Assembly: GCA_031267575.1 (NCBI GenBank)
Contig: JAIRYN010000030.1
Span: 1 to 64,000, forward strand
Reading direction: 5' to 3'
Length of the DNA stretch: 64,000 bases
Source of the DNA: Synergistaceae bacterium
GTDB taxonomy: Bacteria; Synergistota; Synergistia; Synergistales; Aminobacteriaceae
Positions 1 through 64,000 of this stretch are shown one piece after another (the stretch's first letter is position 1; the number at the start of each line of letters is the position of its first letter). The notes under the pieces were generated by a model. That model searched no databases, was not told where the DNA came from, and was given only the letters and a program-made list of their open reading frames with translations. The position numbers and the translations under genes are program-made.

Positions 1-1387
<1,387 letters not shown>

Positions 1388-1678
1388 TTACTTCTCGATG
1401 ATAGCGAGCACGTCCCGCTCGCTGAAGATGACGTACTCCTCGCTGTCGATCTTGACCTCAGTACCCGCGTACTTGCTGAAGATAATTCGGTCGCCGACCT
1501 TTACCTCAATAGGCAACTTCTGACCATTGTCCAGCACCTTACCTGAACCGATGGCCATAACCTCGCCCTCGGTAGGCTTTTCTTTAGCCGTATCGGGTAG
1601 AACGATGCCGCCCTTTGTCTTTTCCTCACGGCTGAGAACTTTGACTACAATTCTGTCTCCAAGCGGTTTGAGATTCAT
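1388..1678 (-). CDS. groS: Co-chaperonin GroES
   Basis: 10-kDa lid of the GroEL folding chamber. The protein starts [19 protein letters not shown] and contains the mobile-loop region ([14 protein letters not shown]) and the typical C-terminal [13 protein letters not shown], for 96 residues, the normal family length. I chose the ATG at 1678 over the TTG at 1684 because a perfect AGGAGG (1687-1692 on the minus strand) lies eight bases before it and the family starts at this methionine. First gene of the groES-groEL operon. Confidence 0.97.
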
Positions 1679-1704
1679 AAACAATCCCTCCTGATATTTT
1701 AATG

Positions 1705-1731
1705 TTAGCAGTCTTTGTTAAAGAGTGCTAA
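1705..1731 (-). promoter_or_regulatory. CIRCE operator (HrcA binding site)
   Basis: Inverted repeat of two 9-base arms separated by exactly 9 bases. On the plus strand the arms are TTAGCAGTC and GAGTGCTAA, which differs from the consensus TTAGCACTC-N9-GAGTGCTAA at one position. It sits between the groES promoter and its ribosome binding site, the usual position for HrcA repression of chaperonin operons. Heat-shock regulation is inferred from the family. Confidence 0.93.
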
Positions 1732-1748
1732 TCATTTTCACAAGTGGA

Positions 1749-1777
1749 ATAATAGCTTTTTACTCCTTCGAGTTCAA
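1749..1777 (-). promoter_or_regulatory. groESL promoter
   Basis: On the minus strand TTGAAC (1777-1772) and TATTAT (1754-1749) are separated by 17 bases, a good vegetative sigma-70 spacing. The CIRCE element begins about 18 bp downstream, so a bound repressor would cover the early transcribed region. Confidence 0.7.
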
Positions 1778-1947
1778 TAGGTGGAAATACGTAAGTTCTG
1801 TTCATGGATTCTGCCCGGATCAAATGATAGAATAGATGCTGGAAAGCTTTTTTATCTGTAAAGTCTTTCGTTAAGCTACTTTAAAGTTATGGAGGCGAGT
1901 TTCGGCGACTGTGGCGGAATCTCGCAATTGGAGATGGAGGGATTGAG

Positions 1948-3276
1948 ATGAGATTTTTCCTGATGGGTCTTGTTTCTTGGACATCTTTCGCCTGCCTCTT
2001 TTTATTGTGCCTCCGACGTCAAAGCATCGTTGACGGGAAAGGCATGTGGCGTAAAAGACCTTGGCATGAACGAAGCTATCGAGTTCCAATTTCGTCCGGT
2101 TTTCAATCCGACGGTTTTCAATCCGATCTTCAATGCTTCAATCCGAAATGCTTTAATCCGACCGATCTTCAAAAGGAAGTCGTGGACCTTCGGAAAGCTA
2201 AAAACGACATCGAACGCGAAATGGAAGCGCTTCGCTCCAAAATCGAGATTTTGGAGGCGTCCCATTCCGGTTTTGTAGTTGTTCAAGCTCAACGGGATGG
2301 AGCCCGTTCGGCGAGTGTTGAAGGCTCGAATCCCCAAGCCGAGGTTTCAAAAGGAGAGAAGAAAGAGAAGAATATGAAAGTCGTGTCTATCATCAACTAT
2401 AAGGGCGGCGTGGGAAAGACCACGATTACCTCCAACATCGCGACATATGCCGCCTCCAAGGGAAAACGGGTACTCATGATTGATCTAGACCCCCAGACGA
2501 ACCTGACGCTTTCGTTCATGACAAACGAAAAGTGGATCGAGAGTTATGCCGAGGAAAAGACCCTCAGAAATTTCTTCTGTCCTATCCTCAACGGTACGGG
2601 ACCGACGACGCCTTTGAGTTCTTTGGTCATTCCTCTGAAGATCGAGGACGTCGACCTGAGTCTCATCAGTTCCCATCTGGAACTTATTAGCGTCGATACA
2701 GACCTGGCGATGTGTCTGGGAGGAGGAAACGAGCAAATTCTCAAGTATAATTTCCTGACCGTGCATAACTACCTCCGAAACGCCATCAGAACGCTGGAAG
2801 GAGATTACGACATGGTTTTGATCGACTGTCCTCCAAGCTTCAATACCGTCGTCAAGAACGCGCTTACCGCAAGCGACTTTTACCTTGTTCCCGCCAAGAT
2901 GGATTACCTTTCAACCTTGGGCATAGAGCAGCTCCATCGGAACTCCAATCTTTACGTTGAAAAGCACAATCAATTCGTGGAGGAGGTGGGAAAGCCTTTC
3001 ACGAACATTTTCCCCAAGACCCTCGGTGTCGTTCCCACCATGCTGTCGTTGTACGGCAGATCCCCCATCGCTTCAAATCAACTCTACCTAGGCCAAGTGG
3101 CGCAGAGGGGATACCACCTTTTCCCAGGTTTGAGGGAAAACACCAATATCTACGCGCCGGCCCCCAACGATGGTATTCCCGTATACCTCACTCACAGCGC
3201 CAGCAGCGCTTTGCCCGGCATTATCGCGGAAATAGCGGATCTCTCCGAGGAATTTATCGCGAAGGCGGGTCTATAA
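1948..3276 (+). CDS. ParA/Soj-family ATPase with N-terminal hydrophobic and coiled-coil extension
   Basis: Residues 143-442 are a ParA-type Walker ATPase: deviant Walker A KGGVGKTT (about 152-159), MIDLDPQTN, and Walker B-like VLIDCPPS. The family segregates DNA or positions complexes by ATP-dependent polymerisation or DNA binding. The reading frame starts 142 codons earlier at ATG 1948, which has a strong GGAGG (1936-1940) with 7-base spacing. The extension holds a hydrophobic segment (about residues 2-22), a repeat-rich part built from 15-bp units (2100-2170), and a charged, heptad-like coiled-coil (about 72-108). A conventional start at ATG 2374 is possible but its upstream GGAG is too far away. 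The next gene follows after 3 bp, so the two probably work together. Target unknown; no parS or ParB gene is seen nearby. Confidence 0.85.
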   Translation: MRFFLMGLVSWTSFACLFLLCLRRQSIVDGKGMWRKRPWHERSYRVPISSGFQSDGFQSDLQCFNPKCFNPTDLQKEVVDLRKAKNDIEREMEALRSKIEILEASHSGFVVVQAQRDGARSASVEGSNPQAEVSKGEKKEKNMKVVSIINYKGGVGKTTITSNIATYAASKGKRVLMIDLDPQTNLTLSFMTNEKWIESYAEEKTLRNFFCPILNGTGPTTPLSSLVIPLKIEDVDLSLISSHLELISVDTDLAMCLGGGNEQILKYNFLTVHNYLRNAIRTLEGDYDMVLIDCPPSFNTVVKNALTASDFYLVPAKMDYLSTLGIEQLHRNSNLYVEKHNQFVEEVGKPFTNIFPKTLGVVPTMLSLYGRSPIASNQLYLGQVAQRGYHLFPGLRENTNIYAPAPNDGIPVYLTHSASSALPGIIAEIADLSEEFIAKAGL

Positions 3277-3279
3277 GGC

Positions 3280-3675
3280 GTGGAATCAAAAAAAATTATT
3301 GACGCGATAAAAAAAATATTGACCGACTTGAGCAAGCTCGACGAGCAGCAACTGGAGCAAATCATCGATGGCAGCATGAAGTTCAAATGCGAATTTCCCA
3401 AGGCAAGAGGTACTGACAAGACCAATGGATCTTCCGCGACTTCCGTTTTCGCGCCCGCGTTTAAGGAGTACAAAACGGCGCTTTTCTCCTGTACGAGCAG
3501 AACCGATGCCACAAAGTACCTGAGTGGACTCAAAATGAAGGTTTCCGACCTCAAACAGTTCGCGAAATACTTAAACCTGAAGGTCCCCGCAAGCGGAAAG
3601 GATGCCATTCTGAAGGCCGTCGTCGACCAAACGGTGGGCTTTCGATTGGATTCTCAGGCCGTTTTCCGCACATGA
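3280..3675 (+). CDS. Small SAP-like protein paired with the ParA ATPase
   Basis: 131-residue protein starting at GTG 3280, three bases after the ParA stop, so almost certainly co-transcribed and translationally linked. The N-terminus (about 1-40) is a charged helix. The C-terminal part (about 85-125) follows the pattern of a SAP-like helix-extended-loop-helix module (VSDLKQFAKYLNLKV, then KDAILKAVVDQTVG). Such modules often bind DNA and occur in small proteins next to ParA-type ATPases. A role as the DNA- or cargo-binding partner is an inference from position and pattern; the family is not firmly recognised. No signal peptide or membrane segment. Confidence 0.6.
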   Translation: MESKKIIDAIKKILTDLSKLDEQQLEQIIDGSMKFKCEFPKARGTDKTNGSSATSVFAPAFKEYKTALFSCTSRTDATKYLSGLKMKVSDLKQFAKYLNLKVPASGKDAILKAVVDQTVGFRLDSQAVFRT

Positions 3676-3689
3676 TGACGTGTCTTCAT

Positions 3690-3745
3690 CCTTAGTTTTA
3701 GATCCTTAGTTTTGAATCCTTAGTTTTGGATCCTTAGTTTTGGAT
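3690..3745. repeat. Tandem array, 14 bp x 4
   Basis: Four head-to-tail copies of CCTTAGTTTTGGAT (3690-3703, 3704-3717, 3718-3731, 3732-3745). The last two are identical and the first two differ at one or two positions. The array fills the spacer between the SAP-like gene and the histidine phosphatase gene. It is a clear non-coding example of the short duplications seen all over the window. Confidence 0.95.
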
Positions 3746-3790
3746 GTTATAATTTCATGATTTCCGCGTATACGTCGACAATAAGAAAGG

Positions 3791-4486
3791 TTGTGTCGGA
3801 GAAAATTGTCAGAGAAGAATTTCGGCGACGCTTTTCATGATAGGAATATCGTTAGGAATATCGTGTTGATGCGCCACGGGCGAACGGACTGGAACGACGC
3901 TCACAGATTTCAGGGGCGTACCGACATACCTCTCAACGACAAGGGCCTAGCTCAAGCGGAAAAAACAGCGGACCGCCTGGCCAAGTGGCCGGTGGACGCA
4001 GTGTACACCAGCCCTATGATTCGGGCCTGTCAAACGGCTCAGCCTATCGCTAACCGCCACGGGCGGAAGCCTATTGTCCTCAATGACTTGGTGGAGGTGG
4101 ACTTCGGCCCTTGGGAAAATCAGAGTTTTGAAAACATCCGATGTCAATATCCCGATCTCATGAGAAAATGGATGAAAGATCCTTTTTTCCGCGCGCCAGA
4201 GGGGGCCGAAACCTGGGAGTCCATCCGGATCCGGGCCGAACGAGCGATAGAGGTCGTTTTACGTGAGGAAGGAAAACGCGTTGTCGTCGTATCCCACGGT
4301 GGCATTATGAGGGCGTTGTTTTCGGTGTTATTGGGCCTGGACCCCCACGTCGTGTGGAACATCAAAGCGTCCAACTGCGCTTTGAACGGCATTGAGGTGC
4401 GAAAAGATCAGACTCTTCTGGCTTTTTCCAACGACGAACTTCACCTAAAGGAAGAGCTGACGGATATCACCCTACCTGTATGGTAA
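3791..4486 (+). CDS. Histidine phosphatase (phosphoglycerate mutase superfamily)
   Basis: Cytosolic phosphatase of the PhoE/CobC/GpmB type. The catalytic motif is LMRHGRTDWN with the phospho-accepting His. An Arg in TSPMIRACQTA, a Glu in EVDFGPWE and the second His in VVVSHGG complete the active site. Substrate not predictable; CobC-like alpha-ribazole phosphatase is one option in a corrinoid-using organism. The start is uncertain: TTG 3791 gives 231 residues, TTG 3806 is also possible, and GTG 3861 lies just before the conserved core. The proposed N-terminus includes a 12-bp duplication (3842-3865, AGGAATATCGTK twice), which may have lengthened the gene or its leader. Confidence 0.9.
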   Translation: MCRRKLSEKNFGDAFHDRNIVRNIVLMRHGRTDWNDAHRFQGRTDIPLNDKGLAQAEKTADRLAKWPVDAVYTSPMIRACQTAQPIANRHGRKPIVLNDLVEVDFGPWENQSFENIRCQYPDLMRKWMKDPFFRAPEGAETWESIRIRAERAIEVVLREEGKRVVVVSHGGIMRALFSVLLGLDPHVVWNIKASNCALNGIEVRKDQTLLAFSNDELHLKEELTDITLPVW

Positions 4487-4492
4487 AATTAC

Positions 4493-4616
4493 TATGGTTG
4501 TAAATATTCTCAGAGTGGGGGCATCCACTCTTAAAGGAGAAGACGTAAGACCGGTTTTAGTCAGCTGTCTTTGTCGATCTTAGAATCCCATGACTTTAGT
4601 CGTGGGAGTATGTCAA
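4493..4616 (+). mobile_element. IS200/IS605-type non-autonomous element, copy 1 (124 bp)
   Basis: The element is bounded on the left by TTAC (4489-4492) and ends with TCAA (4613-4616), the cleavage tetranucleotides known from IS608-like single-strand transposons. Near the left end is a hairpin with arms GAGTGG/CCACTC. Near the right end is the typical CCCATGAC-TTTA-GTCGTGGG hairpin, followed by AGTATGTCAA. No gene fits inside. Two further copies lie at 30338-30459 and 36292-36415. It ends 29 bp before the sigma factor start codon, so it forms part of that gene's leader. Confidence 0.85.
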
Positions 4617-4645
4617 GGAATCGAAAAGGAAGATAGGAGGGCGGC

Positions 4646-5191
4646 ATGGAGCGGGAAAGGGAAAAAGCGCTTTGGTCGCTCTGCCGGGAGGGTAGCCCGG
4701 AGGCCAGAGAAGAGCTCATCATCGCTTATCGCCCTCTGGTTTTCTGGTTGGCGGGTAAATTCAAAGTCTACCCTGCTCTGCGGCAGGATGTGGTTCAGGA
4801 AGGAATGCTGGCCTTGATCTCCGCGGTGGACCGTTTCGCTCCAGAGCGAGACCTGCGTTTTACTACTTATGCCTATCACCGGATCCGAGGGCAGATGATC
4901 AATCTGCTGGACCGATCGGAGCGCCGTGCCCCTATTCCTGTGGACGACGATCAATTGTTTGTCGAGCAGCCTGAGCTACCGGATGAAGAATGGGTGGACG
5001 TAGCCGAGAGCATCGACCACCTAGAGGGAAAAGAAGCCCTAGTGGTTTCCGCTCTCTTTTTCGAGGGCAAGCATCCTTCGGAAGTGGCTGACGAACAGAA
5101 AATCGACGTTTCCCATGTGTACCGTTTAAGGCGAAACGCCGTGACAAAGATCCGGGCGTGGCTCGGACTTGCCGCTTCCCAAACGCCATAA
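4646..5191 (+). CDS. Sigma-70 family RNA polymerase sigma factor (small, regions 2 and 4)
   Basis: 181-residue sigma factor. Region 2 covers about residues 25-95, with DVVQEGMLALISAVDRF (core binding) and RFTTYAYHRIRGQMINLL (-10 recognition). A short acidic linker follows, then a region 4-like helix-turn-helix (about 140-172, HPSEVADEQKIDVSHVYRLR). Regions 1 and 3 are missing or vestigial, so this is an alternative sigma factor of the SigF/WhiG/SigH kind. ATG 4646 is preceded by AGGAGG. It heads the block leading to bamA and lpx genes, so control of envelope genes is a reasonable but untested inference. Confidence 0.88.
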   Translation: MEREREKALWSLCREGSPEAREELIIAYRPLVFWLAGKFKVYPALRQDVVQEGMLALISAVDRFAPERDLRFTTYAYHRIRGQMINLLDRSERRAPIPVDDDQLFVEQPELPDEEWVDVAESIDHLEGKEALVVSALFFEGKHPSEVADEQKIDVSHVYRLRRNAVTKIRAWLGLAASQTP

Positions 5192-5221
5192 AAAACGTCT
5201 TCCCTGGGATAACATAACAAA

Positions 5222-5896
5222 ATGAGGAAAACGCTTGTCGCGATGTGGGAGGCGAACTTTGTGGAAAAACGCATAGCCGGTATCGCTCGGTGGCTTGATC
5301 GGTGTTTGAAGGCGTATAAAACTGGCGCTTTGGAGAGCGCGTTGATGGATGCGGAATGCGCGCGCGCTGACGTCGAACTGCTCAGGAATGAAGTTTGGGA
5401 AAAACTAGAAAAGCAATACACCGTAAGGACACGAAAAAGGGATGCCTGGCTACCGGCCAAAGTGGCTTTTTGGGCCATGACCGTGGTGTTAGCTGCGGCG
5501 ACTCCTGTGGCTTTGCTTGAAAACGTGCCCCGAGGAGAAAAGGCTCTTTGGACAGGACAGGATTCCCCCTCCCTAGAGTGGGTAACTCCAGATGAAAAAA
5601 CGCTGTTGAGTAACCTACGTAAACATCTGAGCGACGCCAACTCCTTTGCCTCCGCTCAGCGATCAGAGGAGAAGGAGGAGAAAATAGACTTTAAACCAGT
5701 GACGGCAACGGCGGTTGCTATGGGAAAATTCGCAGAGAAACCTGCGGTCATCCTGAAGACGCCAAGCCCGGAACCGACGAAGGACTCTGAAGGTCCGGAG
5801 ACCCCCAGAATACCCTACGACCGCATTTTGTCGTTGGTGCGGACGGGAGAAAAGGCGATGAAACAACAGGAGTCGATTATTGTAATAGAAAGATAG
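5222..5896 (+). CDS. Predicted single-pass membrane protein, function unknown
   Basis: 224 residues, not assigned to a family. The N-terminal 75 residues are charged and helical (WLDRCLKAYKTGALESALMD, then alternating acidic and basic residues). A hydrophobic segment at about 80-100 (FWAMTVVLAAATPVALL) is probably a transmembrane helix. The rest is low complexity with acidic, proline- and lysine-rich stretches (about 140-200), consistent with a periplasmic tether. It lies 30 bp after the sigma factor gene and upstream of bamA. A role as an anti-sigma partner is conceivable from the cytosolic domain-TM-periplasmic layout, but nothing in the sequence proves it. Confidence 0.6.
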   Translation: MRKTLVAMWEANFVEKRIAGIARWLDRCLKAYKTGALESALMDAECARADVELLRNEVWEKLEKQYTVRTRKRDAWLPAKVAFWAMTVVLAAATPVALLENVPRGEKALWTGQDSPSLEWVTPDEKTLLSNLRKHLSDANSFASAQRSEEKEEKIDFKPVTATAVAMGKFAEKPAVILKTPSPEPTKDSEGPETPRIPYDRILSLVRTGEKAMKQQESIIVIER

Positions 5897-5899
5897 CTA

Positions 5900-6033
5900 T
5901 AGGAACAATGAAAATAGGAACAATGAAAAATGGGGCGACTTTTGCAAAAGATTTTTCGCAAAAGTAAAGGTCTTTACAAAACAAGGTCCTTATAAAAACA
6001 AGGTCCTTATAAAAATGTGGTCCTTATAAAAAT
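5900..6033. repeat. Two tandem duplications in the bamA leader
   Basis: First a 15-bp unit TAGGAACAATGAAAA twice (5900-5914, 5915-5929). Then a 17-bp unit AAGGTCCTTATAAAAAY three times (5983-5999, 6000-6016, 6017-6033). Between them is TTTTGCAAAAGATTTTTCGCAAAAG, split as two TTTTGCGAAAA-like arms. These fill the whole spacer between the membrane protein gene and bamA. Confidence 0.93.
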
Positions 6034-6054
6034 ATGGAAGGGAGCGATGAGCGC

Positions 6055-7797
6055 GTGACGAGACGTTGGGGAGGATGGCGTTTTGCTGTCCTGTGTTTTG
6101 TCTTGTTGACGAGCCACGGCGTCGCGTGGGCGGCCGATTCGCAGGTGGTTTCCGTCGGGGTGAGAGGAAACGAACAAGTGACGTTGGAGTACATTTTAGG
6201 CGTGGTGGAGACGAAAGCGGGCGACCCCCTGGACAGGGATAGATTGCAGAGAGATATCGAGGCCATCTACAATCAAGGTTTTTTTTCTTTTGTGGATGTG
6301 GACCTGAGCGCAAGCTTGGAAGGAGTGACGGTGGTCTACTCCGTTATGGAAAATCCCGTGGTGGAGGAGATTATTTTTACCGGAAACACCGTCTACAAAA
6401 GTGAGGACCTGATGAAGGAGGTTTTCACCCAGAAGGGCGCTGTTTTCAATCGGGTGTTTTTCCGAAACGACCTTGATCGTATTCAAGAAAAATACCACAA
6501 AGACGGCTACGTGATGGCGCGCGTGGCGGACGTCAACATTCAGGGCGGCTTCATCGAGGTCCAGATTGTGGAACCTCGGGTGGGCGATATTATCATTCAG
6601 GGCAATAGAAAAACGAAAACCTACGTCATTCGTCGGCAGATCAAGATGCAAAAAGGAGATCTCTTCAACGTGATCCAGTTCAGGCATCAGTTAGGGAACC
6701 TCCAGGGACTGGGGTACTTCGAGGATGTCAACGTGGGTTTCGACTCTCCCGATAACCAGATTGATGTCTTAGACATGATCCTCACGGTCAGGGAAAAGAA
6801 GACTGCTGCTATCGGATTCAACATAGGTTATGGGACGGAGACTGGAGTCAGTGGAGGTATTTCCTTCACCGAAAACAACTTGAACGGACTGGGGCACCAG
6901 CTCAACATCGGTTTCGAAGAGGGAGACGAGGCCAGTTATTGGGCCACCTACGCGAGTCCTTATATGGATAAGCGCACCTATGGCTGGCGAGTGGGCATCA
7001 CCTACCGTGATTTCATCGATCAGTATTACTTTCACAACGAGGAAAAACAATTCGAATACGACGAGACCAACTTTGGGATTTCCGCGGGATTAGGCAAGAA
7101 GTTCGGTCGTGAGGAAGAGTGGTCCTGGTTTTTCTCTCTCAACTGGCGGGATGTAACCTACGATAACATCCATAGAGGCATCACGAATTACTACGACGAT
7201 TTGACTATGTGGGACGGCGTGAATTTCTCCGGCGAGTTGCTGTTCACGCTGGATAAACGCGACCCCTACCTGCCCTATTCCAAGGGCATCGTCTGGGAAA
7301 CGACTTTGGAACAGGCGGCGGAGGTGCTCGGAGGCGACTATAATTATCTGAAGTACTGGACTCAGGCCCGTTACTACATGCCTCTCAATCGATACGTGGA
7401 TGGTATTATCGACACGGAGGGCATGTGGGGAGAGGAGAATCCGATCCTTTTGGCGGCCCGTGTGCGGATCGGCTCGTCCACGGTAGACGATCTTCCCGCC
7501 TTTGCTCGTTACACCTTGGGGGGCATGAACACCCTTCGTGGTTATCACAGCCGAACCTTCGAGGGTAGCAACGTTATCTTAGGGAACTTCGAGCTCCGGG
7601 TGCCCGTGCAAAAAAACTTCGAGCTTGTGGGTTTCTACGACGTGGGGAACGCGGCGGATAGCATGGATTGGAGCGAATACTACGACAACTACGGCCTTGG
7701 CCTGCGGGTGAAAACCCCCTTGGGACAGATTCGCCTGGACTACGCTGTGGGTGGCGATGAAAACAGAACCTATTTCGGCTTCGGCCAGATGTTCTGA
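6055..7797 (+). CDS. bamA: Outer membrane protein assembly factor BamA (Omp85)
   Basis: Inserts beta-barrel proteins into the outer membrane. A signal peptide (hydrophobic core AVLCFVLLTSHGVAWA) precedes about three POTRA domains (from VVSVGVRGNEQVTLEYIL to residue ~255) and a C-terminal 16-strand Omp85 barrel. The barrel carries the family motif RGY (TLRGYHSRTFEG) and ends in phenylalanine, as needed for barrel assembly. Three POTRAs is fewer than the five of E. coli. I favour GTG 6055, with GGAAGGGAG just upstream and a clean signal peptide. ATG 6034 (587 residues) abuts the tandem repeat and has no ribosome binding site. Leads into the lpx operon. Confidence 0.95.
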   Translation: MTRRWGGWRFAVLCFVLLTSHGVAWAADSQVVSVGVRGNEQVTLEYILGVVETKAGDPLDRDRLQRDIEAIYNQGFFSFVDVDLSASLEGVTVVYSVMENPVVEEIIFTGNTVYKSEDLMKEVFTQKGAVFNRVFFRNDLDRIQEKYHKDGYVMARVADVNIQGGFIEVQIVEPRVGDIIIQGNRKTKTYVIRRQIKMQKGDLFNVIQFRHQLGNLQGLGYFEDVNVGFDSPDNQIDVLDMILTVREKKTAAIGFNIGYGTETGVSGGISFTENNLNGLGHQLNIGFEEGDEASYWATYASPYMDKRTYGWRVGITYRDFIDQYYFHNEEKQFEYDETNFGISAGLGKKFGREEEWSWFFSLNWRDVTYDNIHRGITNYYDDLTMWDGVNFSGELLFTLDKRDPYLPYSKGIVWETTLEQAAEVLGGDYNYLKYWTQARYYMPLNRYVDGIIDTEGMWGEENPILLAARVRIGSSTVDDLPAFARYTLGGMNTLRGYHSRTFEGSNVILGNFELRVPVQKNFELVGFYDVGNAADSMDWSEYYDNYGLGLRVKTPLGQIRLDYAVGGDENRTYFGFGQMF

Positions 7798-9157
7798 GAC
7801 CCGCCCTTTATCGACAAGGAATTTTACTTGTAGGGCTGTGGCGGCTGGTTGTCTGGCTACAGCCCTTTTTTTTAGCGCCCCCTTTCTCACGACGTCCCTG
7901 GCCGCGATGAAAGTCGAAATGAAAGCCGAAATGGAGTCCAAACTAGAACTCGATGGTGTACCCAGTTGGCTCGAAGCCCACGTTGCCCGTGGCCTCTTGG
8001 CTGTATGGGAGGAGATCTCGGCAGGGGACGCGAGGTTTCGTTTGGAGACTTTGGCGTTGGTGGCCAGCCGCCTTTTTCCCGGCTATGACATAACTGTGGA
8101 TACCGAGAGCAAGGTAAGCCAAGGTTGCCCATTGAAACTATTGAAACTATTGAAGCCCCACGTCTCTTTTAAAGCTCGGAATCCGGTGGAGTGGAGCGCC
8201 AGTTTGGCTTTACCGGAGCTGCGAGATCCGGTTATTTCGTGGTTCGAGAGGGATACGTCAGGCATGGTGGACGAAGTGGCGCCTCTTTTGAAGGGGACGC
8301 CGGTAGAGGTTCTCACTTGGGCGGATTCCGCGCTGAAGGACCGGATTGGAGAGATTGTGAAACGCCGATTACCGGGTTGGGACTTTTCCCTCTTGGCACA
8401 TTTAGACAGCGACCTCAACGATCCAGCCCGGAGCGCAGGAACCCTTCAAATTTCTTTTCGCCCCCGTCAGCCCCTGGTGCTGGCCGTAACGCCCTCCATC
8501 TTTTCCACCACCCTGCCTGTCATGTTTCAGTCGGACCTGACGGTGAAGCTCATCCCCGGCCTTTCGTCAATCATTGGTTTGCCGGTAGAGTGGATCACCG
8601 TTCACCGGGAGGACGCGGAACTCTTGGCCCGGAGCTTGTTGAAGGATCGCAACACCGTCTCGAACACCCGCTCTCGAGTAGATGTAGTGTTTATGCCTGA
8701 TCAAGTCTCCAAGGTAGATGCCATAGTGAACAGCGAACGATTTATTTTCCAGGTCTGGATAGCAGCCTACGCGGGAGTCAAGGAACGTTACCCCGAACTG
8801 GGACTATTGGCGGGTTGGAATACGCGACAATGGTCGGGGATTGACTTGGAACTTTACAACGAGGCGGTGGTAGACATCGGAGAGTTCGGCCTTACGAACC
8901 GTCTGGGGCTACGCTTCCCTCTGGGGCGTCAATTTCGCCTAGGAATCGAGATGGAATGGCCGGAGCAGAATATCTGGTACCGGGCCTGGTGGGATTCCGG
9001 AGGCATCCGGCGCCTTTATGCCTGGTGGCGTTATAGTGACGAGGGAGGACACAACGCGGCCCTGGGGTATCGTATCGACGAACACCTCTCGATGGAACTC
9101 CACTATGACGGCCGCTACGACGAAAAAGTGGGGATAAGAGGCGTCTTACTGCTGTAG
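7751..9157 (+). CDS. Exported protein with predicted C-terminal beta-barrel, unknown
   Basis: About 440-468 residues. A hydrophobic export signal (GCLATALFFSAPFLTTSLAA) lies after an N-terminal stretch that overlaps the end of bamA. GTG 7838 would remove the overlap and give a standard signal peptide; GTG 7751 and ATG 7757 are alternatives. Two repeated helical modules follow (PSWLEAHVARGLLAVWEEI and WFERDTSGMVDEVAPLL regions). The second half alternates hydrophobic and polar residues and is rich in Trp, Tyr and Gly, as in outer-membrane strands. Located between bamA and lpxD, where many diderms carry the chaperone gene skp, but it is not Skp. Function not recognised. The CDS holds a 9-bp duplication coding LKLLKLLK (about 8136-8154). 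Confidence 0.6.
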   Translation: MAMKTEPISASARCSETRPLSTRNFTCRAVAAGCLATALFFSAPFLTTSLAAMKVEMKAEMESKLELDGVPSWLEAHVARGLLAVWEEISAGDARFRLETLALVASRLFPGYDITVDTESKVSQGCPLKLLKLLKPHVSFKARNPVEWSASLALPELRDPVISWFERDTSGMVDEVAPLLKGTPVEVLTWADSALKDRIGEIVKRRLPGWDFSLLAHLDSDLNDPARSAGTLQISFRPRQPLVLAVTPSIFSTTLPVMFQSDLTVKLIPGLSSIIGLPVEWITVHREDAELLARSLLKDRNTVSNTRSRVDVVFMPDQVSKVDAIVNSERFIFQVWIAAYAGVKERYPELGLLAGWNTRQWSGIDLELYNEAVVDIGEFGLTNRLGLRFPLGRQFRLGIEMEWPEQNIWYRAWWDSGGIRRLYAWWRYSDEGGHNAALGYRIDEHLSMELHYDGRYDEKVGIRGVLLL

Positions 9158-9223
9158 GGCGTGCTCACGAAGCAGAGCATGGACTTCGCTAGCTTGAACG
9201 TTTACGATAAAGCGATGAGAAAG

Positions 9224-9243
9224 CCAACGGCTTCAGCCGTTGG
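9224..9243 (+). other. Hairpin resembling an IS605-type right end, before lpxD
   Basis: Perfect 8-bp stem CCAACGGC / GCCGTTGG with loop TTCA, preceded by GAAAG and followed by ATGAGAATCG. The TTCA-loop hairpin followed by ATGA is the style of IS200/IS605 right ends, so this may be a solo remnant. A transcription pause or attenuator is an alternative; there is no T-tract. Confidence 0.4.
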
Positions 9244-9309
9244 ATGAGAATCGCAACGCCGCTAACAAAAGATGTTGACAAAATTTGGAAGGAGAAAAAA
9301 GCAGCCGAA

Positions 9310-10395
9310 ATGAAGCGGAATTTTGAGACGACCCTTTCAAAACTGGGCGAGGCGTTGGGCCTAGAGGTGGTTGGAGATGGGAGCCGCGTCATTCGAGGCG
9401 TTGCGTCTCCCGAAGAAGGAGATCCTCATACTCTGTGCGTAGTCTGGGACGCAAAAAGCCTGGGCATCATTCGAAGTCACGGTGGCGAGGACGTTCCCCT
9501 GCTGGCAAAACCGGAGTTTTTGGTAGGTTTAAAGGGATGGTTGGGTCTCTCCTCCCAGAATCCGCGGAAAAATTTGCCCGCCTTGTTGAAGTTTTTTATT
9601 CCTTCCGAGCCGGCGCCAAGGGGCATTCACCCCTTCGCCGAGGTCTCCCCCAAGGCCACAGTGTCCGAAGACGCTTGGGTGGGTCCCTTTTGCGTGGTGG
9701 AGCCCGGCGCCTCCGTGGCGGCGGAGGTCCAGCTCCAAGCCAACGTCTACGTGGGACGGGAGAGCCGCGTGGGATCTGGAACCGTGTTGGAGCCCCACGT
9801 GACGTTGATGGCCGGAACTCAGGTGGGGAAAAACTGCCTGATTCACGCGGGTTGCGTCCTGGGGTGTGACGGGTTCGGCTTCATCCCCTCCCCGGAGGGC
9901 ATCCTCAAGATTCCCCAGGTGGGCAACGTGACCGTGGGTGATGAGGTGGAAATAGGGGCCTGCGCTACCATAGATCGGGGTACTATTGGGGATACTGTTA
10001 TAGGTGACGGAACCAAGATCGACAACCACGTTCAGATCGGACACAACGTCAGGATCGGAAAAAACTGTGTTATCTGTGCCATGAGCGGCATCGGAGGCAG
10101 TTCCGTTGTGGAAGACGGGGTCACGATCTCTGCTCAGGCTGGAGTTTCCGACCATGTCCGTGTCGGGAAAGGGGCGATCTTGGCAGGCAGAGCGGGCGCT
10201 ACCAGCGGCATTCAGCCGGGTATGGTTGTTTCGGGTTTCCCCGCACGTCCCCACAGCGAAGCGAAACGAGCCCAGGTTTTGACGATGCGTTTGCCTGAAC
10301 TTTACGAGCGTCTTCGGCGGCTGGAACGCGCGGTTTGGGGAAATCATCGGGACGACATAGGAGAGCAAAATAAAAGGGAGAAAAGCGAAAAATGA
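9310..10395 (+). CDS. lpxD: UDP-3-O-acylglucosamine N-acyltransferase LpxD
   Basis: Third step of lipid A synthesis: transfers a hydroxyacyl chain from ACP to UDP-3-O-acyl-glucosamine. The N-terminal uridine-binding domain (GVASPEEGDPHTLCVV) is followed by a left-handed beta-helix of hexapeptide repeats (about residues 90-300), including CDGFGF and the catalytic-His region IDNHVQIGHNVRIG. The C-terminal helix ends KREKSEK. I chose ATG 9310 (361 residues) because it matches the family start. ATG 9244 in frame would add 22 residues encoded by the hairpin spacer. Overlaps lpxC by 4 bp (ATGA). Confidence 0.96.
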   Translation: MKRNFETTLSKLGEALGLEVVGDGSRVIRGVASPEEGDPHTLCVVWDAKSLGIIRSHGGEDVPLLAKPEFLVGLKGWLGLSSQNPRKNLPALLKFFIPSEPAPRGIHPFAEVSPKATVSEDAWVGPFCVVEPGASVAAEVQLQANVYVGRESRVGSGTVLEPHVTLMAGTQVGKNCLIHAGCVLGCDGFGFIPSPEGILKIPQVGNVTVGDEVEIGACATIDRGTIGDTVIGDGTKIDNHVQIGHNVRIGKNCVICAMSGIGGSSVVEDGVTISAQAGVSDHVRVGKGAILAGRAGATSGIQPGMVVSGFPARPHSEAKRAQVLTMRLPELYERLRRLERAVWGNHRDDIGEQNKREKSEK

Positions 10396-11255
10396 AGTAT
10401 CGCCGACTAACGCAACCTCTTTTTCGCCAAGGTAGAGGGCTGCACTCGGGACGAGAGTACGCTCTCACCATTGAGCCTTTCGATGGAGCCTTGTCTCTGG
10501 AAATAGAAGGTCAACGGTCTTCTTTATCTCAGTTGGCTCTTTCGGGAACTGGGCGGGGGTCCGATTTGATCTTTCCAGACGGAAAACGAGTGCGTACTTG
10601 TGAACATGTTTTGTCGGCTTTAGCTGGCCTGGGGGTATGGCGAGCAAAGCTGATCGTGACGGGACCGGGACCCGATTTGGAGATGCCGGGACTTGACGGC
10701 TGTGCCCTAGACCTGGCAAGGGAAATTCTGGAAAAGTCCGTTTCTGTCCAGCCTGCCCAAGAACCCCTCCCCTTTCGCCTGTCCTGCCCCATCCAGGTCG
10801 GCGGTCCTATCCGGGACGCACCCTCTAGTTTCGTGATCGCGCTGCCGTCGCCGTCCTTTCACGTCACTTACGTAATCGACTACGACGCCGCTCCGATCGG
10901 GACCCAGATTTTTGATTACTTTGATCCCTCGGAGGACTCCGAGACTTGGAACTATTACCTGAGGGAGATAGCTCCGGCCCGCACCTTCGCGTTGAGGAAG
11001 GACATAGACGCGTTGCGCGCCGCGGGCTTGGCCTTAGGCGGGTCTCTGAACAACGCAATTCTGGTGGACGAAGGAGGCGTAGAGACGGTGGGGGGGCTGC
11101 GTTTTCGGGACGAATTCGCGCGTCACAAAGTCTTGGATCTTCTGGGAGACCTGGCCAATTTGGGCCGGCCAGTGGCGGCTCACGTGGTAGCTGTTCGTTC
11201 CGGGCACGCGCAACATCTGCAAATGGTAGAAAGGCTTCGCGCTGTGGCGCGATAA
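10392..11255 (+). CDS. lpxC: UDP-3-O-acyl-N-acetylglucosamine deacetylase LpxC
   Basis: Zinc amidase for the committed step of lipid A synthesis. Zinc and catalytic residues are visible: His in TCEHVLSAL, Glu/Asp in EMPGLDGCALD, His and Asp in FARHKVLDLLGDL, and the general His in SGHAQHLQ. PARTFAL and GGSLNNAILVD are further family signatures. The 287 residues are near the usual ~300. Operon with lpxD (4-bp overlap) and fabZ. In many bacteria LpxC level sets LPS amount; nothing here shows specific regulation. Confidence 0.96.
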   Translation: MKYRRLTQPLFRQGRGLHSGREYALTIEPFDGALSLEIEGQRSSLSQLALSGTGRGSDLIFPDGKRVRTCEHVLSALAGLGVWRAKLIVTGPGPDLEMPGLDGCALDLAREILEKSVSVQPAQEPLPFRLSCPIQVGGPIRDAPSSFVIALPSPSFHVTYVIDYDAAPIGTQIFDYFDPSEDSETWNYYLREIAPARTFALRKDIDALRAAGLALGGSLNNAILVDEGGVETVGGLRFRDEFARHKVLDLLGDLANLGRPVAAHVVAVRSGHAQHLQMVERLRAVAR

Positions 11256-11278
11256 ATTCGAATTTTTGGGGGTCGCTT

Positions 11279-11749
11279 ATGGATATTATGACAATTATGA
11301 GAATGTTGCGCCACCGCTATCCTTTCTTGATGGTGGATCGCATTCTGGAGTACAGTGAAAATCACGTTGTGGGTTACAAAAACGTTACGATCAACGAACC
11401 CTTCTTTCAGGGGCATTTTCCCGGAGAACCGGTGATGCCAGGTGTCCTGATCCTCGAAGCAATGGGGCAGGTGGCGTCGATACTGGTCGCCGTGCGCATG
11501 GGAGATTCTCAGAGGGGAACGATCGCTTTTCTTACCGGCGTTGACAGGGCGAAGTTCCGTAAGCCGGTGCGTCCCGGTGACAAGCTCGTCACACGGGCGG
11601 AACTAACGAAAGTGCGCGGTATCGTGGGCAAGGCCAAGGTCACGGGCTACGTGGACGATGTGGTGGTGGCGGAAGCGGAGTTGAGCTTCATGCTCGGCTC
11701 TACCCTCAAGAAGAACGGCGCGCCGGGGGAGGAGGAAAAAGGGGAATGA
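11279..11749 (+). CDS. fabZ: 3-hydroxyacyl-ACP dehydratase FabZ
   Basis: Hot-dog-fold dehydratase of fatty acid elongation; it competes with LpxA for hydroxyacyl-ACP. 156 residues. The active-site His and Glu lie in FFQGHFPGEPVMPGVLILEAM, and LRHRYPFLMVDR is the typical N-terminal motif. The start at ATG 11279 was chosen by family alignment; longer in-frame starts would run into lpxC. The C-terminus ends in a charged tail (GAPGEEEKGE). Its stop overlaps the lpxA start (ATGA). Confidence 0.96.
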   Translation: MDIMTIMRMLRHRYPFLMVDRILEYSENHVVGYKNVTINEPFFQGHFPGEPVMPGVLILEAMGQVASILVAVRMGDSQRGTIAFLTGVDRAKFRKPVRPGDKLVTRAELTKVRGIVGKAKVTGYVDDVVVAEAELSFMLGSTLKKNGAPGEEEKGE

Positions 11750-12573
11750 GCGTCACGATTCATCCGACCGCTATCGTTTCCCCTTCAGCGGAACTGGGCG
11801 ATGGGGTTCGCGTTGGACCTTACTGTGTCGTGGAAGGGAAGGTCGTCATCGGGGCAAACACGATTTTGGGAGCTTTTGTCAGCGTACACGACCAAGTTTC
11901 TATCGGGACAAACTGCCGTATTCACGAATACGTCGCTCTAGGGGGCGACCCTCAAGACCACGGATACAAGGGAGAGGAATCCTGGGTTCGTATCGGGAAC
12001 GACAACATCATCCGCGAGAACGTCACCATCAACCGAGCTACGGGCGAGGGTTGCGAAACGCTGGTGGGAGATGGGTGTTTTATTATGGACGGCGTGCACC
12101 TGGCCCACAACGTGCGGTTGGGGAGTCATGTGACCATCGCCAATAAAGTGGGAATCTCCGGCCACGTCACTGTAGGCGATTACACCGTGTTCGGAGGAAT
12201 GGCCGGAGTGCACCAATTCGTCCGCATCGGGAGTTACTGCATGATCGGTGGGCTGTACCGGGTCACGAAAGACGTCCCCCATTTCACACTGGCTTCGGGG
12301 GAGCCCTTGCGCCTGATGGGACTGAACTCCGTAGGGCTGAAACGGGCCCGCTTTTCGCCCGAAACCCTGGAGGAAATCCGGACTTTCTACCGAGAGCTTT
12401 ACAGCAAGAGGCGAACCTTCACCCAGTCTCTGCAAGACGCTCTGGAGAAAAAAGCCTCTTATGGCCCTGAAATTCAGCGTATTCTGGAGTTTTACGAGGG
12501 TTCTAGGCGAGGGATCACCTTCTGGGGCGGCCGTAACCGTAAAAACCGGTATGGCCCGCTATCGTGTTCTTGA
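11746..12573 (+). CDS. lpxA: UDP-N-acetylglucosamine acyltransferase LpxA
   Basis: First enzyme of lipid A synthesis. Hexapeptide left-handed beta-helix (about 1-185) followed by a helical C-terminal domain. The catalytic His is in FIMDGVHLAHNVRLG, and IHEYVALGGDPQDHGYKGE and NIIRENVTINR are family signatures. 275 residues, slightly longer than usual, with an odd basic tail (GGRNRKNRYGPLSCS) that may have been added by stop-codon loss. Last gene of the lpxD-lpxC-fabZ-lpxA run; lpxB and lpxI/lpxH are not in the window. Confidence 0.96.
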   Translation: MSVTIHPTAIVSPSAELGDGVRVGPYCVVEGKVVIGANTILGAFVSVHDQVSIGTNCRIHEYVALGGDPQDHGYKGEESWVRIGNDNIIRENVTINRATGEGCETLVGDGCFIMDGVHLAHNVRLGSHVTIANKVGISGHVTVGDYTVFGGMAGVHQFVRIGSYCMIGGLYRVTKDVPHFTLASGEPLRLMGLNSVGLKRARFSPETLEEIRTFYRELYSKRRTFTQSLQDALEKKASYGPEIQRILEFYEGSRRGITFWGGRNRKNRYGPLSCS

Positions 12574-12664
12574 GAGGGTTTGGGGCATGGTCGACTAGGA
12601 ATTATAACGTTTTTATATCGGTTATATAAATCGGTTATATAATTTGTGTTCGAGGAGGCACGCG

Positions 12665-12724
12665 ATGGAGAATAGAGAGATGGAGAATGGAGAAATGAAG
12701 AATGCAGAAATGAAGAATGCAGAT
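12665..12724 (+). repeat. In-frame 15 bp x 4 tandem repeat at the rsmG start
   Basis: Copies at 12665-12679, 12680-12694, 12695-12709 and 12710-12724, each starting with ATG. Every unit therefore offers a potential start codon, but only the first has a ribosome binding site. Confidence 0.93.
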
Positions 12725-13435
12725 CGGAAGAAAGAGCACCATGGATACGAAGAGATCATAAAATTAGAAAGTCTGTGGGGAGAGAAACTCCGGCGCTACG
12801 CGGAGCTTCTGGCTTCTTACGCGGCGGCGCGTCTGACGGGTTCTCGGGACGTGGAAGAGCTTTACAACCTCCACGTCAGAGACTCCCTCTATTCTGTGCC
12901 CTTATTGCCCAAAGCGGGCAAGGTCATCGACGTGGGCAGCGGCGGGGGGTTGCCCGGCATGGTGTGGGCCCTGTGCCGCCCCGACCTGTCCGTGACACTT
13001 CTGGACAGCGCTCGAAAGAAGTGTCGCGCCCTGTCGGAGATGGCGAAAGAGTTGAAGCTCGAAAATGTCTCCGTAATCTGGGGACGCTGCGAAGAACACG
13101 CCCTCGTCGCCCGCGAAACGTATGCCCTTGTTGAGGCCCGAGCGTTGGCTCATACGGGAGTTCTGGCCGAGTATTTATCTCCGCTGGCGGCGCCGGGCGG
13201 GCGTCTCTTGGCCTTCAAAGGCCCAAAGGGCCTAGAGGAACTGGAAGAACTAACCGAGGCGGGCAACAAATGGGACGAATTGGCTCTATCCTCGCCCGAC
13301 CTGATACCCTATGGCCCTCAGGACAGGAGTTATTTCTTCGTCATTTGGAAGAAAAAAGCCCCCTGTCCCTTGACCTATCCCCGCAAACCGGGACTAGCGC
13401 TGTCGAAAAGTTGGTGGAGCGTTAAAGTCAGTTAA
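12665..13435 (+). CDS. rsmG: 16S rRNA (guanine-527-N7) methyltransferase RsmG (GidB)
   Basis: SAM-dependent methyltransferase that makes m7G527 in 16S rRNA. The SAM-binding motif is VIDVGSGGGLPGMVWAL, followed by VTLLDSARKKCRALSEM; the basic RNA-contacting end YPRKPGLALSK is typical. Start ATG 12665 has GAGGAGG at 12652-12658. The first 20 residues are a four-fold 15-bp repeat (MENRE/MENGE/MKNAE/MKNAD) absent from the family, so the ancestral start was probably further in. A TATAAT lies at 12638-12643 inside another duplication (ATCGGTTATATA twice). Confidence 0.94.
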   Translation: MENREMENGEMKNAEMKNADRKKEHHGYEEIIKLESLWGEKLRRYAELLASYAAARLTGSRDVEELYNLHVRDSLYSVPLLPKAGKVIDVGSGGGLPGMVWALCRPDLSVTLLDSARKKCRALSEMAKELKLENVSVIWGRCEEHALVARETYALVEARALAHTGVLAEYLSPLAAPGGRLLAFKGPKGLEELEELTEAGNKWDELALSSPDLIPYGPQDRSYFFVIWKKKAPCPLTYPRKPGLALSKSWWSVKVS

Positions 13436-14041
13436 ACGAAAACCGATCCTTATTAATGAAAACCGATCCTTTCAATGAAAACCGATCCTTTCAGCGTACT
13501 AAGACCCATTCACGCGGAACTCTGGAGAGTAGAAGGTTACAACCGTTCGGATACCCCGGACGATAGCCCAATCAATAGCCATCACACGGCCTTGATTTTC
13601 GGCTACGATGTCAAATATCAGTGGCTATCGGAACGCGCATGAACTATCTATTGAACTCCAGAATCTGAACTCCAAAGTCAATTGTAATTTATCGTAATTT
13701 CTGCCTTCATTGACCTATCTCTTTAATTGTCGAATTTATTGTCGAAACACGCAGCTCTGTTACCTACACCGCTTGATACATAGAACTTTAGAATAGTTTA
13801 TCAGGTATAAATATTAATGTATTATAGCTTATTCAGATACTACGTCTAACCCGTCGCCTGGATATTTGGATATTTGGATATTTTGGATATTGATATTTAT
13901 GTTCAAGTTTTAGTTCGAGGGGCGACCATCCGACAAAAAGATAGTGATGACGATAGCAGCGATGGTAAAGCCGGCCCCAAGGAATGAGGTCGCGGTTCCG
14001 CGGAGCGGTAATGAAGTTTATCGCAGGAGGGTACTTATAAG
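13436..14041. other. 606-bp spacer before flgE with repeats, no gene seen
   Basis: Contains three copies of GAAAACCGATCCTTTCAAT-like units (13438-13493). A GGATATTT array lies at 13860-13899. The stretch 13794-13842 has a diverged copy at 41238-41286 (TATCAG...AAATATTAATGTATTAT common to both). No convincing open frame, tRNA or riboswitch. GGAGGG at 14029-14034 serves flgE. A flagellar (sigma-28 or sigma-54) promoter could not be picked out. Confidence 0.6.
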
Positions 14042-16075
14042 ATGTTAAGATCGCTTATGACGGCAGTGACGGGTGTGCGTTCCCATCAGACGATGTTGGA
14101 CGTGACGGGTAACAATATAGCGAACGTCAACACCACGGGCTTTAAAAAAGATCTAACGATTTTTCAGGATCTTCTATATCAAACGTCTCAGGGCGCCACG
14201 GGGCCGGGAGACGTCAGGGGGGGTATCAACCCCGCTCAGGTCGGCTTAGGCGTAAAGGTTGGAGCGATCGAGACTATCCATGCGCAGGGCTTCACTCAGT
14301 ACACGGGCAACAAGTCGGATATGATGATCGCTGGGGAGGGGTATTTCGTTCTTCGTGACGGAACCAGCCGTATCTACAGTCGAGCGGGTAACTTTACTCT
14401 AGATGCCAATAAAAAACTGGTGCACTCCGGGACGGGTTACGTGGTGCAGGGTTACGAGATGGAGCGGAATCCGGTGAAAGCCACGGAATATATCAAGGCG
14501 GGCGACATCAGCGACATCGTTATCCCCCTAGGCAAACAAATGGAAGCCCGCGCGACCACCGTCGTGGGAATCCAGAACAACTTGGACGCCACGAAGGACG
14601 CCTATCTTCCGATAGGTTACGCGGATATTCCCTTCAACAGCAACAATGGAAACGCCAAGGTCAAGATCAGCGACATTGAGTATGACACGAGCTTTATAAC
14701 AAACTTGAATTCACCTGACGGTACAGGTTACCTGACCCTCACCCTCGACTCTAGAAACGGAACGCTGACGGAGCCGATCATATTCAATATGACAGGAATC
14801 GAAGGTGGGAAACCAATTTTAACGCTCAACCCTGACTCTACTGAAATACCATTGAACGGAACGAACCCAGCTGCAACGGCGAACGTAGCCTACAACAACG
14901 GCACTTTAAAACTGACGAACCCAGACACGGGAGCGACGCTTTGGGAGATCAATCTACTGGAGAATATGTCCTACAATTCCTTCAGCGTGAGAGATACGAG
15001 TGGAGCCGCGCCCGTCGATTACACTTTCATCGCGGAGTTTGATGAATCCAACCTCAGGAGTTCTCCGACGACTCTGACCCTTTGGTATCGAGATCCAACT
15101 TCTGACGCCACCACCATGGGAAAGCTCACGGCGACGGTTTCTTTCAAAGCGGACGGTACTTTCGACGCAGTGACGCCTCTGGCTGGAACTTTTCCCGGTG
15201 TCTTGGGTGTCTTGAACGCGACTAACTTCAAAATAGCTGTTTCGGCAACCAACGCTTCCATGCTGGAAGTCCAACTCGCCAAAGATCTGACAGCGGAGAA
15301 TCCCACGGTCTTCGACACGCTGTCGCAGATCGCGCAGGGCGGAGTCGAGCAGACCAAGCTGACGGTCTACGACTGCCAGGGGAACCCCTACACAATGGAA
15401 GTTACGTTCAAGAAACTGACGGCGGACCGTTGGAGATGGGAGGCCTTCTTCCCGGACAACCCCGAACTGTTTGACGTGCCTCCGTCGGGCGAGTTGCAGT
15501 TCGGTCCCTGCGGCAAACTCGTGGATCCATTGGACGGGGTGGACGTTTACGTCCCCTTCAGCCTCCTTGGAACGCAGAACGAGACCATTCACTTAGACTT
15601 CAGCAACAAGTATTTTAAGGGTGACAATTACGTGTGGGATACCGACGCGTTGGAGGGTCTGACGCAGTACGCTTCGAACACTACGGTCAAAGCCTACTAC
15701 CAGGACGGTTATCAGATGGGTGTCCTGAACGACTACAGCGTCGGACAGGACGGCACGATCACGGGACGCTACTCTAACGACCAAACCCAGCCTCTATACC
15801 GCGTGGCTCTGGCGCAGTTCGCCAACCCGATGGGTCTCGACAAAGTTGGGAATACGATGTTCCGCGCGTCCATCAACTCCGGTATGGCGCTGATCTTCGC
15901 GGCAATGGAAAATGGATTGGGAACCATCAACGGAAGCAATCTCGAAATGTCTAACGTGGACCTGACGGAGGAATTTACGCGGCTCATCATCTCGCAGCGC
16001 GGTTTCCAGGCCAACACCCGGGTGGTGACCACCAGCGACCAGATTCTCGAAGAAGTGGTCAATCTGAAACGTTAA
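14042..16075 (+). CDS. flgE: Flagellar hook protein FlgE
   Basis: Builds the hook joining basal body and filament. N-terminal rod/hook signature MLRSLMTAVTGVRSHQTMLD followed by NNIANVNTTGFKK; C-terminal NVDLTEEFTRLIISQRGFQAN and DQILEEVVNLKR. Both ends form the helical D0 domain. 677 residues is much longer than the ~400 of enterobacteria, with an expanded central domain (about 170-500), a common variation in non-proteobacteria. Secreted through the flagellar export gate without a signal peptide. The stop codon lies inside a 12-bp duplication (16067-16090). Confidence 0.95.
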   Translation: MLRSLMTAVTGVRSHQTMLDVTGNNIANVNTTGFKKDLTIFQDLLYQTSQGATGPGDVRGGINPAQVGLGVKVGAIETIHAQGFTQYTGNKSDMMIAGEGYFVLRDGTSRIYSRAGNFTLDANKKLVHSGTGYVVQGYEMERNPVKATEYIKAGDISDIVIPLGKQMEARATTVVGIQNNLDATKDAYLPIGYADIPFNSNNGNAKVKISDIEYDTSFITNLNSPDGTGYLTLTLDSRNGTLTEPIIFNMTGIEGGKPILTLNPDSTEIPLNGTNPAATANVAYNNGTLKLTNPDTGATLWEINLLENMSYNSFSVRDTSGAAPVDYTFIAEFDESNLRSSPTTLTLWYRDPTSDATTMGKLTATVSFKADGTFDAVTPLAGTFPGVLGVLNATNFKIAVSATNASMLEVQLAKDLTAENPTVFDTLSQIAQGGVEQTKLTVYDCQGNPYTMEVTFKKLTADRWRWEAFFPDNPELFDVPPSGELQFGPCGKLVDPLDGVDVYVPFSLLGTQNETIHLDFSNKYFKGDNYVWDTDALEGLTQYASNTTVKAYYQDGYQMGVLNDYSVGQDGTITGRYSNDQTQPLYRVALAQFANPMGLDKVGNTMFRASINSGMALIFAAMENGLGTINGSNLEMSNVDLTEEFTRLIISQRGFQANTRVVTTSDQILEEVVNLKR

Positions 16076-16122
16076 TTGAAACGTTAATTGAAGAGAAATT
16101 AAAGAAGAGACAAGGTCACTTT

Positions 16123-16347
16123 ATGATTAAAGTCCATCGTTTAAATGGAGAGCTTTTTTTGCTGAACTCTGATATGATTGAGACCGTGGAAATGACTCCA
16201 GACACGGTTCTGCGGCTGGTTAATGGACATCGTTATATCATCAAGGAAACCCTCGACGATGTCAAAAGCGCTATCGTGGAGTTCAGGCGGCGGGCGGGGT
16301 ATTCTTGCGTTCCGTTTGGTATTCCGTTGGAAGCGGGAGACAACTAA
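16123..16347 (+). CDS. flbD: FlbD-family flagellar protein
   Basis: 74-residue protein of the FlbD family (motif MIKVHRLNGELFLLNSDMI and TVLRLVNGHRYIIKETLDDV). Members sit between flgE and motA in spirochaetes, Firmicutes and Synergistota. The role is unclear; it is probably an accessory or regulatory protein of flagellar assembly, unrelated to the Caulobacter response regulator of the same name. Position here is the canonical one. Confidence 0.88.
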   Translation: MIKVHRLNGELFLLNSDMIETVEMTPDTVLRLVNGHRYIIKETLDDVKSAIVEFRRRAGYSCVPFGIPLEAGDN

Positions 16348-16452
16348 TCTGTGGCGTTGTTTTTTGGTTTGGTTTGATTTGGTTTTTGACTTGATCTTTG
16401 GTTTGAATCTTTGGTTTGATCTTTAGTTGGGTTTTTGGTCTATTGAAAATTT

Positions 16453-16531
16453 CGTAAGCATTCAAACCCTTACGTCTGATTCTTATTTAGGGGACAGGGG
16501 GGCTTCGCCCCCCTGAGTTTGAGTGTTTACG
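16453..16531. repeat. Palindromic intergenic element with G/C-rich hairpin
   Basis: Outer imperfect arms CGTAAGCATTCAAA (16453-16466) and TTTGAGTGTTTACG (16518-16531). Inside is a strong hairpin CAGGGGGG-CTTCG-CCCCCCTG (about 16495-16515). The hairpin part recurs at 30497-30519 and 46327-46350. The preceding stretch 16360-16440 is a degenerate TTTGGTTTGATYT repeat. Possibly a terminator between flbD and motA, or an extragenic palindrome. Confidence 0.7.
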
Positions 16532-16576
16532 TAGTGCCGATATCCGAATTTAAATGAGGCCCGAGGTGAGGGGAAT

Positions 16577-17359
16577 TTGGATTTAACCACTGTCGTTGGA
16601 GTTCTTATGACTTGGATTCTCGTTCTCGGAGCGATGTCCTCGGGGGGGAACCTCATGGCCTACGTAGATTATCCGTCCATTTTGATAACGGTGGGCGGAA
16701 CACTTGGGGCCATCATCATGGCGCACCCCGGCGATATCTTGAAAACAGTCGGCGGCGCGGTCAAAAGCGCGTTTATCTCCCGTGACCCAAACCTCCTGGC
16801 TATGGTGCAGACCCTCGTCAGCTTCGCGGAAAAAGCACGGAGGGAGGGGCTTCTCGCCCTCGAAAGCGACGTGGCGGACCTGGACGACGAGTTTTTGAGA
16901 AAATCTATCCAGTTGGTCGTGGACGGAACGGACCCTGAGCTGGTCAAGGCCATCCTGGATACGGAAATTGGTATTTTAGAGGATCGCCACTCCGCGAACA
17001 AAGCCGTTTTCGACGCGACGGCGGAGCTGGCGCCAGCTTACGGCATGATCGGAACTTTGATCGGCCTTATCGCTATGTTGGGAAACCTCCAGGACGTGAG
17101 CGCCCTAGGGCCGGGTATGGCGGTGGCCCTCATCACCACCATGTACGGGTCCATGATGGCCAACATGTTCAGCATCCCCATCTCCAAAAAACTGGCATCT
17201 CGCTCCGCCAAGGAGATCGTGTCCATGGAATTGATGGTGGAGGGGATTTTGGCGATACAGGCGGGGGAAAACCCGCGTATCGTCGAGGAAAAACTCAAAG
17301 TTTTCCTGCCTCCGAAAGTGAGGCAGCGATTGGAAGCCACTCAAAAAGGGGAGGAATAA
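16577..17359 (+). CDS. motA: Flagellar motor stator protein MotA
   Basis: Inner-membrane stator subunit that conducts ions and turns the rotor with MotB. 260 residues, four transmembrane segments (about 7-22, 32-50, 150-170, 182-202). The cytosolic loop and the conserved LAPAYGMIGTLIGLIAML and MFSIPISKKL motifs are present. Starts at TTG 16577 with GAGGTGAGGGG upstream. MotB starts 4 bp after the stop. Whether it uses protons or sodium cannot be told from this subunit. Confidence 0.95.
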   Translation: MDLTTVVGVLMTWILVLGAMSSGGNLMAYVDYPSILITVGGTLGAIIMAHPGDILKTVGGAVKSAFISRDPNLLAMVQTLVSFAEKARREGLLALESDVADLDDEFLRKSIQLVVDGTDPELVKAILDTEIGILEDRHSANKAVFDATAELAPAYGMIGTLIGLIAMLGNLQDVSALGPGMAVALITTMYGSMMANMFSIPISKKLASRSAKEIVSMELMVEGILAIQAGENPRIVEEKLKVFLPPKVRQRLEATQKGEE

Positions 17360-17362
17360 ACA

Positions 17363-18085
17363 ATGGCACGTCAAAAGAAAGCTCCCGCAAGCGCTCCAGG
17401 CGCTCCACTCTATATGGCGACTTATGGAGACATGGTGACTCTTGTTCTTTGTTTCTTCGTTCTGCTGTTCGCCATGTCCTCGGTGGATTCCCAGAAGTTC
17501 AAACAAGCGCTTCTCTCCCTCCAGGGTTCTTTCGGCGTCCTAAAAGGCGGCATGACAATGGAGGAATCCATAAATCCCTATGGCGGAGAAGAGGGTGTAA
17601 GCCCAGGGACCTCGCCCAGTTACGAAATGGATACCCAACACGTGGCCTATACCATCGACAGCTACCTGCGAAGCGAAGGTTTGGAGAAGTCCATCCAAAT
17701 GACGTTCACCCAGCGGGGAATTGTCGTTTCGATTTCGGACCAGTTTCTTTTTGAAAGTGGAAGCGCCGAGTTGAAGCTCGAAGGTCAACGGGCGCTTTAT
17801 AAAATCGCGGCTCTGGTTAGGGAGGAGGTTCCAGCTATTGCCGTAGAGGGACATACGGACGCTGTTCCTTTGAATGGGGGCCGATACAGAGATAACTGGG
17901 GGCTTTCCTCGATCAGGGCCGCAGTGGTGGCCTCCTATTTGCAGAGCTCCGCCGGGGTGTCTCCTCAGAAGCTTCAGGCCGTTGGTTATGGTCCTTATCG
18001 CCCTATAGTCCCCAATGATTCGATCGAGCATCGTGCTTTGAACCGGCGGGTGGACCTGGTTTTTTTGTCGCAATATCCCAAGTGA
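17363..18085 (+). CDS. motB: Flagellar motor stator protein MotB
   Basis: Anchors the stator to peptidoglycan. N-terminal cytosolic tail, a single TM helix (about 18-38, DMVTLVLCFFVLLFAMSS) with the ion-binding Asp at its start, a plug/linker, then an OmpA-like peptidoglycan-binding domain (about 115-235; VEGHTDAVPLNG and NRRVDLVF). 240 residues. GGAGGAATAAACA gives a good ribosome binding site. Operon with motA. Confidence 0.96.
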   Translation: MARQKKAPASAPGAPLYMATYGDMVTLVLCFFVLLFAMSSVDSQKFKQALLSLQGSFGVLKGGMTMEESINPYGGEEGVSPGTSPSYEMDTQHVAYTIDSYLRSEGLEKSIQMTFTQRGIVVSISDQFLFESGSAELKLEGQRALYKIAALVREEVPAIAVEGHTDAVPLNGGRYRDNWGLSSIRAAVVASYLQSSAGVSPQKLQAVGYGPYRPIVPNDSIEHRALNRRVDLVFLSQYPK

Positions 18086-18106
18086 GAGGGGTTTGACCAG
18101 GATAGT

Positions 18107-18559
18107 ATGAAAAGGATTTTTGTTTTCATTATTGTGGGGTTAATCATGTTCGGCGTCGGCTTTGGTGGAGGGCTTGTCATGGGGCGTTCAATGGCGTCCG
18201 GCGGTGCCGCGTCCGGTAATAATAATACAAGGGTGGCGGAACCGGGACCCATCGTTTCCCTGGGAGAGTTCACCAGTAACCTGGCCGGAGCGGGCAGACA
18301 CATCATCAGTTTTACCGCCTCCGTGGAGGTCCTGAACGTGAAGGCGACGGAGCTGTTCAGTTCTCCGGGTTGGCTTTTGCGGGTCAAAAACGAAATTCTG
18401 TTGATCGTGAAAGATAAGATCTACGAAGACCTCACTAGCGCCGAGGGGGCACTTCAGTTCTCGGAGGAGATCAAACGGGCCCTCAATTCCCAGCTTCCTG
18501 AAATCCAAGGGGAAGGTCCGGTGGTGCGAGTTTTGTTTGAAACGTTTGTCTTACAGTAG
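18107..18559 (+). CDS. fliL: Flagellar basal body-associated protein FliL
   Basis: Single-pass inner-membrane protein around the stator. N-terminal TM (about 4-27, glycine-rich), then a periplasmic FliL domain with GEFTSNLAGAGRHIISFTASVEV and the C-terminal VRVLFETFVLQ. 150 residues, normal length. Located between motB and fliM as in many bacteria. Confidence 0.93.
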   Translation: MKRIFVFIIVGLIMFGVGFGGGLVMGRSMASGGAASGNNNTRVAEPGPIVSLGEFTSNLAGAGRHIISFTASVEVLNVKATELFSSPGWLLRVKNEILLIVKDKIYEDLTSAEGALQFSEEIKRALNSQLPEIQGEGPVVRVLFETFVLQ

Positions 18560-18622
18560 AACACCCGATCAGTGGTTTGGGTAGAGACACGTGGCCGAGC
18601 GTTTTTCAAGGTATACAGTAGG

Positions 18623-18640
18623 GACGCGCGACCGCGCGTC
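18623..18640. terminator. GC hairpin between fliL and fliM
   Basis: Seven-base-pair stem GACGCGC / GCGCGTC with a 4-base loop and no T-tract. Probably a weak attenuator or processing site rather than a full terminator, because flagellar genes continue on the same strand 25 bp later. Confidence 0.4.
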
Positions 18641-18665
18641 TGTTAAAGCAGGCAGGTGAGGATTT

Positions 18666-19691
18666 ATGACTCCCGATGTGTTGTCTCAAAGCGAAATAGA
18701 TTCCCTATTAAACGCGTTGACCAGCGGCTCCGTGGACCTCGATTCCATGACGCGGGATTCGAGCGAGTACAAAATCAAGGTTTACGACTTCAAGCGCCCC
18801 GACAAGTTCAGCAAAGATCATTTGAGGGCCATCCAGATGATTCACGAGGCTTTTGCCCGCCAGTTGTCCACCGTGATGTCGACTCTCATTCGCTCCATCG
18901 TTTCGGCGGAGGTGGCCTCCGTGGACCAGCTGGCTTACGAGGAGTTTTTGAACTCCCTGGTACAGCCGACGGTGATAGGAACCCTGGAGATGTACCCCTT
19001 CAACGGAAACGCGCTAATCGAGGTCAACCCGAACTTGGTTTTCTCCATTATCGACAGGCTCTTGGGCGGCAAGGGAGAGTTCACGGGTAAGGCTAGGGAA
19101 CTTACGGATATAGAAAAAACCGTTACCGAACGCGTGCTCATGCGGATGTTGGAACTTCTGGAAGAGAGCTGGAGCACGGTGGTGGACGTCCGGTTTCGTT
19201 TCGAGACTATGGAAAGCAACCCCTTTTTCGTGCAGATTTGTCCTCCTCGGGACATGGTTCTTCTGGTCATCATGAAAATGAAGGTTGGGGATGTAGAGGG
19301 CATGATCAGTCTTTGTATTCCCTATTTCCTTATGGAGCCCATGATCGACAAACTTTCTTCGCAACAGTGGTTTGTCTCCACCAGCCGCAAAAACGACGAG
19401 GACGCGAGGGAAAACCTGATGAGGACCCTTGATCGGGTGAAACTTCCTCTAGGGCTGGAGTTGGGGCACACCATCCTGAGTTTGGTCGACGTCTACAATC
19501 TTCAAGAGGGAGACGTGATCAAGCTGGACGAATCGGTCCATGACGATGTGGACGTGCGGGTGGGGAACTACGTCAGATTTAAGGCGAAGCCGGGCACTGT
19601 AGCCGGTCGGCTGGCGGTCGAGGTAACAAGCGTCGTCCAGACGGAGGAATTTGCCGAGGTCGAGGCCGAAGGAGGAAAAAATGATGGATGA
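18666..19691 (+). CDS. fliM: Flagellar motor switch protein FliM
   Basis: C-ring protein that binds phospho-CheY and sets rotation direction. N-terminal CheY-binding peptide LSQSEIDSLLNAL, CheC-like middle domain (about 45-230, with VSAEVASVDQLAYEEF and NLVFSIIDRLLGG), and C-terminal SpoA/FliN-like domain (about 250-335). 341 residues. Overlaps the start of fliY by a few bases, indicating translational coupling. Confidence 0.96.
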   Translation: MTPDVLSQSEIDSLLNALTSGSVDLDSMTRDSSEYKIKVYDFKRPDKFSKDHLRAIQMIHEAFARQLSTVMSTLIRSIVSAEVASVDQLAYEEFLNSLVQPTVIGTLEMYPFNGNALIEVNPNLVFSIIDRLLGGKGEFTGKARELTDIEKTVTERVLMRMLELLEESWSTVVDVRFRFETMESNPFFVQICPPRDMVLLVIMKMKVGDVEGMISLCIPYFLMEPMIDKLSSQQWFVSTSRKNDEDARENLMRTLDRVKLPLGLELGHTILSLVDVYNLQEGDVIKLDESVHDDVDVRVGNYVRFKAKPGTVAGRLAVEVTSVVQTEEFAEVEAEGGKNDG

Positions 19692-20805
19692 ACTACTCAG
19701 CCAGGATGAAATAAACGCGCTTCTTAGCGGGGGAGATTTTTCCGCGTCCTCGTCGGATCTATCCACGGAGGATTCTCAAATTCTGGAGGAAGTGGCGTCC
19801 ATTTTCTCCAACGCCGAAAGCAGTGTGTTCGGCATGTTGGCAGGTCAGGACGTCAATTCACGCATCGTCGAGACGGTAGTGTGCACTCAGGCGGAGTTCA
19901 AAAATAAATTGACGGAAAACCCCTTTGTGTTTCGCACAACCCTCGGAGGGTTTCAGGACATTCCACTGATTTTCGTCGTCGACTACCGGGGCGCTCTGAC
20001 CTTAGCCGACCTCATGATGGGAGGCGAGGGCAAAGAGCTTCCCGAAGAGGCGAGTGAACTTTATTTGAACGCAGCTCAGGAAGGCTTGAGTCAGGTGGTG
20101 GGTTCTGCCTTCACCAGTTTGAGCGGCCTTCTCGGAGGCCGCCGTTTGATGCCTGAGAACACCACTTCCGCCCTGGAACAAGAGGATTGGAAGCCTTTCA
20201 TCGACTTGGGCGAAGACGGTAAAATATGGAATAGCTTGGTGAGCGTGACGATTGGTGGACTGGAGCCATTCGAGGTAAGGGTGGTTTTACCGATGGACTC
20301 CGCGCAATCCATAGCCTCCAACATCCGCCAAATCATGGGAGAGCAGTCTTCCAAGCCAGCGGCCCCACCGCCGGGAGGAAAAACGCCTCCTCCGCCCTCT
20401 TCTTCTTCTTCTTCTTCTTCTTCTCCTCCTTCTTCTCCTTCCTCCGCCTCTTTTCCTCCTCCCCATGGGGCGCAACAGCCTGCGCCTATAGTGGACGTGC
20501 ATCCCGCGGAGTTCACTCCCCTGATCTCCAAAGGATCGGGAACGGGAAGCGGGAATATCGACCTAATCGCGGACATACCGGTTCGTGTTACTGTGGAGCT
20601 GGGGAAAACGCGGAAAAACATCTCCGAGATTTTGGCTATTTCTACGGGGTCTGTGATCGAACTGGATAAAATGGCCGGGGAACCCGTGGACGTTCTTGTC
20701 AACGGAAAATTGATAGCTAAGGGCGAAGTTGTCGTGATAGACGAAAATTTTGGCGTGAGGATTACGGAAGTTTTGAATCGGTCATCCAAAGCTCATTCGG
20801 TATAA
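19681..20805 (+). CDS. fliY: Flagellar motor switch protein FliY/FliN
   Basis: Second switch component: an N-terminal CheY-binding-like motif LSQDEINALLSGG, a CheC-type phosphatase-like domain (about 35-210), a low-complexity Pro/Ser linker (about 225-265) and a C-terminal FliN SpoA domain (about 290-370, DIPVRVTVELGKTRKNISEIL). This FliY form is typical of Firmicutes, spirochaetes and Synergistota. Start at ATG 19681 (or 19684) with GGAGG at 19671-19675. The linker contains nine perfect TCT codons (20398-20424), a microsatellite that can change linker length without frameshift. Confidence 0.95.
   Translation: MMDELLSQDEINALLSGGDFSASSSDLSTEDSQILEEVASIFSNAESSVFGMLAGQDVNSRIVETVVCTQAEFKNKLTENPFVFRTTLGGFQDIPLIFVVDYRGALTLADLMMGGEGKELPEEASELYLNAAQEGLSQVVGSAFTSLSGLLGGRRLMPENTTSALEQEDWKPFIDLGEDGKIWNSLVSVTIGGLEPFEVRVVLPMDSAQSIASNIRQIMGEQSSKPAAPPPGGKTPPPPSSSSSSSSSPPSSPSSASFPPPHGAQQPAPIVDVHPAEFTPLISKGSGTGSGNIDLIADIPVRVTVELGKTRKNISEILAISTGSVIELDKMAGEPVDVLVNGKLIAKGEVVVIDENFGVRITEVLNRSSKAHSV
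20398..20424 (+). repeat. (TCT)9 microsatellite inside fliY
   Basis: Nine in-frame TCT serine codons, flanked by further CCT/TCC/TCT codons. Unit changes would lengthen or shorten the switch-protein linker by single residues. Confidence 0.95.
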
Positions 20806-21066
20806 AGCGCGACCACGCAAGGGTTGTTTTCACATCGCTTGGAGTTTGCACCGACTAAGGGAGAAATAGGGAGAAATGCGGGGGTTAGACTGTTGTACGT
20901 CGTTTTCCCTTTGGGCGCGCAAGATCGTGGTATAATCCTTTAAAAGAAAAGTGACAAATGGATGGTGAACCGATAGACAACGATCAAAGTCTGAGGGTTC
21001 GACCTCATATTTGGGTGAGGGCGACGGATTTTGACGGGAGAATCTTAATTTAATGAGGGGTGCAGC

Positions 21067-21429
21067 ATGGGCAAAAAGGTTCTTATAGTTGATGACGCTG
21101 CCTTTATGCGTATGATGTTGAAGGATATTCTTCAAAAAAACGATTTCGAGGTCGTGGGAGAAGCGGAGAATGGCAAGTTGGGAGTTGCGGCTTACCAGAA
21201 GTTTAAACCCGACATCGTAACTATGGACATTACTATGCCTGAGATGAACGGTATCGACGCGGTCAAGGCGATCAAAGCGCTGGATTCCGCGGCGAAGATT
21301 GTGATGGTTTCCGCTATGGGACAGCAGCCGATGGTGATCGAGGCCATTCAGGCGGGCGCCAATGATTTTATTGTGAAACCCTTCCAGCCGGAGCGTGTCA
21401 TTGAGGCCATCTCCAAAGTTCTGGATTAA
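21067..21429 (+). CDS. cheY: Chemotaxis response regulator CheY
   Basis: Single receiver domain, 120 residues. Acidic pocket VDDAAFMR, phospho-acceptor Asp in IVTMDITMPEMNG, conserved Thr/Ser in VMVSAMGQ and Lys in FIVKPFQ. Phosphorylated form binds FliM/FliY. It has its own upstream spacer (20806-21066) with a TATAAT at 20931-20936, so it may be transcribed separately from the fli genes, although it is in the same direction. Confidence 0.96.
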   Translation: MGKKVLIVDDAAFMRMMLKDILQKNDFEVVGEAENGKLGVAAYQKFKPDIVTMDITMPEMNGIDAVKAIKALDSAAKIVMVSAMGQQPMVIEAIQAGANDFIVKPFQPERVIEAISKVLD

Positions 21430-21470
21430 GGAGTTGTAAGGTCACGGGAGAATTTGGTCTTGCGCCTTAT

Positions 21471-21770
21471 TTGAGTCGTATGTTTTTGGCTTTAGCCATG
21501 ATGGGCGTGATAGCGTTTATTTTTGTGGGTTGGGCCAAAAAAAAAGGTTGGGTAAGGCGAAACGAGGCGAATGTGAAGATTATGGCATCCTTGCCTTTAG
21601 GTAAGGATGTTTTTTTCGTTTTACGTTGCGGCCCCGAGGTCTGGGCTTTGACTTCTGGGCCTGGGGGAACCCGTCTCTTGAGTAGGTGGAAGTATGACGA
21701 ATGGCTTGTCTTGGAAGAAAAAACACAACAAGACGACGGACTTGGAAACGACTCAAAACACGAAAGTTAG
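21471..21770 (+). CDS. fliO: FliO-like flagellar biosynthesis protein
   Basis: 99 residues: an N-terminal TM helix (about 5-22) followed by a small cytosolic domain with KIMASLPLGKDVFFVLRCG, the pattern of the FliO/MopB family (scaffold for FliP assembly). The assignment rests on this pattern and on position directly before fliP. TTG 21471 or ATG 21480 are possible starts. Overlaps the proposed fliP start. Confidence 0.78.
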   Translation: MSRMFLALAMMGVIAFIFVGWAKKKGWVRRNEANVKIMASLPLGKDVFFVLRCGPEVWALTSGPGGTRLLSRWKYDEWLVLEEKTQQDDGLGNDSKHES

Positions 21771-22617
21771 GTGTGTCGCGTTTTCGCGTCTTTTCGTTCG
21801 TTTCTTTGTCCGCTTAGTGGTGGTGTTTTGGATTTTTGCCGCTCTGGTGGGGGACGCGCCTTTGGGGTTTGTCTCCCTGGAGGGGGTAATCATGGGGATT
21901 GCGGAGGGCGCTCCGGCGGATACGCCGATGGTTTCCTTCCCCACGTTGCAATTGGGCATCGCCCCTGGAGATTCCCCTGAAGACGTGGCTCTCTCCTTGC
22001 AGATCCTGCTACTCTTGACCGTCTTGAGCCTGGCCCCAGCTATCTTGTTGATGTTGACGAGTTTTACGAGAATCGTGGTGGTGCTGGGCTTCATCCAGCG
22101 TTCTATCGGATTACAACAGACGCCGCCCCAGCAGACCATCGTGGGACTGGCCCTTTTTCTCACACTTTTCACCATGTACCCCACCTGGAATCGAATCTAC
22201 GAGCGGGGGATGGCCCCTTACCTGTCGGGAAGCGTCAACTCCAGCCAGGCCTGGGAGGAGACTATCACTCCCATCCGAGAGTTCATGTTCCGCTACACGC
22301 GGCAGGAGGAGTTGTCCTTGATGATTTCTATGTCGGAAATCGTGCGTCCCAACAACCAGGAGGAGGTTCCCACACGGATATTGATCCCCGCGTTCATGCT
22401 GAGTGAACTCAAAACGGCCTTTCAGATGGGCGTGGTGATTTACATCCCCTTCATCGTCGTGGACATGGTGGTGTCCAGCGTTCTTCTGGCGATGGGCATG
22501 ATGATGCTGCCTCCTATGATGATCTCTCTGCCCTTCAAAATACTGCTTTTTGTTATGGCCGATGGGTGGAACCTGGTCATCATGAGCCTTCTCAAAAGCT
22601 TCACCAACGTGTCCTAA
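21694..22617 (+). CDS. fliP: Flagellar export gate protein FliP
   Basis: Core of the type III export gate. Signal-anchor region at about 30-55, then FliP domain with LLLLTVLSLAPAILLMLTSF, FTRIVVVLGFIQRSIGLQQ-type motifs and C-terminal LPFKILLFVMADGWNLV. 307 residues from ATG 21694. The first ~30 residues overlap fliO and are polar, so the true start may be internal. Followed by a 9 bp x 3 spacer repeat and fliQ. Confidence 0.95.
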   Translation: MTNGLSWKKKHNKTTDLETTQNTKVRCVAFSRLFVRFFVRLVVVFWIFAALVGDAPLGFVSLEGVIMGIAEGAPADTPMVSFPTLQLGIAPGDSPEDVALSLQILLLLTVLSLAPAILLMLTSFTRIVVVLGFIQRSIGLQQTPPQQTIVGLALFLTLFTMYPTWNRIYERGMAPYLSGSVNSSQAWEETITPIREFMFRYTRQEELSLMISMSEIVRPNNQEEVPTRILIPAFMLSELKTAFQMGVVIYIPFIVVDMVVSSVLLAMGMMMLPPMMISLPFKILLFVMADGWNLVIMSLLKSFTNVS

Positions 22618-22624
22618 TCGTAAC

Positions 22625-22651
22625 CTGGACAAACTGGACAAACTGGACAAA
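22625..22651. repeat. 9 bp x 3 tandem array between fliP and fliQ
   Basis: CTGGACAAA three times (22625-22633, 22634-22642, 22643-22651), starting 8 bp after the fliP stop. It separates the two genes by 58 bp, where flagellar genes are usually tightly packed. Confidence 0.95.
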
Positions 22652-22675
22652 AGGGAGAGAAAGGAGCAGAAGAGG

Positions 22676-22951
22676 ATGGGCATCGACCCTATCAGCATGT
22701 ACGACATTTTGAGCGGAGCGGTGTGGACAATGCTCGTCGTTGCCCTTCCTATTCTGCTAGTGGCGATGGTGGTGGGTCTTTTGATCGGTATTGTACAGAC
22801 TGCCACCTCTATTCAAGAACAGACCCTGATCTTTATCCCGAAGATCCTGGCGGTGTTTCTTTTTATTGTACTGATCGGCCCCTGGATGGCCGCCAAGGTT
22901 CTGACTCTGACTCAGGATATTTTGGGACAGCTCGAAAGATTCATACAATGA
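22676..22951 (+). CDS. fliQ: Flagellar export gate protein FliQ
   Basis: 91-residue membrane protein with two TM helices (about 16-40 and 52-75) and the motif VGLLIGIVQTATSIQEQTL. One of the helical-hairpin subunits of the FliPQR gate. The stop codon TGA is the first base triplet of the downstream 12-bp tandem array. Confidence 0.96.
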   Translation: MGIDPISMYDILSGAVWTMLVVALPILLVAMVVGLLIGIVQTATSIQEQTLIFIPKILAVFLFIVLIGPWMAAKVLTLTQDILGQLERFIQ

Positions 22952-23007
22952 GACTACTAGTGAAACTACTGATGAGACTACTAGTGAAACTACTAATGAA
23001 ACCACAA
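22949..23007. repeat. 12 bp tandem array from the fliQ stop to fliR
   Basis: Units TGAGACTACTAG / TGAAACTACTGA alternate at 22949, 22961, 22973 and 22985, with a degenerate fifth unit. The first unit contains the fliQ stop codon, so every copy brings a new in-frame TGA. Confidence 0.93.
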
Positions 23008-23017
23008 TAAGACTACT

Positions 23018-23815
23018 ATGAGACCTTTTGAAGTTCCTGTCCAACTTTTGATCGTTTATTTCCTAATACACCTTCGCTTTGTGGGCATGTTATTTACATC
23101 CCCCTTGTTTTTGGCGACGGCGATGCCTATTCCCTTCAGGTTTCTTTGCGCCGCGCTGTTAACCATGGCCTCGGCGGGAGCACTGGGCAATAAGTTGGAG
23201 ACTTTTTACGTTCCCATAGTTCTTTTTGAAAGTTGGATTTCGATTTTTATCTTAGCTCTGCGGGAATTGATGATCGGCACCGCGTTGGGGCTTCTAACGG
23301 CGCTGCCTTTAACGGCTCTGCAGGTTTCTGGGGAGCAGATCGGTACCGCTATGGGTATCTCCATGGCCAGTGTGATGGACCCTTTGACGCAGCGCCAGTC
23401 TTCTATTCTGGATCAAATGCAATTTTTAGTGGGGCTTTGGTTTTATTTTCGCTGGAACGGGCACCTTCTGATGATACAGGCCGTGGTAGAGAGTTTAAGC
23501 CTCGTGCCACTGGCAAAACTCTCTCTGGTTCCCGCGAGCGATATGGCCTTGGGTGAATGGTTTTCGGGCGTTTTTCACCTCGCTCTTGAGATCGTTATCC
23601 CCTTTTACTGCGCGCTTTTGTTGGCGGACGTTGGATTAGGGTTCCTGGCCCGCACGGTTCCCCAGATGAATATCTTCGTTCTAGGCCTGCCCTTGAAACT
23701 TGCTTTGGGGTTCTTCGTTTTGACGCTAGCGCTACCGCTGTGCGTGGACCTGATTTATGACCACATAGAGCGCTGGATTCAATTCGCGCTTTCTAGCGCG
23801 ACGGCTTGGCGCTAA
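23018..23815 (+). CDS. fliR: Flagellar export gate protein FliR
   Basis: 265 residues, about six TM segments, including GMLFTSPLFLATAMPIPFRF and LALIVIPFYCALLLADVGLGFL-type stretches and VPQMNIFVLGLPLKL, the FliR/SpaR signature. Completes the FliPQR channel. Its end overlaps flhB by about 10 bp if the flhB TTG is used. Confidence 0.95.
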   Translation: MRPFEVPVQLLIVYFLIHLRFVGMLFTSPLFLATAMPIPFRFLCAALLTMASAGALGNKLETFYVPIVLFESWISIFILALRELMIGTALGLLTALPLTALQVSGEQIGTAMGISMASVMDPLTQRQSSILDQMQFLVGLWFYFRWNGHLLMIQAVVESLSLVPLAKLSLVPASDMALGEWFSGVFHLALEIVIPFYCALLLADVGLGFLARTVPQMNIFVLGLPLKLALGFFVLTLALPLCVDLIYDHIERWIQFALSSATAWR

Positions 23816-24915
23816 CGCCGCGTCCCGTGATCATGCCACTTTCTTTCGTCTTTGACTTACAATTTTTCGCCCAGGAACGCACGGAACCGGCGACGCCCAA
23901 AAAACGTCAAAAGGTACGCTCTGAGGGTAAGATATGTAAGAGCCGAGACTTGACCGCCGCCGTGGAAATTCTGGCCGGGCTTCTAGGTCTGTGGGTCTTG
24001 GGAAGCCGTATGGGAAGCGGTCTGGTGGATTATATGCGAGAGACCATTACCTTCATGGGGGACGGGGTTCTGCTACAAGCGGGGTGGTTTTACTCGTTGG
24101 AGTACGGGGCTTTATGGGCCTACTTTGACGCTTGGTTATTGCTGGGCCTTATCATTGCGGCGTTTGTCACGGGCATAACGATCAAACAAGTGGGCTGGGT
24201 CATCAGCTTTGAACCCTTCAAATTAGACTTCGAACGTCTTAACCCCGTGTCGGGGATGAAAAAAATTCTGTCCGCGAGATCTTTGGTGGAGCTTTTGAAG
24301 GGACTTTTGAAGGCGACGGTTTTCTGCGTTGTTATTTACATCGCTCTAAGGGAAAAACTTCCGATTGCCGTGCGCGCGATGCAAATCCCTCTGGAGGAGG
24401 GTGCCCTGCAGCTCTGGGATCTCCTTTGGGATTTGGCGATGCGCCTGGCCGTTATGCTTCTGATCATGGCTTTGGCCGACTACCTGTACCAAAAATGGGA
24501 TTTCGAGAAGTCCATACGAATGAGTAAGCAAGAAATCAAGGAGGAGTACAGACAGACGGAAGGCGACCCTCAGATCAAGAATAAGATCCGCCAGAAGCAG
24601 CGCGAATTAGCCAAGAAAAGGATGATGTCCTCCGTTCCCAAGGCGGATGTGGTCATTACGAACCCTACCACGCTGGCGATAGCTTTAATGTATGATCGCG
24701 GCGTAATGAGCGCGCCTCAAATCGTGGCGAAGGGCAAGGGGTTGATTGCCCGGAAGATCCGGGAAATCGCCGAGGCTCACAAAGTTCCCATTGTGGAAAA
24801 TAAGCCGTTAGCCTGGGCGCTCTACGAAGCCGTAGAGGTGGGCGACGAGGTTCCGGAAAAACTTTACCGTGGGGTCGCTGAGATTCTGGCGATGGCCTAT
24901 AAATTGAAAAAATAA
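23806..24915 (+). CDS. flhB: Flagellar export switch protein FlhB (NPTT variant)
   Basis: Substrate-specificity switch of the export apparatus. N-terminal ERTEPATPKKRQKVRSEG, four TM segments (about 50-230), then the cytosolic domain. The autocleavage motif, almost always NPTH, is NPTT here (24661-24672; residues 286-289 from TTG 23806). Cleavage occurs between Asn and Pro, so it may still happen, but the conserved His is absent. Possible starts: TTG 23806, GTG 23827, ATG 23833. flhA does not follow, so the cluster is interrupted here. Confidence 0.95.
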   Translation: MALTPRPVIMPLSFVFDLQFFAQERTEPATPKKRQKVRSEGKICKSRDLTAAVEILAGLLGLWVLGSRMGSGLVDYMRETITFMGDGVLLQAGWFYSLEYGALWAYFDAWLLLGLIIAAFVTGITIKQVGWVISFEPFKLDFERLNPVSGMKKILSARSLVELLKGLLKATVFCVVIYIALREKLPIAVRAMQIPLEEGALQLWDLLWDLAMRLAVMLLIMALADYLYQKWDFEKSIRMSKQEIKEEYRQTEGDPQIKNKIRQKQRELAKKRMMSSVPKADVVITNPTTLAIALMYDRGVMSAPQIVAKGKGLIARKIREIAEAHKVPIVENKPLAWALYEAVEVGDEVPEKLYRGVAEILAMAYKLKK

Positions 24916-24997
24916 ATTCCATCCCGTCCGTCCCGTCTATCCCTTCACGGTTGTTGTATAATCGCTTTAGAAACAGTTTGAAAGGGGTAATAGTGCT

Positions 24998-25798
24998 TTG
25001 AAAAAATTTAAAAAAACCCTGAAGGGCAAATTTGTAGCTAAATGGGCGACGGCGTTTTTTTTAGCGTGGGTTGTGTTGTTCCTTCCTTCGCCAGCTTTTT
25101 CGGCCCCTAGCGCGGAAATGACGGAAAAAATTCTCAAAGCCTGGACCCGGCGGGAAGATTACTCCGATAGTGGGATTCAGTCGATCACCATTAAGGTAAC
25201 CTATTACTCGGCAGAGTATATAGAGGCCTTGGTGCAATCGGAGGCAGAAAAAAACCTGTGGACCCAGGACGAGGCGGAGCGTTATAAGTACAATTTGTTG
25301 AAAACCTTGAACCTGGAGGAATGCATCGCTTTTCATGTGGATTTCAACACGACAGGAACACCGGTGTTTTTGCAACCCTTTGATCGTCACTTGAAACTTT
25401 ACGCTGGGAAAAAGATTCTGGAACCCGTAGACTACGACAAACGATTCAATTTCAAGCTCCAAGGACAGCGTGACGGTATGATCTGGTTTCCCCGCTACGA
25501 TGAGAAAACGGGCCAGAGCTTGCTTGAAGGTATCAAAGAGTTACGTTTGCTCATCAGCGGATCCATCAGTCAGGCGACCACGAAGACGGGCGACGTCCGT
25601 TTCGTATGGGACATCACGGGAGACGATCCCTCTATTTTGAACTCAGGTACAGCCACAAACCGTCTGGAGCTGGATCGCCTTATCAAAAGATTGGACAAGT
25701 TGAAAACAGATAGGTCGGGTTTGCAGGAACAGATTAACGTCATTGACAAGGAACTGAACGATGTGGATAGGCGCGTGGATGAGCTGCAACGCCAGTAG
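24998..25798 (+). CDS. Exported protein with C-terminal coiled coil, unknown
   Basis: 266 residues. Starts at TTG 24998 with a long basic signal peptide (hydrophobic core FFLAWVVLFLPSPAFSA, cleavage near residue 36). A mixed alpha/beta domain follows (about 40-210), then a heptad-patterned C-terminus (about 225-266, LDRLIKRLDKLKTDRSGLQE). No enzyme motif seen. A TATAAT lies at 24957-24962. Follows flhB by 82 bp but is probably a separate unit. Family not recognised. Confidence 0.65.
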   Translation: MKKFKKTLKGKFVAKWATAFFLAWVVLFLPSPAFSAPSAEMTEKILKAWTRREDYSDSGIQSITIKVTYYSAEYIEALVQSEAEKNLWTQDEAERYKYNLLKTLNLEECIAFHVDFNTTGTPVFLQPFDRHLKLYAGKKILEPVDYDKRFNFKLQGQRDGMIWFPRYDEKTGQSLLEGIKELRLLISGSISQATTKTGDVRFVWDITGDDPSILNSGTATNRLELDRLIKRLDKLKTDRSGLQEQINVIDKELNDVDRRVDELQRQ

Positions 25799-25840
25799 AG
25801 AAATCTAAAGTAGAGAAATCTAAAAGAGAAAATTCTTGTA

Positions 25841-25996
25841 GATTGGTATTACAACGGCGCTTGTGAAATATTTCGGAATATTTTCGCGAGCTTTGTAAGA
25901 TTTGGTTTTTTCTTTGGCTTTATAGTCGAAGAAATACTATACGAAACGTATCTACTAGTTATAAGTAGGTATTAGTACGTTGAAAGGATCGGAGTA
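25841..25996 (+). repeat. Dispersed intergenic repeat, copy A (pfkA leader)
   Basis: About 155 bp that closely resemble 52951-53136, the leader of the ankyrin gene. Shared blocks include CGGCGCTTRTG, TTCGGAATATTTTC/TCCGGAATATTTCA, GGTTTTTTCTTTG, ATAAGTAG and TATTAGTAC, ending in TGAAAGGATC just before the start codon. Probably a transposed or recombined promoter/leader segment. The previous gene's stop (25796-25798) lies in a 15 bp x 2 duplication (25795-25824). Confidence 0.8.
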
Positions 25997-25997
25997 A

Positions 25998-26954
25998 ATG
26001 AAGCGTATCGCGGTGCTGACCAGTGGAGGAGACTCCCCAGGTATGAACGCGGCTATCAGAGCCGTCGTGAGGACATGTATTTTCAACGAAAAAGAATGTA
26101 TCGGTGTTCTGCGAGGCTATGAAGGACTTATTGAGGGTGACTATATTCCCTTGGACAGGGCCTCTGTAGGGGGTATTCTCCATCGAGGGGGGACAATCCT
26201 GAAAACGGCGCGTAGCGATCGCTTCAAGACCGAAGATGGACGTAAAACGGCATTGCTAAGAATGCGAGAGGCCGGTATTGAGGGTTTGGTGGTAATCGGC
26301 GGCGATGGTTCTTTTCATGGAGCCAAGCTGCTGCACGAAATGGAGATGCCGACCATCGGGGTTCCCGCAACCATCGACAACGACGTGGCGGGGACAGATG
26401 AAACTATCGGCTTCGACACGGCGGTGAACACGGCGTTGGAAGCCGTCATGCGTCTTCGCGACACGGCTTCGAGCCATGATCGGCTTTTCATTGTCGAAGT
26501 CATGGGCCGTAACGCGGGGTTTTTGGCCTTGGAAATCGCGGTGGCTACAGGAGCGGAGTATGTGGTAGTACCAGAATTGCCTGTGAGTATCGGTAATCTT
26601 TGTCAAAAACTTCGAATATCCCACAAGGAAAAAAAGAGCCACACACTGATCATTCTGGCTGAGGGTGTCATGACCGCCAATGAAATGAAGGATAAATTGC
26701 AGGATACGGGCGGGTATGACGCTCGCGTCACTGTGCTGGGGTACATTCAAAGAGGAGGAAGTCCCACGTCCTTCGACGCGATTTTAGCTTCGAAGATGGG
26801 AGCTTACGCGGCCGAATCTCTTTTTATAGGAAAGAGCGGAGTCATGGTTGGTAACGTCAACCACAGAATGATTCTTTCCGACCTGGAACGATCTTGGTCT
26901 GAGCAGAAATCCCTGAGCCCTGAGATGCTGAACTTGATGGAAAAGTTGACCTGA
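25998..26954 (+). CDS. pfkA: 6-phosphofructokinase (ATP-dependent type)
   Basis: Glycolytic phosphorylation of fructose 6-phosphate. GGDSPGMNAAIRAVVR binds ATP, GGDGSFHGA carries the Gly that marks ATP rather than PPi use, PATIDNDVAGTDETIGFDTA holds the catalytic Asp, and EVMGRNAGFLAL and IQRGGSPTSFD bind the sugar phosphate. 318 residues, the standard bacterial length. ATG 25998 has CGGAG upstream. Confidence 0.97.
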   Translation: MKRIAVLTSGGDSPGMNAAIRAVVRTCIFNEKECIGVLRGYEGLIEGDYIPLDRASVGGILHRGGTILKTARSDRFKTEDGRKTALLRMREAGIEGLVVIGGDGSFHGAKLLHEMEMPTIGVPATIDNDVAGTDETIGFDTAVNTALEAVMRLRDTASSHDRLFIVEVMGRNAGFLALEIAVATGAEYVVVPELPVSIGNLCQKLRISHKEKKSHTLIILAEGVMTANEMKDKLQDTGGYDARVTVLGYIQRGGSPTSFDAILASKMGAYAAESLFIGKSGVMVGNVNHRMILSDLERSWSEQKSLSPEMLNLMEKLT

Positions 26955-27006
26955 GCGGATCCTACTCGGAATCCATTCAGAATAACGATCACGTCAAAAA
27001 ACGACA

Positions 27007-27855
27007 ATGAATTTTGCTGCCTTGCAACAAATAGTGGCGTCAGGAATTGGGGCACGGGGAGCTTCTTCATTGTGCCGCCCCGAATTTTGGGATGAAGCTC
27101 TGCAATTGTTTATTCGGGCGGGGCGTATTCTTGTAATCACAGGGTTTTACATTCAGAGAGCAGAGGCGTCCGAAACCGACGGGCCGCCGGGTGCTGTGGC
27201 TTTGGGACGAGCGTTGGCCAGGGTAGGCAAAGAGGTCATTCTGTTGACCGATAGCCGAAACTACAAAAGCCTTTCGGCCTGCTCCCATAGTGTGAGCGGG
27301 CCATCAGTGGCAAAAGCTGACGACCCTCTAGACGTTCAGATGGATATGGACCTTCTGGTTTTCATCGAACGCCCAGGGCACGCGACCGATGATCGTTACT
27401 ACGATATGAAGGGTACGGATATTGGAGATGTGGTGGTCCCGCTGGATAAAATCGCCAAGAGCGCGTTGCGACGCGGTATTCCTGTGCTGGGAATAGGAGA
27501 TGGCGGCAATGAGGCGGGTATGGGAATATTCTACGACGCCCTGGTTAAATTGTTGCCCCGTTACGCGCCTTGCCTTTCGAGGGTTCCCGCGACTGTTTGT
27601 TTGCCTGTGGATATTTCTAACTGGGGAGCTTATGCCCTGACGGCCGTTTTGTCAGGGTTTTACCGTTGTTGGTTGGGAATGGACGAGGGCGAGGAATCCA
27701 TCATGTTGGAGGCTCTTTCGAGAGCAGGCGCCGTCGATGGGGTGACGGGGTTGCCGAGCGCGTCCGTGGATGGAGTTCCGCTGGAAGGGCCGGGAGGATT
27801 GGAAGAAACGGAGTTTCGGTTAAGAAGTTGGTATTCTGGGAGTTTTGAGGTATAA
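27007..27855 (+). CDS. DUF4392 / D-glutamate cyclase-like protein
   Basis: Matches the DUF4392 family, related to the C-terminal domain of mitochondrial D-glutamate cyclase, which turns D-glutamate into 5-oxo-D-proline. Signatures: GFYIQRAEASETDGPPGAVA, VILLTDSRN, LLVFIERPGHATDDRYYDM and GIGDGGNEAGMG. 282 residues, cytosolic. The function in bacteria is mostly untested; a role in D-amino-acid clearance or peptidoglycan-derived D-Glu use fits the family. Overlaps the next start by 1 bp. Confidence 0.85.
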   Translation: MNFAALQQIVASGIGARGASSLCRPEFWDEALQLFIRAGRILVITGFYIQRAEASETDGPPGAVALGRALARVGKEVILLTDSRNYKSLSACSHSVSGPSVAKADDPLDVQMDMDLLVFIERPGHATDDRYYDMKGTDIGDVVVPLDKIAKSALRRGIPVLGIGDGGNEAGMGIFYDALVKLLPRYAPCLSRVPATVCLPVDISNWGAYALTAVLSGFYRCWLGMDEGEESIMLEALSRAGAVDGVTGLPSASVDGVPLEGPGGLEETEFRLRSWYSGSFEV

Positions 27856-28292
27856 TGTCTCGAAAGAGAAAACCTTTTTTATTTTTTGTGGTTTTTTTTG
27901 CAACGGTTTTACTGCTCCTTTCTTTTTGGGTCATTCGCCGTAACAGCACAAAGCCGACCGATTCTTTGATGATCCATAACGTCATCATCACCACGGAGTT
28001 GGAGAACAGGTTGCGGCTGACGGGAACTCTTTCTCGATTTCCTTATGGGTCGAGGCAGGTTTTTTTACATTTCGACTACAGTCGGGCCGCCAAGGGCAGT
28101 GAATTTCGAATTCTCTGGTTCATAGGAGATCAGCTCGTTCAGGCGGATACTTATGCTTTAGATGTGTCGTCCGGGTCCAAGATTTACTGTCTGCTTCGTG
28201 AAAACGGCCAGATATTGCCAAGAGGTTTCTATTCCATAAGTATTCTAAACAACTCGGAGCGCCTTTCCGATTTTAGATTTGAGATTTATTAG
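27855..28292 (+). CDS. Small membrane-anchored protein, unknown
   Basis: 145 residues beginning in the stop codon of the preceding gene (TAATG). Basic start (MSRKRKPF) and one TM helix (about 8-25, FFVVFFATVLLLLSFWVI), then a beta-rich extracytoplasmic domain (VFLHFDYSRAAKGSEFRILWF, GFYSISILNN). Translationally coupled to the D-glutamate cyclase-like gene. Not recognised. Confidence 0.6.
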   Translation: MSRKRKPFLFFVVFFATVLLLLSFWVIRRNSTKPTDSLMIHNVIITTELENRLRLTGTLSRFPYGSRQVFLHFDYSRAAKGSEFRILWFIGDQLVQADTYALDVSSGSKIYCLLRENGQILPRGFYSISILNNSERLSDFRFEIY

Positions 28293-28576
28293 CGTGAATT
28301 GCTTTATAGTTAATCAACGTGAAAAACGTTGCGCTGGGTGATACTCAATATAGCGAACGATTTGTTTTTAGCTATTCTAAATTTTATAAGCAGACAATCG
28401 GTGAATGAAACGAGTCGTGTTGATCGCTTAATTTCTTCACCAGGTTTGTTATTTTGATTCACTATATTCACTATATCCTGAGTGGAAACATGTTTTTTAG
28501 ATTTTTCATGGGAGAGCCAGTGGAAGTTTCCGCGGGTTCGTCCTAATAAACCGTTGTTCGAGGTGAAATAATCGAA

Positions 28577-30319
28577 ATGGCAAAAGCGAAAGAAACAGAG
28601 TCGGCTCCTAAGAGACGCAGAAGAACGGTCATATTGACAGAGACGGAGGACAAGAGCCCGTCGGCGGAAAACGCATTGGAAGCGCAGGAAATCCGTCCCA
28701 GGAGAACCCGCGTCCGTGCGGCTCAGGTGGAACTTGTTTTGGACGAAGCTCAGACAGCGCCAGAAACTCAAACTCCAGAAACGCAGTCCGAAACAAGAAC
28801 ACGTCTCCGTCGTCGAGTTCGATCAGAATCTTTATCTCCCCCTCTTCCTGGTATGGAGTCGCCTCCTGAAACAGCGACGGCGCCCTCCGCTGTCCCCATC
28901 CCTGAACCTTCTGCTCCGGCAAATCCGGCAAATCCGGCAAAAGAAGAGCCAGCCCCGATCAATCAGCAGGCGAATATAGTTCAACCAGAAGTTGTTGTTT
29001 CTCTGCCTGTTCCTCCGCCTGTCGTAGTGGAAAGCCCGCCTGTTCCAGAAACGTACTCTCCCCCTAAACCCAAACATTCTTATGGCTATCTCGCGTCTCT
29101 CACCTTGATGGATCTCCGTAAAATAGGAAGAGAGTTTGGAGTTGCCGGAGCGGCGTCGCTTCGCAAGGACGACTTGATCATCTCCGTCCTGAGGGCCCAG
29201 GCCGAGAGCATGAACTACAAGTTCGGCGGAGGCACTTTGGAAATTTTGCCCGAAGGATTCGGGTTTTTGCGTCCCAAAGGCATGTTGCCCACCGATAACG
29301 ATGTGTATCTCTCCGTCTCTCAGATTCGGCGTTTCGGGTTGCGCAACGGGGATGTCATTTGGGGTCTCATTCGTCCTCCCCGCGAGCAGGAGCACTACGA
29401 AGCCCTCCTGCGAGTAGAGACGGTCAACTTCGCGGACCCAGAGCATTCCCGCAGACGCGCTCAGTTTGGCCAATTGACGCCCATCTTCCCGACCACGAAA
29501 ATGAGCCTCGAAACCGGGCCCAAAGAATTGGCCACGCGCTTGGTGGACATGTTCGCGCCCATTGGCATGGGGCAGCGAGCGCTTATCGTCTCCCCTCCCA
29601 AAGCGGGTAAAACGACTCTTTTGAAGCGCATCGCGGGTGCCATTTCCATCAATTGTCCCGACGTGATTCTGATGGCCCTCTTGATCGACGAGCGCCCAGA
29701 GGAAGTAACGGATATTTCTCGTTCCGTGGACGGCGAGGTTATCGCCTCCACCTTCGACCGCCCGGCCGACGAACATATCCGAGTGGCCAACTTGGCTCTG
29801 GAAAAGGCGAAGCGCTTGGCGGAGGCCAAACGCGATGTGGTGATTCTGCTAGACTCCATCACACGTCTGGCCCGGGCCTCGAACCTCACGGTCCCGCCCT
29901 CGGGACGAACCCTTTCAGGCGGACTCGACCCATCAGGGCTTTATTTCCCCAAACGTTTCTTCGGCGCGGCGCGAAACTTTGAGGAGGGAGGAAGCCTCAC
30001 CATCATCGGCACGGCCTTGACGGATACAGGCAGCCGCATGGACGATGTCATTTACGAGGAGTTCAAAGGCACGGGCAACATGGAACTACACCTGTCTCGT
30101 AAACTGGCGGAGCAGCGTATTTTTCCCGCCATCGACATCACCCGGTCGGGGACTCGGCGCGAAGAACTCCTGATTCCTGAGGACGAATTAGCCCGTTTGT
30201 GGGTTCTGCGCAAGCGTATCGTGGGCGTGGACGAGGCTGGGGCGTTGAACCTGATCCTCGATAAACTTCGCCAAACCCAAACCAACCATGACTTCCTGAT
30301 GTCAATCAAACTTCCTTAA
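28577..30319 (+). CDS. rho: Transcription termination factor Rho with long N-terminal extension
   Basis: RNA-dependent ATPase helicase that ends transcription. The Rho N-terminal helical domain ([18 protein letters not shown]) only begins at about residue 175. It is followed by the RNA-binding cold-shock domain ([14 protein letters not shown]), Walker [13 protein letters not shown] and Walker [15 protein letters not shown], and ends SIKLP. The first ~170 residues are a low-complexity Pro/Glu/Arg region with an NPANPAK duplication. 580 residues versus ~420 in E. coli; such insertions are known in other phyla and can modify RNA binding. The 284-bp spacer upstream has only small repeats (TTCACTATA twice) and a CAACGT-gaaa-ACGTTG hairpin at about 28316. 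Confidence 0.96.
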
Positions 30320-30337
30320 GCGTGAGGACTCCGTTAC

Positions 30338-30459
30338 TGTGGCTGTAAATATTCTCAGAGTGGGGGCACACTCTTAAAGGAGAAGACGTAAGACCGGTTT
30401 CAGTCGGTTGTTTTTGTCGATCTTAGAATCCCATGACTTTAGTCGTGGGAGTATGTCAA
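30338..30459 (+). mobile_element. IS200/IS605-type non-autonomous element, copy 2 (122 bp)
   Basis: Same organisation as 4493-4616: preceded by TTAC (30334-30337), ends in TCAA (30456-30459), left hairpin GAGTG-GGGGCA-CACTC (two bases shorter than in copy 1) and an intact right hairpin CCCATGAC/GTCGTGGG. Only 15 bp after the rho stop codon. Confidence 0.87.
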
Positions 30460-30693
30460 GTAAACGGAGAATCGGGTTATAAAGTATGCTTAGACATTCA
30501 AGTTTAGGGGGCGGAGCCCATTTGATCGCTTCGTCCCTTTAGATGTGGGTTTTTGCGAATATTCGTTGCATATTGTTTATTAGATCAGGTTATTAGATCA
30601 GGATGAAAACGGGATAAAAATAAAGATGAAAATAAAAAAGATGAAAATAAAGATGAAAAAAAGAGAAATGGAAAAAATGGAGGAAACGTCCTT
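30460..30693. other. Spacer before dedA: G-rich box and A-rich repeats
   Basis: 30497-30519 carries the dispersed box TTCAAGTTTAGGGGGCGGAG..., related to inverted copies at 16500-16523 and 46327-46350. 30594-30680 is an A-rich degenerate repeat of GATGAAAATAAA. No gene seen. The dedA ribosome binding site (GGAGGAAA) is at its end. Confidence 0.6.
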
Positions 30694-31422
30694 ATGACCC
30701 CGGCGCAAAAGCGTATTTTAATCGGCCTCTCCCTATTCGCCATTATTGGAGGAGGCTTTTTCCTTTACAACTTGGAAACCTTGATCACCTTCATGAAAGG
30801 TATCACGAACTGGCTGGTGGCAACGATTGGAAAGCTGGGCTACACGGGGATCGTCGCCCTGATGTTTTTGGAGTCCTCTTTCTTCCCCTTTCCCAGCGAA
30901 GTGGTGCTACCCCCGGCGGGATACCTCGCCTGGAGAGGAGAGATGTCCTTTGTCGCCGTCGTGGCCGCGGGAATTACAGGGAGCATTTTGGGAGCGCTTT
31001 TCAACTACTGGTTCGCCCTCAAACTGGGTCGTCCTTTTCTGGTTCGGTATGGCAGGTATTTTTTCGTTTCGGAGGAATCCATCAAAAAAGCAGAAACGTT
31101 TTTCGAGCGTCACGGGCACATTAGCACCTTGGTGGGCCGTCTGTTGCCCGTTATCCGTCAATATATTTCCCTACCCGCCGGAGTCGCTCGGATGAAACTC
31201 GGCGCCTTCACCACATACACCTCTATAGGCGCAGGGGCCTGGGTGGTAGTCCTGGTTCTAGTTGGCTACCTGCTGGGGGAACATCAAGAGTTGCTCGAAC
31301 GTTACCTACACGTTTTGACGTTTGCCAGCGTCGCTAACGCGATCTTGCTGGCCGTGGGATACCTGCTCTGGTACCGGCACAGGGCCTGCGGCGGGGAACG
31401 AACGAAGTGCGGCGAAGCGTAA
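30694..31422 (+). CDS. DedA family membrane protein
   Basis: 242 residues with about five hydrophobic segments. Family motifs: FLESSFFPFPSEVVLPPAGYLA, GSILGALFNYWFALKLGR, and the re-entrant VGRLLPVIRQYISLPAGVARM with its conserved Arg and Pro. DedA proteins are implicated in flipping or recycling lipid carriers such as undecaprenyl phosphate and phosphatidylethanolamine. The C-terminus ends in a short charged tail. Single gene flanked by repeat-rich spacers. Confidence 0.92.
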   Translation: MTPAQKRILIGLSLFAIIGGGFFLYNLETLITFMKGITNWLVATIGKLGYTGIVALMFLESSFFPFPSEVVLPPAGYLAWRGEMSFVAVVAAGITGSILGALFNYWFALKLGRPFLVRYGRYFFVSEESIKKAETFFERHGHISTLVGRLLPVIRQYISLPAGVARMKLGAFTTYTSIGAGAWVVVLVLVGYLLGEHQELLERYLHVLTFASVANAILLAVGYLLWYRHRACGGERTKCGEA

Positions 31423-31497
31423 TCGTTTCCGCGACGTAAAGTGGCTTGCGCGTCCGTTCCTCCCTCAAGTATTGCGCTGATATAATATCTCCAGAGG

Positions 31498-31594
31498 GAC
31501 TATGATCCATGAACTATGCTTCATGAACTATGATCTATGGACTATGATCTATGAACTATGAACTATGAACTATGAACTATGGACTATGATCCAT
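31498..31594. repeat. 7-bp tandem array, about 13 units, before recA
   Basis: Units GAACTAT, GATCTAT, GGACTAT and GATCCAT alternate through 97 bp; the middle (31550-31580) has four identical GAACTAT units. It follows a TATAAT at 31481-31486 and occupies the leader of recA. The remaining spacer, 31595-31728, shows no gene. Confidence 0.95.
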
Positions 31595-31728
31595 CCAGAT
31601 AAGCTCCCATCTAGTTCTAGACAGGCTTGACTTCTATTTGGAGCTATCGGATACTTACAAGGTCGGGCGTTTTTATGTAGACGTCTTCAAAAAAGACAGG
31701 TGTACACTGGAAGGGAGAGAATTTCTCA

Positions 31729-32853
31729 TTGTCCAAGAAAAAAGCTCCGCAAAATAGAGAAGAAGTCCTGGAGCAGGCTCTGGAAGATATACGTGAAAAA
31801 TTTGGGCAGGGCTCCATCATGCGCTTGGGGGAAAACGTCAAGCCCAACGTGGAGGTCATTTCTTCGGGAATTTTGCCTTTGGACGTGGCTTTAGGAATTG
31901 GCGGCTTTCCCAAGGGGCGCATTATCGAGATCTTCGGACCGGAGGGGTCGGGAAAAACGACCGTCGCCCTGTACGCCATCGCCGAGGCTCAGAAAGCTGG
32001 TGGCGTAGCCGCATTCATCGACGCGGAACACGCGTTAGACCCGCGGTTGGCGGCGACGCTAGGAGTTAACATCGATTCCCTTTACCTGGCTCAGCCGGAT
32101 AGCGGCGAACAGGCGCTTTACGTGCTGGACACGCTGGTGCGCAGCGGCGCCGTTGATATCGTGGTGGTAGATTCCGTGGCGGCTCTGACGCCCCAAGCGG
32201 AAATCGACGGGAGGATAGGCGAAAGTCAATTGGGGCTCCAAGCCCGATTGATGTCTTATGCCTTGCGTCGTCTGACGTCTATTATATCGAGAACCAATAG
32301 TTGCGTCGTCTTCATCAACCAGCTTCGCGCGCTGATATCGACGGGCTACGGCGCCGGTCCCTCGGAAACCACCACCGGTGGGCGAGCGCTCAAGTTTTAT
32401 TCCTCGATTCGCCTGGAGGTTCGGCGAGGGAAAAAAATCGAAAAAGGAGAGGAAACCATCGGCCACGAGTTGTACATGAAGGTCGTCAAAAACAAACAGG
32501 CGCCTCCTTTCCGCTCGGCCCACACCAGCCTCATCTATGGTAAGGGCATCCCTAAAGGGGTGGCCGTGGTGGATATGGCTGTGGATTACGACATCATCAA
32601 GCGTAAGGGTTCCTGGCTCGCTTATAAAGGGGAGACATTAGGGCAGGGCAAAGAATCGGTCGCTCAGTTCATCGAAAAAAACCCTGAACTGGAGCAGGAG
32701 ATCATCGCCGAGATTATGGCGGCCGTCAATAAGGGAATCGGCTTCATCACTCCCATCCCGGACTCCAAAGAAGGCGAAAAGCCGGAAGACATCGTGGACG
32801 AAGAACTCAACGTGGAAGAGGGAATTTTGGACCTCTCGGAAGATGAAAAATAA
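31729..32853 (+). CDS. recA: Recombinase RecA
   Basis: DNA-strand exchange and SOS co-protease. Walker A GPEGSGKT at residues 70-77, [15 protein letters not shown], the L2-side [10 protein letters not shown] and the [10 protein letters not shown] motif. 374 residues. Starts at TTG 31729 with GGGAGAG upstream. The C-terminal tail is strongly acidic, as usual for RecA regulation. No clear LexA box was recognised in the leader, which is filled by the 7-bp array. Confidence 0.97.
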
Positions 32854-32940
32854 GAGCTAACAATATAGTCTTTGCATAAATATCTATTCATGTCTCTATT
32901 CGAGTGGATATTTATAGAACGCACTATAAAAGCCTTCCAT

Positions 32941-33200
32941 ACTCTGTGAAGAGTGTGCAGGATCAGGTAAAATTCCTGGTCATGAACTTATTTAATTGCT
33001 GTCATCCCTAAAGCTCGAAGAACCACAGCGTAGAGATGAAAGAAGCTTAGACGCGAAGGTGACGAAAAAGTAGTGTAATGCTATGTACCGTGGGCTGCAA
33101 GTGAAAACTCTAAGAACCGGAGAAGAGTAGCGAACTTCTTTGAACACGCAAAAAACGAAGTAGTTCCGAATGTTTTAGTGAAACTTGACAATTCGGGCAC
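32941..33200 (+). ncRNA. Candidate structured RNA leader of the TnpB element
   Basis: A 260-nt non-coding stretch with several stems. ACTCT-GTGA-AGAGT lies at 32941-32954, and GATCAGG/CCTGGTC at 32961-32981 with a 7-base loop. A nested stem at 33117-33169 has CGGA/TCCG outside and ACTTC/GAAGT inside. ATTCGGGCAC (33191-33200) is perfectly complementary to GTGCCCGAAT (34598-34607) beyond the 3' end of tnpB, so it may close a long-range pairing or mark element ends. Not matched to any RNA family I can name; group I intron (IStron) and omega-RNA-like RNA are both possible. Confidence 0.4.
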
Positions 33201-33301
33201 CACCTTGATAGAATCCAGAGGTTAAATTAACCTTTAGATTATTAGCCTTTAATTAGCCTTTAGATTTATTAACCTTTAGATTCGAAAGGAGGTGTGCAGA
33301 G

Positions 33302-34543
33302 ATGCTACAAGGATTCAAAATACATTTATTCCCAACGCAAAAGCAGGAATATCTACTTTGGAAATCGGTTAACGCTTACAGATTGCCTTGGAATTGGGGA
33401 TTGGCTTTTCAAATGAAACGCTTTGCCGAGGGAGAGAAACTTCTCGGTAGTTATGCTTTGAGAGCTGAGTTTAAGAAGTTGAAAACTCAAGAAGAATTTT
33501 CTTGGCTTAACGAAGTTTCTGGAAATGGAACAGTTATTTCTCTCTTTGATCTTACAAACGCGTATAAAAGATTTTTTCAGACGCAAAAACAAGGAGAGAA
33601 GTTTACAAAGCAAACGATAGCTGAAGCCAAGCGTTTAGGGAAAAAATTGACTTCCTACGAAATGAAAGATCACTCCAAATTCAAAAAGAAAAGCCTGTCT
33701 AAACCTGTATTTTCAGTGGTAAATCAGAATCTTTATTTTAAAAAGGGTTGTATGAACCTTGAAAAGATAGGTAAAGTAGAGTGTAAGCATAGCCATAGTT
33801 TTAATGAAGGACTAAATTCCGAGAAATTCTTCAATTCTAGAGTTCATTCTAGAGTTCATTCTAGAGTTCATTGGACAGATAAGAAGTGGATTATTGCCTT
33901 CTCAATGGAAGTTCCAGATCTCAAAGTAGAGCTCAGTGATTTTTCGATGGGAATTGATGTAGGCATTAAAAATCTTGCTGTAGTGAGTTGTAACTCCAAG
34001 AAAATAGTTTTTCAGAACGTGAATAAGACTAGGCGAGTGAAGAAACTCAAGAAACAACTCCAACATTCGCAAAGAGCTTTAGCAAGAAAGAAAAAAGGAT
34101 CTAAAAATAGAGTTAAAGCTATACAGCAATTAAGTTTACGCTACAACAAGATTTTAAATATCCGCCATGACGCTATACATAAAACCACGACTCTTATTGT
34201 AGAAATGCTTCCCAAAAAGATTGTAATTGAGGACTTGAACATTGCGGGAATGATGAAAAATAAACATCTATCAAGTACGATAGCAGAGCAGAATCTTTAT
34301 AAGTTCAGGCAACAAATGGCTTATAAAGCGGAACAAAGAAGAATCAAGTTAGTGACAGCCGATAGATTCTTTCCAAGTTCTAAGAGAAGCTCTAAGAGAA
34401 GCTCTAAGAGATGTTGTTCCTGTGGATGGATTAAAAAAGATTTGACTATTCAAGATAGAATATTCTTTTGTTCTCAATGTGGAATTGAGTTAGATAGGGA
34501 TTTTAATGCCGCAGTGAATCTTGAAAGATATGAAGCAGGCTAA
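33302..34543 (+). CDS. tnpB: TnpB RNA-guided nuclease (IS200/IS605/IS607-associated)
   Basis: 413 residues. N-terminal helix-turn-helix/wedge region (MLQGFKIHLFPTQKQEYLL); RuvC-I Asp219 in GIDVGIKNLAV; RuvC-II Glu310 in IVIEDLNIAGM; a zinc ribbon (CxxC at about 371-374 and CSQCG); RuvC-III Asp400 in LDRDFNAAVNLE. The catalytic triad is therefore intact. No transposase gene (tnpA) is adjacent. The gene is A+T-rich compared with its neighbours, a sign of transfer. Two 12 bp x 3 in-frame duplications are present (33835-33870, coding SRVH repeats; 34375-34410, coding SSKR repeats just before the zinc ribbon) and may impair the protein. AAAGGAGGTGTGCAG provides a strong ribosome binding site. Confidence 0.93.
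   Translation: MLQGFKIHLFPTQKQEYLLWKSVNAYRLPWNWGLAFQMKRFAEGEKLLGSYALRAEFKKLKTQEEFSWLNEVSGNGTVISLFDLTNAYKRFFQTQKQGEKFTKQTIAEAKRLGKKLTSYEMKDHSKFKKKSLSKPVFSVVNQNLYFKKGCMNLEKIGKVECKHSHSFNEGLNSEKFFNSRVHSRVHSRVHWTDKKWIIAFSMEVPDLKVELSDFSMGIDVGIKNLAVVSCNSKKIVFQNVNKTRRVKKLKKQLQHSQRALARKKKGSKNRVKAIQQLSLRYNKILNIRHDAIHKTTTLIVEMLPKKIVIEDLNIAGMMKNKHLSSTIAEQNLYKFRQQMAYKAEQRRIKLVTADRFFPSSKRSSKRSSKRCCSCGWIKKDLTIQDRIFFCSQCGIELDRDFNAAVNLERYEAG
33835..33870 (+). repeat. 12 bp x 3 in-frame repeat in tnpB
   Basis: TTCTAGAGTTCA at 33835, 33847 and 33859, encoding repeated Ser-Arg-Val-His. All three copies are identical, implying recent origin. A second 12 bp x 3 array (AAGCTCTAAGAG) lies at 34375-34410. Confidence 0.96.
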
Positions 34544-34583
34544 TGGAAAGCTGAGTATTTTTTATGGAAAGCTGAGTATCTTT
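34543..34583. repeat. 21-bp period duplication after tnpB
   Basis: ATGGAAAGCTGAGTATTTTT (34543-34562) is repeated at 34564-34583 with two changes. It starts on the last base of the tnpB stop codon. Confidence 0.9.
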
Positions 34584-34654
34584 TGTAGGGTTTCGGTGTG
34601 CCCGAATGAAAATTGAATACTAAAGCATAGGAATTATAACCTTTTTGCATCGGA

Positions 34655-35320
34655 ATGAGGCTCATGATTCTCAAAGTCAACGGCACGACGCTTTTTTATG
34701 AAAAGACAGGTACAGGTTCGCCGATGATTCTGTTGCATGGCAACGGAGAAAACCATCATATTTTCGATAAAGTGTCCGCAAAATTGGAGAACGACTTTAC
34801 GGTCTATTCTGTCGATAGTCGCAATCACGGCCAAAGCGAAAAAACAAGCGAGTATTCCTACAGCGTGATGGCCGAGGATATTTATCGGTTTATTGAAGTA
34901 TTGGAATTGAAGCCGGTTGACCTTATCGGCTTCAGTGATGGTGCTATCGTTGCCTTGATCCTCGCGATGAATCACGGCGAAACGGTGAACAAAATGGCGC
35001 TGTTGGGGGTCAATCTAAACCCGGAGGATTTTACCGAGGAGAGTTATCAGTTTGTGAAAGGCACTTATGAGAATACGAAAGACCCTTTATTCAAACTGAT
35101 GTTGGAAGAACCCCATATCGAGCTGGACGAGGTAAAAAGTGTCAGCATTCCCATTCTTCTTGTCGCCGCGGAAAATGATATTTTCAAGCCGGAAACATTT
35201 ACAAACCTCGCTCATGTTCTTCCCGGCGCAACGCTGAAAATAATAGACGGGCATGATCACGAGAGTTACATCGTCGGGCAGGATTTGTTGTACCCTGACT
35301 TTATCGAGTTTTTCAAGTAA
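34655..35320 (+). CDS. Alpha/beta hydrolase
   Basis: 221-residue alpha/beta-hydrolase-fold protein. Oxyanion motif ILLHGNGENHH, DSRNHGQSEK, nucleophile elbow GFSDGA (Ser), acid Asp in AENDIF and catalytic His in DGHDHESY. Cytosolic, no signal peptide. Substrate unknown. Starts at ATG 34655 or 34664. It stands alone after the TnpB element. Confidence 0.88.
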   Translation: MRLMILKVNGTTLFYEKTGTGSPMILLHGNGENHHIFDKVSAKLENDFTVYSVDSRNHGQSEKTSEYSYSVMAEDIYRFIEVLELKPVDLIGFSDGAIVALILAMNHGETVNKMALLGVNLNPEDFTEESYQFVKGTYENTKDPLFKLMLEEPHIELDEVKSVSIPILLVAAENDIFKPETFTNLAHVLPGATLKIIDGHDHESYIVGQDLLYPDFIEFFK

Positions 35321-35358
35321 TCGGCTTTATCTCGAAAGAAGGTTTCGAAAAGAAAACC

Positions 35359-36216
35359 GTGTTGAAAAAGTACCTTGTTTGGGTCATTTTGGGGCTGACG
35401 CTGCTTTTAAGCTGTTCCGCGTGGGGATCACCCTTGTTGGAAGTCACCGCTACTTCGCCTTGGTTGACCCTTTTGACGAACTTCATTGGCGGCATCAACG
35501 TCAAAGTAAACTCCATACAGGAATGGAACGAGGATGGGGAGCTGGTGCGCCGTGTTCGGGCCCGGAATCTTCGGTTCTTGCCCTCCGAGTCGCGAATCAT
35601 GGCTTTCGATTATAGAGACGCCAAAGGGTTGGGAGTACCTTTTGAGCAATATAAAAACTATCGCCCGCTCTATGATCTTCTGCCCCTCGACGAGCACAGA
35701 ATCGACGCCTCCCTATCAGACCCTTCTGTCATTCCCTTTATCGCCCAGCGCGTTCTGACCATTCTGGCTGATTGGGACCCCAGTAATTATCCTTATTATC
35801 AACGAAGGCTGGCGGAGTTTCAGGCCCGCCTTTACAGCACTACTCTCGCCGGACGGCAAATCCTGAAAAATCAACCGGTTTACGACCTGACGGGTCACAG
35901 CGGAACTCTTCTGCAAGCCGCGGGCTGCAAGATTTCCCGTCCCTCGGCTGAGGAGTGGAGCACCTGGAGCGCCTGGAAAGAAACTCGTCAATTGACAGAG
36001 ATCGTCTCCCGCATGGCTGAGGAAAAAGTCGCTGTCGTTCTCGACCACTCGACACCCAAGGCGATACGCAGTCTTCTGAGTTCTAACCCCACGGTTTATG
36101 TGATCGCGCGTCCCCGTTTCGACCAGGATTACCCGGCCTTTTTACATGACCAATACATCTCCCTCTGGTCAAAGATCACCTCAAAGCCTCTGCCGACTCC
36201 CATAAGGCGCAGATAA
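35359..36216 (+). CDS. Lipoprotein, divergent TroA/ZnuA-like substrate-binding protein
   Basis: 285 residues starting at GTG 35359. Signal peptide with lipobox-like LLSC (Cys19), so membrane-anchored. The fold pattern resembles metal-binding TroA/ZnuA proteins: LEVTATSPWLTLLTNFIGG and NVKVNSIQEW, then an HRIDASLSDPSVIPFIAQRV helix region and a second lobe (VAVVLDHSTPKAIRSLLSS). No histidine-rich loop, and no ABC permease or ATPase gene is adjacent, so metal transport is uncertain. Start is 38 bp after the hydrolase gene. Confidence 0.6.
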   Translation: MLKKYLVWVILGLTLLLSCSAWGSPLLEVTATSPWLTLLTNFIGGINVKVNSIQEWNEDGELVRRVRARNLRFLPSESRIMAFDYRDAKGLGVPFEQYKNYRPLYDLLPLDEHRIDASLSDPSVIPFIAQRVLTILADWDPSNYPYYQRRLAEFQARLYSTTLAGRQILKNQPVYDLTGHSGTLLQAAGCKISRPSAEEWSTWSAWKETRQLTEIVSRMAEEKVAVVLDHSTPKAIRSLLSSNPTVYVIARPRFDQDYPAFLHDQYISLWSKITSKPLPTPIRRR

Positions 36217-36291
36217 AAATTCAGGTCGACTTTGCCGTGTGGCCACGCTAAACATGGATGTATAATGCATAGTTCGGGGTATAATTTTTAC

Positions 36292-36415
36292 TGTGGCTGT
36301 AAATATTCTCAGAGTGGGGACATCCACTCTTAAAGGAGAAGACGTAAGACCGGTTTTAGTCGGCTGTTTTTGTTGATCTTAGAATCCCATGGCTTTAGTC
36401 GTAGTAGTATGTCAA
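36292..36415 (+). mobile_element. IS200/IS605-type non-autonomous element, copy 3 (124 bp)
   Basis: Preceded by TTAC (36288-36291), ends in TCAA (36412-36415). Left hairpin GAGTGG/CCACTC intact. The right hairpin is degraded (CCCATGGC/GTCGTAGT), so this copy is likely no longer mobile. It lies between the lipoprotein gene and the CoA-transferase gene, 47 bp from the latter. Confidence 0.86.
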
Positions 36416-36462
36416 GCGATATCGGATCCTCGAATGATCTATATGAGAAAGGATGAAAACCA

Positions 36463-37968
36463 TTGGATGTAAGTATTTCTCGTGAGCGGTTACGTTTAGC
36501 GAATGCGGATGGTAAAATCAAAACTCCGGAGGAGGCCGCGAAAACGATCGAGAAAGGTATGATCGTGGCTTGCAGTGGCTTCACTCCCTCCGGCTATCCC
36601 AAAGAGGTTCCACGCGCTCTGACGCGGCGATGTGCACAAGAGGGTCCCGTGCCGGTCACGCTTTGGACGGGAGCCTCCGTGGGGCCGGAACTGGACGACG
36701 AGTTAGCCCGGGCTGGTTGTATTCAGAAGCGGTTTCCCTATCAGACCAGCGAAGCCATTCGCAAGAAAATCAACGAAGGAGAAGTGCTGTACGCGGACCT
36801 TCATCTTTCGCACAACGCACAGAACCTAAGGTACGGTTTTCATGGTGATGTCGATGTGGCCATTGTGGAAGCCACCGCAATCCTGGAAGACGGATCCATC
36901 GTCCCTACGACTTCGGTGGGCAATACCCCGGCGTTCGTGCAAATGGCCCAAAAAGTTATCGTGGAGATCAATACGGCCCAACCCGCCGAACTGGAGGGAT
37001 TACACGACATCTACACGCCCCAAAATCCTCCGAACCGCGAACCGATTCCTATTCTCAAACCCAGCGACAGAATCGGAACTCCCTTTATCCCCTGTTCCCC
37101 CGATAAAATTGTCGCCATCGTCCATTCAGAGGTCAAAGACAGCCAGCGTCCTCTGGCGGAAGTCGACGAGGGTAGTCGGCGCATAGCTTCTCATCTTCTG
37201 GATTTCCTCGACTTGGAAGTCAAAAGCGGAAGGCTGCCGCCTTCTTTGCCGCCTTTGCAGTCCGGGGTGGGTAACATCGCCAACGCGGTCTTAAAGGGCC
37301 TGTCCGAATGGCCGACCGATGGCTTGAGCGTGTACACGGAAGTGATTCAGGACTCGATCTTTGAACTCATTGAGAAAGGCAAGATTAGTTTTGCCTCGGG
37401 TACGGCTCTGACCCCCAGTCCTGATGGAGCCCAGAAATACTACCCCAAACTCAGGCAATTCGCGGACCGCTTGGTCTTGCGTCCCCAGGAAATCAGTAAC
37501 AATCCAGAAGTGATCCGCAGGCTTGGGCTCATCGCCATGAATACGGCTGTCGAAGTTGACATTTACGGCCACGTCAACTCGACAATGGTTTCTGGGAGTC
37601 ATATTTTGAACGGTATCGGCGGTTCGGGAGACTTTGCCAGAAACGCCGGATACACGATTTTCTTGTGCCCCTCTATTGCTGGTAAGGGAAAAATCTCGAA
37701 GGTCGTACCTTTTTGCTCGCACATCGACCACACAGAACACGATGTGGATGTCATCGTCACGGAACACGGCGTGGCGGACCTGCGCAATCTCTCCCCGCGC
37801 GAGCGCGCCGACGTGATTATAGCGAAATGCGCGGACCCGCGATACCGGGAGCTTTTGAGGGATTATAAGAAACGCGCTGAACTGGGGAAAGGACATGAAC
37901 CTCATATTTTGAAAGAAGCTCTTTCCTGGCACGTTCGTTTGAGTGAAAAAGGAAGCATGTTGGATTAA
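36463..37968 (+). CDS. Acetyl-CoA hydrolase/transferase family (succinyl-CoA:acetate CoA-transferase type)
   Basis: 501 residues, both CoA-transferase lobes in one chain. The putative catalytic Glu is Glu293 in VYTEVIQDS. GSGGSGDF-like GGSGDFARNAGYTIF and the VVPFCSHIDHTEHDVDVIVTEHG motif are typical of the Cat1/SucCD-like class. Moves CoA between succinate or other acyls and acetate, giving acetate or propionate in fermentation. TTG 36463 start. Fits an amino-acid-fermenting anaerobe. Family certain, exact substrates not. Confidence 0.9.
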   Translation: MDVSISRERLRLANADGKIKTPEEAAKTIEKGMIVACSGFTPSGYPKEVPRALTRRCAQEGPVPVTLWTGASVGPELDDELARAGCIQKRFPYQTSEAIRKKINEGEVLYADLHLSHNAQNLRYGFHGDVDVAIVEATAILEDGSIVPTTSVGNTPAFVQMAQKVIVEINTAQPAELEGLHDIYTPQNPPNREPIPILKPSDRIGTPFIPCSPDKIVAIVHSEVKDSQRPLAEVDEGSRRIASHLLDFLDLEVKSGRLPPSLPPLQSGVGNIANAVLKGLSEWPTDGLSVYTEVIQDSIFELIEKGKISFASGTALTPSPDGAQKYYPKLRQFADRLVLRPQEISNNPEVIRRLGLIAMNTAVEVDIYGHVNSTMVSGSHILNGIGGSGDFARNAGYTIFLCPSIAGKGKISKVVPFCSHIDHTEHDVDVIVTEHGVADLRNLSPRERADVIIAKCADPRYRELLRDYKKRAELGKGHEPHILKEALSWHVRLSEKGSMLD

Positions 37969-38153
37969 AAAAAGCCCCATATTTCTGTAAAAAACGGTCA
38001 CAGACGCGATATGGACCGGTCAAGCCTGACGCTTACCGGTTCATGGATGACGTGGAGATAATGACGTGGAGACAATGACGCATCGCGTTAGAGAAAACGT
38101 AGAAAAGACTACACGCTCAAATCAGACTAAAACTGGACGGAGCGCAATGCATT
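37969..38153. other. Spacer between CoA-transferase gene and MITE
   Basis: Holds an ACCGGT...ACCGGT hairpin (about 38012-38038), which may act as terminator, and a 14 bp x 2 duplication ATGACGTGGAGAYA (38047-38060, 38061-38074). No gene. Confidence 0.5.
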
Positions 38154-38163
38154 GTCGGTAGCG

Positions 38164-38289
38164 CAGGGCAACAGCATTTACTCTCGAATCCTTGATATGA
38201 CTGGCCTTATATACTACATAAAAATACCTATTCGAATATACAAAGCTAGTAATTGGAATGCTTGACGGAAAGTAAATGCTGTTGCCCTG
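38164..38289. mobile_element. 126-bp MITE with perfect 19-bp terminal inverted repeats
   Basis: Left end CAGGGCAACAGCATTTACT (38164-38182) and right end AGTAAATGCTGTTGCCCTG (38271-38289) are exact reverse complements. The flanks GTCGGTAGCG (38154-38163) and GTCGGTGGCG (38290-38299) match at 9 of 10 positions, a likely target-site duplication. The 88-bp interior is A+T-rich and codes for nothing. Ends with CAGGG and a 9-10-bp duplication suggest mobilisation by a DDE transposase (ISAs1- or IS4-like), absent from the window. Confidence 0.9.
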
Positions 38290-38298
38290 GTCGGTGGC

Positions 38299-38328
38299 GT
38301 TGTAGGTGGTTGTAGATGGTTGTAGGTG
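38299..38328. repeat. 10 bp x 3 array before rpmB
   Basis: GTTGTAGGTG, GTTGTAGATG, GTTGTAGGTG at 38299, 38309 and 38319. It lies between the MITE and the presumed rpmB promoter region (TAGAAT at 38352-38357). Confidence 0.9.
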
Positions 38329-38427
38329 GTGGAAATTTTCCTGGCTTGTGGTAGAATTTCTTATGTTTGTTTTGGATTGAGAGAAAACATTCTAAAGTCG
38401 ATAATATAAGTCAGGAGGAGAATACCG

Positions 38428-38628
38428 ATGGCTAAAATCTGTCAGTGTTGCGGGCGTGGTCCCGTGACGGGAAACGCGGTCAGCCATTCAAATCGTCATA
38501 CCCGTCGTCGCTGGCTGATCAACCTTCAGAACGCCAGAATTAACGTGGGCGACGGGTCGACCCTTAAGGTTCGGGTCTGTGCCAAGTGTCTAAAGTCTGG
38601 GTTTGTCAAAAGAGCGGTGAAGGTTTGA
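38428..38628 (+). CDS. rpmB: Ribosomal protein bL28
   Basis: 66-residue large-subunit protein. Cys motifs CQCCG near residue 5 and CAKCLKSG near residue 55 make this the zinc-binding (C+) form. [18 protein letters not shown] is the family core. AGGAGGAG is upstream. Monocistronic, with a spacer hairpin downstream. Confidence 0.97.
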
Positions 38629-38653
38629 GTTTTTTCGCGTTTTTCGCGTGTGA

Positions 38654-38684
38654 AATAGGGGGGGTGCCGGGCACTTCCCCTATT
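38654..38684 (+). terminator. Hairpin downstream of rpmB
   Basis: Arms AATAGGGG (38654-38661) and CCCCTATT (38677-38684) with an inner GTGCC/GGCAC pairing. No T-tract follows, so it may be Rho-assisted or only protect the mRNA end. Confidence 0.55.
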
Positions 38685-39071
38685 CGCGTCGCAACCCTCA
38701 GGCGAACGTTTGATCAATAAGAGAGCTGACAAGAGAGCCGACAAGAGAGCCGACAGTTGACGATGGCCTTGGTCGAGAGCTTACTACTGGACTACAGCGC
38801 CGCCGTGGAGCCGTCCAGGAGCTTTTTCTTGTTGAACTGAGTGGTGTTGCCGATGCAGGTGACATCTGTATTTGTATTTTGGTGAAAATTTGTGGCATGA
38901 GATTGGGAGTTTGTCAATAGGGGCTTTGAATCCTAAAAGTGCGAGATGACGAACACTATTCTTTCCGGCTATTCCGCATAGGCGTTTTCCTGTTTAGCGC
39001 TTCCATGAGAATATTCCTCTGGAAGCGCCGCTGTTTCTACAGTTCTATTATTTCTATTATTTCTATTGTTT
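38685..39071. other. Spacer between rpmB and the receptor gene
   Basis: Contains AAGAGAGCYGAC three times (38719-38754), a 9 bp x 4 array TTCTATTAT (39043-39078, running into the receptor stop codon), and on the minus strand a 41-codon frame (38917-38792) ending TTQFNKKKLLDGSTAAL. That last sequence has a protein-like composition and could be a gene remnant. No complete gene recognised. Confidence 0.5.
38997..39028 (-). terminator. Hairpin downstream of the TonB-dependent receptor gene
   Basis: GCGCTTCCA (38997-39005) pairs with TGGAAGCGC (39020-39028), with further GAG/CTC pairing inside. It lies 44 bp past the receptor stop on the minus strand. No clear U-tract. Confidence 0.55.
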
Positions 39072-41144
39072 CTATAGTTCTATGTCGAACGTCAGATAGT
39101 AGGAACGGCCTTCGATGGGATACCAGAGCATACGGGTTGAGCCGTTCATCCCGTTTGGACGCATTCGCCATTGATCCGCGTCGTTGAAAACGTCGTTGAC
39201 TCCGATCGTAAGGCGCGTCGTAGGGCTGAGGTCGTACTTGAACCCGACGTTGAACAGGTTTCGCGCGTCGAAAAGGACATACTCGTTTGAATCGGCGTAG
39301 TTCTCCTCCACGTACTGAAACTCTGCGAAGACAGACCCCTTGTCGAACTTTCGAGTGAGACGCAGAGCGCCACTCCACTCTGGGCGGTTTGGCAGCTTCT
39401 TCCCCTCGCCGCGGACCGATCCGGCGATGTTCGGAGTCTTGTTAACGCCGTCCATCCACGTCCCCGACAGCGCAAGTCCCCACTTCTCCCAGTCGAGGGC
39501 GAGCTCCAACTCCACGCCCTTTACCTGGGATTTCGCCACATTAAAGTATCTGCCGTACCTTGGGTTTGCCATCAAAAATTCGAGAAGATCGTCCGTCTCG
39601 CGCCAGAAGCCGGATAGAGAAACGTTGGCGCGCGCGTTCCCCAGAGCCTTTGCGGTTTCATTCCACACGACCCCCACGTCGAACTGGGTTCCTGTTTCCC
39701 ATTTCAAATCGTCCTCGGCAGGGATGATGAACGCCCCATCGCCGTATCTTTCGTACAGATTGGGAGAGCGGGCGTATGTGCCATAAGCGGCTTTCGCCAT
39801 CCAGTGTGGGGAAAATTCCTTGGTTAAGGCCAACTGCCACGTGAAATGATCTTCGCCGTCCAGTTTATGCCACCGGAGCGATGGAGTGGCCAAAAACGTT
39901 CCAGCCCCGTCCAGCGCTACGGTATCCTGGAGGTTGAGGTTCCAGTCTTCCCTGTCGTAATGGGATATGCCACCAAGGTACTCGTAGAGCGAATCCCCTT
40001 TCACGTCAAGTCCTTCGTCGGAGTACTCCGCCAAAAACTCGAAAAAGTGTCGCTCGCCCAGGGGCATGTTTGCCCTTAGCGCCACGCCGAACCTCGACGC
40101 GTCGTACTCGCTCTTCCTCACGTTGATCCCACCTATCGCTGTGGGCTCCAGCGGAGCGCGTCTGCTGTCGTAGGCTTTACTCTGCTCCGTGTAGAAAAAC
40201 TCCACGCCCCAGGCTGCCGATCCGTAAGTTTGAGAGCGCCCCAGGGAGAAATCCCACCGGTCCGTGTCGAGCAAAGCGCCTCTCGGCTGGGAGATGCCGG
40301 TTCTGTCCGCGCCCGGCGCCATCAATGAGAGGTCGCGCTCCCTGCCGGTCCAGGAGGCGCGCGCTTTCCAATGGGCATCCTCCCACTTCAGCAGGACGTC
40401 GCCGTTCTCAAACCCGTTGTCGCGCCTGCGCCCGGTGTAGTCGTCGCCGTCCACGTAAGCCGTGCCGTTGTCGTTCCAGTACTCGAAATCTCCATCATAA
40501 GTTTCGTAGCCTAACGAGCCTAAAAACTTCCCTTTACCCAGTGGGGAGGCGTAAGAGAACGTTCCTTTTCTCTTGCCAAAAGAAGCTATTCCGAGGGAGA
40601 GATCGATCTGTCTCTTTTCGGGGAACTTCGTCACGATGTTGATGACGCCACCCATCGCTTGAGCGCCGAATTGAGCAGGGATATAGCCCTTGTAGACCTC
40701 GACGCGTTCGACGTCTTCGACGGGTATCACGGAGAGATCGACGGCCGACTCGCTTTCCAGGTTCATCAGGACACCATCCACGTAAACGGCTACTTGAGAG
40801 GAAGTGCTCCCTCGCACGGAGGCCGTCGCGTATCCGTTGCGCCCTTGAAGACGAATCACGCGAAGACCGGGAACGTCGTCCAGGAGGTCGGGCAAGCTGC
40901 GCTGTTCTCCGGATTTTTCTTCGGGACGAATGACGGTCACCATGCCTGGGGACAGATACTTGTCTTCTTCTCTGTCATAGATGACCGAAGCGGTCACGAC
41001 TTCTTCTGGAAGCTCTGGAAGCGGCACGGCAGCAAGCGACGCCGTCGAAAGGAAAGCGAACGAGAGGAAAGCGAACGAGAACGCGAGCGCCAATAAGGAA
41101 CATCCCCCCCGTTTTATTTTTGAAAAATTTAGAGCGTTTGGCAT
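39072..41144 (-). CDS. TonB-dependent outer membrane receptor (BtuB-like, corrinoid candidate)
   Basis: About 690 residues from ATG 41144 (upstream in-frame codons lack a start of better quality). Signal peptide (ALAFSFAFLSFAFLSTASLAA) containing a small FAFLS duplication. TonB box EEVVTAS, plug domain (about 40-155; YVDGVLMN, VEVYKGYIPAQFGAQAMGGVINIVT), then a 22-strand barrel ending in YYLTFDIEL. Ligand assigned by context only: btuFDC behind a cobalamin riboswitch and exbBD-tonB lie next to it on the other strand. Iron-siderophore uptake is an alternative. No riboswitch in its own leader. GGAG at 41158-41161. Confidence 0.9.
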   Translation of the reverse strand: MPNALNFSKIKRGGCSLLALAFSFAFLSFAFLSTASLAAVPLPELPEEVVTASVIYDREEDKYLSPGMVTVIRPEEKSGEQRSLPDLLDDVPGLRVIRLQGRNGYATASVRGSTSSQVAVYVDGVLMNLESESAVDLSVIPVEDVERVEVYKGYIPAQFGAQAMGGVINIVTKFPEKRQIDLSLGIASFGKRKGTFSYASPLGKGKFLGSLGYETYDGDFEYWNDNGTAYVDGDDYTGRRRDNGFENGDVLLKWEDAHWKARASWTGRERDLSLMAPGADRTGISQPRGALLDTDRWDFSLGRSQTYGSAAWGVEFFYTEQSKAYDSRRAPLEPTAIGGINVRKSEYDASRFGVALRANMPLGERHFFEFLAEYSDEGLDVKGDSLYEYLGGISHYDREDWNLNLQDTVALDGAGTFLATPSLRWHKLDGEDHFTWQLALTKEFSPHWMAKAAYGTYARSPNLYERYGDGAFIIPAEDDLKWETGTQFDVGVVWNETAKALGNARANVSLSGFWRETDDLLEFLMANPRYGRYFNVAKSQVKGVELELALDWEKWGLALSGTWMDGVNKTPNIAGSVRGEGKKLPNRPEWSGALRLTRKFDKGSVFAEFQYVEENYADSNEYVLFDARNLFNVGFKYDLSPTTRLTIGVNDVFNDADQWRMRPNGMNGSTRMLWYPIEGRSYYLTFDIEL

Positions 41145-41153
41145 CTGTGACGA

Positions 41154-41196
41154 CACACTCCTTTCGAAATTCGATAATATAAACTTGTTTACACAA
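41154..41196 (-). promoter_or_regulatory. Leader shared with the Synergist-CTERM gene (copy 1)
   Basis: On the minus strand, TTGTGTAAACAAGTTTA...GAAAGGAG resembles 42778-42736 (TTGTGTAGCCCAGTTTA...GAAAGGGG), with about three quarters of positions equal over ~42 bases. The two neighbouring genes may thus be co-regulated or arose by leader duplication. Confidence 0.6.
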
Positions 41197-41315
41197 CCGT
41201 ATAGAATTCCACCACAACACACTGTCGCGCTTTTTAGTAGCTTATCAGTAGAAATATTAATGTATTATGGCTTATTCATATACTATGCATTACCTCCGTC
41301 ATAATAAGCCTACAC

Positions 41316-41360
41316 AAAAAAGGCCGTTCTCCTGAAAATATAAGGAGATAAACGGCCTTT
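41316..41360 (-). terminator. Rho-independent terminator of the Synergist-CTERM gene
   Basis: On the minus strand AAAGGCCGTTTATCTCC folds onto GGAGAACGGCCTTT, followed by a T run (TTTTTT). A strong intrinsic terminator 20 bp after the stop at 41381, separating the two minus-strand genes. Confidence 0.9.
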
Positions 41361-41380
41361 AATTTAAAATAAAAGAATTT

Positions 41381-42730
41381 TTACAGGATCCGATATTTGC
41401 GTAAAAGCATTCCCATCAGTAATAGGCCAACGGCTCCATAGCTTGTGTTACAACCGCCGCCACTCTCGCTATTTGGAGACGGAGCCACGGGAGTTCCTGG
41501 ATTGACAGTCGGAGGAGGTACATCCTCAACATCCTCATCGCCCTCCAGAAGAGCCCAGAAAAAGACGGCATTCCCAAGATCGGCAGGGGTAAATGTTTTC
41601 AGGGGTTTGGCACCTTGATCGTAAGCGTAGAGCGTTCCTCCGCCCTCAGGCAACCAGCTTTCGGTCCGAGCCCAGAGAGTTGCCGTTTGTTCGTCGTACA
41701 GGATTTCTGAGACCGATGGGAACGACGGCACGCTTTCGCCTATCTCGCCCTTCAACAGCTGCTCCATCGTAGTGGTGTAAAACTTCGAGATATAGCTCAT
41801 CGAGGTGGAATCGTATCCACCCACCAACAGGTACACGGTGCCGTCTTTCGCTATTTGAAAGCCGAGCACACCTTTTTCTTTTCCGTCGAGGTCAGAATCT
41901 TTGAGGGTACTTAAATCGAGAAGTGGCTTTTGGGATAATTCGATGCCAGAAGGATCGATCTCCCAGATGCCTCCAACGCTTGACTCTCCCGCTTCCTGCG
42001 CGCCACCGGTGGTCCCCACGTACAGTTTACCGTCGAATACCTGCATCCGTTGGGCGTTTTTAGCTTTGGGGTTGTCCTGTCCCAAAGGGATTGTGCGGAG
42101 AAGTTTAAGTTCCCTATTGAACTCAAATACTTCGCTCGCGTTAAATTGGGCGTTATCGCTATGCGTGCCATCGTAGGTATAGGTGAGAACATAGACCTTA
42201 TCATCGATAACCTGCACCGCGCAGGGTCGTCGTAAAATATCGTCTAAGGGGTCGAAAAGATACTCTCTATCGCGCGTGAAACCTCCTTTGGTCATATCGA
42301 CGCGCACAATTTCTCCGGATTTTTGAGCCTCTCCCTCGCGTCTTTCGAACGCGGCGACGTACAAATAATTGTCCGCCGTGGCCAAGCCGTAGAGATTCCT
42401 GCCCCACTCTTTGAGTTCTTTTTGAGGCTCCTTCCAGGTCCCCTTCGGATCGAAAATATCGATCGTGTCCTGGGATGCCGCATCGCTATAGCTATAATTA
42501 TCGATTACGGCCCAATATTTCCCATTAGGATCTTTAAACGAGAAAATTTTGCCGAATTGAGGTACACCACCCCATAGCTTGTCCTTGACGCTATACTCTT
42601 TTCCGGTAATCATCCCCACGGTCGCTACATTCGCAGAATCCGTGGCCACATAGAGTAAATCCGCCACCGCCGCCCTGCCCCACAAAAGCAAGGCGACTGA
42701 AACCAGAACCCCTATTTTCCAGCGCTTCAA
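41381..42730 (-). CDS. Exported beta-propeller-like protein with Synergist-CTERM tail
   Basis: About 449 residues. Signal peptide (VLVSVALLLWGRAAVA). The body consists of repeated beta-blade-like units (YVATDSANVATVGMI, YLYVAAFERREGE, KVYVLTYTYDG, GKLYVGTTGG, TVYLLVGGYDS), consistent with a beta-propeller. A Pro-rich linker follows, then the C-terminal SGGGCNTSYGAVGLLLMGML plus a basic end, matching the Synergist-CTERM sorting signal known only from Synergistota. Probably surface- or membrane-attached through the Cys. Start TTG 42730 (AAAGGGG nine bases before) preferred over TTG 42739. Position suggests a corrinoid-related surface role; not proven. Confidence 0.82.
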   Translation of the reverse strand: MKRWKIGVLVSVALLLWGRAAVADLLYVATDSANVATVGMITGKEYSVKDKLWGGVPQFGKIFSFKDPNGKYWAVIDNYSYSDAASQDTIDIFDPKGTWKEPQKELKEWGRNLYGLATADNYLYVAAFERREGEAQKSGEIVRVDMTKGGFTRDREYLFDPLDDILRRPCAVQVIDDKVYVLTYTYDGTHSDNAQFNASEVFEFNRELKLLRTIPLGQDNPKAKNAQRMQVFDGKLYVGTTGGAQEAGESSVGGIWEIDPSGIELSQKPLLDLSTLKDSDLDGKEKGVLGFQIAKDGTVYLLVGGYDSTSMSYISKFYTTTMEQLLKGEIGESVPSFPSVSEILYDEQTATLWARTESWLPEGGGTLYAYDQGAKPLKTFTPADLGNAVFFWALLEGDEDVEDVPPPTVNPGTPVAPSPNSESGGGCNTSYGAVGLLLMGMLLRKYRIL

Positions 42731-42735
42731 TATAA

Positions 42736-42778
42736 ACAACCCCTTTCAGAACTCAATGACGTAAACTGGGCTACACAA
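42736..42778 (-). promoter_or_regulatory. Leader shared with the receptor gene (copy 2)
   Basis: Counterpart of 41154-41196 on the minus strand, covering the ribosome binding site and the 30 bases before it. Further upstream (42828-42858) lie two tandem CCTGTGCGACAGG-like hairpins. Confidence 0.6.
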
Positions 42779-42907
42779 AAGAGATCTCCATATCCACAAA
42801 CGCGGCGCTTTACTAGTCACCGAATCCTGTCGCGCAGGTTGGCCTGTCGCACAGGTTGAATGGAGAGAAGACCGGGCGCTATAACGGTCCTGAAGAATAC
42901 GGCGAGA

Positions 42908-42937
42908 TTATATTCACAGCGTATTGTTTTTGTCAAC
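42908..42937 (-). promoter_or_regulatory. Promoter of the Synergist-CTERM gene
   Basis: Minus-strand TTGACA (42937-42932) and TATAAT (42913-42908), both perfect consensus hexamers, 18 bases apart. The leader to the start codon is about 170 nt long, enough for regulation, but it does not show cobalamin-riboswitch motifs. Confidence 0.85.
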
Positions 42938-43022
42938 GCTTGCGCGCATTAATAGGAAATATCATATACCAAGATATTTTGGATAATAAGGCGCCCTTCG
43001 AGACACCTCGACTTGCCGCGCG

Positions 43023-43051
43023 TTGACAGTTTTTTTAAAAAATGATACTGT
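43023..43051 (+). promoter_or_regulatory. Promoter of the cobalamin-regulated btu operon
   Basis: TTGACA (43023-43028) and TACTGT (43046-43051) with 17-base spacing. A 19 bp x 2 duplication (ATGGAGCATCCAYAATYGA, 43058-43076 and 43077-43095) lies between it and the riboswitch, within the transcribed leader. Confidence 0.75.
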
Positions 43052-43104
43052 ACACAAATGGAGCATCCATAATCGAATGGAGCATCCACAATTGAATATT
43101 CTTT

Positions 43105-43275
43105 CGTGATGTTGCATGGAAACATGCTAGTGAAACAGGTGTGAATCCTGTACGGTCTCGCCGCTGTGAGAGAAGAGTTTTTGGCCGGTCGGGTGGGTTA
43201 GAAAAACCACCGAAGTCACTGGGAAACTGGGAAGGCTGCCGAAAACGATGACGCTCGAGTCAGAAGACAGGCATC
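43105..43275 (+). ncRNA. Cobalamin riboswitch
   Basis: Class I-type B12 aptamer. The conserved GAAACAGGTGTGAATCCTGT lies at 43132-43150, followed by CGGTCTCGCCGCTGTGA. GTCACTGGGAAACTGGGAAGGC then leads to the GATGAC...AGTCAGAAGACAGGC (43247-43272) segments. It precedes btuF by 130 nt. Binding of adenosyl- or methylcobalamin would lower expression of the corrinoid importer. Confidence 0.95.
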
Positions 43276-43350
43276 GCGAATGACTGTAGACAGTTCAGCG
43301 AGCAACTGGATGTCCACGGCTTGTTTTGCCTATGCGGGAAGCGAGTTTTG

Positions 43351-43380
43351 GGGAGCCTCTCTGAGCGAGGGGCTCCTTAA
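43351..43380 (+). terminator. Expression-platform hairpin of the cobalamin riboswitch
   Basis: GGGGAGCC-TCTC / GAGGGGCTCC pairs (about 43350-43376) and is followed by TTAAATTTATTT. It lies just before the btuF ribosome binding site, consistent with ligand-dependent attenuation. Confidence 0.75.
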
Positions 43381-43403
43381 ATTTATTTATCAGGAGTTGG
43401 AGT

Positions 43404-44303
43404 ATGAAACAAACGGTAAAAAAGTTCATGGTTTCAGCGGCGTTTTTCGTGGCGTTCCTGATATTTCTGATGGGGCGAAGCGTGTGGGCGGCTGTCCCTG
43501 ATCGCATTTTGTCGATAACCCCGGCGGGTACGGAGATTTTGTACGACCTTGGGCTTGGCGGCCGCGTGATTGGAGTGACAAAATATTGCAGTTGGCCTCC
43601 CGAAGCCCAGACAAAGCCGAGTCTGGGCGACATGATGCACGTCAACCTGGAGGTCGTCATGGGGATGACGCCGGACCTCGTCTTGGTGTCGAACATGAAC
43701 GTTCAGGTCGGCGAACAGGTCGGGGCCTTGGGATATCCGGTCGTGACGGTCTATCAAGACGATTTCGAGCAGATTTGCGACTCAATGCTGCGAGTCGGTC
43801 AGGCGTGCGGCGTCGAGGAGATGGCAAAACGCCGAATCGCGGAGCTGAGGGAATCGGTGCGGGCAAAGACGATTCCCTTGAGCGAAACGCCCCCTAAGGT
43901 GCTTATCGTCGTGGGGCGAGACCCGTCGGAGGAGGATGTGAGGAAAATTTACGTTGCCGGTCAAGTGGCTTTTTACAACGACCTGATAGCGAGAGCCGGC
44001 GGTGTGAACGCCTACGCCCAGGATGTCCCCTACGCGCAGATGTCGCGGGAGGGGCTATTGAGGGTAGACCCCGACGTGATCATCGAGCTGATTGGCGAAA
44101 GCGGCATGGAAGCCACGATGGAGATTCCGACGGATCACGTGATCTCTCAGTGGAAAGCTGTACCCGACCTCCGCGCCGCGCGGGAGGGACGAGTCGCCGT
44201 CATCAGGGGAGACTTTACGCTCAGGGCCGGGCCGCGATACCCACAGATTCTGGACGCCTTCATCACAATCATACGTGATGGCGTCCGCGAAATCTCTCAG
44301 TAA
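43404..44303 (+). CDS. btuF: Periplasmic corrinoid-binding protein BtuF-like
   Basis: 299 residues with signal peptide (about 1-29). Class III substrate-binding fold: RILSITPAGTEILYDLGLGG, GDMMHVNLEVVMGMTPDLV (first lobe), long backbone helix (VGQACGVEEMAKRRIAEL), second lobe IARAGGVNAYAQDV. The family binds B12 or Fe-siderophores; the cobalamin riboswitch directly upstream supports corrinoids. First gene of btuF-btuD-btuC-exbB-exbD-tonB. Confidence 0.9.
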   Translation: MKQTVKKFMVSAAFFVAFLIFLMGRSVWAAVPDRILSITPAGTEILYDLGLGGRVIGVTKYCSWPPEAQTKPSLGDMMHVNLEVVMGMTPDLVLVSNMNVQVGEQVGALGYPVVTVYQDDFEQICDSMLRVGQACGVEEMAKRRIAELRESVRAKTIPLSETPPKVLIVVGRDPSEEDVRKIYVAGQVAFYNDLIARAGGVNAYAQDVPYAQMSREGLLRVDPDVIIELIGESGMEATMEIPTDHVISQWKAVPDLRAAREGRVAVIRGDFTLRAGPRYPQILDAFITIIRDGVREISQ

Positions 44304-44321
44304 ACCAACGGTGAACCAACA

Positions 44322-45206
44322 GTGAGCCAACTGAGCCAAAAACGGAGCCAAACAAGAAAGATTATGGAGGAACGGCGGGCGACTTCTGGGGAGAGAGCGG
44401 AGAAAATCATCGAAGTATCCGGGCTGTCGATCTCTTTGGGTGGGAAGGCGGTTTTGCGTGATGTGTCCTGCGACGCGCGTAGGGGTGATTTTTTGTGCGT
44501 CGTGGGAAGAAACGGCGCGGGCAAGAGCACGCTCTTCAAATGCGTGTGCGGAGCTTACAAAAATTTTCGAGGGTCCGTGAAGCTCGCCGGAAAAGAAGCC
44601 GGAACAATGAGCGCGCGGGAGCGGGCGCGGGTTGTCGCCTATGTGCCCCAAAGCGTTCCGCCGGACATGCCCTACACCGTCCACGAATTTATGGAGATGT
44701 CGCGTTATCCCTGGCGAAATTTTTTCAGCTCCTCGCGGGAGGACCACCGGGCTGTCTCCGATGCCATCGCCCTAGCCGGCGTCGAGGAATTTGCCTCTCG
44801 CAAGATGCGGGACCTTTCGGGAGGCGAGCGTCAAAAGGTGATGATCGCCTCAGCCATCGCCCAGGAATCGGACGCGATATTGATGGACGAACCCACCACG
44901 TTCCTCGACTACTCGCATCAAGTCGAGACGATGGAGCTGATGACTCGCGTCAATAAAGAGAAAAACGTGGCGATGCTGATCGTTACTCACGATATTAACT
45001 TGGCGATGAGGGTCTCCGACAAAGTGCTAGGGCTCTCGGAGGGCCGCGTCGAATGGACCGGGACGCCTCATGGGCTCCAGGACTCTGGGCTGTTGTACTC
45101 GATTTTCGGGGTCACCTTCGAGCGGTATTTCGCGAGGCGTGAAGGCGTTTCCCCGTTATTCGCTCCCCTATTTACCCCCACGGGGTTCGCGCCTACGGGG
45201 CGCTGA
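44322..45206 (+). CDS. btuD: ABC transporter ATPase, corrinoid import (BtuD-like)
   Basis: 294 residues. Walker A GRNGAGKST, Q-loop AYVPQS, signature LSGGERQK, Walker B AILMDEPT, H-loop IVTHDIN. FecE/BtuD-type importer ATPase. GTG 44322 or ATG 44364 are both possible starts; the first ~20 residues are encoded by a repeat-rich stretch (AACCAACRGTGA-like). The C-terminal PLFTPTGFAPTGR tail also looks duplicated. Confidence 0.92.
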   Translation: MSQLSQKRSQTRKIMEERRATSGERAEKIIEVSGLSISLGGKAVLRDVSCDARRGDFLCVVGRNGAGKSTLFKCVCGAYKNFRGSVKLAGKEAGTMSARERARVVAYVPQSVPPDMPYTVHEFMEMSRYPWRNFFSSSREDHRAVSDAIALAGVEEFASRKMRDLSGGERQKVMIASAIAQESDAILMDEPTTFLDYSHQVETMELMTRVNKEKNVAMLIVTHDINLAMRVSDKVLGLSEGRVEWTGTPHGLQDSGLLYSIFGVTFERYFARREGVSPLFAPLFTPTGFAPTGR

Positions 45207-45245
45207 CGGATTCCAAGAGCGAGGGGACGGAAGAGGGGACGGAAA

Positions 45246-46223
45246 ATGAGATGGGGACGGGTTGTTTTGTTTCTAACGGTTTCCTTGGCCGCGCTTTTTG
45301 TCTGCCCTTGGATCGGCGTTCAAAGCATTTCGCCCTTTGACTTGATTAGCGGGGGAAACGCTCTAGAGGCAAGGATCTTTTGGCAGCTCCGTGTGCCCAG
45401 GGTATTAATGGCTTGGTGTGCCGGAGCCACTTTTGGTATCTGCGGCATGGTTTTTCAAGCCGTGTTTCGCAACCCTCTAGCGGAGCCCTCCTTGCTGGGG
45501 ATCTCGTCTGGAGCGGCCTTGGGAGCCGCTATTGCCATACGCTTAGGCCTGGCGGGGGGCTCGTCCGCCTCTCTCACCCTACCCGTCAGCGCGTTTCTGG
45601 GCGCGATGGTGTCGGTTGTCATTATTTCCGCTTTCGCCCAATTTTCCCGCGGCACCAGAGACGCGACGCTCCTTCTCGCCGGTGTCGCAATAAGCGCGTT
45701 GTATTCCAGCCTGATCATGGTATTTCAGTACACGGGCGGCGCTTCGGAGACCTACAAGCTGCTTTCGTGGACCATGGGAGGGATCAACTCGGTCGGCATG
45801 AAAGAGGGCCTTCGGGCGATACCGTCGCTTCTCATCGCGATTTCGCTGGCGATATACTACTCCACCGAGTTGGACCTGATGACCTTCGGAGACGAAATCG
45901 CCTCTTCGAAAGGTGTCGAGCTGGAGCGAACCAAGTGGATCATGTTTATGGGAATGTCGATGTCTATCGCGATCGTGGTGGCGAACTGCGGCCCAGTGGC
46001 ATTTCTAGGACTCATTGCGCCCCACGTGGCCCGGAACGCCACGGGACCGCGCCATTTGAGACTTACCATGATGACGGCCCTCGTGGGAGGCGCCGCGCTT
46101 CTCGTCTGCGATACGGTGGCCAGGACTCTGTGGGCTCCGGCAGACCTGCCCGTGGGCATCATCATTTCTTTCCTGGGAGCGCCGTTTTTTCTCTGGCTTC
46201 TTTTCGGCCCTCGCGCCGGATGA
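45246..46223 (+). CDS. btuC: ABC transporter permease, corrinoid import (BtuC-like)
   Basis: 325 residues, about ten TM helices of the FecCD family. Motifs: LRVPRVLMAWCAGATFGICGMVFQAVFRNPLAEPSLLG, GVAISALYSSLIM, and the C-terminal GPVAFLGLIAPHVAR. Partner of BtuD and BtuF in the inner membrane. Confidence 0.94.
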   Translation: MRWGRVVLFLTVSLAALFVCPWIGVQSISPFDLISGGNALEARIFWQLRVPRVLMAWCAGATFGICGMVFQAVFRNPLAEPSLLGISSGAALGAAIAIRLGLAGGSSASLTLPVSAFLGAMVSVVIISAFAQFSRGTRDATLLLAGVAISALYSSLIMVFQYTGGASETYKLLSWTMGGINSVGMKEGLRAIPSLLIAISLAIYYSTELDLMTFGDEIASSKGVELERTKWIMFMGMSMSIAIVVANCGPVAFLGLIAPHVARNATGPRHLRLTMMTALVGGAALLVCDTVARTLWAPADLPVGIIISFLGAPFFLWLLFGPRAG

Positions 46224-46374
46224 AAGAATCGAGGCAACCGTTCAAGCCCCCCATGCTCAACTCGCCTCTGACAAGTATTTTTATTGGGGGTTTCAGGGGG
46301 GCCAGTGAGGCCGCTTTTGGCTGAACGGGCTCTGCCCCCCTGAGCTTGAACAATTACGAATCGAGGCGTAATGA
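46224..46374. other. Spacer btuC-exbB with inverted G/C-rich repeat
   Basis: Carries the dispersed box GGGCTCTGCCCCCCTGAG (46327-46350, minus-strand orientation) and, upstream, CGTTCAAGCCCCCC (46239-46252), which can pair with it. This may attenuate transcription so that exbB-exbD-tonB is expressed less than btuFDC. Confidence 0.5.
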
Positions 46375-47073
46375 ATGGAATTCATAAATCTCGCGGTTTT
46401 CGATCAATTTCTGGAATATATGCGTTTAGGTGGGTCGATCATGTGGATTATCCTGGCCCTCTCCGTCTTGTCCGCGGCTGTCATCATCGAGAGGATTTTT
46501 TTCTTCGCCGTTTCGTCGGGAAACCTCAATAAATTAAAAGGTGTCTTTGACAGGTCCCTTGCTGATTCTGATTCAAATTCTGATTCAAATTCAGATTCAA
46601 ATAAAGGCAACGCTCCTCGTTTCGCAACCGGAAAAAGTTCCCTGCACCGCCTTTTCTCCGTGGCTTGCGAGCATTGGGAACTCGATGACGAAACATTGAA
46701 CTCGAAGCTGGATGGGACAATACGGGGAGAATTGTACGAGTGGGAGCGAAATCTTCCGATGCTGGAGATCGCCGCGCGGGTCGCTCCGCTTTTGGGGCTG
46801 CTGGGAACCGTCCTCGGAATGGTGGAGATGTTCGGCTCCATGAGCGTGGGGGGCGCCGTCGACGCTAGGGCTGTAACGGGTGGCATCTGGAAGGCGCTCT
46901 TCACCACCGTGGCAGGGCTGTCCGTCGCCATACCCGTGTTGCTGGTCCACGGCTTTTTGACCGGAGTGATAGATCGCGAGGAAGAAACTCTAGATCGAGC
47001 CGCAAGTTTCATTATAGATAAAAGAAGAGATAAAAGAAGAGAAAGGCGCAAAGAGAGGAACACCCCCTCATGA
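46375..47073 (+). CDS. exbB: ExbB/TolQ/MotA-family proton channel protein
   Basis: 232 residues, three TM helices (about 20-42, 128-150, 165-190). The proton-channel motif RVAPLLGLLGTVLGMVEMF and the C-terminal TVAGLSVAIPVLLVH are diagnostic. Energises TonB with ExbD. A 12 bp x 3 in-frame repeat (46567-46602) inserts Asp-Ser-Asn-Ser units in the cytosolic loop, and the C-terminus has a duplicated DKRR. Confidence 0.93.
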   Translation: MEFINLAVFDQFLEYMRLGGSIMWIILALSVLSAAVIIERIFFFAVSSGNLNKLKGVFDRSLADSDSNSDSNSDSNKGNAPRFATGKSSLHRLFSVACEHWELDDETLNSKLDGTIRGELYEWERNLPMLEIAARVAPLLGLLGTVLGMVEMFGSMSVGGAVDARAVTGGIWKALFTTVAGLSVAIPVLLVHGFLTGVIDREEETLDRAASFIIDKRRDKRRERRKERNTPS

Positions 47074-47474
47074 CGCGCCAAGGATCGCGCCGTGGGAGAA
47101 AACGCAAGGCCGTCGAGCTGGACATCACCTCCTTGATCGACGTTTTGTTTATGTTGATCATTTTCTTCGTGATCACCACGGCCTTTGTGCAGGGTTCGGT
47201 GAACGTGTCCCTGCCCAGCGGTACCCCTCCGCCGCTCTCGGACAGAGAGCAGATCGTGCTAACGATCACAAAAGACTCGGAAATCCTTTGGGCGGGCGAA
47301 AGATTGGCCAGCGAAGATCTGGCTCAACGCGTCATGGCGGCCCTGGCCGAAAGCGCCGATATCCTTCTGGCGGGCGACAGGGACGCACGTTACGGCAACG
47401 TGGCGGAGCTAATGGACCAGTTGCGCCGCCAGGGCGTCCCCAGCGTGGGGCTCGCTTTCGAGGGCGGCAATTGA
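47070..47474 (+). CDS. exbD: ExbD/TolR-family biopolymer transport protein
   Basis: 134 residues. Short cytosolic N-terminus (RKRKAVELDITSLIDVLFML) with the essential TM Asp, one TM helix (about 20-40), periplasmic domain to the end. Overlaps exbB by 4 bp and the tonB start by 4 bp (TTGA). Confidence 0.94.
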   Translation: MTRQGSRRGRKRKAVELDITSLIDVLFMLIIFFVITTAFVQGSVNVSLPSGTPPPLSDREQIVLTITKDSEILWAGERLASEDLAQRVMAALAESADILLAGDRDARYGNVAELMDQLRRQGVPSVGLAFEGGN

Positions 47475-48283
47475 GACGCGCGCTGGCCCTGTGCTTCAGC
47501 ATCCTCTTTCACGTCGCGCTGATGGCTTTGATGGGACTGATACCGGAAGGCGGAAGCGAACTCCTTCCGCGGGAGGTCATGCGGGTTTCCCTCGCCGCTG
47601 CGCGAGGGGAAAAGCCGGGCGACGACGGTGGCGTTTCCGCTGCCGGGGGCCTTTCATCCGCGACGCGGCCTTTTTCCGATTCCGATGCTGAATCGACAGA
47701 ACGTCCTGCTTCGCCCACGCTCACAAAAACGCCGACTCAGCCGGTCCGAGCTCAGAGCACGACGCCTAAGCCCCAACCAAAATCTCAACCCAAACCTCAG
47801 GCGAGCGCCACGAAACCCAAAACGCCCCCCCAACCCGCGCGACAAAACCCAATAGAGGAAAAAGCCACGTTGCCCGCCACCAACTCCGCGAGGTCCGGTG
47901 AGGCGGAATCCACCGCCTCGCGAGTGGCTCCTATCGGGTCCGGCGGAGGAAGCGGGGGCAGAGGCGGCAACGGAACAGGCGCGCGGACAAGGGGCGCGGG
48001 CGGCGGAGTGGTCGACGCGTCGCGTTTGAGGGTAACGAAAAAAGTCACCGCGGAATACCCAATGATAAGCCGTAAAAGGAAGGATCAGGGAACCGTGGTT
48101 CTCCTTCTGAGCATCAAAACCGGGCGCGTGGCCTCGGTCGAAATCGAGAAAAGCAGCGGCCACTCCGCTCTCGACCAGTCGGCAAAAAAAGCTGTTTCCG
48201 CCTGGGAGTTCGACGTGTCGGGTTTTGGAGACTCCCTCACCGCGCGTTTGTCGGTGGTCTTTTCGCTGACGGGGCAAAAGTGA
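47471..48283 (+). CDS. tonB: TonB energy transducer
   Basis: 270 residues from TTG 47471, which overlaps the exbD stop. N-terminal TM (about 5-25, ALALCFSILFHVALMALMG) with the conserved His, a Pro/Lys-rich periplasmic rod (about 75-130), a Gly-rich hinge, and the C-terminal TonB fold (about 185-270: VTAEYPMISRKRKDQGTVVLLL and SALDQSAKKAVSAWEF). Couples ExbBD to the outer-membrane receptor. Its stop is part of a 13-bp tandem array. Confidence 0.93.
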   Translation: MRRALALCFSILFHVALMALMGLIPEGGSELLPREVMRVSLAAARGEKPGDDGGVSAAGGLSSATRPFSDSDAESTERPASPTLTKTPTQPVRAQSTTPKPQPKSQPKPQASATKPKTPPQPARQNPIEEKATLPATNSARSGEAESTASRVAPIGSGGGSGGRGGNGTGARTRGAGGGVVDASRLRVTKKVTAEYPMISRKRKDQGTVVLLLSIKTGRVASVEIEKSSGHSALDQSAKKAVSAWEFDVSGFGDSLTARLSVVFSLTGQK

Positions 48284-48335
48284 GCTATAAAAGTGAGCTA
48301 TTAAAGTTAGCTATCTATTAAAGTAAGCTATTCAG
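48276..48335. repeat. 13-bp tandem array on the tonB stop codon
   Basis: AAAAGTGAGCTAT at 48276 and 48289, then a third near copy at 48302-48314 and a degenerate fourth. The first copy contains the tonB TGA. A small ACACA/TGTGT palindrome follows (about 48357-48368) in the convergent spacer before the MATE gene. Confidence 0.9.
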
Positions 48336-48444
48336 GAGATTGCTACTGAAAACCTACACAAATGTGTAATAGTCCAGATTTTTCCTTCTTCATCCTTCCA
48401 TCATCGCGACATCGCGACTGACGGCGACTATTGATTTGCCCATT

Positions 48445-49836
48445 TTAAATGTTTTCCCTTTCGGCGGGGATGACTTTCTGGGGGATGATTTTCTGAATGT
48501 AAATACGTTTTAGAAAGAGCGCCGCGACAATGGAGGCGCTAACTTCTGATAAAATAAACGCCCACCAAACATTATTCGCATCAAAGAGCTTCACGAAGAC
48601 ATAAAGCACTGGTAAAAGGAAAATCGCGACCCGCAGCAAAGTCACGATGAGACTGTAGATACCGTTGCCGAGAGCCTGGTAAATGCCCTGCGCGATGATC
48701 GAAAACGCCGCGAAAATATAACCCAGGCTGATAATCCGTAAAGCGGGAACTCCAATGGCCAGCAGCTCGTCGGAAGCATCGAATAGGAAAAGGATTCGCG
48801 TGGCCAGCACATGCACCAGAACCATGCCAGCCAGCAGGATAGCGACAGCATAAATCATGCCGAATTTAAATGTATCGTCGACGCGTTTCTTGTTTTTTGC
48901 GCCGTAGTTGAACGCGCCTATGGCAATCACCCCGTTATTGAGGCCAAAAGCCGGCATAAATATGAATCCCTGCACTTTGATATAGATGCCAAACGCGGCA
49001 ACCATTGTGGAAGAGACGCGGATCAGAATAAGATTGACGCCAAGAGCCATCAGAGAGTTAAGCGCCTGCATGACAATGGCCGGGGCACTGATTCGGTAAA
49101 TTTCTACAATCATTTTTCTGTCGGGCCGAAAGCCTTTGAAGTGAAAATGAACTTCCTCGTTTCTTGTTAGATTGAAATATATCGCAATGACCATTGCTAC
49201 GATCTGTCCAGCAACGGTAGCGACAGCCGCACCGATAACCTCCATCCTCGGGAAACCACACAAACCGAAAATCAAAATGGGGTCGAAGATGATATTGATG
49301 GCCGCGCCCACAAGTTGAGAAACCATCGAAAGCATTGTTTTCCCTGTAGATTGTAGGATGCGCTGTAGGATAACCTGCCCCACCGATCCGAATGAAAAGA
49401 CCATGCAGATGGTCAGGTAATCTACGCCAAGTCGGGCAATCTCCGCGTCAGAGGTTTGCCATGCGAAATAGCTCTTTGTAAAAAACAGCCCCAAAATCAA
49501 AAACAATAAATACGTCATTATGGCGAGGAATATGCCGTTGGATGCCACACTATCGACGCCTTTCCTATTTTTGGCGCCCAAGAGCCGCGACAAAATAGCG
49601 CTGACGCCGGCGGCAGTACCGACCGTTATGGCAATGATCAACAGTTGAATTGGAAACGCGAGAGATACCGCCGTCAACGCATTTTCACTAACATGAGCGA
49701 CAAACAGACTGTCCACAACGTTATAAAATGCCTCCATAACCATAGATAACATTAACGGTAAAGACATTGTGAACAATAGCTTCCCCACCGGAGCCGTCGC
49801 CATTTTGTTTTGCTGGAGAGCTTTTTCTGAAACCAT
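48445..49836 (-). CDS. MATE-family multidrug efflux transporter
   Basis: 463 residues, twelve TM helices in two MatE halves. N-terminal PVGKLLFTMSLPLMLSMVMEAFYNVVDSLFVA and second-half SAPAIVMQALNSLMALGVNLIL are typical of the DinF/NorM-like superfamily. Exports cationic compounds driven by sodium or protons. Transcribed towards tonB. Its upstream spacer contains two operator-like palindromes (49883-49910 and 49921-49939). Confidence 0.93.
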   Translation of the reverse strand: MVSEKALQQNKMATAPVGKLLFTMSLPLMLSMVMEAFYNVVDSLFVAHVSENALTAVSLAFPIQLLIIAITVGTAAGVSAILSRLLGAKNRKGVDSVASNGIFLAIMTYLLFLILGLFFTKSYFAWQTSDAEIARLGVDYLTICMVFSFGSVGQVILQRILQSTGKTMLSMVSQLVGAAINIIFDPILIFGLCGFPRMEVIGAAVATVAGQIVAMVIAIYFNLTRNEEVHFHFKGFRPDRKMIVEIYRISAPAIVMQALNSLMALGVNLILIRVSSTMVAAFGIYIKVQGFIFMPAFGLNNGVIAIGAFNYGAKNKKRVDDTFKFGMIYAVAILLAGMVLVHVLATRILFLFDASDELLAIGVPALRIISLGYIFAAFSIIAQGIYQALGNGIYSLIVTLLRVAIFLLPVLYVFVKLFDANNVWWAFILSEVSASIVAALFLKRIYIQKIIPQKVIPAERENI

Positions 49837-50342
49837 AAAAATACCACCCTTCTTGCGATTTTGGACAAAAACAACGAACGGCGTCAGTCAACTGGACTTA
49901 CGTGACTGACACCGCTCGCTGTGTTATCTATGTTAACACTTTTCTTTCGGAAATATAAGAATATACATTTAAAATGCAAACAACGCCACTATCCTGATAA
50001 GTCATTTTCAGTCATTGATTCGCTGTGCATCTGCAATCGGTCTTGTAGTGACAGGTTATAAAATCGCTACAGCATTAGGCGAATATCTGACGATACGTAC
50101 AGATAAATGTGCTATACTAATTTCACAACGTGTTGTATGAATCACGTAGACCCAGTCGATTTATGGAGTGCGTTGTTTTTCATAGAAACATCTGAAACAG
50201 AGGATGCGTTGAGATTGCGCAAGATCAGGCGCTGCTTGAAAACAGTATGTAACTCTTCCATAAATTCGGCGTTTGCGAAAAATTCATCACTATAAAACTC
50301 CTACGAAGCTCGAGATCGAAGATAGAAAGGAATGGGAACGCG
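49837..50342. other. 506-bp divergent spacer with operator-like palindromes
   Basis: GTCAGTCA (49883-49890) / TGACTGAC (49903-49910) and GTGTTA (49921-49926) / TAACAC (49934-49939) are perfect inverted repeats close to the MATE gene start; they could bind a TetR- or MarR-type repressor. A TATACT at about 50112-50117 may serve carD. A 62-codon plus frame (50107-50295) has no family resemblance and I do not call it. Confidence 0.55.
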
Positions 50343-50876
50343 ATGACGTACAGGGTAAATGACGCCGTTTTGTATGGCGCTCAGGGAGTATGTAGAATAG
50401 CAGAAATCTCGGAAAAAGATTTATGTGGAAAACCCATTGAGTATTATGTCCTCAAGCCTGTCTATGATAGCAAAGCCACCATATTCATTCCTGTAAACAG
50501 CGAGACGGCATCCTCGAACATGCGCCCCATCATGTCCGCCGAGCAAGCGCGCGCTCTGATCAAAACTATGCCAAATGTGGATTCGATCTGGATAGAAGAG
50601 GATGTAGCCCGCAGAACTCACTATCAGGAAATACTCCTCGGTTGTGACCGGATGGAACTTATAAAACTCATCAAAACATTGTATCTGCGTCAGCGAAAGC
50701 AAAAAGATAGTGGCAAAGAGATGCATCTCGCCGAGAAACACATGTTGAAGGAAGCCGAAAAAATACTTCACGGAGAGTTTGCTTATGTGCTCAATATAAA
50801 ATATGAACAGGTTCTCTCTTTTATAACTGATCAAATAAAGCTCACTGATCAGATAAAGTTCGAGGACAAAATTTAA
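50343..50876 (+). CDS. CarD-family transcriptional regulator
   Basis: 177 residues. The N-terminal RNA-polymerase-interacting domain (MTYRVNDAVLYGAQGVCRIAEI and YYVLKPVYDSKATIFIPV) is followed by a helical DNA-binding part (about 75-160). CarD proteins bind the RNAP beta subunit and modulate promoter opening. AAAGGAATGGGAACGCG precedes the ATG. The last 20 codons contain a 15-bp duplication (TDQIK units). Confidence 0.9.
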   Translation: MTYRVNDAVLYGAQGVCRIAEISEKDLCGKPIEYYVLKPVYDSKATIFIPVNSETASSNMRPIMSAEQARALIKTMPNVDSIWIEEDVARRTHYQEILLGCDRMELIKLIKTLYLRQRKQKDSGKEMHLAEKHMLKEAEKILHGEFAYVLNIKYEQVLSFITDQIKLTDQIKFEDKI

Positions 50877-50888
50877 GGAAATTACGAA

Positions 50889-50948
50889 AAGGAAGCGAAG
50901 GCCACGTGGATCTCCGCCGCGATGTCCTGCCTAAAAATGTCGGCATAA
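50889..50948 (+). pseudogene. Remnant of a yhdT-like gene
   Basis: Reads KEAKATWISAAMSCLKMSA then stop. The first 12 residues and 27 of 32 bases match the start of the intact yhdT gene at 51184 (KEAKATWIVTAI). It lacks the start and all of the membrane segments. Suggests a duplicated or recombined copy just upstream of the intact gene. The rest of 50949-51141 shows no gene. Confidence 0.55.
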
Positions 50949-51141
50949 AAGACCCTCTCCTTCTTTTGATCTTACTTTTGATCTTAAAATAATTACATCG
51001 TAATCAGCTCGGATTCGAACAGTTTTTCAACATATATCGCTATATATCGCTCGCTGCGATCTCTGAAGCATGATTAGTTAGGCTATAATCACATTCCAGA
51101 GTTCCGCGAACAAAAACAACTAGACAAACAAGGGAGGTTTT

Positions 51142-51411
51142 GTGGTGGAGAAAATGAGCTATAGGGAAAAGTTCATCCAAATGAACAAAGAAGCAAAGGC
51201 CACATGGATCGTCACCGCGATTCTTATCGCGTTCTGGTGGATAGCGGGATTCGGGACAGCGAGCATTGACTATACTCTCTTTTATATGCCCGGCTGGTTT
51301 GTGCTAAGTAATTTTGGAATATGGATATTGTCCATCGTTTTAGTATGGGTCTTGACGGTGAAAGTGTTCAAGGATTTCAGCCTCGAAGACGAGGAAACGA
51401 CAAAGGAGTAA
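51142..51411 (+). CDS. yhdT: YhdT-family small membrane protein (PanF partner)
   Basis: 89 residues, two TM helices (about 22-38 and 50-72). YhdT/DUF997 proteins are encoded directly before panF in many bacteria and are thought to assist the pantothenate symporter. GTG 51142 with GGAGG upstream. Only 5 bp separate its stop from the panF start. Confidence 0.88.
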   Translation: MVEKMSYREKFIQMNKEAKATWIVTAILIAFWWIAGFGTASIDYTLFYMPGWFVLSNFGIWILSIVLVWVLTVKVFKDFSLEDEETTKE

Positions 51412-51416
51412 ATAAA

Positions 51417-52931
51417 TTGCGGACTTTTCTGGTTTTTGCGCCTATCCTTGTTTTTCTGATCACTATGTTGCTTGTGGGTTTTGTCGTCCGGAAAACGTCC
51501 GAAAAAAACAGAGCCGTAAACTTTTCCAAAGACTATTTCATCGGCGGCAGAAGCCTGGGTGGTTTTGTCCTGGCTATGACCTTGGTCGCCACGTACTCCT
51601 CGGTATCCAGCTTCGTCGGAGGTCCCGGCGTCGCGTGGCAAAGAGGCTTTGGCTGGGTTTACTTCGCCATGACCCAAGTTTTGGCCGCTTTTCTGGTCAT
51701 GGGCGTCTTGGGCAAAAAAATGGCCGTGATCGGGCGCAAGGTGGACGCGGTCACGGTTATCGACATTATCCGCGTCCGCTACCAGTCGAATCTTCTAGCC
51801 AGTATCGGCGCCGTGCTCATTGTGGTGTTTTTTTGCGCAACAATGGTAGCCCAGTTCATTGGGGGAGCCAACTTGTTCGCTGCCGCCGCGGGTGTCGATT
51901 ACTCTCTCGGGTTGTTTATTTTCGCTCTGGTGGTTGTTGCCTTCACCACCATTGGAGGGTTTAAAACCGTCGCCATCACCGACACCATCTGTGCTCTCGC
52001 CATGCTGCTGGGCATGTTCGTCATCGCCTACGCCATCATGAAACACGGCGGCGGAATGAGCGCCATCATGGCCGTCATCAATCAGCAACCCCATATGCTG
52101 GAGCCAACGGCGGGGGGCGCTATTCCCGTGCAGCTCTTCATGACCCAGTGGATGTTGACCGGCGTGTGTACTTTGGGGCTGCCCCAGTCTCTGGTCCGTA
52201 ACCTGAGCTACAAAAACTCCAGCGCTCTTCACAGGGGAATGATTTACGGCACCGTCATCGTGGGAGCCATGATGTTGGGTATGCACCTGTTGGGGGTGCT
52301 GTCTCGGGGCGTCGTCCTCGAACTTCCCGGCGCCACCAGCGATTCCGTAATGCCTCACCTGATCGTCAACTACTTGTCGCCCGTTTGGGCGGGCGTCGCT
52401 ATTATTGGCCCTTTGGCCGCCACCATATCTACCGTCTCCTCCCTGCTGATCGCCGCCTCCTCTTCCATTATAAAAGACGTGTACCAACACGTACTAGAAC
52501 GAAAAGGCGGACTGGTAGACCAGAAAAAAGTGGGCAAGTTTTCCATCATAGCCACCGCCCTCATCGGATTGGCGTGCATTGTCGTTGCTATCAGGCCCCC
52601 CAGTATTATCGTTTGGGTGAACTTGTTCGCTTTCGGCGGCTTGCAAACATCTTTCTTCTGGGTTTTTCTTCTAGGTTTCTTCTGGCGAAAAGCCAACGTC
52701 ACGGGCGCGACTTTGGCGATGGTAGGTGGGGTATTGGCCTATTGCTATTTCATGGTAGCTCAGATTCCCCTCCATGGTTTCCACCAAATCGTCGTGGGCA
52801 TAGGAGTCGGTTTTGCGCTCTTTATCATCGGTAGCTTGGCAGGGAAACCCAACGATGAAAAAGTGCTGAAGCTCTTTTTCCCAGAGCACTACCCAGAGGG
52901 CACAAAAATAGAGGTTCCCGCGCAAATTTGA
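51417..52931 (+). CDS. panF: Sodium/pantothenate symporter PanF
   Basis: 504 residues of the solute:sodium symporter family, about 13 TM helices. Signatures: YFIGGRSLGGFVLAMTLVATYSSVSSFVGGPG, GLPQSLVRNLSYKNS, and VSSLLIAASSSIIKDVY. Imports pantothenate for CoA synthesis. TTG 51417 has GGAG eight bases before. The stop codon lies in a 12 bp x 2 duplication (52927-52950). Confidence 0.93.
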   Translation: MRTFLVFAPILVFLITMLLVGFVVRKTSEKNRAVNFSKDYFIGGRSLGGFVLAMTLVATYSSVSSFVGGPGVAWQRGFGWVYFAMTQVLAAFLVMGVLGKKMAVIGRKVDAVTVIDIIRVRYQSNLLASIGAVLIVVFFCATMVAQFIGGANLFAAAAGVDYSLGLFIFALVVVAFTTIGGFKTVAITDTICALAMLLGMFVIAYAIMKHGGGMSAIMAVINQQPHMLEPTAGGAIPVQLFMTQWMLTGVCTLGLPQSLVRNLSYKNSSALHRGMIYGTVIVGAMMLGMHLLGVLSRGVVLELPGATSDSVMPHLIVNYLSPVWAGVAIIGPLAATISTVSSLLIAASSSIIKDVYQHVLERKGGLVDQKKVGKFSIIATALIGLACIVVAIRPPSIIVWVNLFAFGGLQTSFFWVFLLGFFWRKANVTGATLAMVGGVLAYCYFMVAQIPLHGFHQIVVGIGVGFALFIIGSLAGKPNDEKVLKLFFPEHYPEGTKIEVPAQI

Positions 52932-52950
52932 ATTAGCATTTGAATTAGCA

Positions 52951-53136
52951 ATGGGTATACTGCGGCGCTTATGGAATATTATGGAATATTCCGGAATATT
53001 TCAATGAGTTTTGCGAGATTCAGTTTTTTCTTTGACTTCATATGATTTCATAATCATAATGAATACTATGCAAAATGTATTTGTTATTTATAAGTAGATA
53101 TTAGTACGTAGATATTAGTACACTGAAAGGATCAGT
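52951..53136 (+). repeat. Dispersed intergenic repeat, copy B (ankyrin gene leader)
   Basis: Related to 25841-25996 over its whole length and, like it, ends in TGAAAGGATC directly before a start codon. Compared with copy A it carries extra micro-duplications: ATGGAATATT twice (52971-52990) and a repeated GTAGATATTAGTAC (about 53094-53121). Confidence 0.8.
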
Positions 53137-53138
53137 TT

Positions 53139-54281
53139 GTGATGCGGAGAATGATAAAAAAATTGTCTGTAGCAAAGATAAAAATCGGTCTGGGCGCAGC
53201 GCTGATGGTCTTGGGGCTCAGTCTAGGAGTCGGGAATGGGTTTGCCAGCGTGAGAGGACAACAACCCGAACAAAGGAGTTTTTTTAATTTCGGTGGCGAC
53301 AATGTGGGTTCAATCTTTTTCACCACGGCGGAACGGGGAACGCCCTTAGAGATGAAGGACCTCTTGCGAAGCGGCATAGATGCGAACGAAAGGGACGCGG
53401 AGGGAAACACAGCGCTCATTGTAGCCGCCTCGGAGAACCCCAATCCTGAAATGATCCGCGTCTTAATCGAGGCAAAATTCGACGTGAACGCCAAAAACAA
53501 GAATGAGCTGAACCCGATGATGGCGGCCGCGGAGAGAAATCCCAACCCCGCCGTCATTGCCGAGCTGGTGAAGTCGGGGTCTAGCCTGGACGAAAGGGGG
53601 ACGAGCCAAACGACGCCTCTGCTCTCGGCCATTTTCGTCAATCCCAACTTCGCGGTTGCTTTGGAGCTGATTCGCCTGGGCGCGGATGTCAACCTGGCCA
53701 ACAAAGACGGAACCACGCCCCTGATGGCCGCGTGTTTTGAAAATTACGGCGTCTCCGTCATCGAAGCTCTTTTGAAAGCCGGAGCGAAGGTGAACGCCAA
53801 GAACGCTGCTGGCGGTACACCCTTGGTGTTTGCCGCAGGAATGTCGGATGAGCCCGAGGTGATTGACCTTCTGGTCGCGGCGGGAGCAAATGTCAACGCG
53901 TTTAACGACAAAGGCCAGACGGCTCTGCACTACGCGGTCTCATGGAACGGCAGGCCGGAAATCGTCGCGGCTCTCCTCAAAAATGGAGCGAATGTCAACG
54001 CCCGCTACGGAATGGGAGACACACCTCTATTAATCGCCACAGGCAAAAAAGAGGGTGATGCTATTGTGAAAGTGCTTTTAGAGGCCGGAGCGGACGTCAA
54101 CGCCTCGAATGATGAAGGCACGACTCCCTTGATGGCCGCCGCCCGCGCGGGAATTTTGCCGGAGACGGTGAAACTTCTGCGGGACGCGGGGGCAACCCTC
54201 GATGCGCGAAACAAAAAAGGGCTGACAGCCCTCGACATCGCAAACACCTCCCAAGGCACGGACGCCTCTTTTTTCGAGTGA
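53139..54281 (+). CDS. Exported ankyrin-repeat protein
   Basis: 380 residues. Signal peptide (about 1-37, IGLGAALMVLGLSLGVGNGFA) followed by about eight ankyrin repeats of ~35 residues (DAEGNTALIVAASEN, NKDGTTPLMAACFEN, NAAGGTPLVFAAGMS, DKGQTALHYAVSWNG, DEGTTPLMAAARAG). Mediates protein-protein binding, here outside the cytosol. Host-associated bacteria often carry such proteins, but free-living ones do too. GTG 53139 or ATG 53142 start. Confidence 0.9.
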   Translation: MMRRMIKKLSVAKIKIGLGAALMVLGLSLGVGNGFASVRGQQPEQRSFFNFGGDNVGSIFFTTAERGTPLEMKDLLRSGIDANERDAEGNTALIVAASENPNPEMIRVLIEAKFDVNAKNKNELNPMMAAAERNPNPAVIAELVKSGSSLDERGTSQTTPLLSAIFVNPNFAVALELIRLGADVNLANKDGTTPLMAACFENYGVSVIEALLKAGAKVNAKNAAGGTPLVFAAGMSDEPEVIDLLVAAGANVNAFNDKGQTALHYAVSWNGRPEIVAALLKNGANVNARYGMGDTPLLIATGKKEGDAIVKVLLEAGADVNASNDEGTTPLMAAARAGILPETVKLLRDAGATLDARNKKGLTALDIANTSQGTDASFFE

Positions 54282-54330
54282 TCCGTTTCAGTGATCTGTT
54301 TCAATGATCTGTTTCAATGATCCGTTTCAA
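54279..54330. repeat. 13 bp x 4 tandem array on the ankyrin stop codon
   Basis: TGATCYGTTTCAR at 54279, 54292, 54305 and 54318. The first TGA is the stop codon of the ankyrin gene. Confidence 0.96.
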
Positions 54331-54383
54331 GGTGCGTAATTTCTTAGTTAATCGAAATTCCTCATGTTAAAATAAAAGAGTTT

Positions 54384-54425
54384 TGCATCCTGATCCGCTA
54401 CAATTAAGGATGCAGTTTTGTAAGG
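54384..54425 (+). terminator. Hairpin between ankyrin gene and gyrA
   Basis: TGCATCC (54384-54390) pairs with GGATGCA (54408-54414), followed by GTTTTG. The right arm plus tail (AAGGATGCAGTTTTGT) is duplicated immediately downstream. Confidence 0.6.
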
Positions 54426-54506
54426 ATGCAGTTTTGTTTTGTTGTTTTTCTTGATTATTAGTCTGTTTTCTCGTTAGCTTGTTTCGTATACTTCGGAGGG
54501 TATTGG

Positions 54507-57086
54507 ATGACGGAAGAAGTAAAAGGCGAAAGCCTCTTTAGTAGAATTGTACCTCTGCCGCTGGTGGAAGAAATCAAGCAGAGTTACTTGAGCTATGCCA
54601 TGAGCGTCATTGTGGGACGCGCGTTACCCGATGCTAGAGACGGGTTGAAACCCGTGCAACGACGTATTCTTTATTCTATGATGGATTTGGGCCTGCGGCA
54701 TAATTCCGCCTTTAAAAAATCGGCTACCGTGGTGGGTAGCACTATGGGTAAATACCACCCTCACGGGGACAGCGCCATTTACGAAACGATGGTCCGTATG
54801 GCGCAACCTTGGAGTTTGCGTTATTGCCTGGTGGAGGGGCAGGGAAATTTCGGCTCCATTGACGGCGACAGCGCCGCAGCCATGCGCTACACGGAGGCTC
54901 GTTTTTTTGAACTGGGTGAGCTGATGCTGGCCGATATAGAGGAAGACACGGTCAACTGGGGTCCCAATTTCGACGAATCACTCCAAGAGCCCCTGACGTT
55001 GCCCTCCGCCTTTCCCAACCTTTTGGTGAACGGCTGTACCGGAATCGCCGTGGGGATGGCCACTAACATCCCTCCCCACAACCTTCGGGAGGTCGTGGAT
55101 GCCCTGTGTTACATACTGGACACCCCGGAGGACGAGGTAGAGTTCTCGGAGATTTTGCAGCGCCTGCCAGGCCCGGATTTCCCGACGGGAGGCATTATCT
55201 TGGGGCGCGAGGGCATCCGGGACGCCTACCGAACAGGCCGAGGGCGCGTCATCGTCCGAGGCTGTATGCACGTGGAGGAAGGCAAGCGAGGCCGGGTCTC
55301 CGTGGTAGTGACGGAGATTCCTTTCATGCTCAACAAGACCACGCTGATCGAGACTATGGTGGCGGCCGCGCAGGAAAAATACGTGGACGGCGTGGCAGAC
55401 ATTCGAGACGAGTCTGACCGAGAGGGCATGAGGATCGTGCTGGACCTGACCCGGGACGGAGACCCGGACTTGGTCATGCGCCAGCTCTACAAGCGCACAC
55501 AGCTTCAATCTACCTTCGGCGTGATCAATTTGGCCCTGGACAATGGTTATCCCCGGGAGATGCCCATTATCGACATGCTGACGCTCTTTTTGTCCCACCG
55601 AAGGGACGTGGTACGTCGGCGCACTCAGTTCCGCCTGAACAAAGCTCTTGCTAGGGAAGATATCTTAGAGGGATTGCTCAAGGCCTTGAATAGAATCGAA
55701 AAGGTCATCACTTTGGTGCGCGGCGCCAAGTCCGCGACCGAAGCCAAAGAAGGCCTGATGGAGCGCTTCGGATTTTCGGAGCTTCAGACTCAGGCTATTC
55801 TGGAAATGCGCTTACAGCGTTTAACGGACTTGGAGCGGGAAAAACTCCAGGAGGAATTGCGTCAGCTTTTAATCAATATCGAGGAGTATAGACATATTCT
55901 GGGCGACTCCAAGGTCCTGGACGGGGTGGTTCGGACCGAGCTGACGGATATCGTCGCTCGTTTCGGCGACGACCGCCGAACGGAGATTCTGGACAGCTAC
56001 GAGGAAGCTATGGAGGAAGATCTCATCCCCGAGAACGACATCGTCGTTGTTTTGTCGAAAGACGGCTTCTTAAGACGCCAGGACTTGGAGAGCTATGTCC
56101 TTCAAGGCCGGGGCGGCAAAGGACGCAAAGGGGCTTTTGTTCACGAAGAGGACGCCATCGCCGCGGTGAGCGTGACCCATACTCACCGGGAAATTTACTT
56201 TTTCACCACCAAAGGGCGGGTCTTGATCCTGCGGGGCCATATCGTTCCCGAGACGAAGACGGGCAAAGGCAAGCAGATCTCCAAGCTCCTACCCCTCGAA
56301 CCTAACGAGCACGTGGTGACTCTTTATGGTGGGGAGCTGGAGGGCGTCAATTACGCCTTTTTCATCACTAGAGGCGGGGTGGCCAAGCGCATCGAGCTTT
56401 CCGAACTGGCGGACTCCAACAGACCTAGGCGCGTAATAACCCTCAACGACGGGGACGAAATCGCTCAGGTGCGTTTGACCACGGGCAGGGATGACTTATT
56501 GCTGATGACCGCGGAGGCTCAAGCGCTACGCGTGGCCGAGGAGGAGTTTCGAGCCATGGGACGTGACGCGCGAGGAGTGCGGGCCATGCACTTGGCGCCG
56601 GGTGACATCATCATCAGTTGCGATGTGGTCAGTGAGGAAAGCCATATTCTGATTTTGAGCGAGCGGGGCATGGGAAAGCGTTCCCGATTCGGGGAGTTCA
56701 CGCTTCACCACAGAGGAACCTCCGGTGTTCGGGCCATGAACCTGGGGGCGAAGACGGGCAAGTTGGTGGGCTGTTGGGCAGTTCGTGAGCAAGATGAAAT
56801 TCTGGCTATTACAACCCGGGGCAGGATGATTCGGGTAGCGGTCCAGGAGACACCCCTTTTGAGCCGAACCGCTATGGGCAACATAACGGTTCGCTTGGAC
56901 GAGGGAGACTTGGTGGCGGACTGTAGCATCGTTCGCCTGGAGGAAATCCCCTCAGAATCTCCAGGATCCCAATCCATCCAATCCATCCAATCCATCAAGG
57001 AAAGTCCCCAACAAACCTTTTCGAGCGATAAAAAAAGCGATGAAAAGGCAGAAGAGAGCGTGGCGAAAGGGGAAAGTGATTCTTGA
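54507..57086 (+). CDS. gyrA: DNA gyrase subunit A
   Basis: Type II topoisomerase subunit introducing negative supercoils. 859 residues. Active-site Tyr128 in [11 protein letters not shown]; quinolone region [11 protein letters not shown] with Ser89; the GyrA box [10 protein letters not shown] confirms gyrase rather than topoisomerase IV. Six-bladed C-terminal pinwheel follows. The acidic/polar tail includes a 9 bp x 3 repeat (56969-56995, Gln-Ser-Ile). GGAGGG precedes ATG 54507. Overlaps psd by 4 bp. Confidence 0.97.
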
Positions 57087-57709
57087 GATTAGCTAAGGAA
57101 GGACTACCGACGGTGGTTACTCTCGCTACCGTGGTTTTAGTGTTGTTCGTCTTTTCTCCATGGATCTGGCTCAACGCGGGGGCGGTGGTTTTGTGTGGGT
57201 TCGTTTTTTGGTTCTATCGGGACCCCGACCGAACGCTTCCAGAAGGCGAGGGAATTTTTATCGCTCCTGCCGACGGCAAAGTGGTGGAGATCGTTCCGAC
57301 GACGCATCTTTTTACAGGGCAGGCGACGAAGGTGGGTATCTTCATGAATGTTTTTTCTGTTCACGTCAATCGCGTTCCTTGTCAGGGGTCAGTGGAGTAC
57401 CTAGAGTACGTTCCGGGAAAGAAGATCGCGGCCTTCGCGCCCAAAGCCTCCGAGATCAACGAACGACATTATGTGGGTTTGAGTACGGTTTATGGCCCTG
57501 TGCTTTTGGTGCAAATTGCCGGTTTATTAGCCCGGCGTATCGTCTGCCGCGTCCGGCGGGGAGATGTCCTCTCCGCGGGAGAGCGTTACGGAATGATCAA
57601 GTTGGGATCTAAGGTTGACATCTATCTCCCTAAGGGCGTAAAATTGCAAATTAAAGTAGGGGATAAAGTTTATGCGGGAAAATCCCTTTTAGGAGTGATG
57701 GCCGAATGA
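57083..57709 (+). CDS. psd: Phosphatidylserine decarboxylase (short type)
   Basis: Makes phosphatidylethanolamine from phosphatidylserine. 208 residues, the short PSD-A/archaetidylserine form. TM region about 10-45, [25 protein letters not shown], and the self-cleavage site LGS with Ser176, which becomes the pyruvoyl cofactor. TTG 57083 overlaps the gyrA stop. Directly followed by pssA (ATGA overlap), so the two form one pathway unit. Confidence 0.95.
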
Positions 57710-58449
57710 AATTTCTAAGAGTAAGGCGAGGACGGCCGAACAGGAAACCTCTTTCCTTTAAACAAATCGCTCCCAACATGGTGACGAGTGGGAATTTGCT
57801 GTGTGGGATGTTCGCTTTGGTGTTGGTTTTCCATGGCCGTTTTCCTCAGGCAGCGTGGCTGGTTTTTTGCGCGGTGATCTTCGACGGTCTGGATGGGAAA
57901 GTGGCGCGCAGTCTGGGAGGAGGCTCCCAGTTTGGACTGGAGTATGATAGTTTGGCGGACCTGGTCAGCTTTGGGGTGGCCCCGGCTATCTTGATTTACG
58001 TGGCGTCATTGCAGGCGTGGGGAGGCGTTCTCGGCGCGATGGTGGCATGTTTTTTTGCCTTGTGCGTCGCTTTACGCCTGGCGCGTTTCAATGTGGTACA
58101 CGTCCCAGGACCTTTTCAGGGACTTCCGAGCCCGGCGGGAGGGCTTTTCGTGATCTCCTTTGTACTGGCAAAAGTTCCTCTGAACCCCACGGTGATGGCT
58201 CTGGTTTTGACGTTCACGGGGTTGTTAATGGTATCCAGCGTGCCCTACGCCAACCTGAAGAAGCTGACACGGGAGAGCGCGAACAAGAAAAAATGCTTCT
58301 TGATTTTAGGTTTAGTTTCTCTTTCTTTTGTTCTGTTGCGGGGGGCCGCGCTTCTGGTTTTATTCTCGGTCTATATCGCGAGCGGGTTGCTGCGGTTTGA
58401 CTGGGGCGAGTGGTTGCTTCTCCAAGAGGAGGAAACGGTGAAAGAGTAA
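57706..58449 (+). CDS. pssA: CDP-diacylglycerol-serine O-phosphatidyltransferase
   Basis: Makes phosphatidylserine from CDP-DAG and serine. 247 residues, about seven TM helices. CDP-alcohol phosphotransferase motif DGLDGKVARSLGG followed by EYDSLADLVSFG (DG-x2-AR-x8-G-x3-D-x3-D pattern). Substrate supplier for the adjacent psd. Confidence 0.95.
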   Translation: MKFLRVRRGRPNRKPLSFKQIAPNMVTSGNLLCGMFALVLVFHGRFPQAAWLVFCAVIFDGLDGKVARSLGGGSQFGLEYDSLADLVSFGVAPAILIYVASLQAWGGVLGAMVACFFALCVALRLARFNVVHVPGPFQGLPSPAGGLFVISFVLAKVPLNPTVMALVLTFTGLLMVSSVPYANLKKLTRESANKKKCFLILGLVSLSFVLLRGAALLVLFSVYIASGLLRFDWGEWLLLQEEETVKE

Positions 58450-58478
58450 AAAAACGGAAAAACGATTTTTTACGATAG

Positions 58479-58582
58479 AAGGGGAGCATAGTGCTGAGAG
58501 GAAGGACTTTTTTGAATTTCAGAATTCAGAGAATCTTTCGACCCTAATACCTGATCCGGGCAATGCCGGCGTAGGAAGATGG
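58479..58582 (+). ncRNA. TPP riboswitch (THI element)
   Basis: GGGGAGC...GTGCTGAGAGG (58480-58501), then GACCCTAATACCTGATCCGGG (58550-58560 region) and CAATGCCGGCGTAGGAAGA. All conserved thi-box blocks are present. It controls thiD-thiM-thiE through the terminator directly downstream. Confidence 0.96.
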
Positions 58583-58599
58583 TTTAGATACGAATGCCG

Positions 58600-58628
58600 A
58601 CGTGGCTCCTTTGGGGGCCACGTTTTTT
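58600..58628 (+). terminator. TPP riboswitch terminator
   Basis: ACGTGGCTCC pairs with GGGGCCACGT (58600-58622) around a TTTG-type loop, followed by TTTTTTAT. A classical intrinsic terminator used as expression platform. Confidence 0.93.
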
Positions 58629-58642
58629 ATACGCCAAGATAT

Positions 58643-59545
58643 GTGCCAAAATGGGAGATGAATAGGATGAATAGAATGAATGACATGAAGAAAGTTCTAA
58701 GCGTCGCCGGTTCTGACTGTAGCGGAGGAGCTGGAATTCAAGCGGATTTGAAAACATTTTCAGCTCACGGCGTTTTCGGTATGAGCGTCATCGTGTCGGT
58801 GGTGGCGGAAAACACCAGCCGCGTTATCGGCATTCAGGACGTGGCGCTGGATATAATCGAGCAACAGATCGACGCCGTTTTCGAGGATATCGAGGTGGAC
58901 GCCGTGAAGATCGGAATGCTTTCGGGGTCGGCTTGTATGAGGACCGTGGCTAAAAAGCTGATTCAGTATAGACCGAAAAATGTCGTTATTGATCCTGTTA
59001 TGTACGCCAAAAATGGAAGCCCTTTGATGGATCCTGGCGCGATCAACACGTTGATCGAAACGATCATTCCCCTGGCGGACGTTCTGACGCCTAATATCCC
59101 AGAGGCCGAAAAGATCGCTGGCTCCGCCATCGGTAGCTTCGAGGAAATGGAAAAGGCCGCGAGACGAATATGTGGTATGGGCTGCAAAAGCGTCCTCGTA
59201 AAAGGAGGGCACGCCGTAGGCGACGCGGCAAAGGAGGCCACGGACATTTTTTTCGATGGCACAAGTTTTCATCGTTTCACAAGCCCTCGCATCACCACAA
59301 AAAACACCCATGGCACGGGATGTACTTACTCCTCCGCCATAGCCTCGAACCTGGCCCTGGGGATGGATATGGAATCAGCAGTGGCGAGGGCCAAGGAGTA
59401 CGTAACCACCGCCATCCGGCACGCTCTCCCCATCGGAAAGGGCAACGGCCCCACCCATCATTTTTACGATCTTTATAGGAACGGATTGCAAGAGATCACC
59501 CAAATAAATAAAAAAGTAGACAAAAAGGAGAATTTGGAATTATGA
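58643..59545 (+). CDS. thiD: Hydroxymethylpyrimidine/phosphomethylpyrimidine kinase ThiD
   Basis: Two successive phosphorylations of HMP to HMP-PP. Ribokinase-like fold: SVAGSDCSGGAGIQADLKTF, VKIGMLSG, VIDPVMYAKNGS and the anion hole NTHGTGCTYSSAIA. About 286 residues from the probable start ATG 58685. GTG 58643 gives 300, but its first residues derive from a 9 bp x 3 repeat (58658-58684, Met-Asn-Arg/Asp) that creates several start codons in a row. Confidence 0.95.
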   Translation: MPKWEMNRMNRMNDMKKVLSVAGSDCSGGAGIQADLKTFSAHGVFGMSVIVSVVAENTSRVIGIQDVALDIIEQQIDAVFEDIEVDAVKIGMLSGSACMRTVAKKLIQYRPKNVVIDPVMYAKNGSPLMDPGAINTLIETIIPLADVLTPNIPEAEKIAGSAIGSFEEMEKAARRICGMGCKSVLVKGGHAVGDAAKEATDIFFDGTSFHRFTSPRITTKNTHGTGCTYSSAIASNLALGMDMESAVARAKEYVTTAIRHALPIGKGNGPTHHFYDLYRNGLQEITQINKKVDKKENLEL

Positions 59546-60372
59546 GTTTGATAGGCCGTAAGCTAGAAGAAATAGCTCACGCATGGGCGGCGTTGCAGGA
59601 GAAACGGCCTCTGGTGTTTCACGTGACAAATGCCGTCGCGACGGCTTTGCAGGCTAATGTCTGCCTGGCGATAGGAGCCTCTCCCCTAATGTCTCAGTAC
59701 CCGGAGGAAACGGAAGAACTGGTAGATCTGGCCCAGGGATTTCTGGTCAACTTGGGAACCCCCACGGACGCCGCCTATGCCACGGTCAAGCGCGGTATGG
59801 CAAGAGCAGAGACTAAACCCAAGGGGTGTTTTTCGCTGTTGGATCCTGTGGGCTATGGGGCTTCTCGCTTTCGAGTCGAGAGCACGAACGCGCTCTTGAA
59901 AGAATACCACTTCTCGATCCTCAAGGGAAACGCTGGGGAGATCTCTCTTTTAGCCGGAGTGGGCGGCGGAACGAAAGGCGTCGATGTTCTCTCGGTGGGA
60001 GACCTGAAAAAAGGCGTAGCTGAACTGTCCAGAAAATATGGGTGTGTGACCTGCGCCACAGGGGAAGCGGACTACGTAAGCGATGGGGAAAGCGTCCTAC
60101 GCGTCTCAGGTGGCAGCGCCGTATTGCCCTATCTTTCGGGCAGTGGATGCGCCGTCGGTACCGTGATTCTGTCCGTAACCGCCGCCTGCGGAGACCCCGT
60201 CCTAGGGACTCTATGCGGCCTCGTAGTCATGGGTATCGCCTCGGAGCGCGCGGAGAAAAAATGCGCGGGTAGCGGAACTTTTCTCCCATTGTTGATCGAC
60301 GAGCTGCATCGTTTGAGCCCCGATGACTTGCTGACCTCCTCCTCCGATAAGCTGCGGTGGAGCGAAGCATGA
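59542..60372 (+). CDS. thiM: Hydroxyethylthiazole kinase ThiM
   Basis: Salvages thiazole by phosphorylation. 276 residues, ribokinase-like trimer fold. HVTNAVATALQANVCLAIGASPLM, LLDPVGYGASRFR, LKGNAGEISLL, and the catalytic Cys in YLSGSGCAVGTV. Overlaps thiD by 4 bp and thiE by ~16 bp. Presence of thiM with thiD and thiE, and no thiC or thiG nearby, points to salvage rather than de novo synthesis. Confidence 0.95.
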   Translation: MSLIGRKLEEIAHAWAALQEKRPLVFHVTNAVATALQANVCLAIGASPLMSQYPEETEELVDLAQGFLVNLGTPTDAAYATVKRGMARAETKPKGCFSLLDPVGYGASRFRVESTNALLKEYHFSILKGNAGEISLLAGVGGGTKGVDVLSVGDLKKGVAELSRKYGCVTCATGEADYVSDGESVLRVSGGSAVLPYLSGSGCAVGTVILSVTAACGDPVLGTLCGLVVMGIASERAEKKCAGSGTFLPLLIDELHRLSPDDLLTSSSDKLRWSEA

Positions 60373-61097
60373 TCGCCATGTGGAATGGAAACCGGAATGG
60401 AAACCGGAATGAAAACCGAAATGGAAATCGGGAGGGTTTGAGAAAGGCGTTGGGACTTTACGTCATTCCCGACCGCGTTATCGGCGCGCCCCTTTCTCTG
60501 GAGGAACAGACGCGCCTCGCTCTGGAGGGAGGCGCGTCTGCGATCCAACTGCGAGACAAGTCCATGAATGGAAGAGAGCTGTTGGAGACCGCCAGGCGCA
60601 TGGCAACCCTTTGCGAAGAGTGGGGAGCGCTTTTCATCGTCAACGACCGACTGGACGTGGCGCTGCTCTCCGGCGCGGAGGGAGTGCACCTGGGGCAGAG
60701 AGACTTGCCCGTGGCCGAAGCGCGCAAGCTGACGCCCCGTTCTTTCGTGATTGGCGCGTCAATCCACAACGCGGAGGAGGCTGAGAGAGCGGAGGAAGAG
60801 GGAGCCGATTACCTAGGCGTGGGAGCGGTATTCGCGACGGGATCGAAGGGCGACGCGATGGTCATGGGGCTTTCAGGTCTTCGGGACTTGATGACGACTC
60901 TTAAGCTTTCTCACGAAAATCGGCCGGAGGGAGTTCTGCCCACTGTAGCTATAGGAGGGATTTCCGCGGAGACATTGTCCGACGTAACGCGTGCCGGTGT
61001 GGATGGGGTTTCCGTCATCTCCGCCGTTGTCCGGGGAGACGTGAAGAAACAGGCCGCTGCCCTAAAGCAAATATTGATAAAATTACTTAATTTTTAA
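60357..61097 (+). CDS. thiE: Thiamine-phosphate synthase ThiE
   Basis: Joins HMP-PP and thiazole phosphate. TIM barrel, 246 residues: IQLRDKSMNGRELLE, FIVNDRLDVALLSGAEGVHLGQ, YLGVGAVFATGSKGD, VAIGGISAETL. The N-terminus contains a 12 bp x 4 repeat (60384-60431) coding Asn-Gly-Asn-Arg units, a novelty relative to the family. ATG 60369 is an alternative start. Confidence 0.94.
   Translation: MERSMIAMWNGNRNGNRNENRNGNREGLRKALGLYVIPDRVIGAPLSLEEQTRLALEGGASAIQLRDKSMNGRELLETARRMATLCEEWGALFIVNDRLDVALLSGAEGVHLGQRDLPVAEARKLTPRSFVIGASIHNAEEAERAEEEGADYLGVGAVFATGSKGDAMVMGLSGLRDLMTTLKLSHENRPEGVLPTVAIGGISAETLSDVTRAGVDGVSVISAVVRGDVKKQAAALKQILIKLLNF
60384..60431 (+). repeat. 12 bp x 4 in-frame repeat in thiE
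   Basis: AATGGAAACCGG at 60384 and 60396, then AATGAAAACCGA (60408) and AATGGAAATCGG (60420). Adds about 16 residues in front of the TIM barrel. Confidence 0.95.
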
Positions 61098-61140
61098 TAA
61101 GATATATTACCTACTTGCCCGCATAGATAGGTGTATTATG

Positions 61141-61170
61141 TCGCGTATTTACGCGTATTTACGCGTATTT
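61141..61170. repeat. 10 bp x 3 array after thiE
   Basis: TCGCGTATTT then ACGCGTATTT twice (61141, 61151, 61161). In the convergent spacer between thiE and rpoC. A further ATATCCTT duplication lies at about 61200-61218. Confidence 0.93.
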
Positions 61171-61234
61171 AAGAGACATATTGGGCAACATTTTCAAAAT
61201 ATATCCTTATATATCCTTCCATCCTACCTGATAA

Positions 61235-61264
61235 CGGAGGTCGAAACTAAAGTTCCGACCTCCG
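61235..61264. terminator. Bidirectional hairpin between thiE and rpoC
   Basis: CGGAGGTCG (61235-61243) and CGACCTCCG (61256-61264) pair perfectly, with an inner AACT/AGTT extension. Positioned in the convergent spacer to serve thiE (plus) and rpoC (minus). T-tract weak. Confidence 0.7.
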
Positions 61265-61326
61265 TATATCTGGCCTCCGTATATATCGTCCCTAAAACAT
61301 TTCCAAAGAAAAAGGGTTTATTCGGT

Positions 61327-64000
61327 TTATTCTACACTCGCTTCCTCTGGTACAAGTGGTACGAGGTCCCCTTTCGTTTCCATTCTTTCAGTTTCCATTC
61401 TTTCAGTTTCCAGTTTGCGGAAGGTTTCGGCACCTGTTCCGGCAGGGATGAGATGGCCGATGATGACGTTTTCCTTTAACCCGTGCAAGGGATCGATCTG
61501 CCCCTTCACCGCCGCGCCAGCCAAAATCTGAGCCGTTTGCTGGAAAGACGCCGCGCTCAGGAAGCTATCGGTCGCAAGGGCCGCCTTCGTGATTCCATGA
61601 ATGAAGGGCCTGCAATCCGGGCTTTCCCGGAGCTTACGCACGAAGGTGACCTCGCGGATCAACTGTTTGGAGACGCTCTTGGAGGAAATTGACCGCACGA
61701 AAATCTCTGTCGGCTCACGATCAACAATGGCGTCGACCACCAGCTTGTTGATTTCTTGCCCAGACTCTAGGGGCAAGGATGTGGTATCGGAAAAAGCGAG
61801 GTCCAACAGCACCTTTCCGTAGACCTTGCCCGTCATGAACTTGTGCAAAAGAGCCCTTCTAGGGATGACCCCGTCTTCGGTCTCGATTGCCGCTATCTCT
61901 CCCTCGGCTAAACCACGCACGACCCGCGCGTCCACATACTGGGGCATCTCGACGAGGGGATTTCCCTCCTTGTCCGCTACCTGCGAAAGCGTTTTACCCC
62001 AGAGGTTGTCGTTATTCATCAGGTCGTTCTGGAACATGTCGATAACGCTGATTTGCTCCACGTTATGCCACACTTTAACCTCGAAAAGATTATTTTCCGC
62101 GATTATATCCGCAACCCCTTTTGTGACCAACGTATCGGCCTCCGCCAGAGTCTCGCCGTTCTTGACGATGCGTTCGGCCAGCCACTCCGCGCCCACCAGC
62201 TTGTCGAGGGCGTCCCGGTCACGCACCAAAATGGGCGTGGGGTCGTGGGACGTGATCAGCCGAAGCTGCGCGGCCGTCAAACGCTCGCCTGCCGCCACCT
62301 CGGCGTCCTCCGCCGAAAAACCGGAGACCAGTTCGAGGCCTTCCATCTGCTTGCGAAAGGCGGCCTCCCCCACAATGACGTTAACGTTACGATTTCCGTG
62401 CTCCACAACAATGTAGGAAATCATCATGCCTGGCTTCAATAGAAGGCGAATCCCTTTTTCGTCCAGGAGTTTATCCAAAAGTTCGCTCGTTTCTTCATTG
62501 GGCTTTTCCACTTTTTTCAGCCTGTCGTCCGTGAAGATACGCACGGCCTCCGCGACGTTGCGCTCGTTATCCTGCTGGATACGGCTTTCCTCTTCTTCGA
62601 TGTCGGTTAGCCAGACCAGGTCGCCCGCTACGAAGGAAGTGTCTCCCTCCTCCACGACGCGAACCCGATTTAAAGGCGCGACCTTGCGCAGAATGACCTC
62701 GATATGTTTATTGTTGATCGAAACGCCCTGAGAGCGATACACCTCTTGAATTTCGTCCACCAACATATGTTGTACCGCGTCGATACCGCTGACCTCCAGA
62801 AGCTGTTGCGGGTCGATATTGCCCTCGGTAAGGCGCGTCGTGCTCGTCACCTCAAGCCCCTCGACAATGTCCTCTTTCAGCTCCTGGGAGGCCGGGATCG
62901 TATGGAGGATTCGCGTCTCTTGGTCGGGAGCCAGCACGATAACCTTACGCTTACCCTCGGAACTTCGGATTTCTTCGATAATCCCGTCGATCCCCGCCAA
63001 AAAAGCCACCTTGCGGGGGCGCCGAACCTCGAAAAGCTGCTCAATACGAGGAAGGCCCTGAGTGATGTCCTCGCCCGTCAGGCGCACTCCTCCCGTGTGG
63101 AAAGTGCGCATAGTGAGCTGAGTCCCTGGCTCTCCGATGGACTGGGCTGCCACGACGCCCACGGCCTCCCCGATGGGAACTAGGTGCCGCGAGGACAGGT
63201 CCATGCCGTAACACTTCTGGCAGAGCCCTCGCCTCAAGGCGCAGGCCAGGGGGCTGCGCACCCAGACCTCCGTAACGCCACTCCGGTCGATTTCACTGGC
63301 AAGCTCATAAGTGATGAGTTCTCCCTTTCTCACCAGGACCTTCTTCGAGTTACCCGCTTTGATGTCATTAAGGGCGGTGCGGCCCGAAATACGATCACGC
63401 AGGGGAATCATATCCTTGCCGTCCCGGGTCAAGGGCCGGATGCAGATCCCCTTGTCCGTGCCGCAGTCGTGCTCTGTAATAATCAGGTCCTGAGCGACAT
63501 CCACCAGGCGACGGGTCAAGTAACCTGACTTGGCCGTCCGGAGAGCCGTATCCGCAAGTCCTTTCCGGGCGCCGTGTGTGGAGATGAAGTATTCCAGCAT
63601 GTTCATACCCTCTCGGAAGTTAGCCGTGATAGGATAATCAATGATGCGCCCTGATGGATCGGACATAAGGCCGCGGATTCCCGCCATCTGCCCCATCTGG
63701 CCTCGGCTTCCCCTGGCTCCGCTGTCCACCATCATGCGGACGGGGTTCAAGTTCTCCATGTGTCCCGCGATACTGTCGGCGATTCTTCGAGCGGCCTCCG
63801 ACCAGAGCATTTCTTTATGGAAAAGATACTCGTCTTGGGTCAATACCCCCATCTCGTATTCTTCCTTAAGAACCTCGTCCTGCTGCGTCGTCTCGGTGGT
63901 GATCGTCTCCTTTTCCGGAGGAATGATGATCGACCCGACGCCGAAGCTGATGCCGCTCTTGGCCGCCCAACGATACCCCAGGGATTTGATGGCGTCGAGC
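61327..64000 (-). CDS. rpoC: RNA polymerase beta' subunit, C-terminal part (start outside window)
   Basis: About 890 residues of beta', open at the right edge. Includes the bridge-helix/trigger-loop region ([58 protein letters not shown]) and the second zinc site (CGTDKGIC... [11 protein letters not shown]). [23 protein letters not shown] and the C-terminal [12 protein letters not shown] are also present. The NADFDGD catalytic loop lies beyond the edge. The extreme C-terminus has a 15 bp x 2 repeat (61377-61406; METER units). Confidence 0.97.

What the first reader, a model, noticed from the sequence alone, without database searches (positions are those of the whole stretch)
32941..34607. TnpB gene with an upstream structured RNA and a long-range pairing that spans the gene
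Most TnpB guides overlap the gene's 3' end, yet here a 260-nt stem-rich leader precedes the gene, as in IscB/IsrB omega-RNAs or group I-intron IStrons. ATTCGGGCAC at 33191 is perfectly complementary to GTGCCCGAAT at 34598, beyond the stop. The catalytic residues are intact. This could be an unusual RNA-guided element or IStron, or a TnpB domesticated with a new RNA. I could not match the leader to a known RNA class.
Basis: partly seen in the sequence, partly recalled or inferred. Interest (0 to 1): 0.65.

Follow-up and report, generated by a model that had tools for sequence, protein, structure and literature searches.

The report
Broken IStron keeping its TnpB gene
The gene and its structured leader are a decayed copy of an IStron, a jumping gene fused to a self-splicing intron, which has lost the intron's catalytic centre and its own guide RNA but kept an intact RNA-guided DNA-cutting gene, while sister copies in the same genome keep the intron and guide but not the gene.

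Summary
The TnpB gene (33302-34543), its leader and the long-range pairing are real. They are the parts of one mobile element at 32858-34653: an IS607-type (group B) IStron, i.e. a group I intron fused to an insertion sequence. The leader is the start and end of the intron with the catalytic core removed: 233 nt present in sister copies are replaced here by 33 nt of filler, identical to the guide-RNA region of another IS607 element in the genome. The tail has also lost the RAGATH-18 guide-RNA scaffold (75 nt). The 10-bp pairing is the inverted repeat that encloses the ORF in IStrons; alone it is not beyond chance, but sister copies support it. Four sister copies interrupt conserved genes (htrA, a DHH/CBS nucleotidyltransferase, an aminotransferase, an ECF ATPase), and exact removal restores each reading frame, so their introns very probably splice. 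The window copy lies four bases after the recA stop, where splicing is not needed. No new RNA class is needed. What is new is mainly the host (Synergistaceae) and the split between a guide-less TnpB copy and ORF-less copies that keep intron and guide. Most likely this is decay; a guide supplied in trans is possible but untested.

The parts
32858..34653 (+). Whole element: degenerate IS607-type (group B) IStron, 1796 bp, TAACAATATAG...TTTTTGCATCGG
   Evidence: Ends set by sister copies in the same genome; group B ends (after GG, terminal CGG) as described in PMC4227781. 5' flank here is GAGC instead of GG.
32858..33066 (+). 5' part of the group I intron: P1/P2 region and the 5' strands of P3/P4 (also mutated, TGTC-ATCCC for TGGCAATCCC)
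   Evidence: 90-95% identical to copies on C25, C76, C27; alignment A1; P3/P4 assignment from the RF00028 alignment of intact copies
32938..32957 (+). Hairpin P2
   Evidence: Covariation on both sides in 4 of 8 pairs among six copies
32961..32981 (+). Hairpin P2.1
   Evidence: Covariation on both sides in 3 of 7 pairs
33067..33099 (+). Scar: 33 nt filler in place of 233 nt of intron core (P4-3', P6, P7, P3-3', P8)
   Evidence: Filler is an exact 33-nt match to the reRNA 5' flank of the IS607 TnpB element on C28 (L034); sister C15 holds nt 71-303 here
33100..33147 (+). 3' remnant of the intron (P9 region) ending in the GAACAC motif (33142-33147) that marks the intron/IS boundary in IStrons
   Evidence: 88-92% identical to C4, C15, C59, C39 copies; motif as in PMC4227781
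33185..33214 (+). Promoter-like site TTGACA-18-TAGAAT with TG, straddling the 5' arm of the inverted repeat
   Evidence: 11 of 12 matches; similar site at the same place in C4b, C15, C39 and G004. Consensus match only, no transcript data.
33190..33204 (+). 5' arm of the ORF-enclosing inverted repeat
33286..33295 (+). Shine-Dalgarno-like AAAGGAGGTG before tnpB
   Evidence: sequence
33302..34543 (+). tnpB, 413 aa, IS607-type RNA-guided endonuclease, catalytic residues intact; two in-frame 12-nt tandem expansions (33834-33872, 34375-34411)
   Evidence: AlphaFold model best matched by ISFba1 TnpB 8iaz, E 1.3e-27; the expansions fall in low-confidence loops
34592..34607 (+). 3' arm of the inverted repeat; TTCGGTGTGCCCGAA could also fold as the 5' hairpin of a reRNA
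   Evidence: position relative to RAGATH-18 in sister copies
34607..34608 (+). Junction where the RAGATH-18 reRNA scaffold (75 nt in C15, 449-523) is missing
   Evidence: RAGATH-18 at C15 454-512, absent in the window
34608..34653 (+). Residual reRNA 3' flank and right end of the element
   Evidence: 87-90% identical to C15, C39, C4 right ends

Best explanation
The feature is a decayed group B (IS607-type) IStron. An intact IStron of this family consists of a group I intron that splices the element out of host transcripts, tnpB, and a RAGATH-18 guide RNA (reRNA) at the right end whose guide is the flanking host sequence. Here a deletion with filler removed the intron's catalytic core (P7, P3-3', P8), so the leader cannot self-splice, and a second deletion removed the reRNA scaffold, so the element encodes no usable guide. 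It is tolerated because it lies between genes, just after the recA stop. TnpB still has its start signals, an intact frame and its catalytic residues. Shown: element identity, ends, both deletions, intact ORF, intragenic in-frame sister copies. Inferred: loss of splicing and guide function, tolerance because of position, and that the protein is probably in early decay (it could still act with a guide from a sister copy).
For: Leader blocks 32847-33067 and 33100-33216 match multicopy repeats in the own genome that carry about 233-260 nt between them. That segment scores as group I intron (RF00028 E about 1e-9 to 5e-5 in five copies; 52.4 bits, over the cut-off of 50, in relative G004). RAGATH-18 lies in the tail of sister copies and is the guide RNA of IS607 TnpBs (PMC11061315). 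The window gives no hit to either family, even at permissive thresholds. GG target sites, CGG ends, GAACAC motif and inverted repeat match the published group B anatomy (PMC4227781). Sister copies interrupt four conserved genes; exact removal gives continuous proteins, and family models cross three of the junctions without a gap. Complete intron-TnpB-RAGATH-18 elements exist elsewhere (L161 and L133).
Against: The window's 5' flank is GAGC, not GG. The inverted repeat is short and GC-balanced, as described for group A IStrons, not long and AU-rich. Splicing of sister copies was inferred, not measured. The genome is a draft assembly; a misassembly at 33067 cannot be fully excluded, though the 7-nt shared sequence there is too short for a usual repeat misjoin. 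Three of the four interrupted genes were joined across contig breaks by function and phase.
Confidence: 0.93

Rival explanations
1. A split system: the window copy supplies TnpB protein, and the ORF-less sister IStrons (C4a, C4b, C15, C39), which keep the intron and a RAGATH-18 guide behind a promoter-like site, supply guides in trans, so that one guide-less TnpB protects several ORF-less copies.
For: TnpB is the only intact IStron TnpB in the genome. ORF-less copies keep RAGATH-18, and two of them (C4b, C15) have a TTGACA/TATAAT-like site close to the reRNA start. TnpB's closest solved relative by sequence and by predicted fold is the RAGATH-18-guided ISFba1 TnpB.
Against: No expression data. 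TnpB carries two slippage expansions and the element is eroded at both RNA modules and at its target dinucleotide, as expected of decay. The sister RAGATH-18 scores are low in most copies. The C59 copy lost RAGATH-18 although its tnpB is also broken.
Confidence: 0.2
2. The leader is a new upstream guide RNA (omega-RNA like that of IscB) for this TnpB, or TnpB has been domesticated with a new RNA.
For: The leader is stem-rich and lies upstream; TnpB is intact.
Against: The leader is explained piece by piece as intron relic plus filler. No HEARO or other guide match. The same leader sits in ORF-less copies with a full intron core. The core-deleted form is found at one place only in one genome.
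Confidence: 0.03
3. Assembly chimera of an intact IStron, so that the deletions are artefacts.
For: The element is multicopy and other copies break contigs.
Against: The window copy is assembled through; the 33-nt filler joins at 7 nt and about 1 nt of shared sequence, too short for k-mer misjoins; both scars differ from all sister copies.
Confidence: 0.05

Closest known systems
Group B IStrons (BcISt1, CbISt1-4, SrISt1; Tourasse 2014, PMC4227781)
   Same: 5' group I intron, IS607-type TnpB, insertion after GG, CGG end, GAACAC-type motif before the IS part, inverted repeat around the ORF, ORF-less relatives
   Different: Host is a Synergistaceae genome (that survey found only Firmicutes and Fusobacteria); the window copy has lost the intron core and the guide RNA but kept tnpB, the reverse of the known ORF-less copies; the inverted repeat is short
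IS607 TnpB with RAGATH-18 reRNA (ISFba1, 8IAZ; PMC11061315)
   Same: TnpB family, catalytic residues, reRNA right-end remnants, top structural match
   Different: RAGATH-18 itself is deleted; no TnpA; intron leader present
L161 (IMGVR_UViG_3300006226_000691, found here), a complete IStron
   Same: Intron 4804-5230, TnpB 5468-6691 (42% identity, shares the insertion near residues 100-120), RAGATH-18 6714-6774
   Different: All modules intact
dsrA 'MITEtron' of Thiomargarita (PMC4853749)
   Same: Group I intron joined to a mobile element outside the two phyla of the 2014 survey
   Different: No TnpB; MITE-type element

Membership tests
IStron (group B, IS607 type) | Group I intron in the 5' part | tested here: not met
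   Intact in sister copies; in the window only flanks of the intron remain, core deleted. So the window copy is a remnant of an IStron, not a complete one.
IStron (group B, IS607 type) | Insertion after GG, element begins with T, ends CGG | tested here: inconclusive
   Begins TAAC and ends CGG; sister copies follow GG; the window flank is GAGC
IStron (group B, IS607 type) | GAACAC-type motif after P9.2, then ORF region enclosed by an inverted repeat | tested here: met
   GAACAC 33142-33147; repeat 33190-33204 / 34595-34607
IStron (group B, IS607 type) | Long AU-rich inverted repeat (15-34 bp) | tested here: not met
   10 bp plus 3-4 bp, GC-balanced
IStron (group B, IS607 type) | IS607-like TnpB; TnpA often missing | tested here: met
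   TnpB best matched by ISFba1 TnpB; no TnpA in the element; intact IS607 TnpA elsewhere in the genome
IStron (group B, IS607 type) | Self-splicing | not testable with these tools
   Sister copies restore reading frames when removed; P7 absent in the window copy
RAGATH-18 guided IS607 TnpB | TnpB with D-E-D RuvC and zinc ribbon | tested here: met
RAGATH-18 guided IS607 TnpB | RAGATH-18 RNA next to tnpB | tested here: not met
   No RF03064 match in 32850-34700 at E<=5; 75 nt missing
IscB/IsrB HEARO omega-RNA | HEARO RNA upstream of the ORF and an HNH-bearing IscB | tested here: not met
   No RNA match; the protein is TnpB without HNH

The most novel reading that the evidence does not exclude
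IStron modules have been divided between copies in one genome: a ribozyme-less, guide-less copy serves as TnpB source, while ORF-less copies inside conserved genes keep the splicing intron and promoter-driven RAGATH-18 guides that are used in trans. The internal promoter straddling the 5' arm of the inverted repeat could separate the two RNA fates: read-through transcripts carry both arms and fold for splicing, while transcripts from the internal promoter lack the 5' arm and leave the reRNA hairpin free.
Probability: 0.2. Interest if true: 0.6.

Novelty: new member of a known kind. Interest (0 to 1): 0.33.

Why it matters
It places IStrons in Synergistaceae, outside the two phyla of the 2014 survey (later surveys could not be read here), with four copies in conserved genes whose function should depend on splicing. 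It also shows an order of decay: when an IStron lies outside a gene the ribozyme and guide can be lost while TnpB stays open. If the guide-less TnpB is used in trans, it would be a simple natural case for testing how TnpB elements protect non-autonomous copies.

Tried and rejected
Upstream omega-RNA or new RNA class: no Rfam match at gathering or permissive threshold, and the leader is accounted for by sister copies. Pairing as evidence on its own: not beyond chance. An orthologous empty site for the window insertion: the two closest copies of the downstream hydrolase gene lie in other gene contexts without recA, so no empty site was found. Filler as a working guide: only 33 nt of a reRNA 5' flank, without RAGATH-18. 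Idea that only tnpB-bearing copies lose RAGATH-18: C59 fits, but G004 has a truncated tnpB with RAGATH-18. The Science 2024 paper on introns versus guide RNAs is not held, so its survey range is unknown to me.

Full report
What is there. TnpB is an open frame of 413 aa at 33302-34543 with the OrfB_IS605 and TNB domains, over the NCBIfam cut-off for guided TnpB. D219, E310, D400 and the four zinc cysteines are invariant among 13 aligned homologues. An AlphaFold model (mean pLDDT 81) is best matched by ISFba1 TnpB, 8iaz, E 1.3e-27, which is also the best sequence match in the PDB and is the RAGATH-18-guided enzyme of PMC11061315. Two in-frame 12-nt tandem expansions fall in low-confidence loops of the model (179-183, 357-364).

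The leader is an interrupted intron. A search of the own genome with the leader found that its two halves, 32847-33067 and 33100-33216, recur at several places, but that elsewhere about 233 to 260 nt lie between them. That missing segment contains GTTCAACGACTAT...AAGATATAGTC, the P3/P7 signature of a group I intron. Rfam scores the five sister copies as Intron_gpI with E from about 1e-9 to 5e-5, and the copy of relative G004 at 52.4 bits, above the cut-off of 50. The window has none of this. In its place stand 33 nt, AAAGTAGTGTAATGCTATGTACCGTGGGCTGCA, which exactly match the stretch just before RAGATH-18 in another IS607 TnpB element on contig C28. Shared sequence at the left join is 7 nt, so I read this as a deletion repaired with copied filler (inference).

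The tail has lost its guide RNA. Sister copies C4a, C4b, C15 and C39 carry RAGATH-18 between the inverted repeat and the right end; only C4a is over the Rfam cut-off. The window skips from 34607 to 34608 over 75 nt that in C15 hold the whole motif. The C59 copy, with an intact intron and a broken tnpB, has also lost it.

The long-range pairing. It exists as stated, but a 10-bp match between leader and tail arises in 92 of 2000 shuffles, and 74% of shuffles of the whole stretch hold at least one distant 10-mer pair. Across five copies 91.4% of cells are paired against at most 45.7% when slid, with two pairs changed on both sides. In a cross-pairing test the 5' arm binds its own 3' arm best in four of six copies, including C39, whose 12-bp arms are of different sequence. 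This is the inverted repeat that encloses the ORF in IStrons (PMC4227781). Its 3' arm can also form a small hairpin at the position of the reRNA 5' hairpin.

The element and its type. Ends are TAAC and CGG; sister copies follow GG. Together with the GAACAC motif and the IS607-type TnpB this is the published group B IStron anatomy. The window copy deviates in the 5' flank (GAGC) and in the short inverted repeat. Complete elements with intron, TnpB and RAGATH-18 in that order were found in viral contigs L161 and L133. TnpB of L161 shares with the window protein an insertion near residues 100-120.

Sister copies splice, by inference. The 5' flank on C76 and the 3' flank on C4 join in frame to a DegP/HtrA protease; C25 and C15 to a DHH/CBS nucleotidyltransferase; C27 and C59 to an aminotransferase; C39, with both ends on one contig, to an ECF transporter ATPase. 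Pfam or NCBIfam models run across the aminotransferase, ATPase and HtrA junctions without a break; for the DHH/CBS protein no model crosses the join. Three of the four pairings were made across contig ends by function and phase; only C39 is direct. The window copy begins four bases after the recA stop, where loss of splicing costs nothing.

Host. RecA of the window is 73-77% identical to that of named Synergistaceae MAGs and same-family genomes, and 53% to Firmicutes ones. The 2014 survey limited IStrons to Firmicutes and Fusobacteria; a later Science paper could not be read, so I claim only an extension relative to 2014.

How it works. In intact copies the intron removes the element from host mRNA, and TnpB with the RAGATH-18 reRNA cuts the empty site next to a G-rich TAM (established for the families; self-splicing shown for CdISt1 and BcISt1, PMC4227781). 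In the window copy neither RNA function can work from its own sequence (inference from the missing parts). A promoter-like site, TTGACA-18-TAGAAT, at 33185-33214 straddles the 5' arm and recurs in four other copies, and a strong ribosome-binding site precedes tnpB, so the protein may still be made. Whether it uses guides from the ORF-less copies is open; I give this 0.2.

Verdict. The finding is a decayed new member of a known kind.

Noticed in passing
12596-12621: Isolated 25-nt copy of the element's right end (AGGAATTATAACGTTTTTATATCGG) between lpxA-like and rsmG-like genes; probably a scar of another copy.
   Followed up: partly
whole window, e.g. 31499-31591, 33225-33282, 33834-33872, 34375-34411: Unusually many short tandem duplications (units of about 9-26 nt; 76 TRF rows in 64 kb), also inside sister elements; inside tnpB the units are 12 nt and keep the frame. 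Suggests frequent slippage in this genome.
   Followed up: no
43092-43290: Cobalamin riboswitch, 67.8 bits.
   Followed up: no
G000 contigs C9, C25, C28, C36, C47, C52 (loci L002-L005, L034, L036, L037, L042): A second set of IS607 TnpB elements with RAGATH-18, several with broken tnpB, plus four IS607 TnpA genes without internal stops.
   Followed up: partly
L162 (IMGVR_UViG_3300028048_001013) 1215-1574, 3223-3544, 4037-4386: Three group I introns on one 9.8-kb viral contig, all on the minus strand.
   Followed up: no
L064 (G016:C1) around 1400-1720: A group I intron-like 5' part that reaches the P7 5' strand but seems cut off before the P7 3' strand; perhaps another decayed intron.
   Followed up: no
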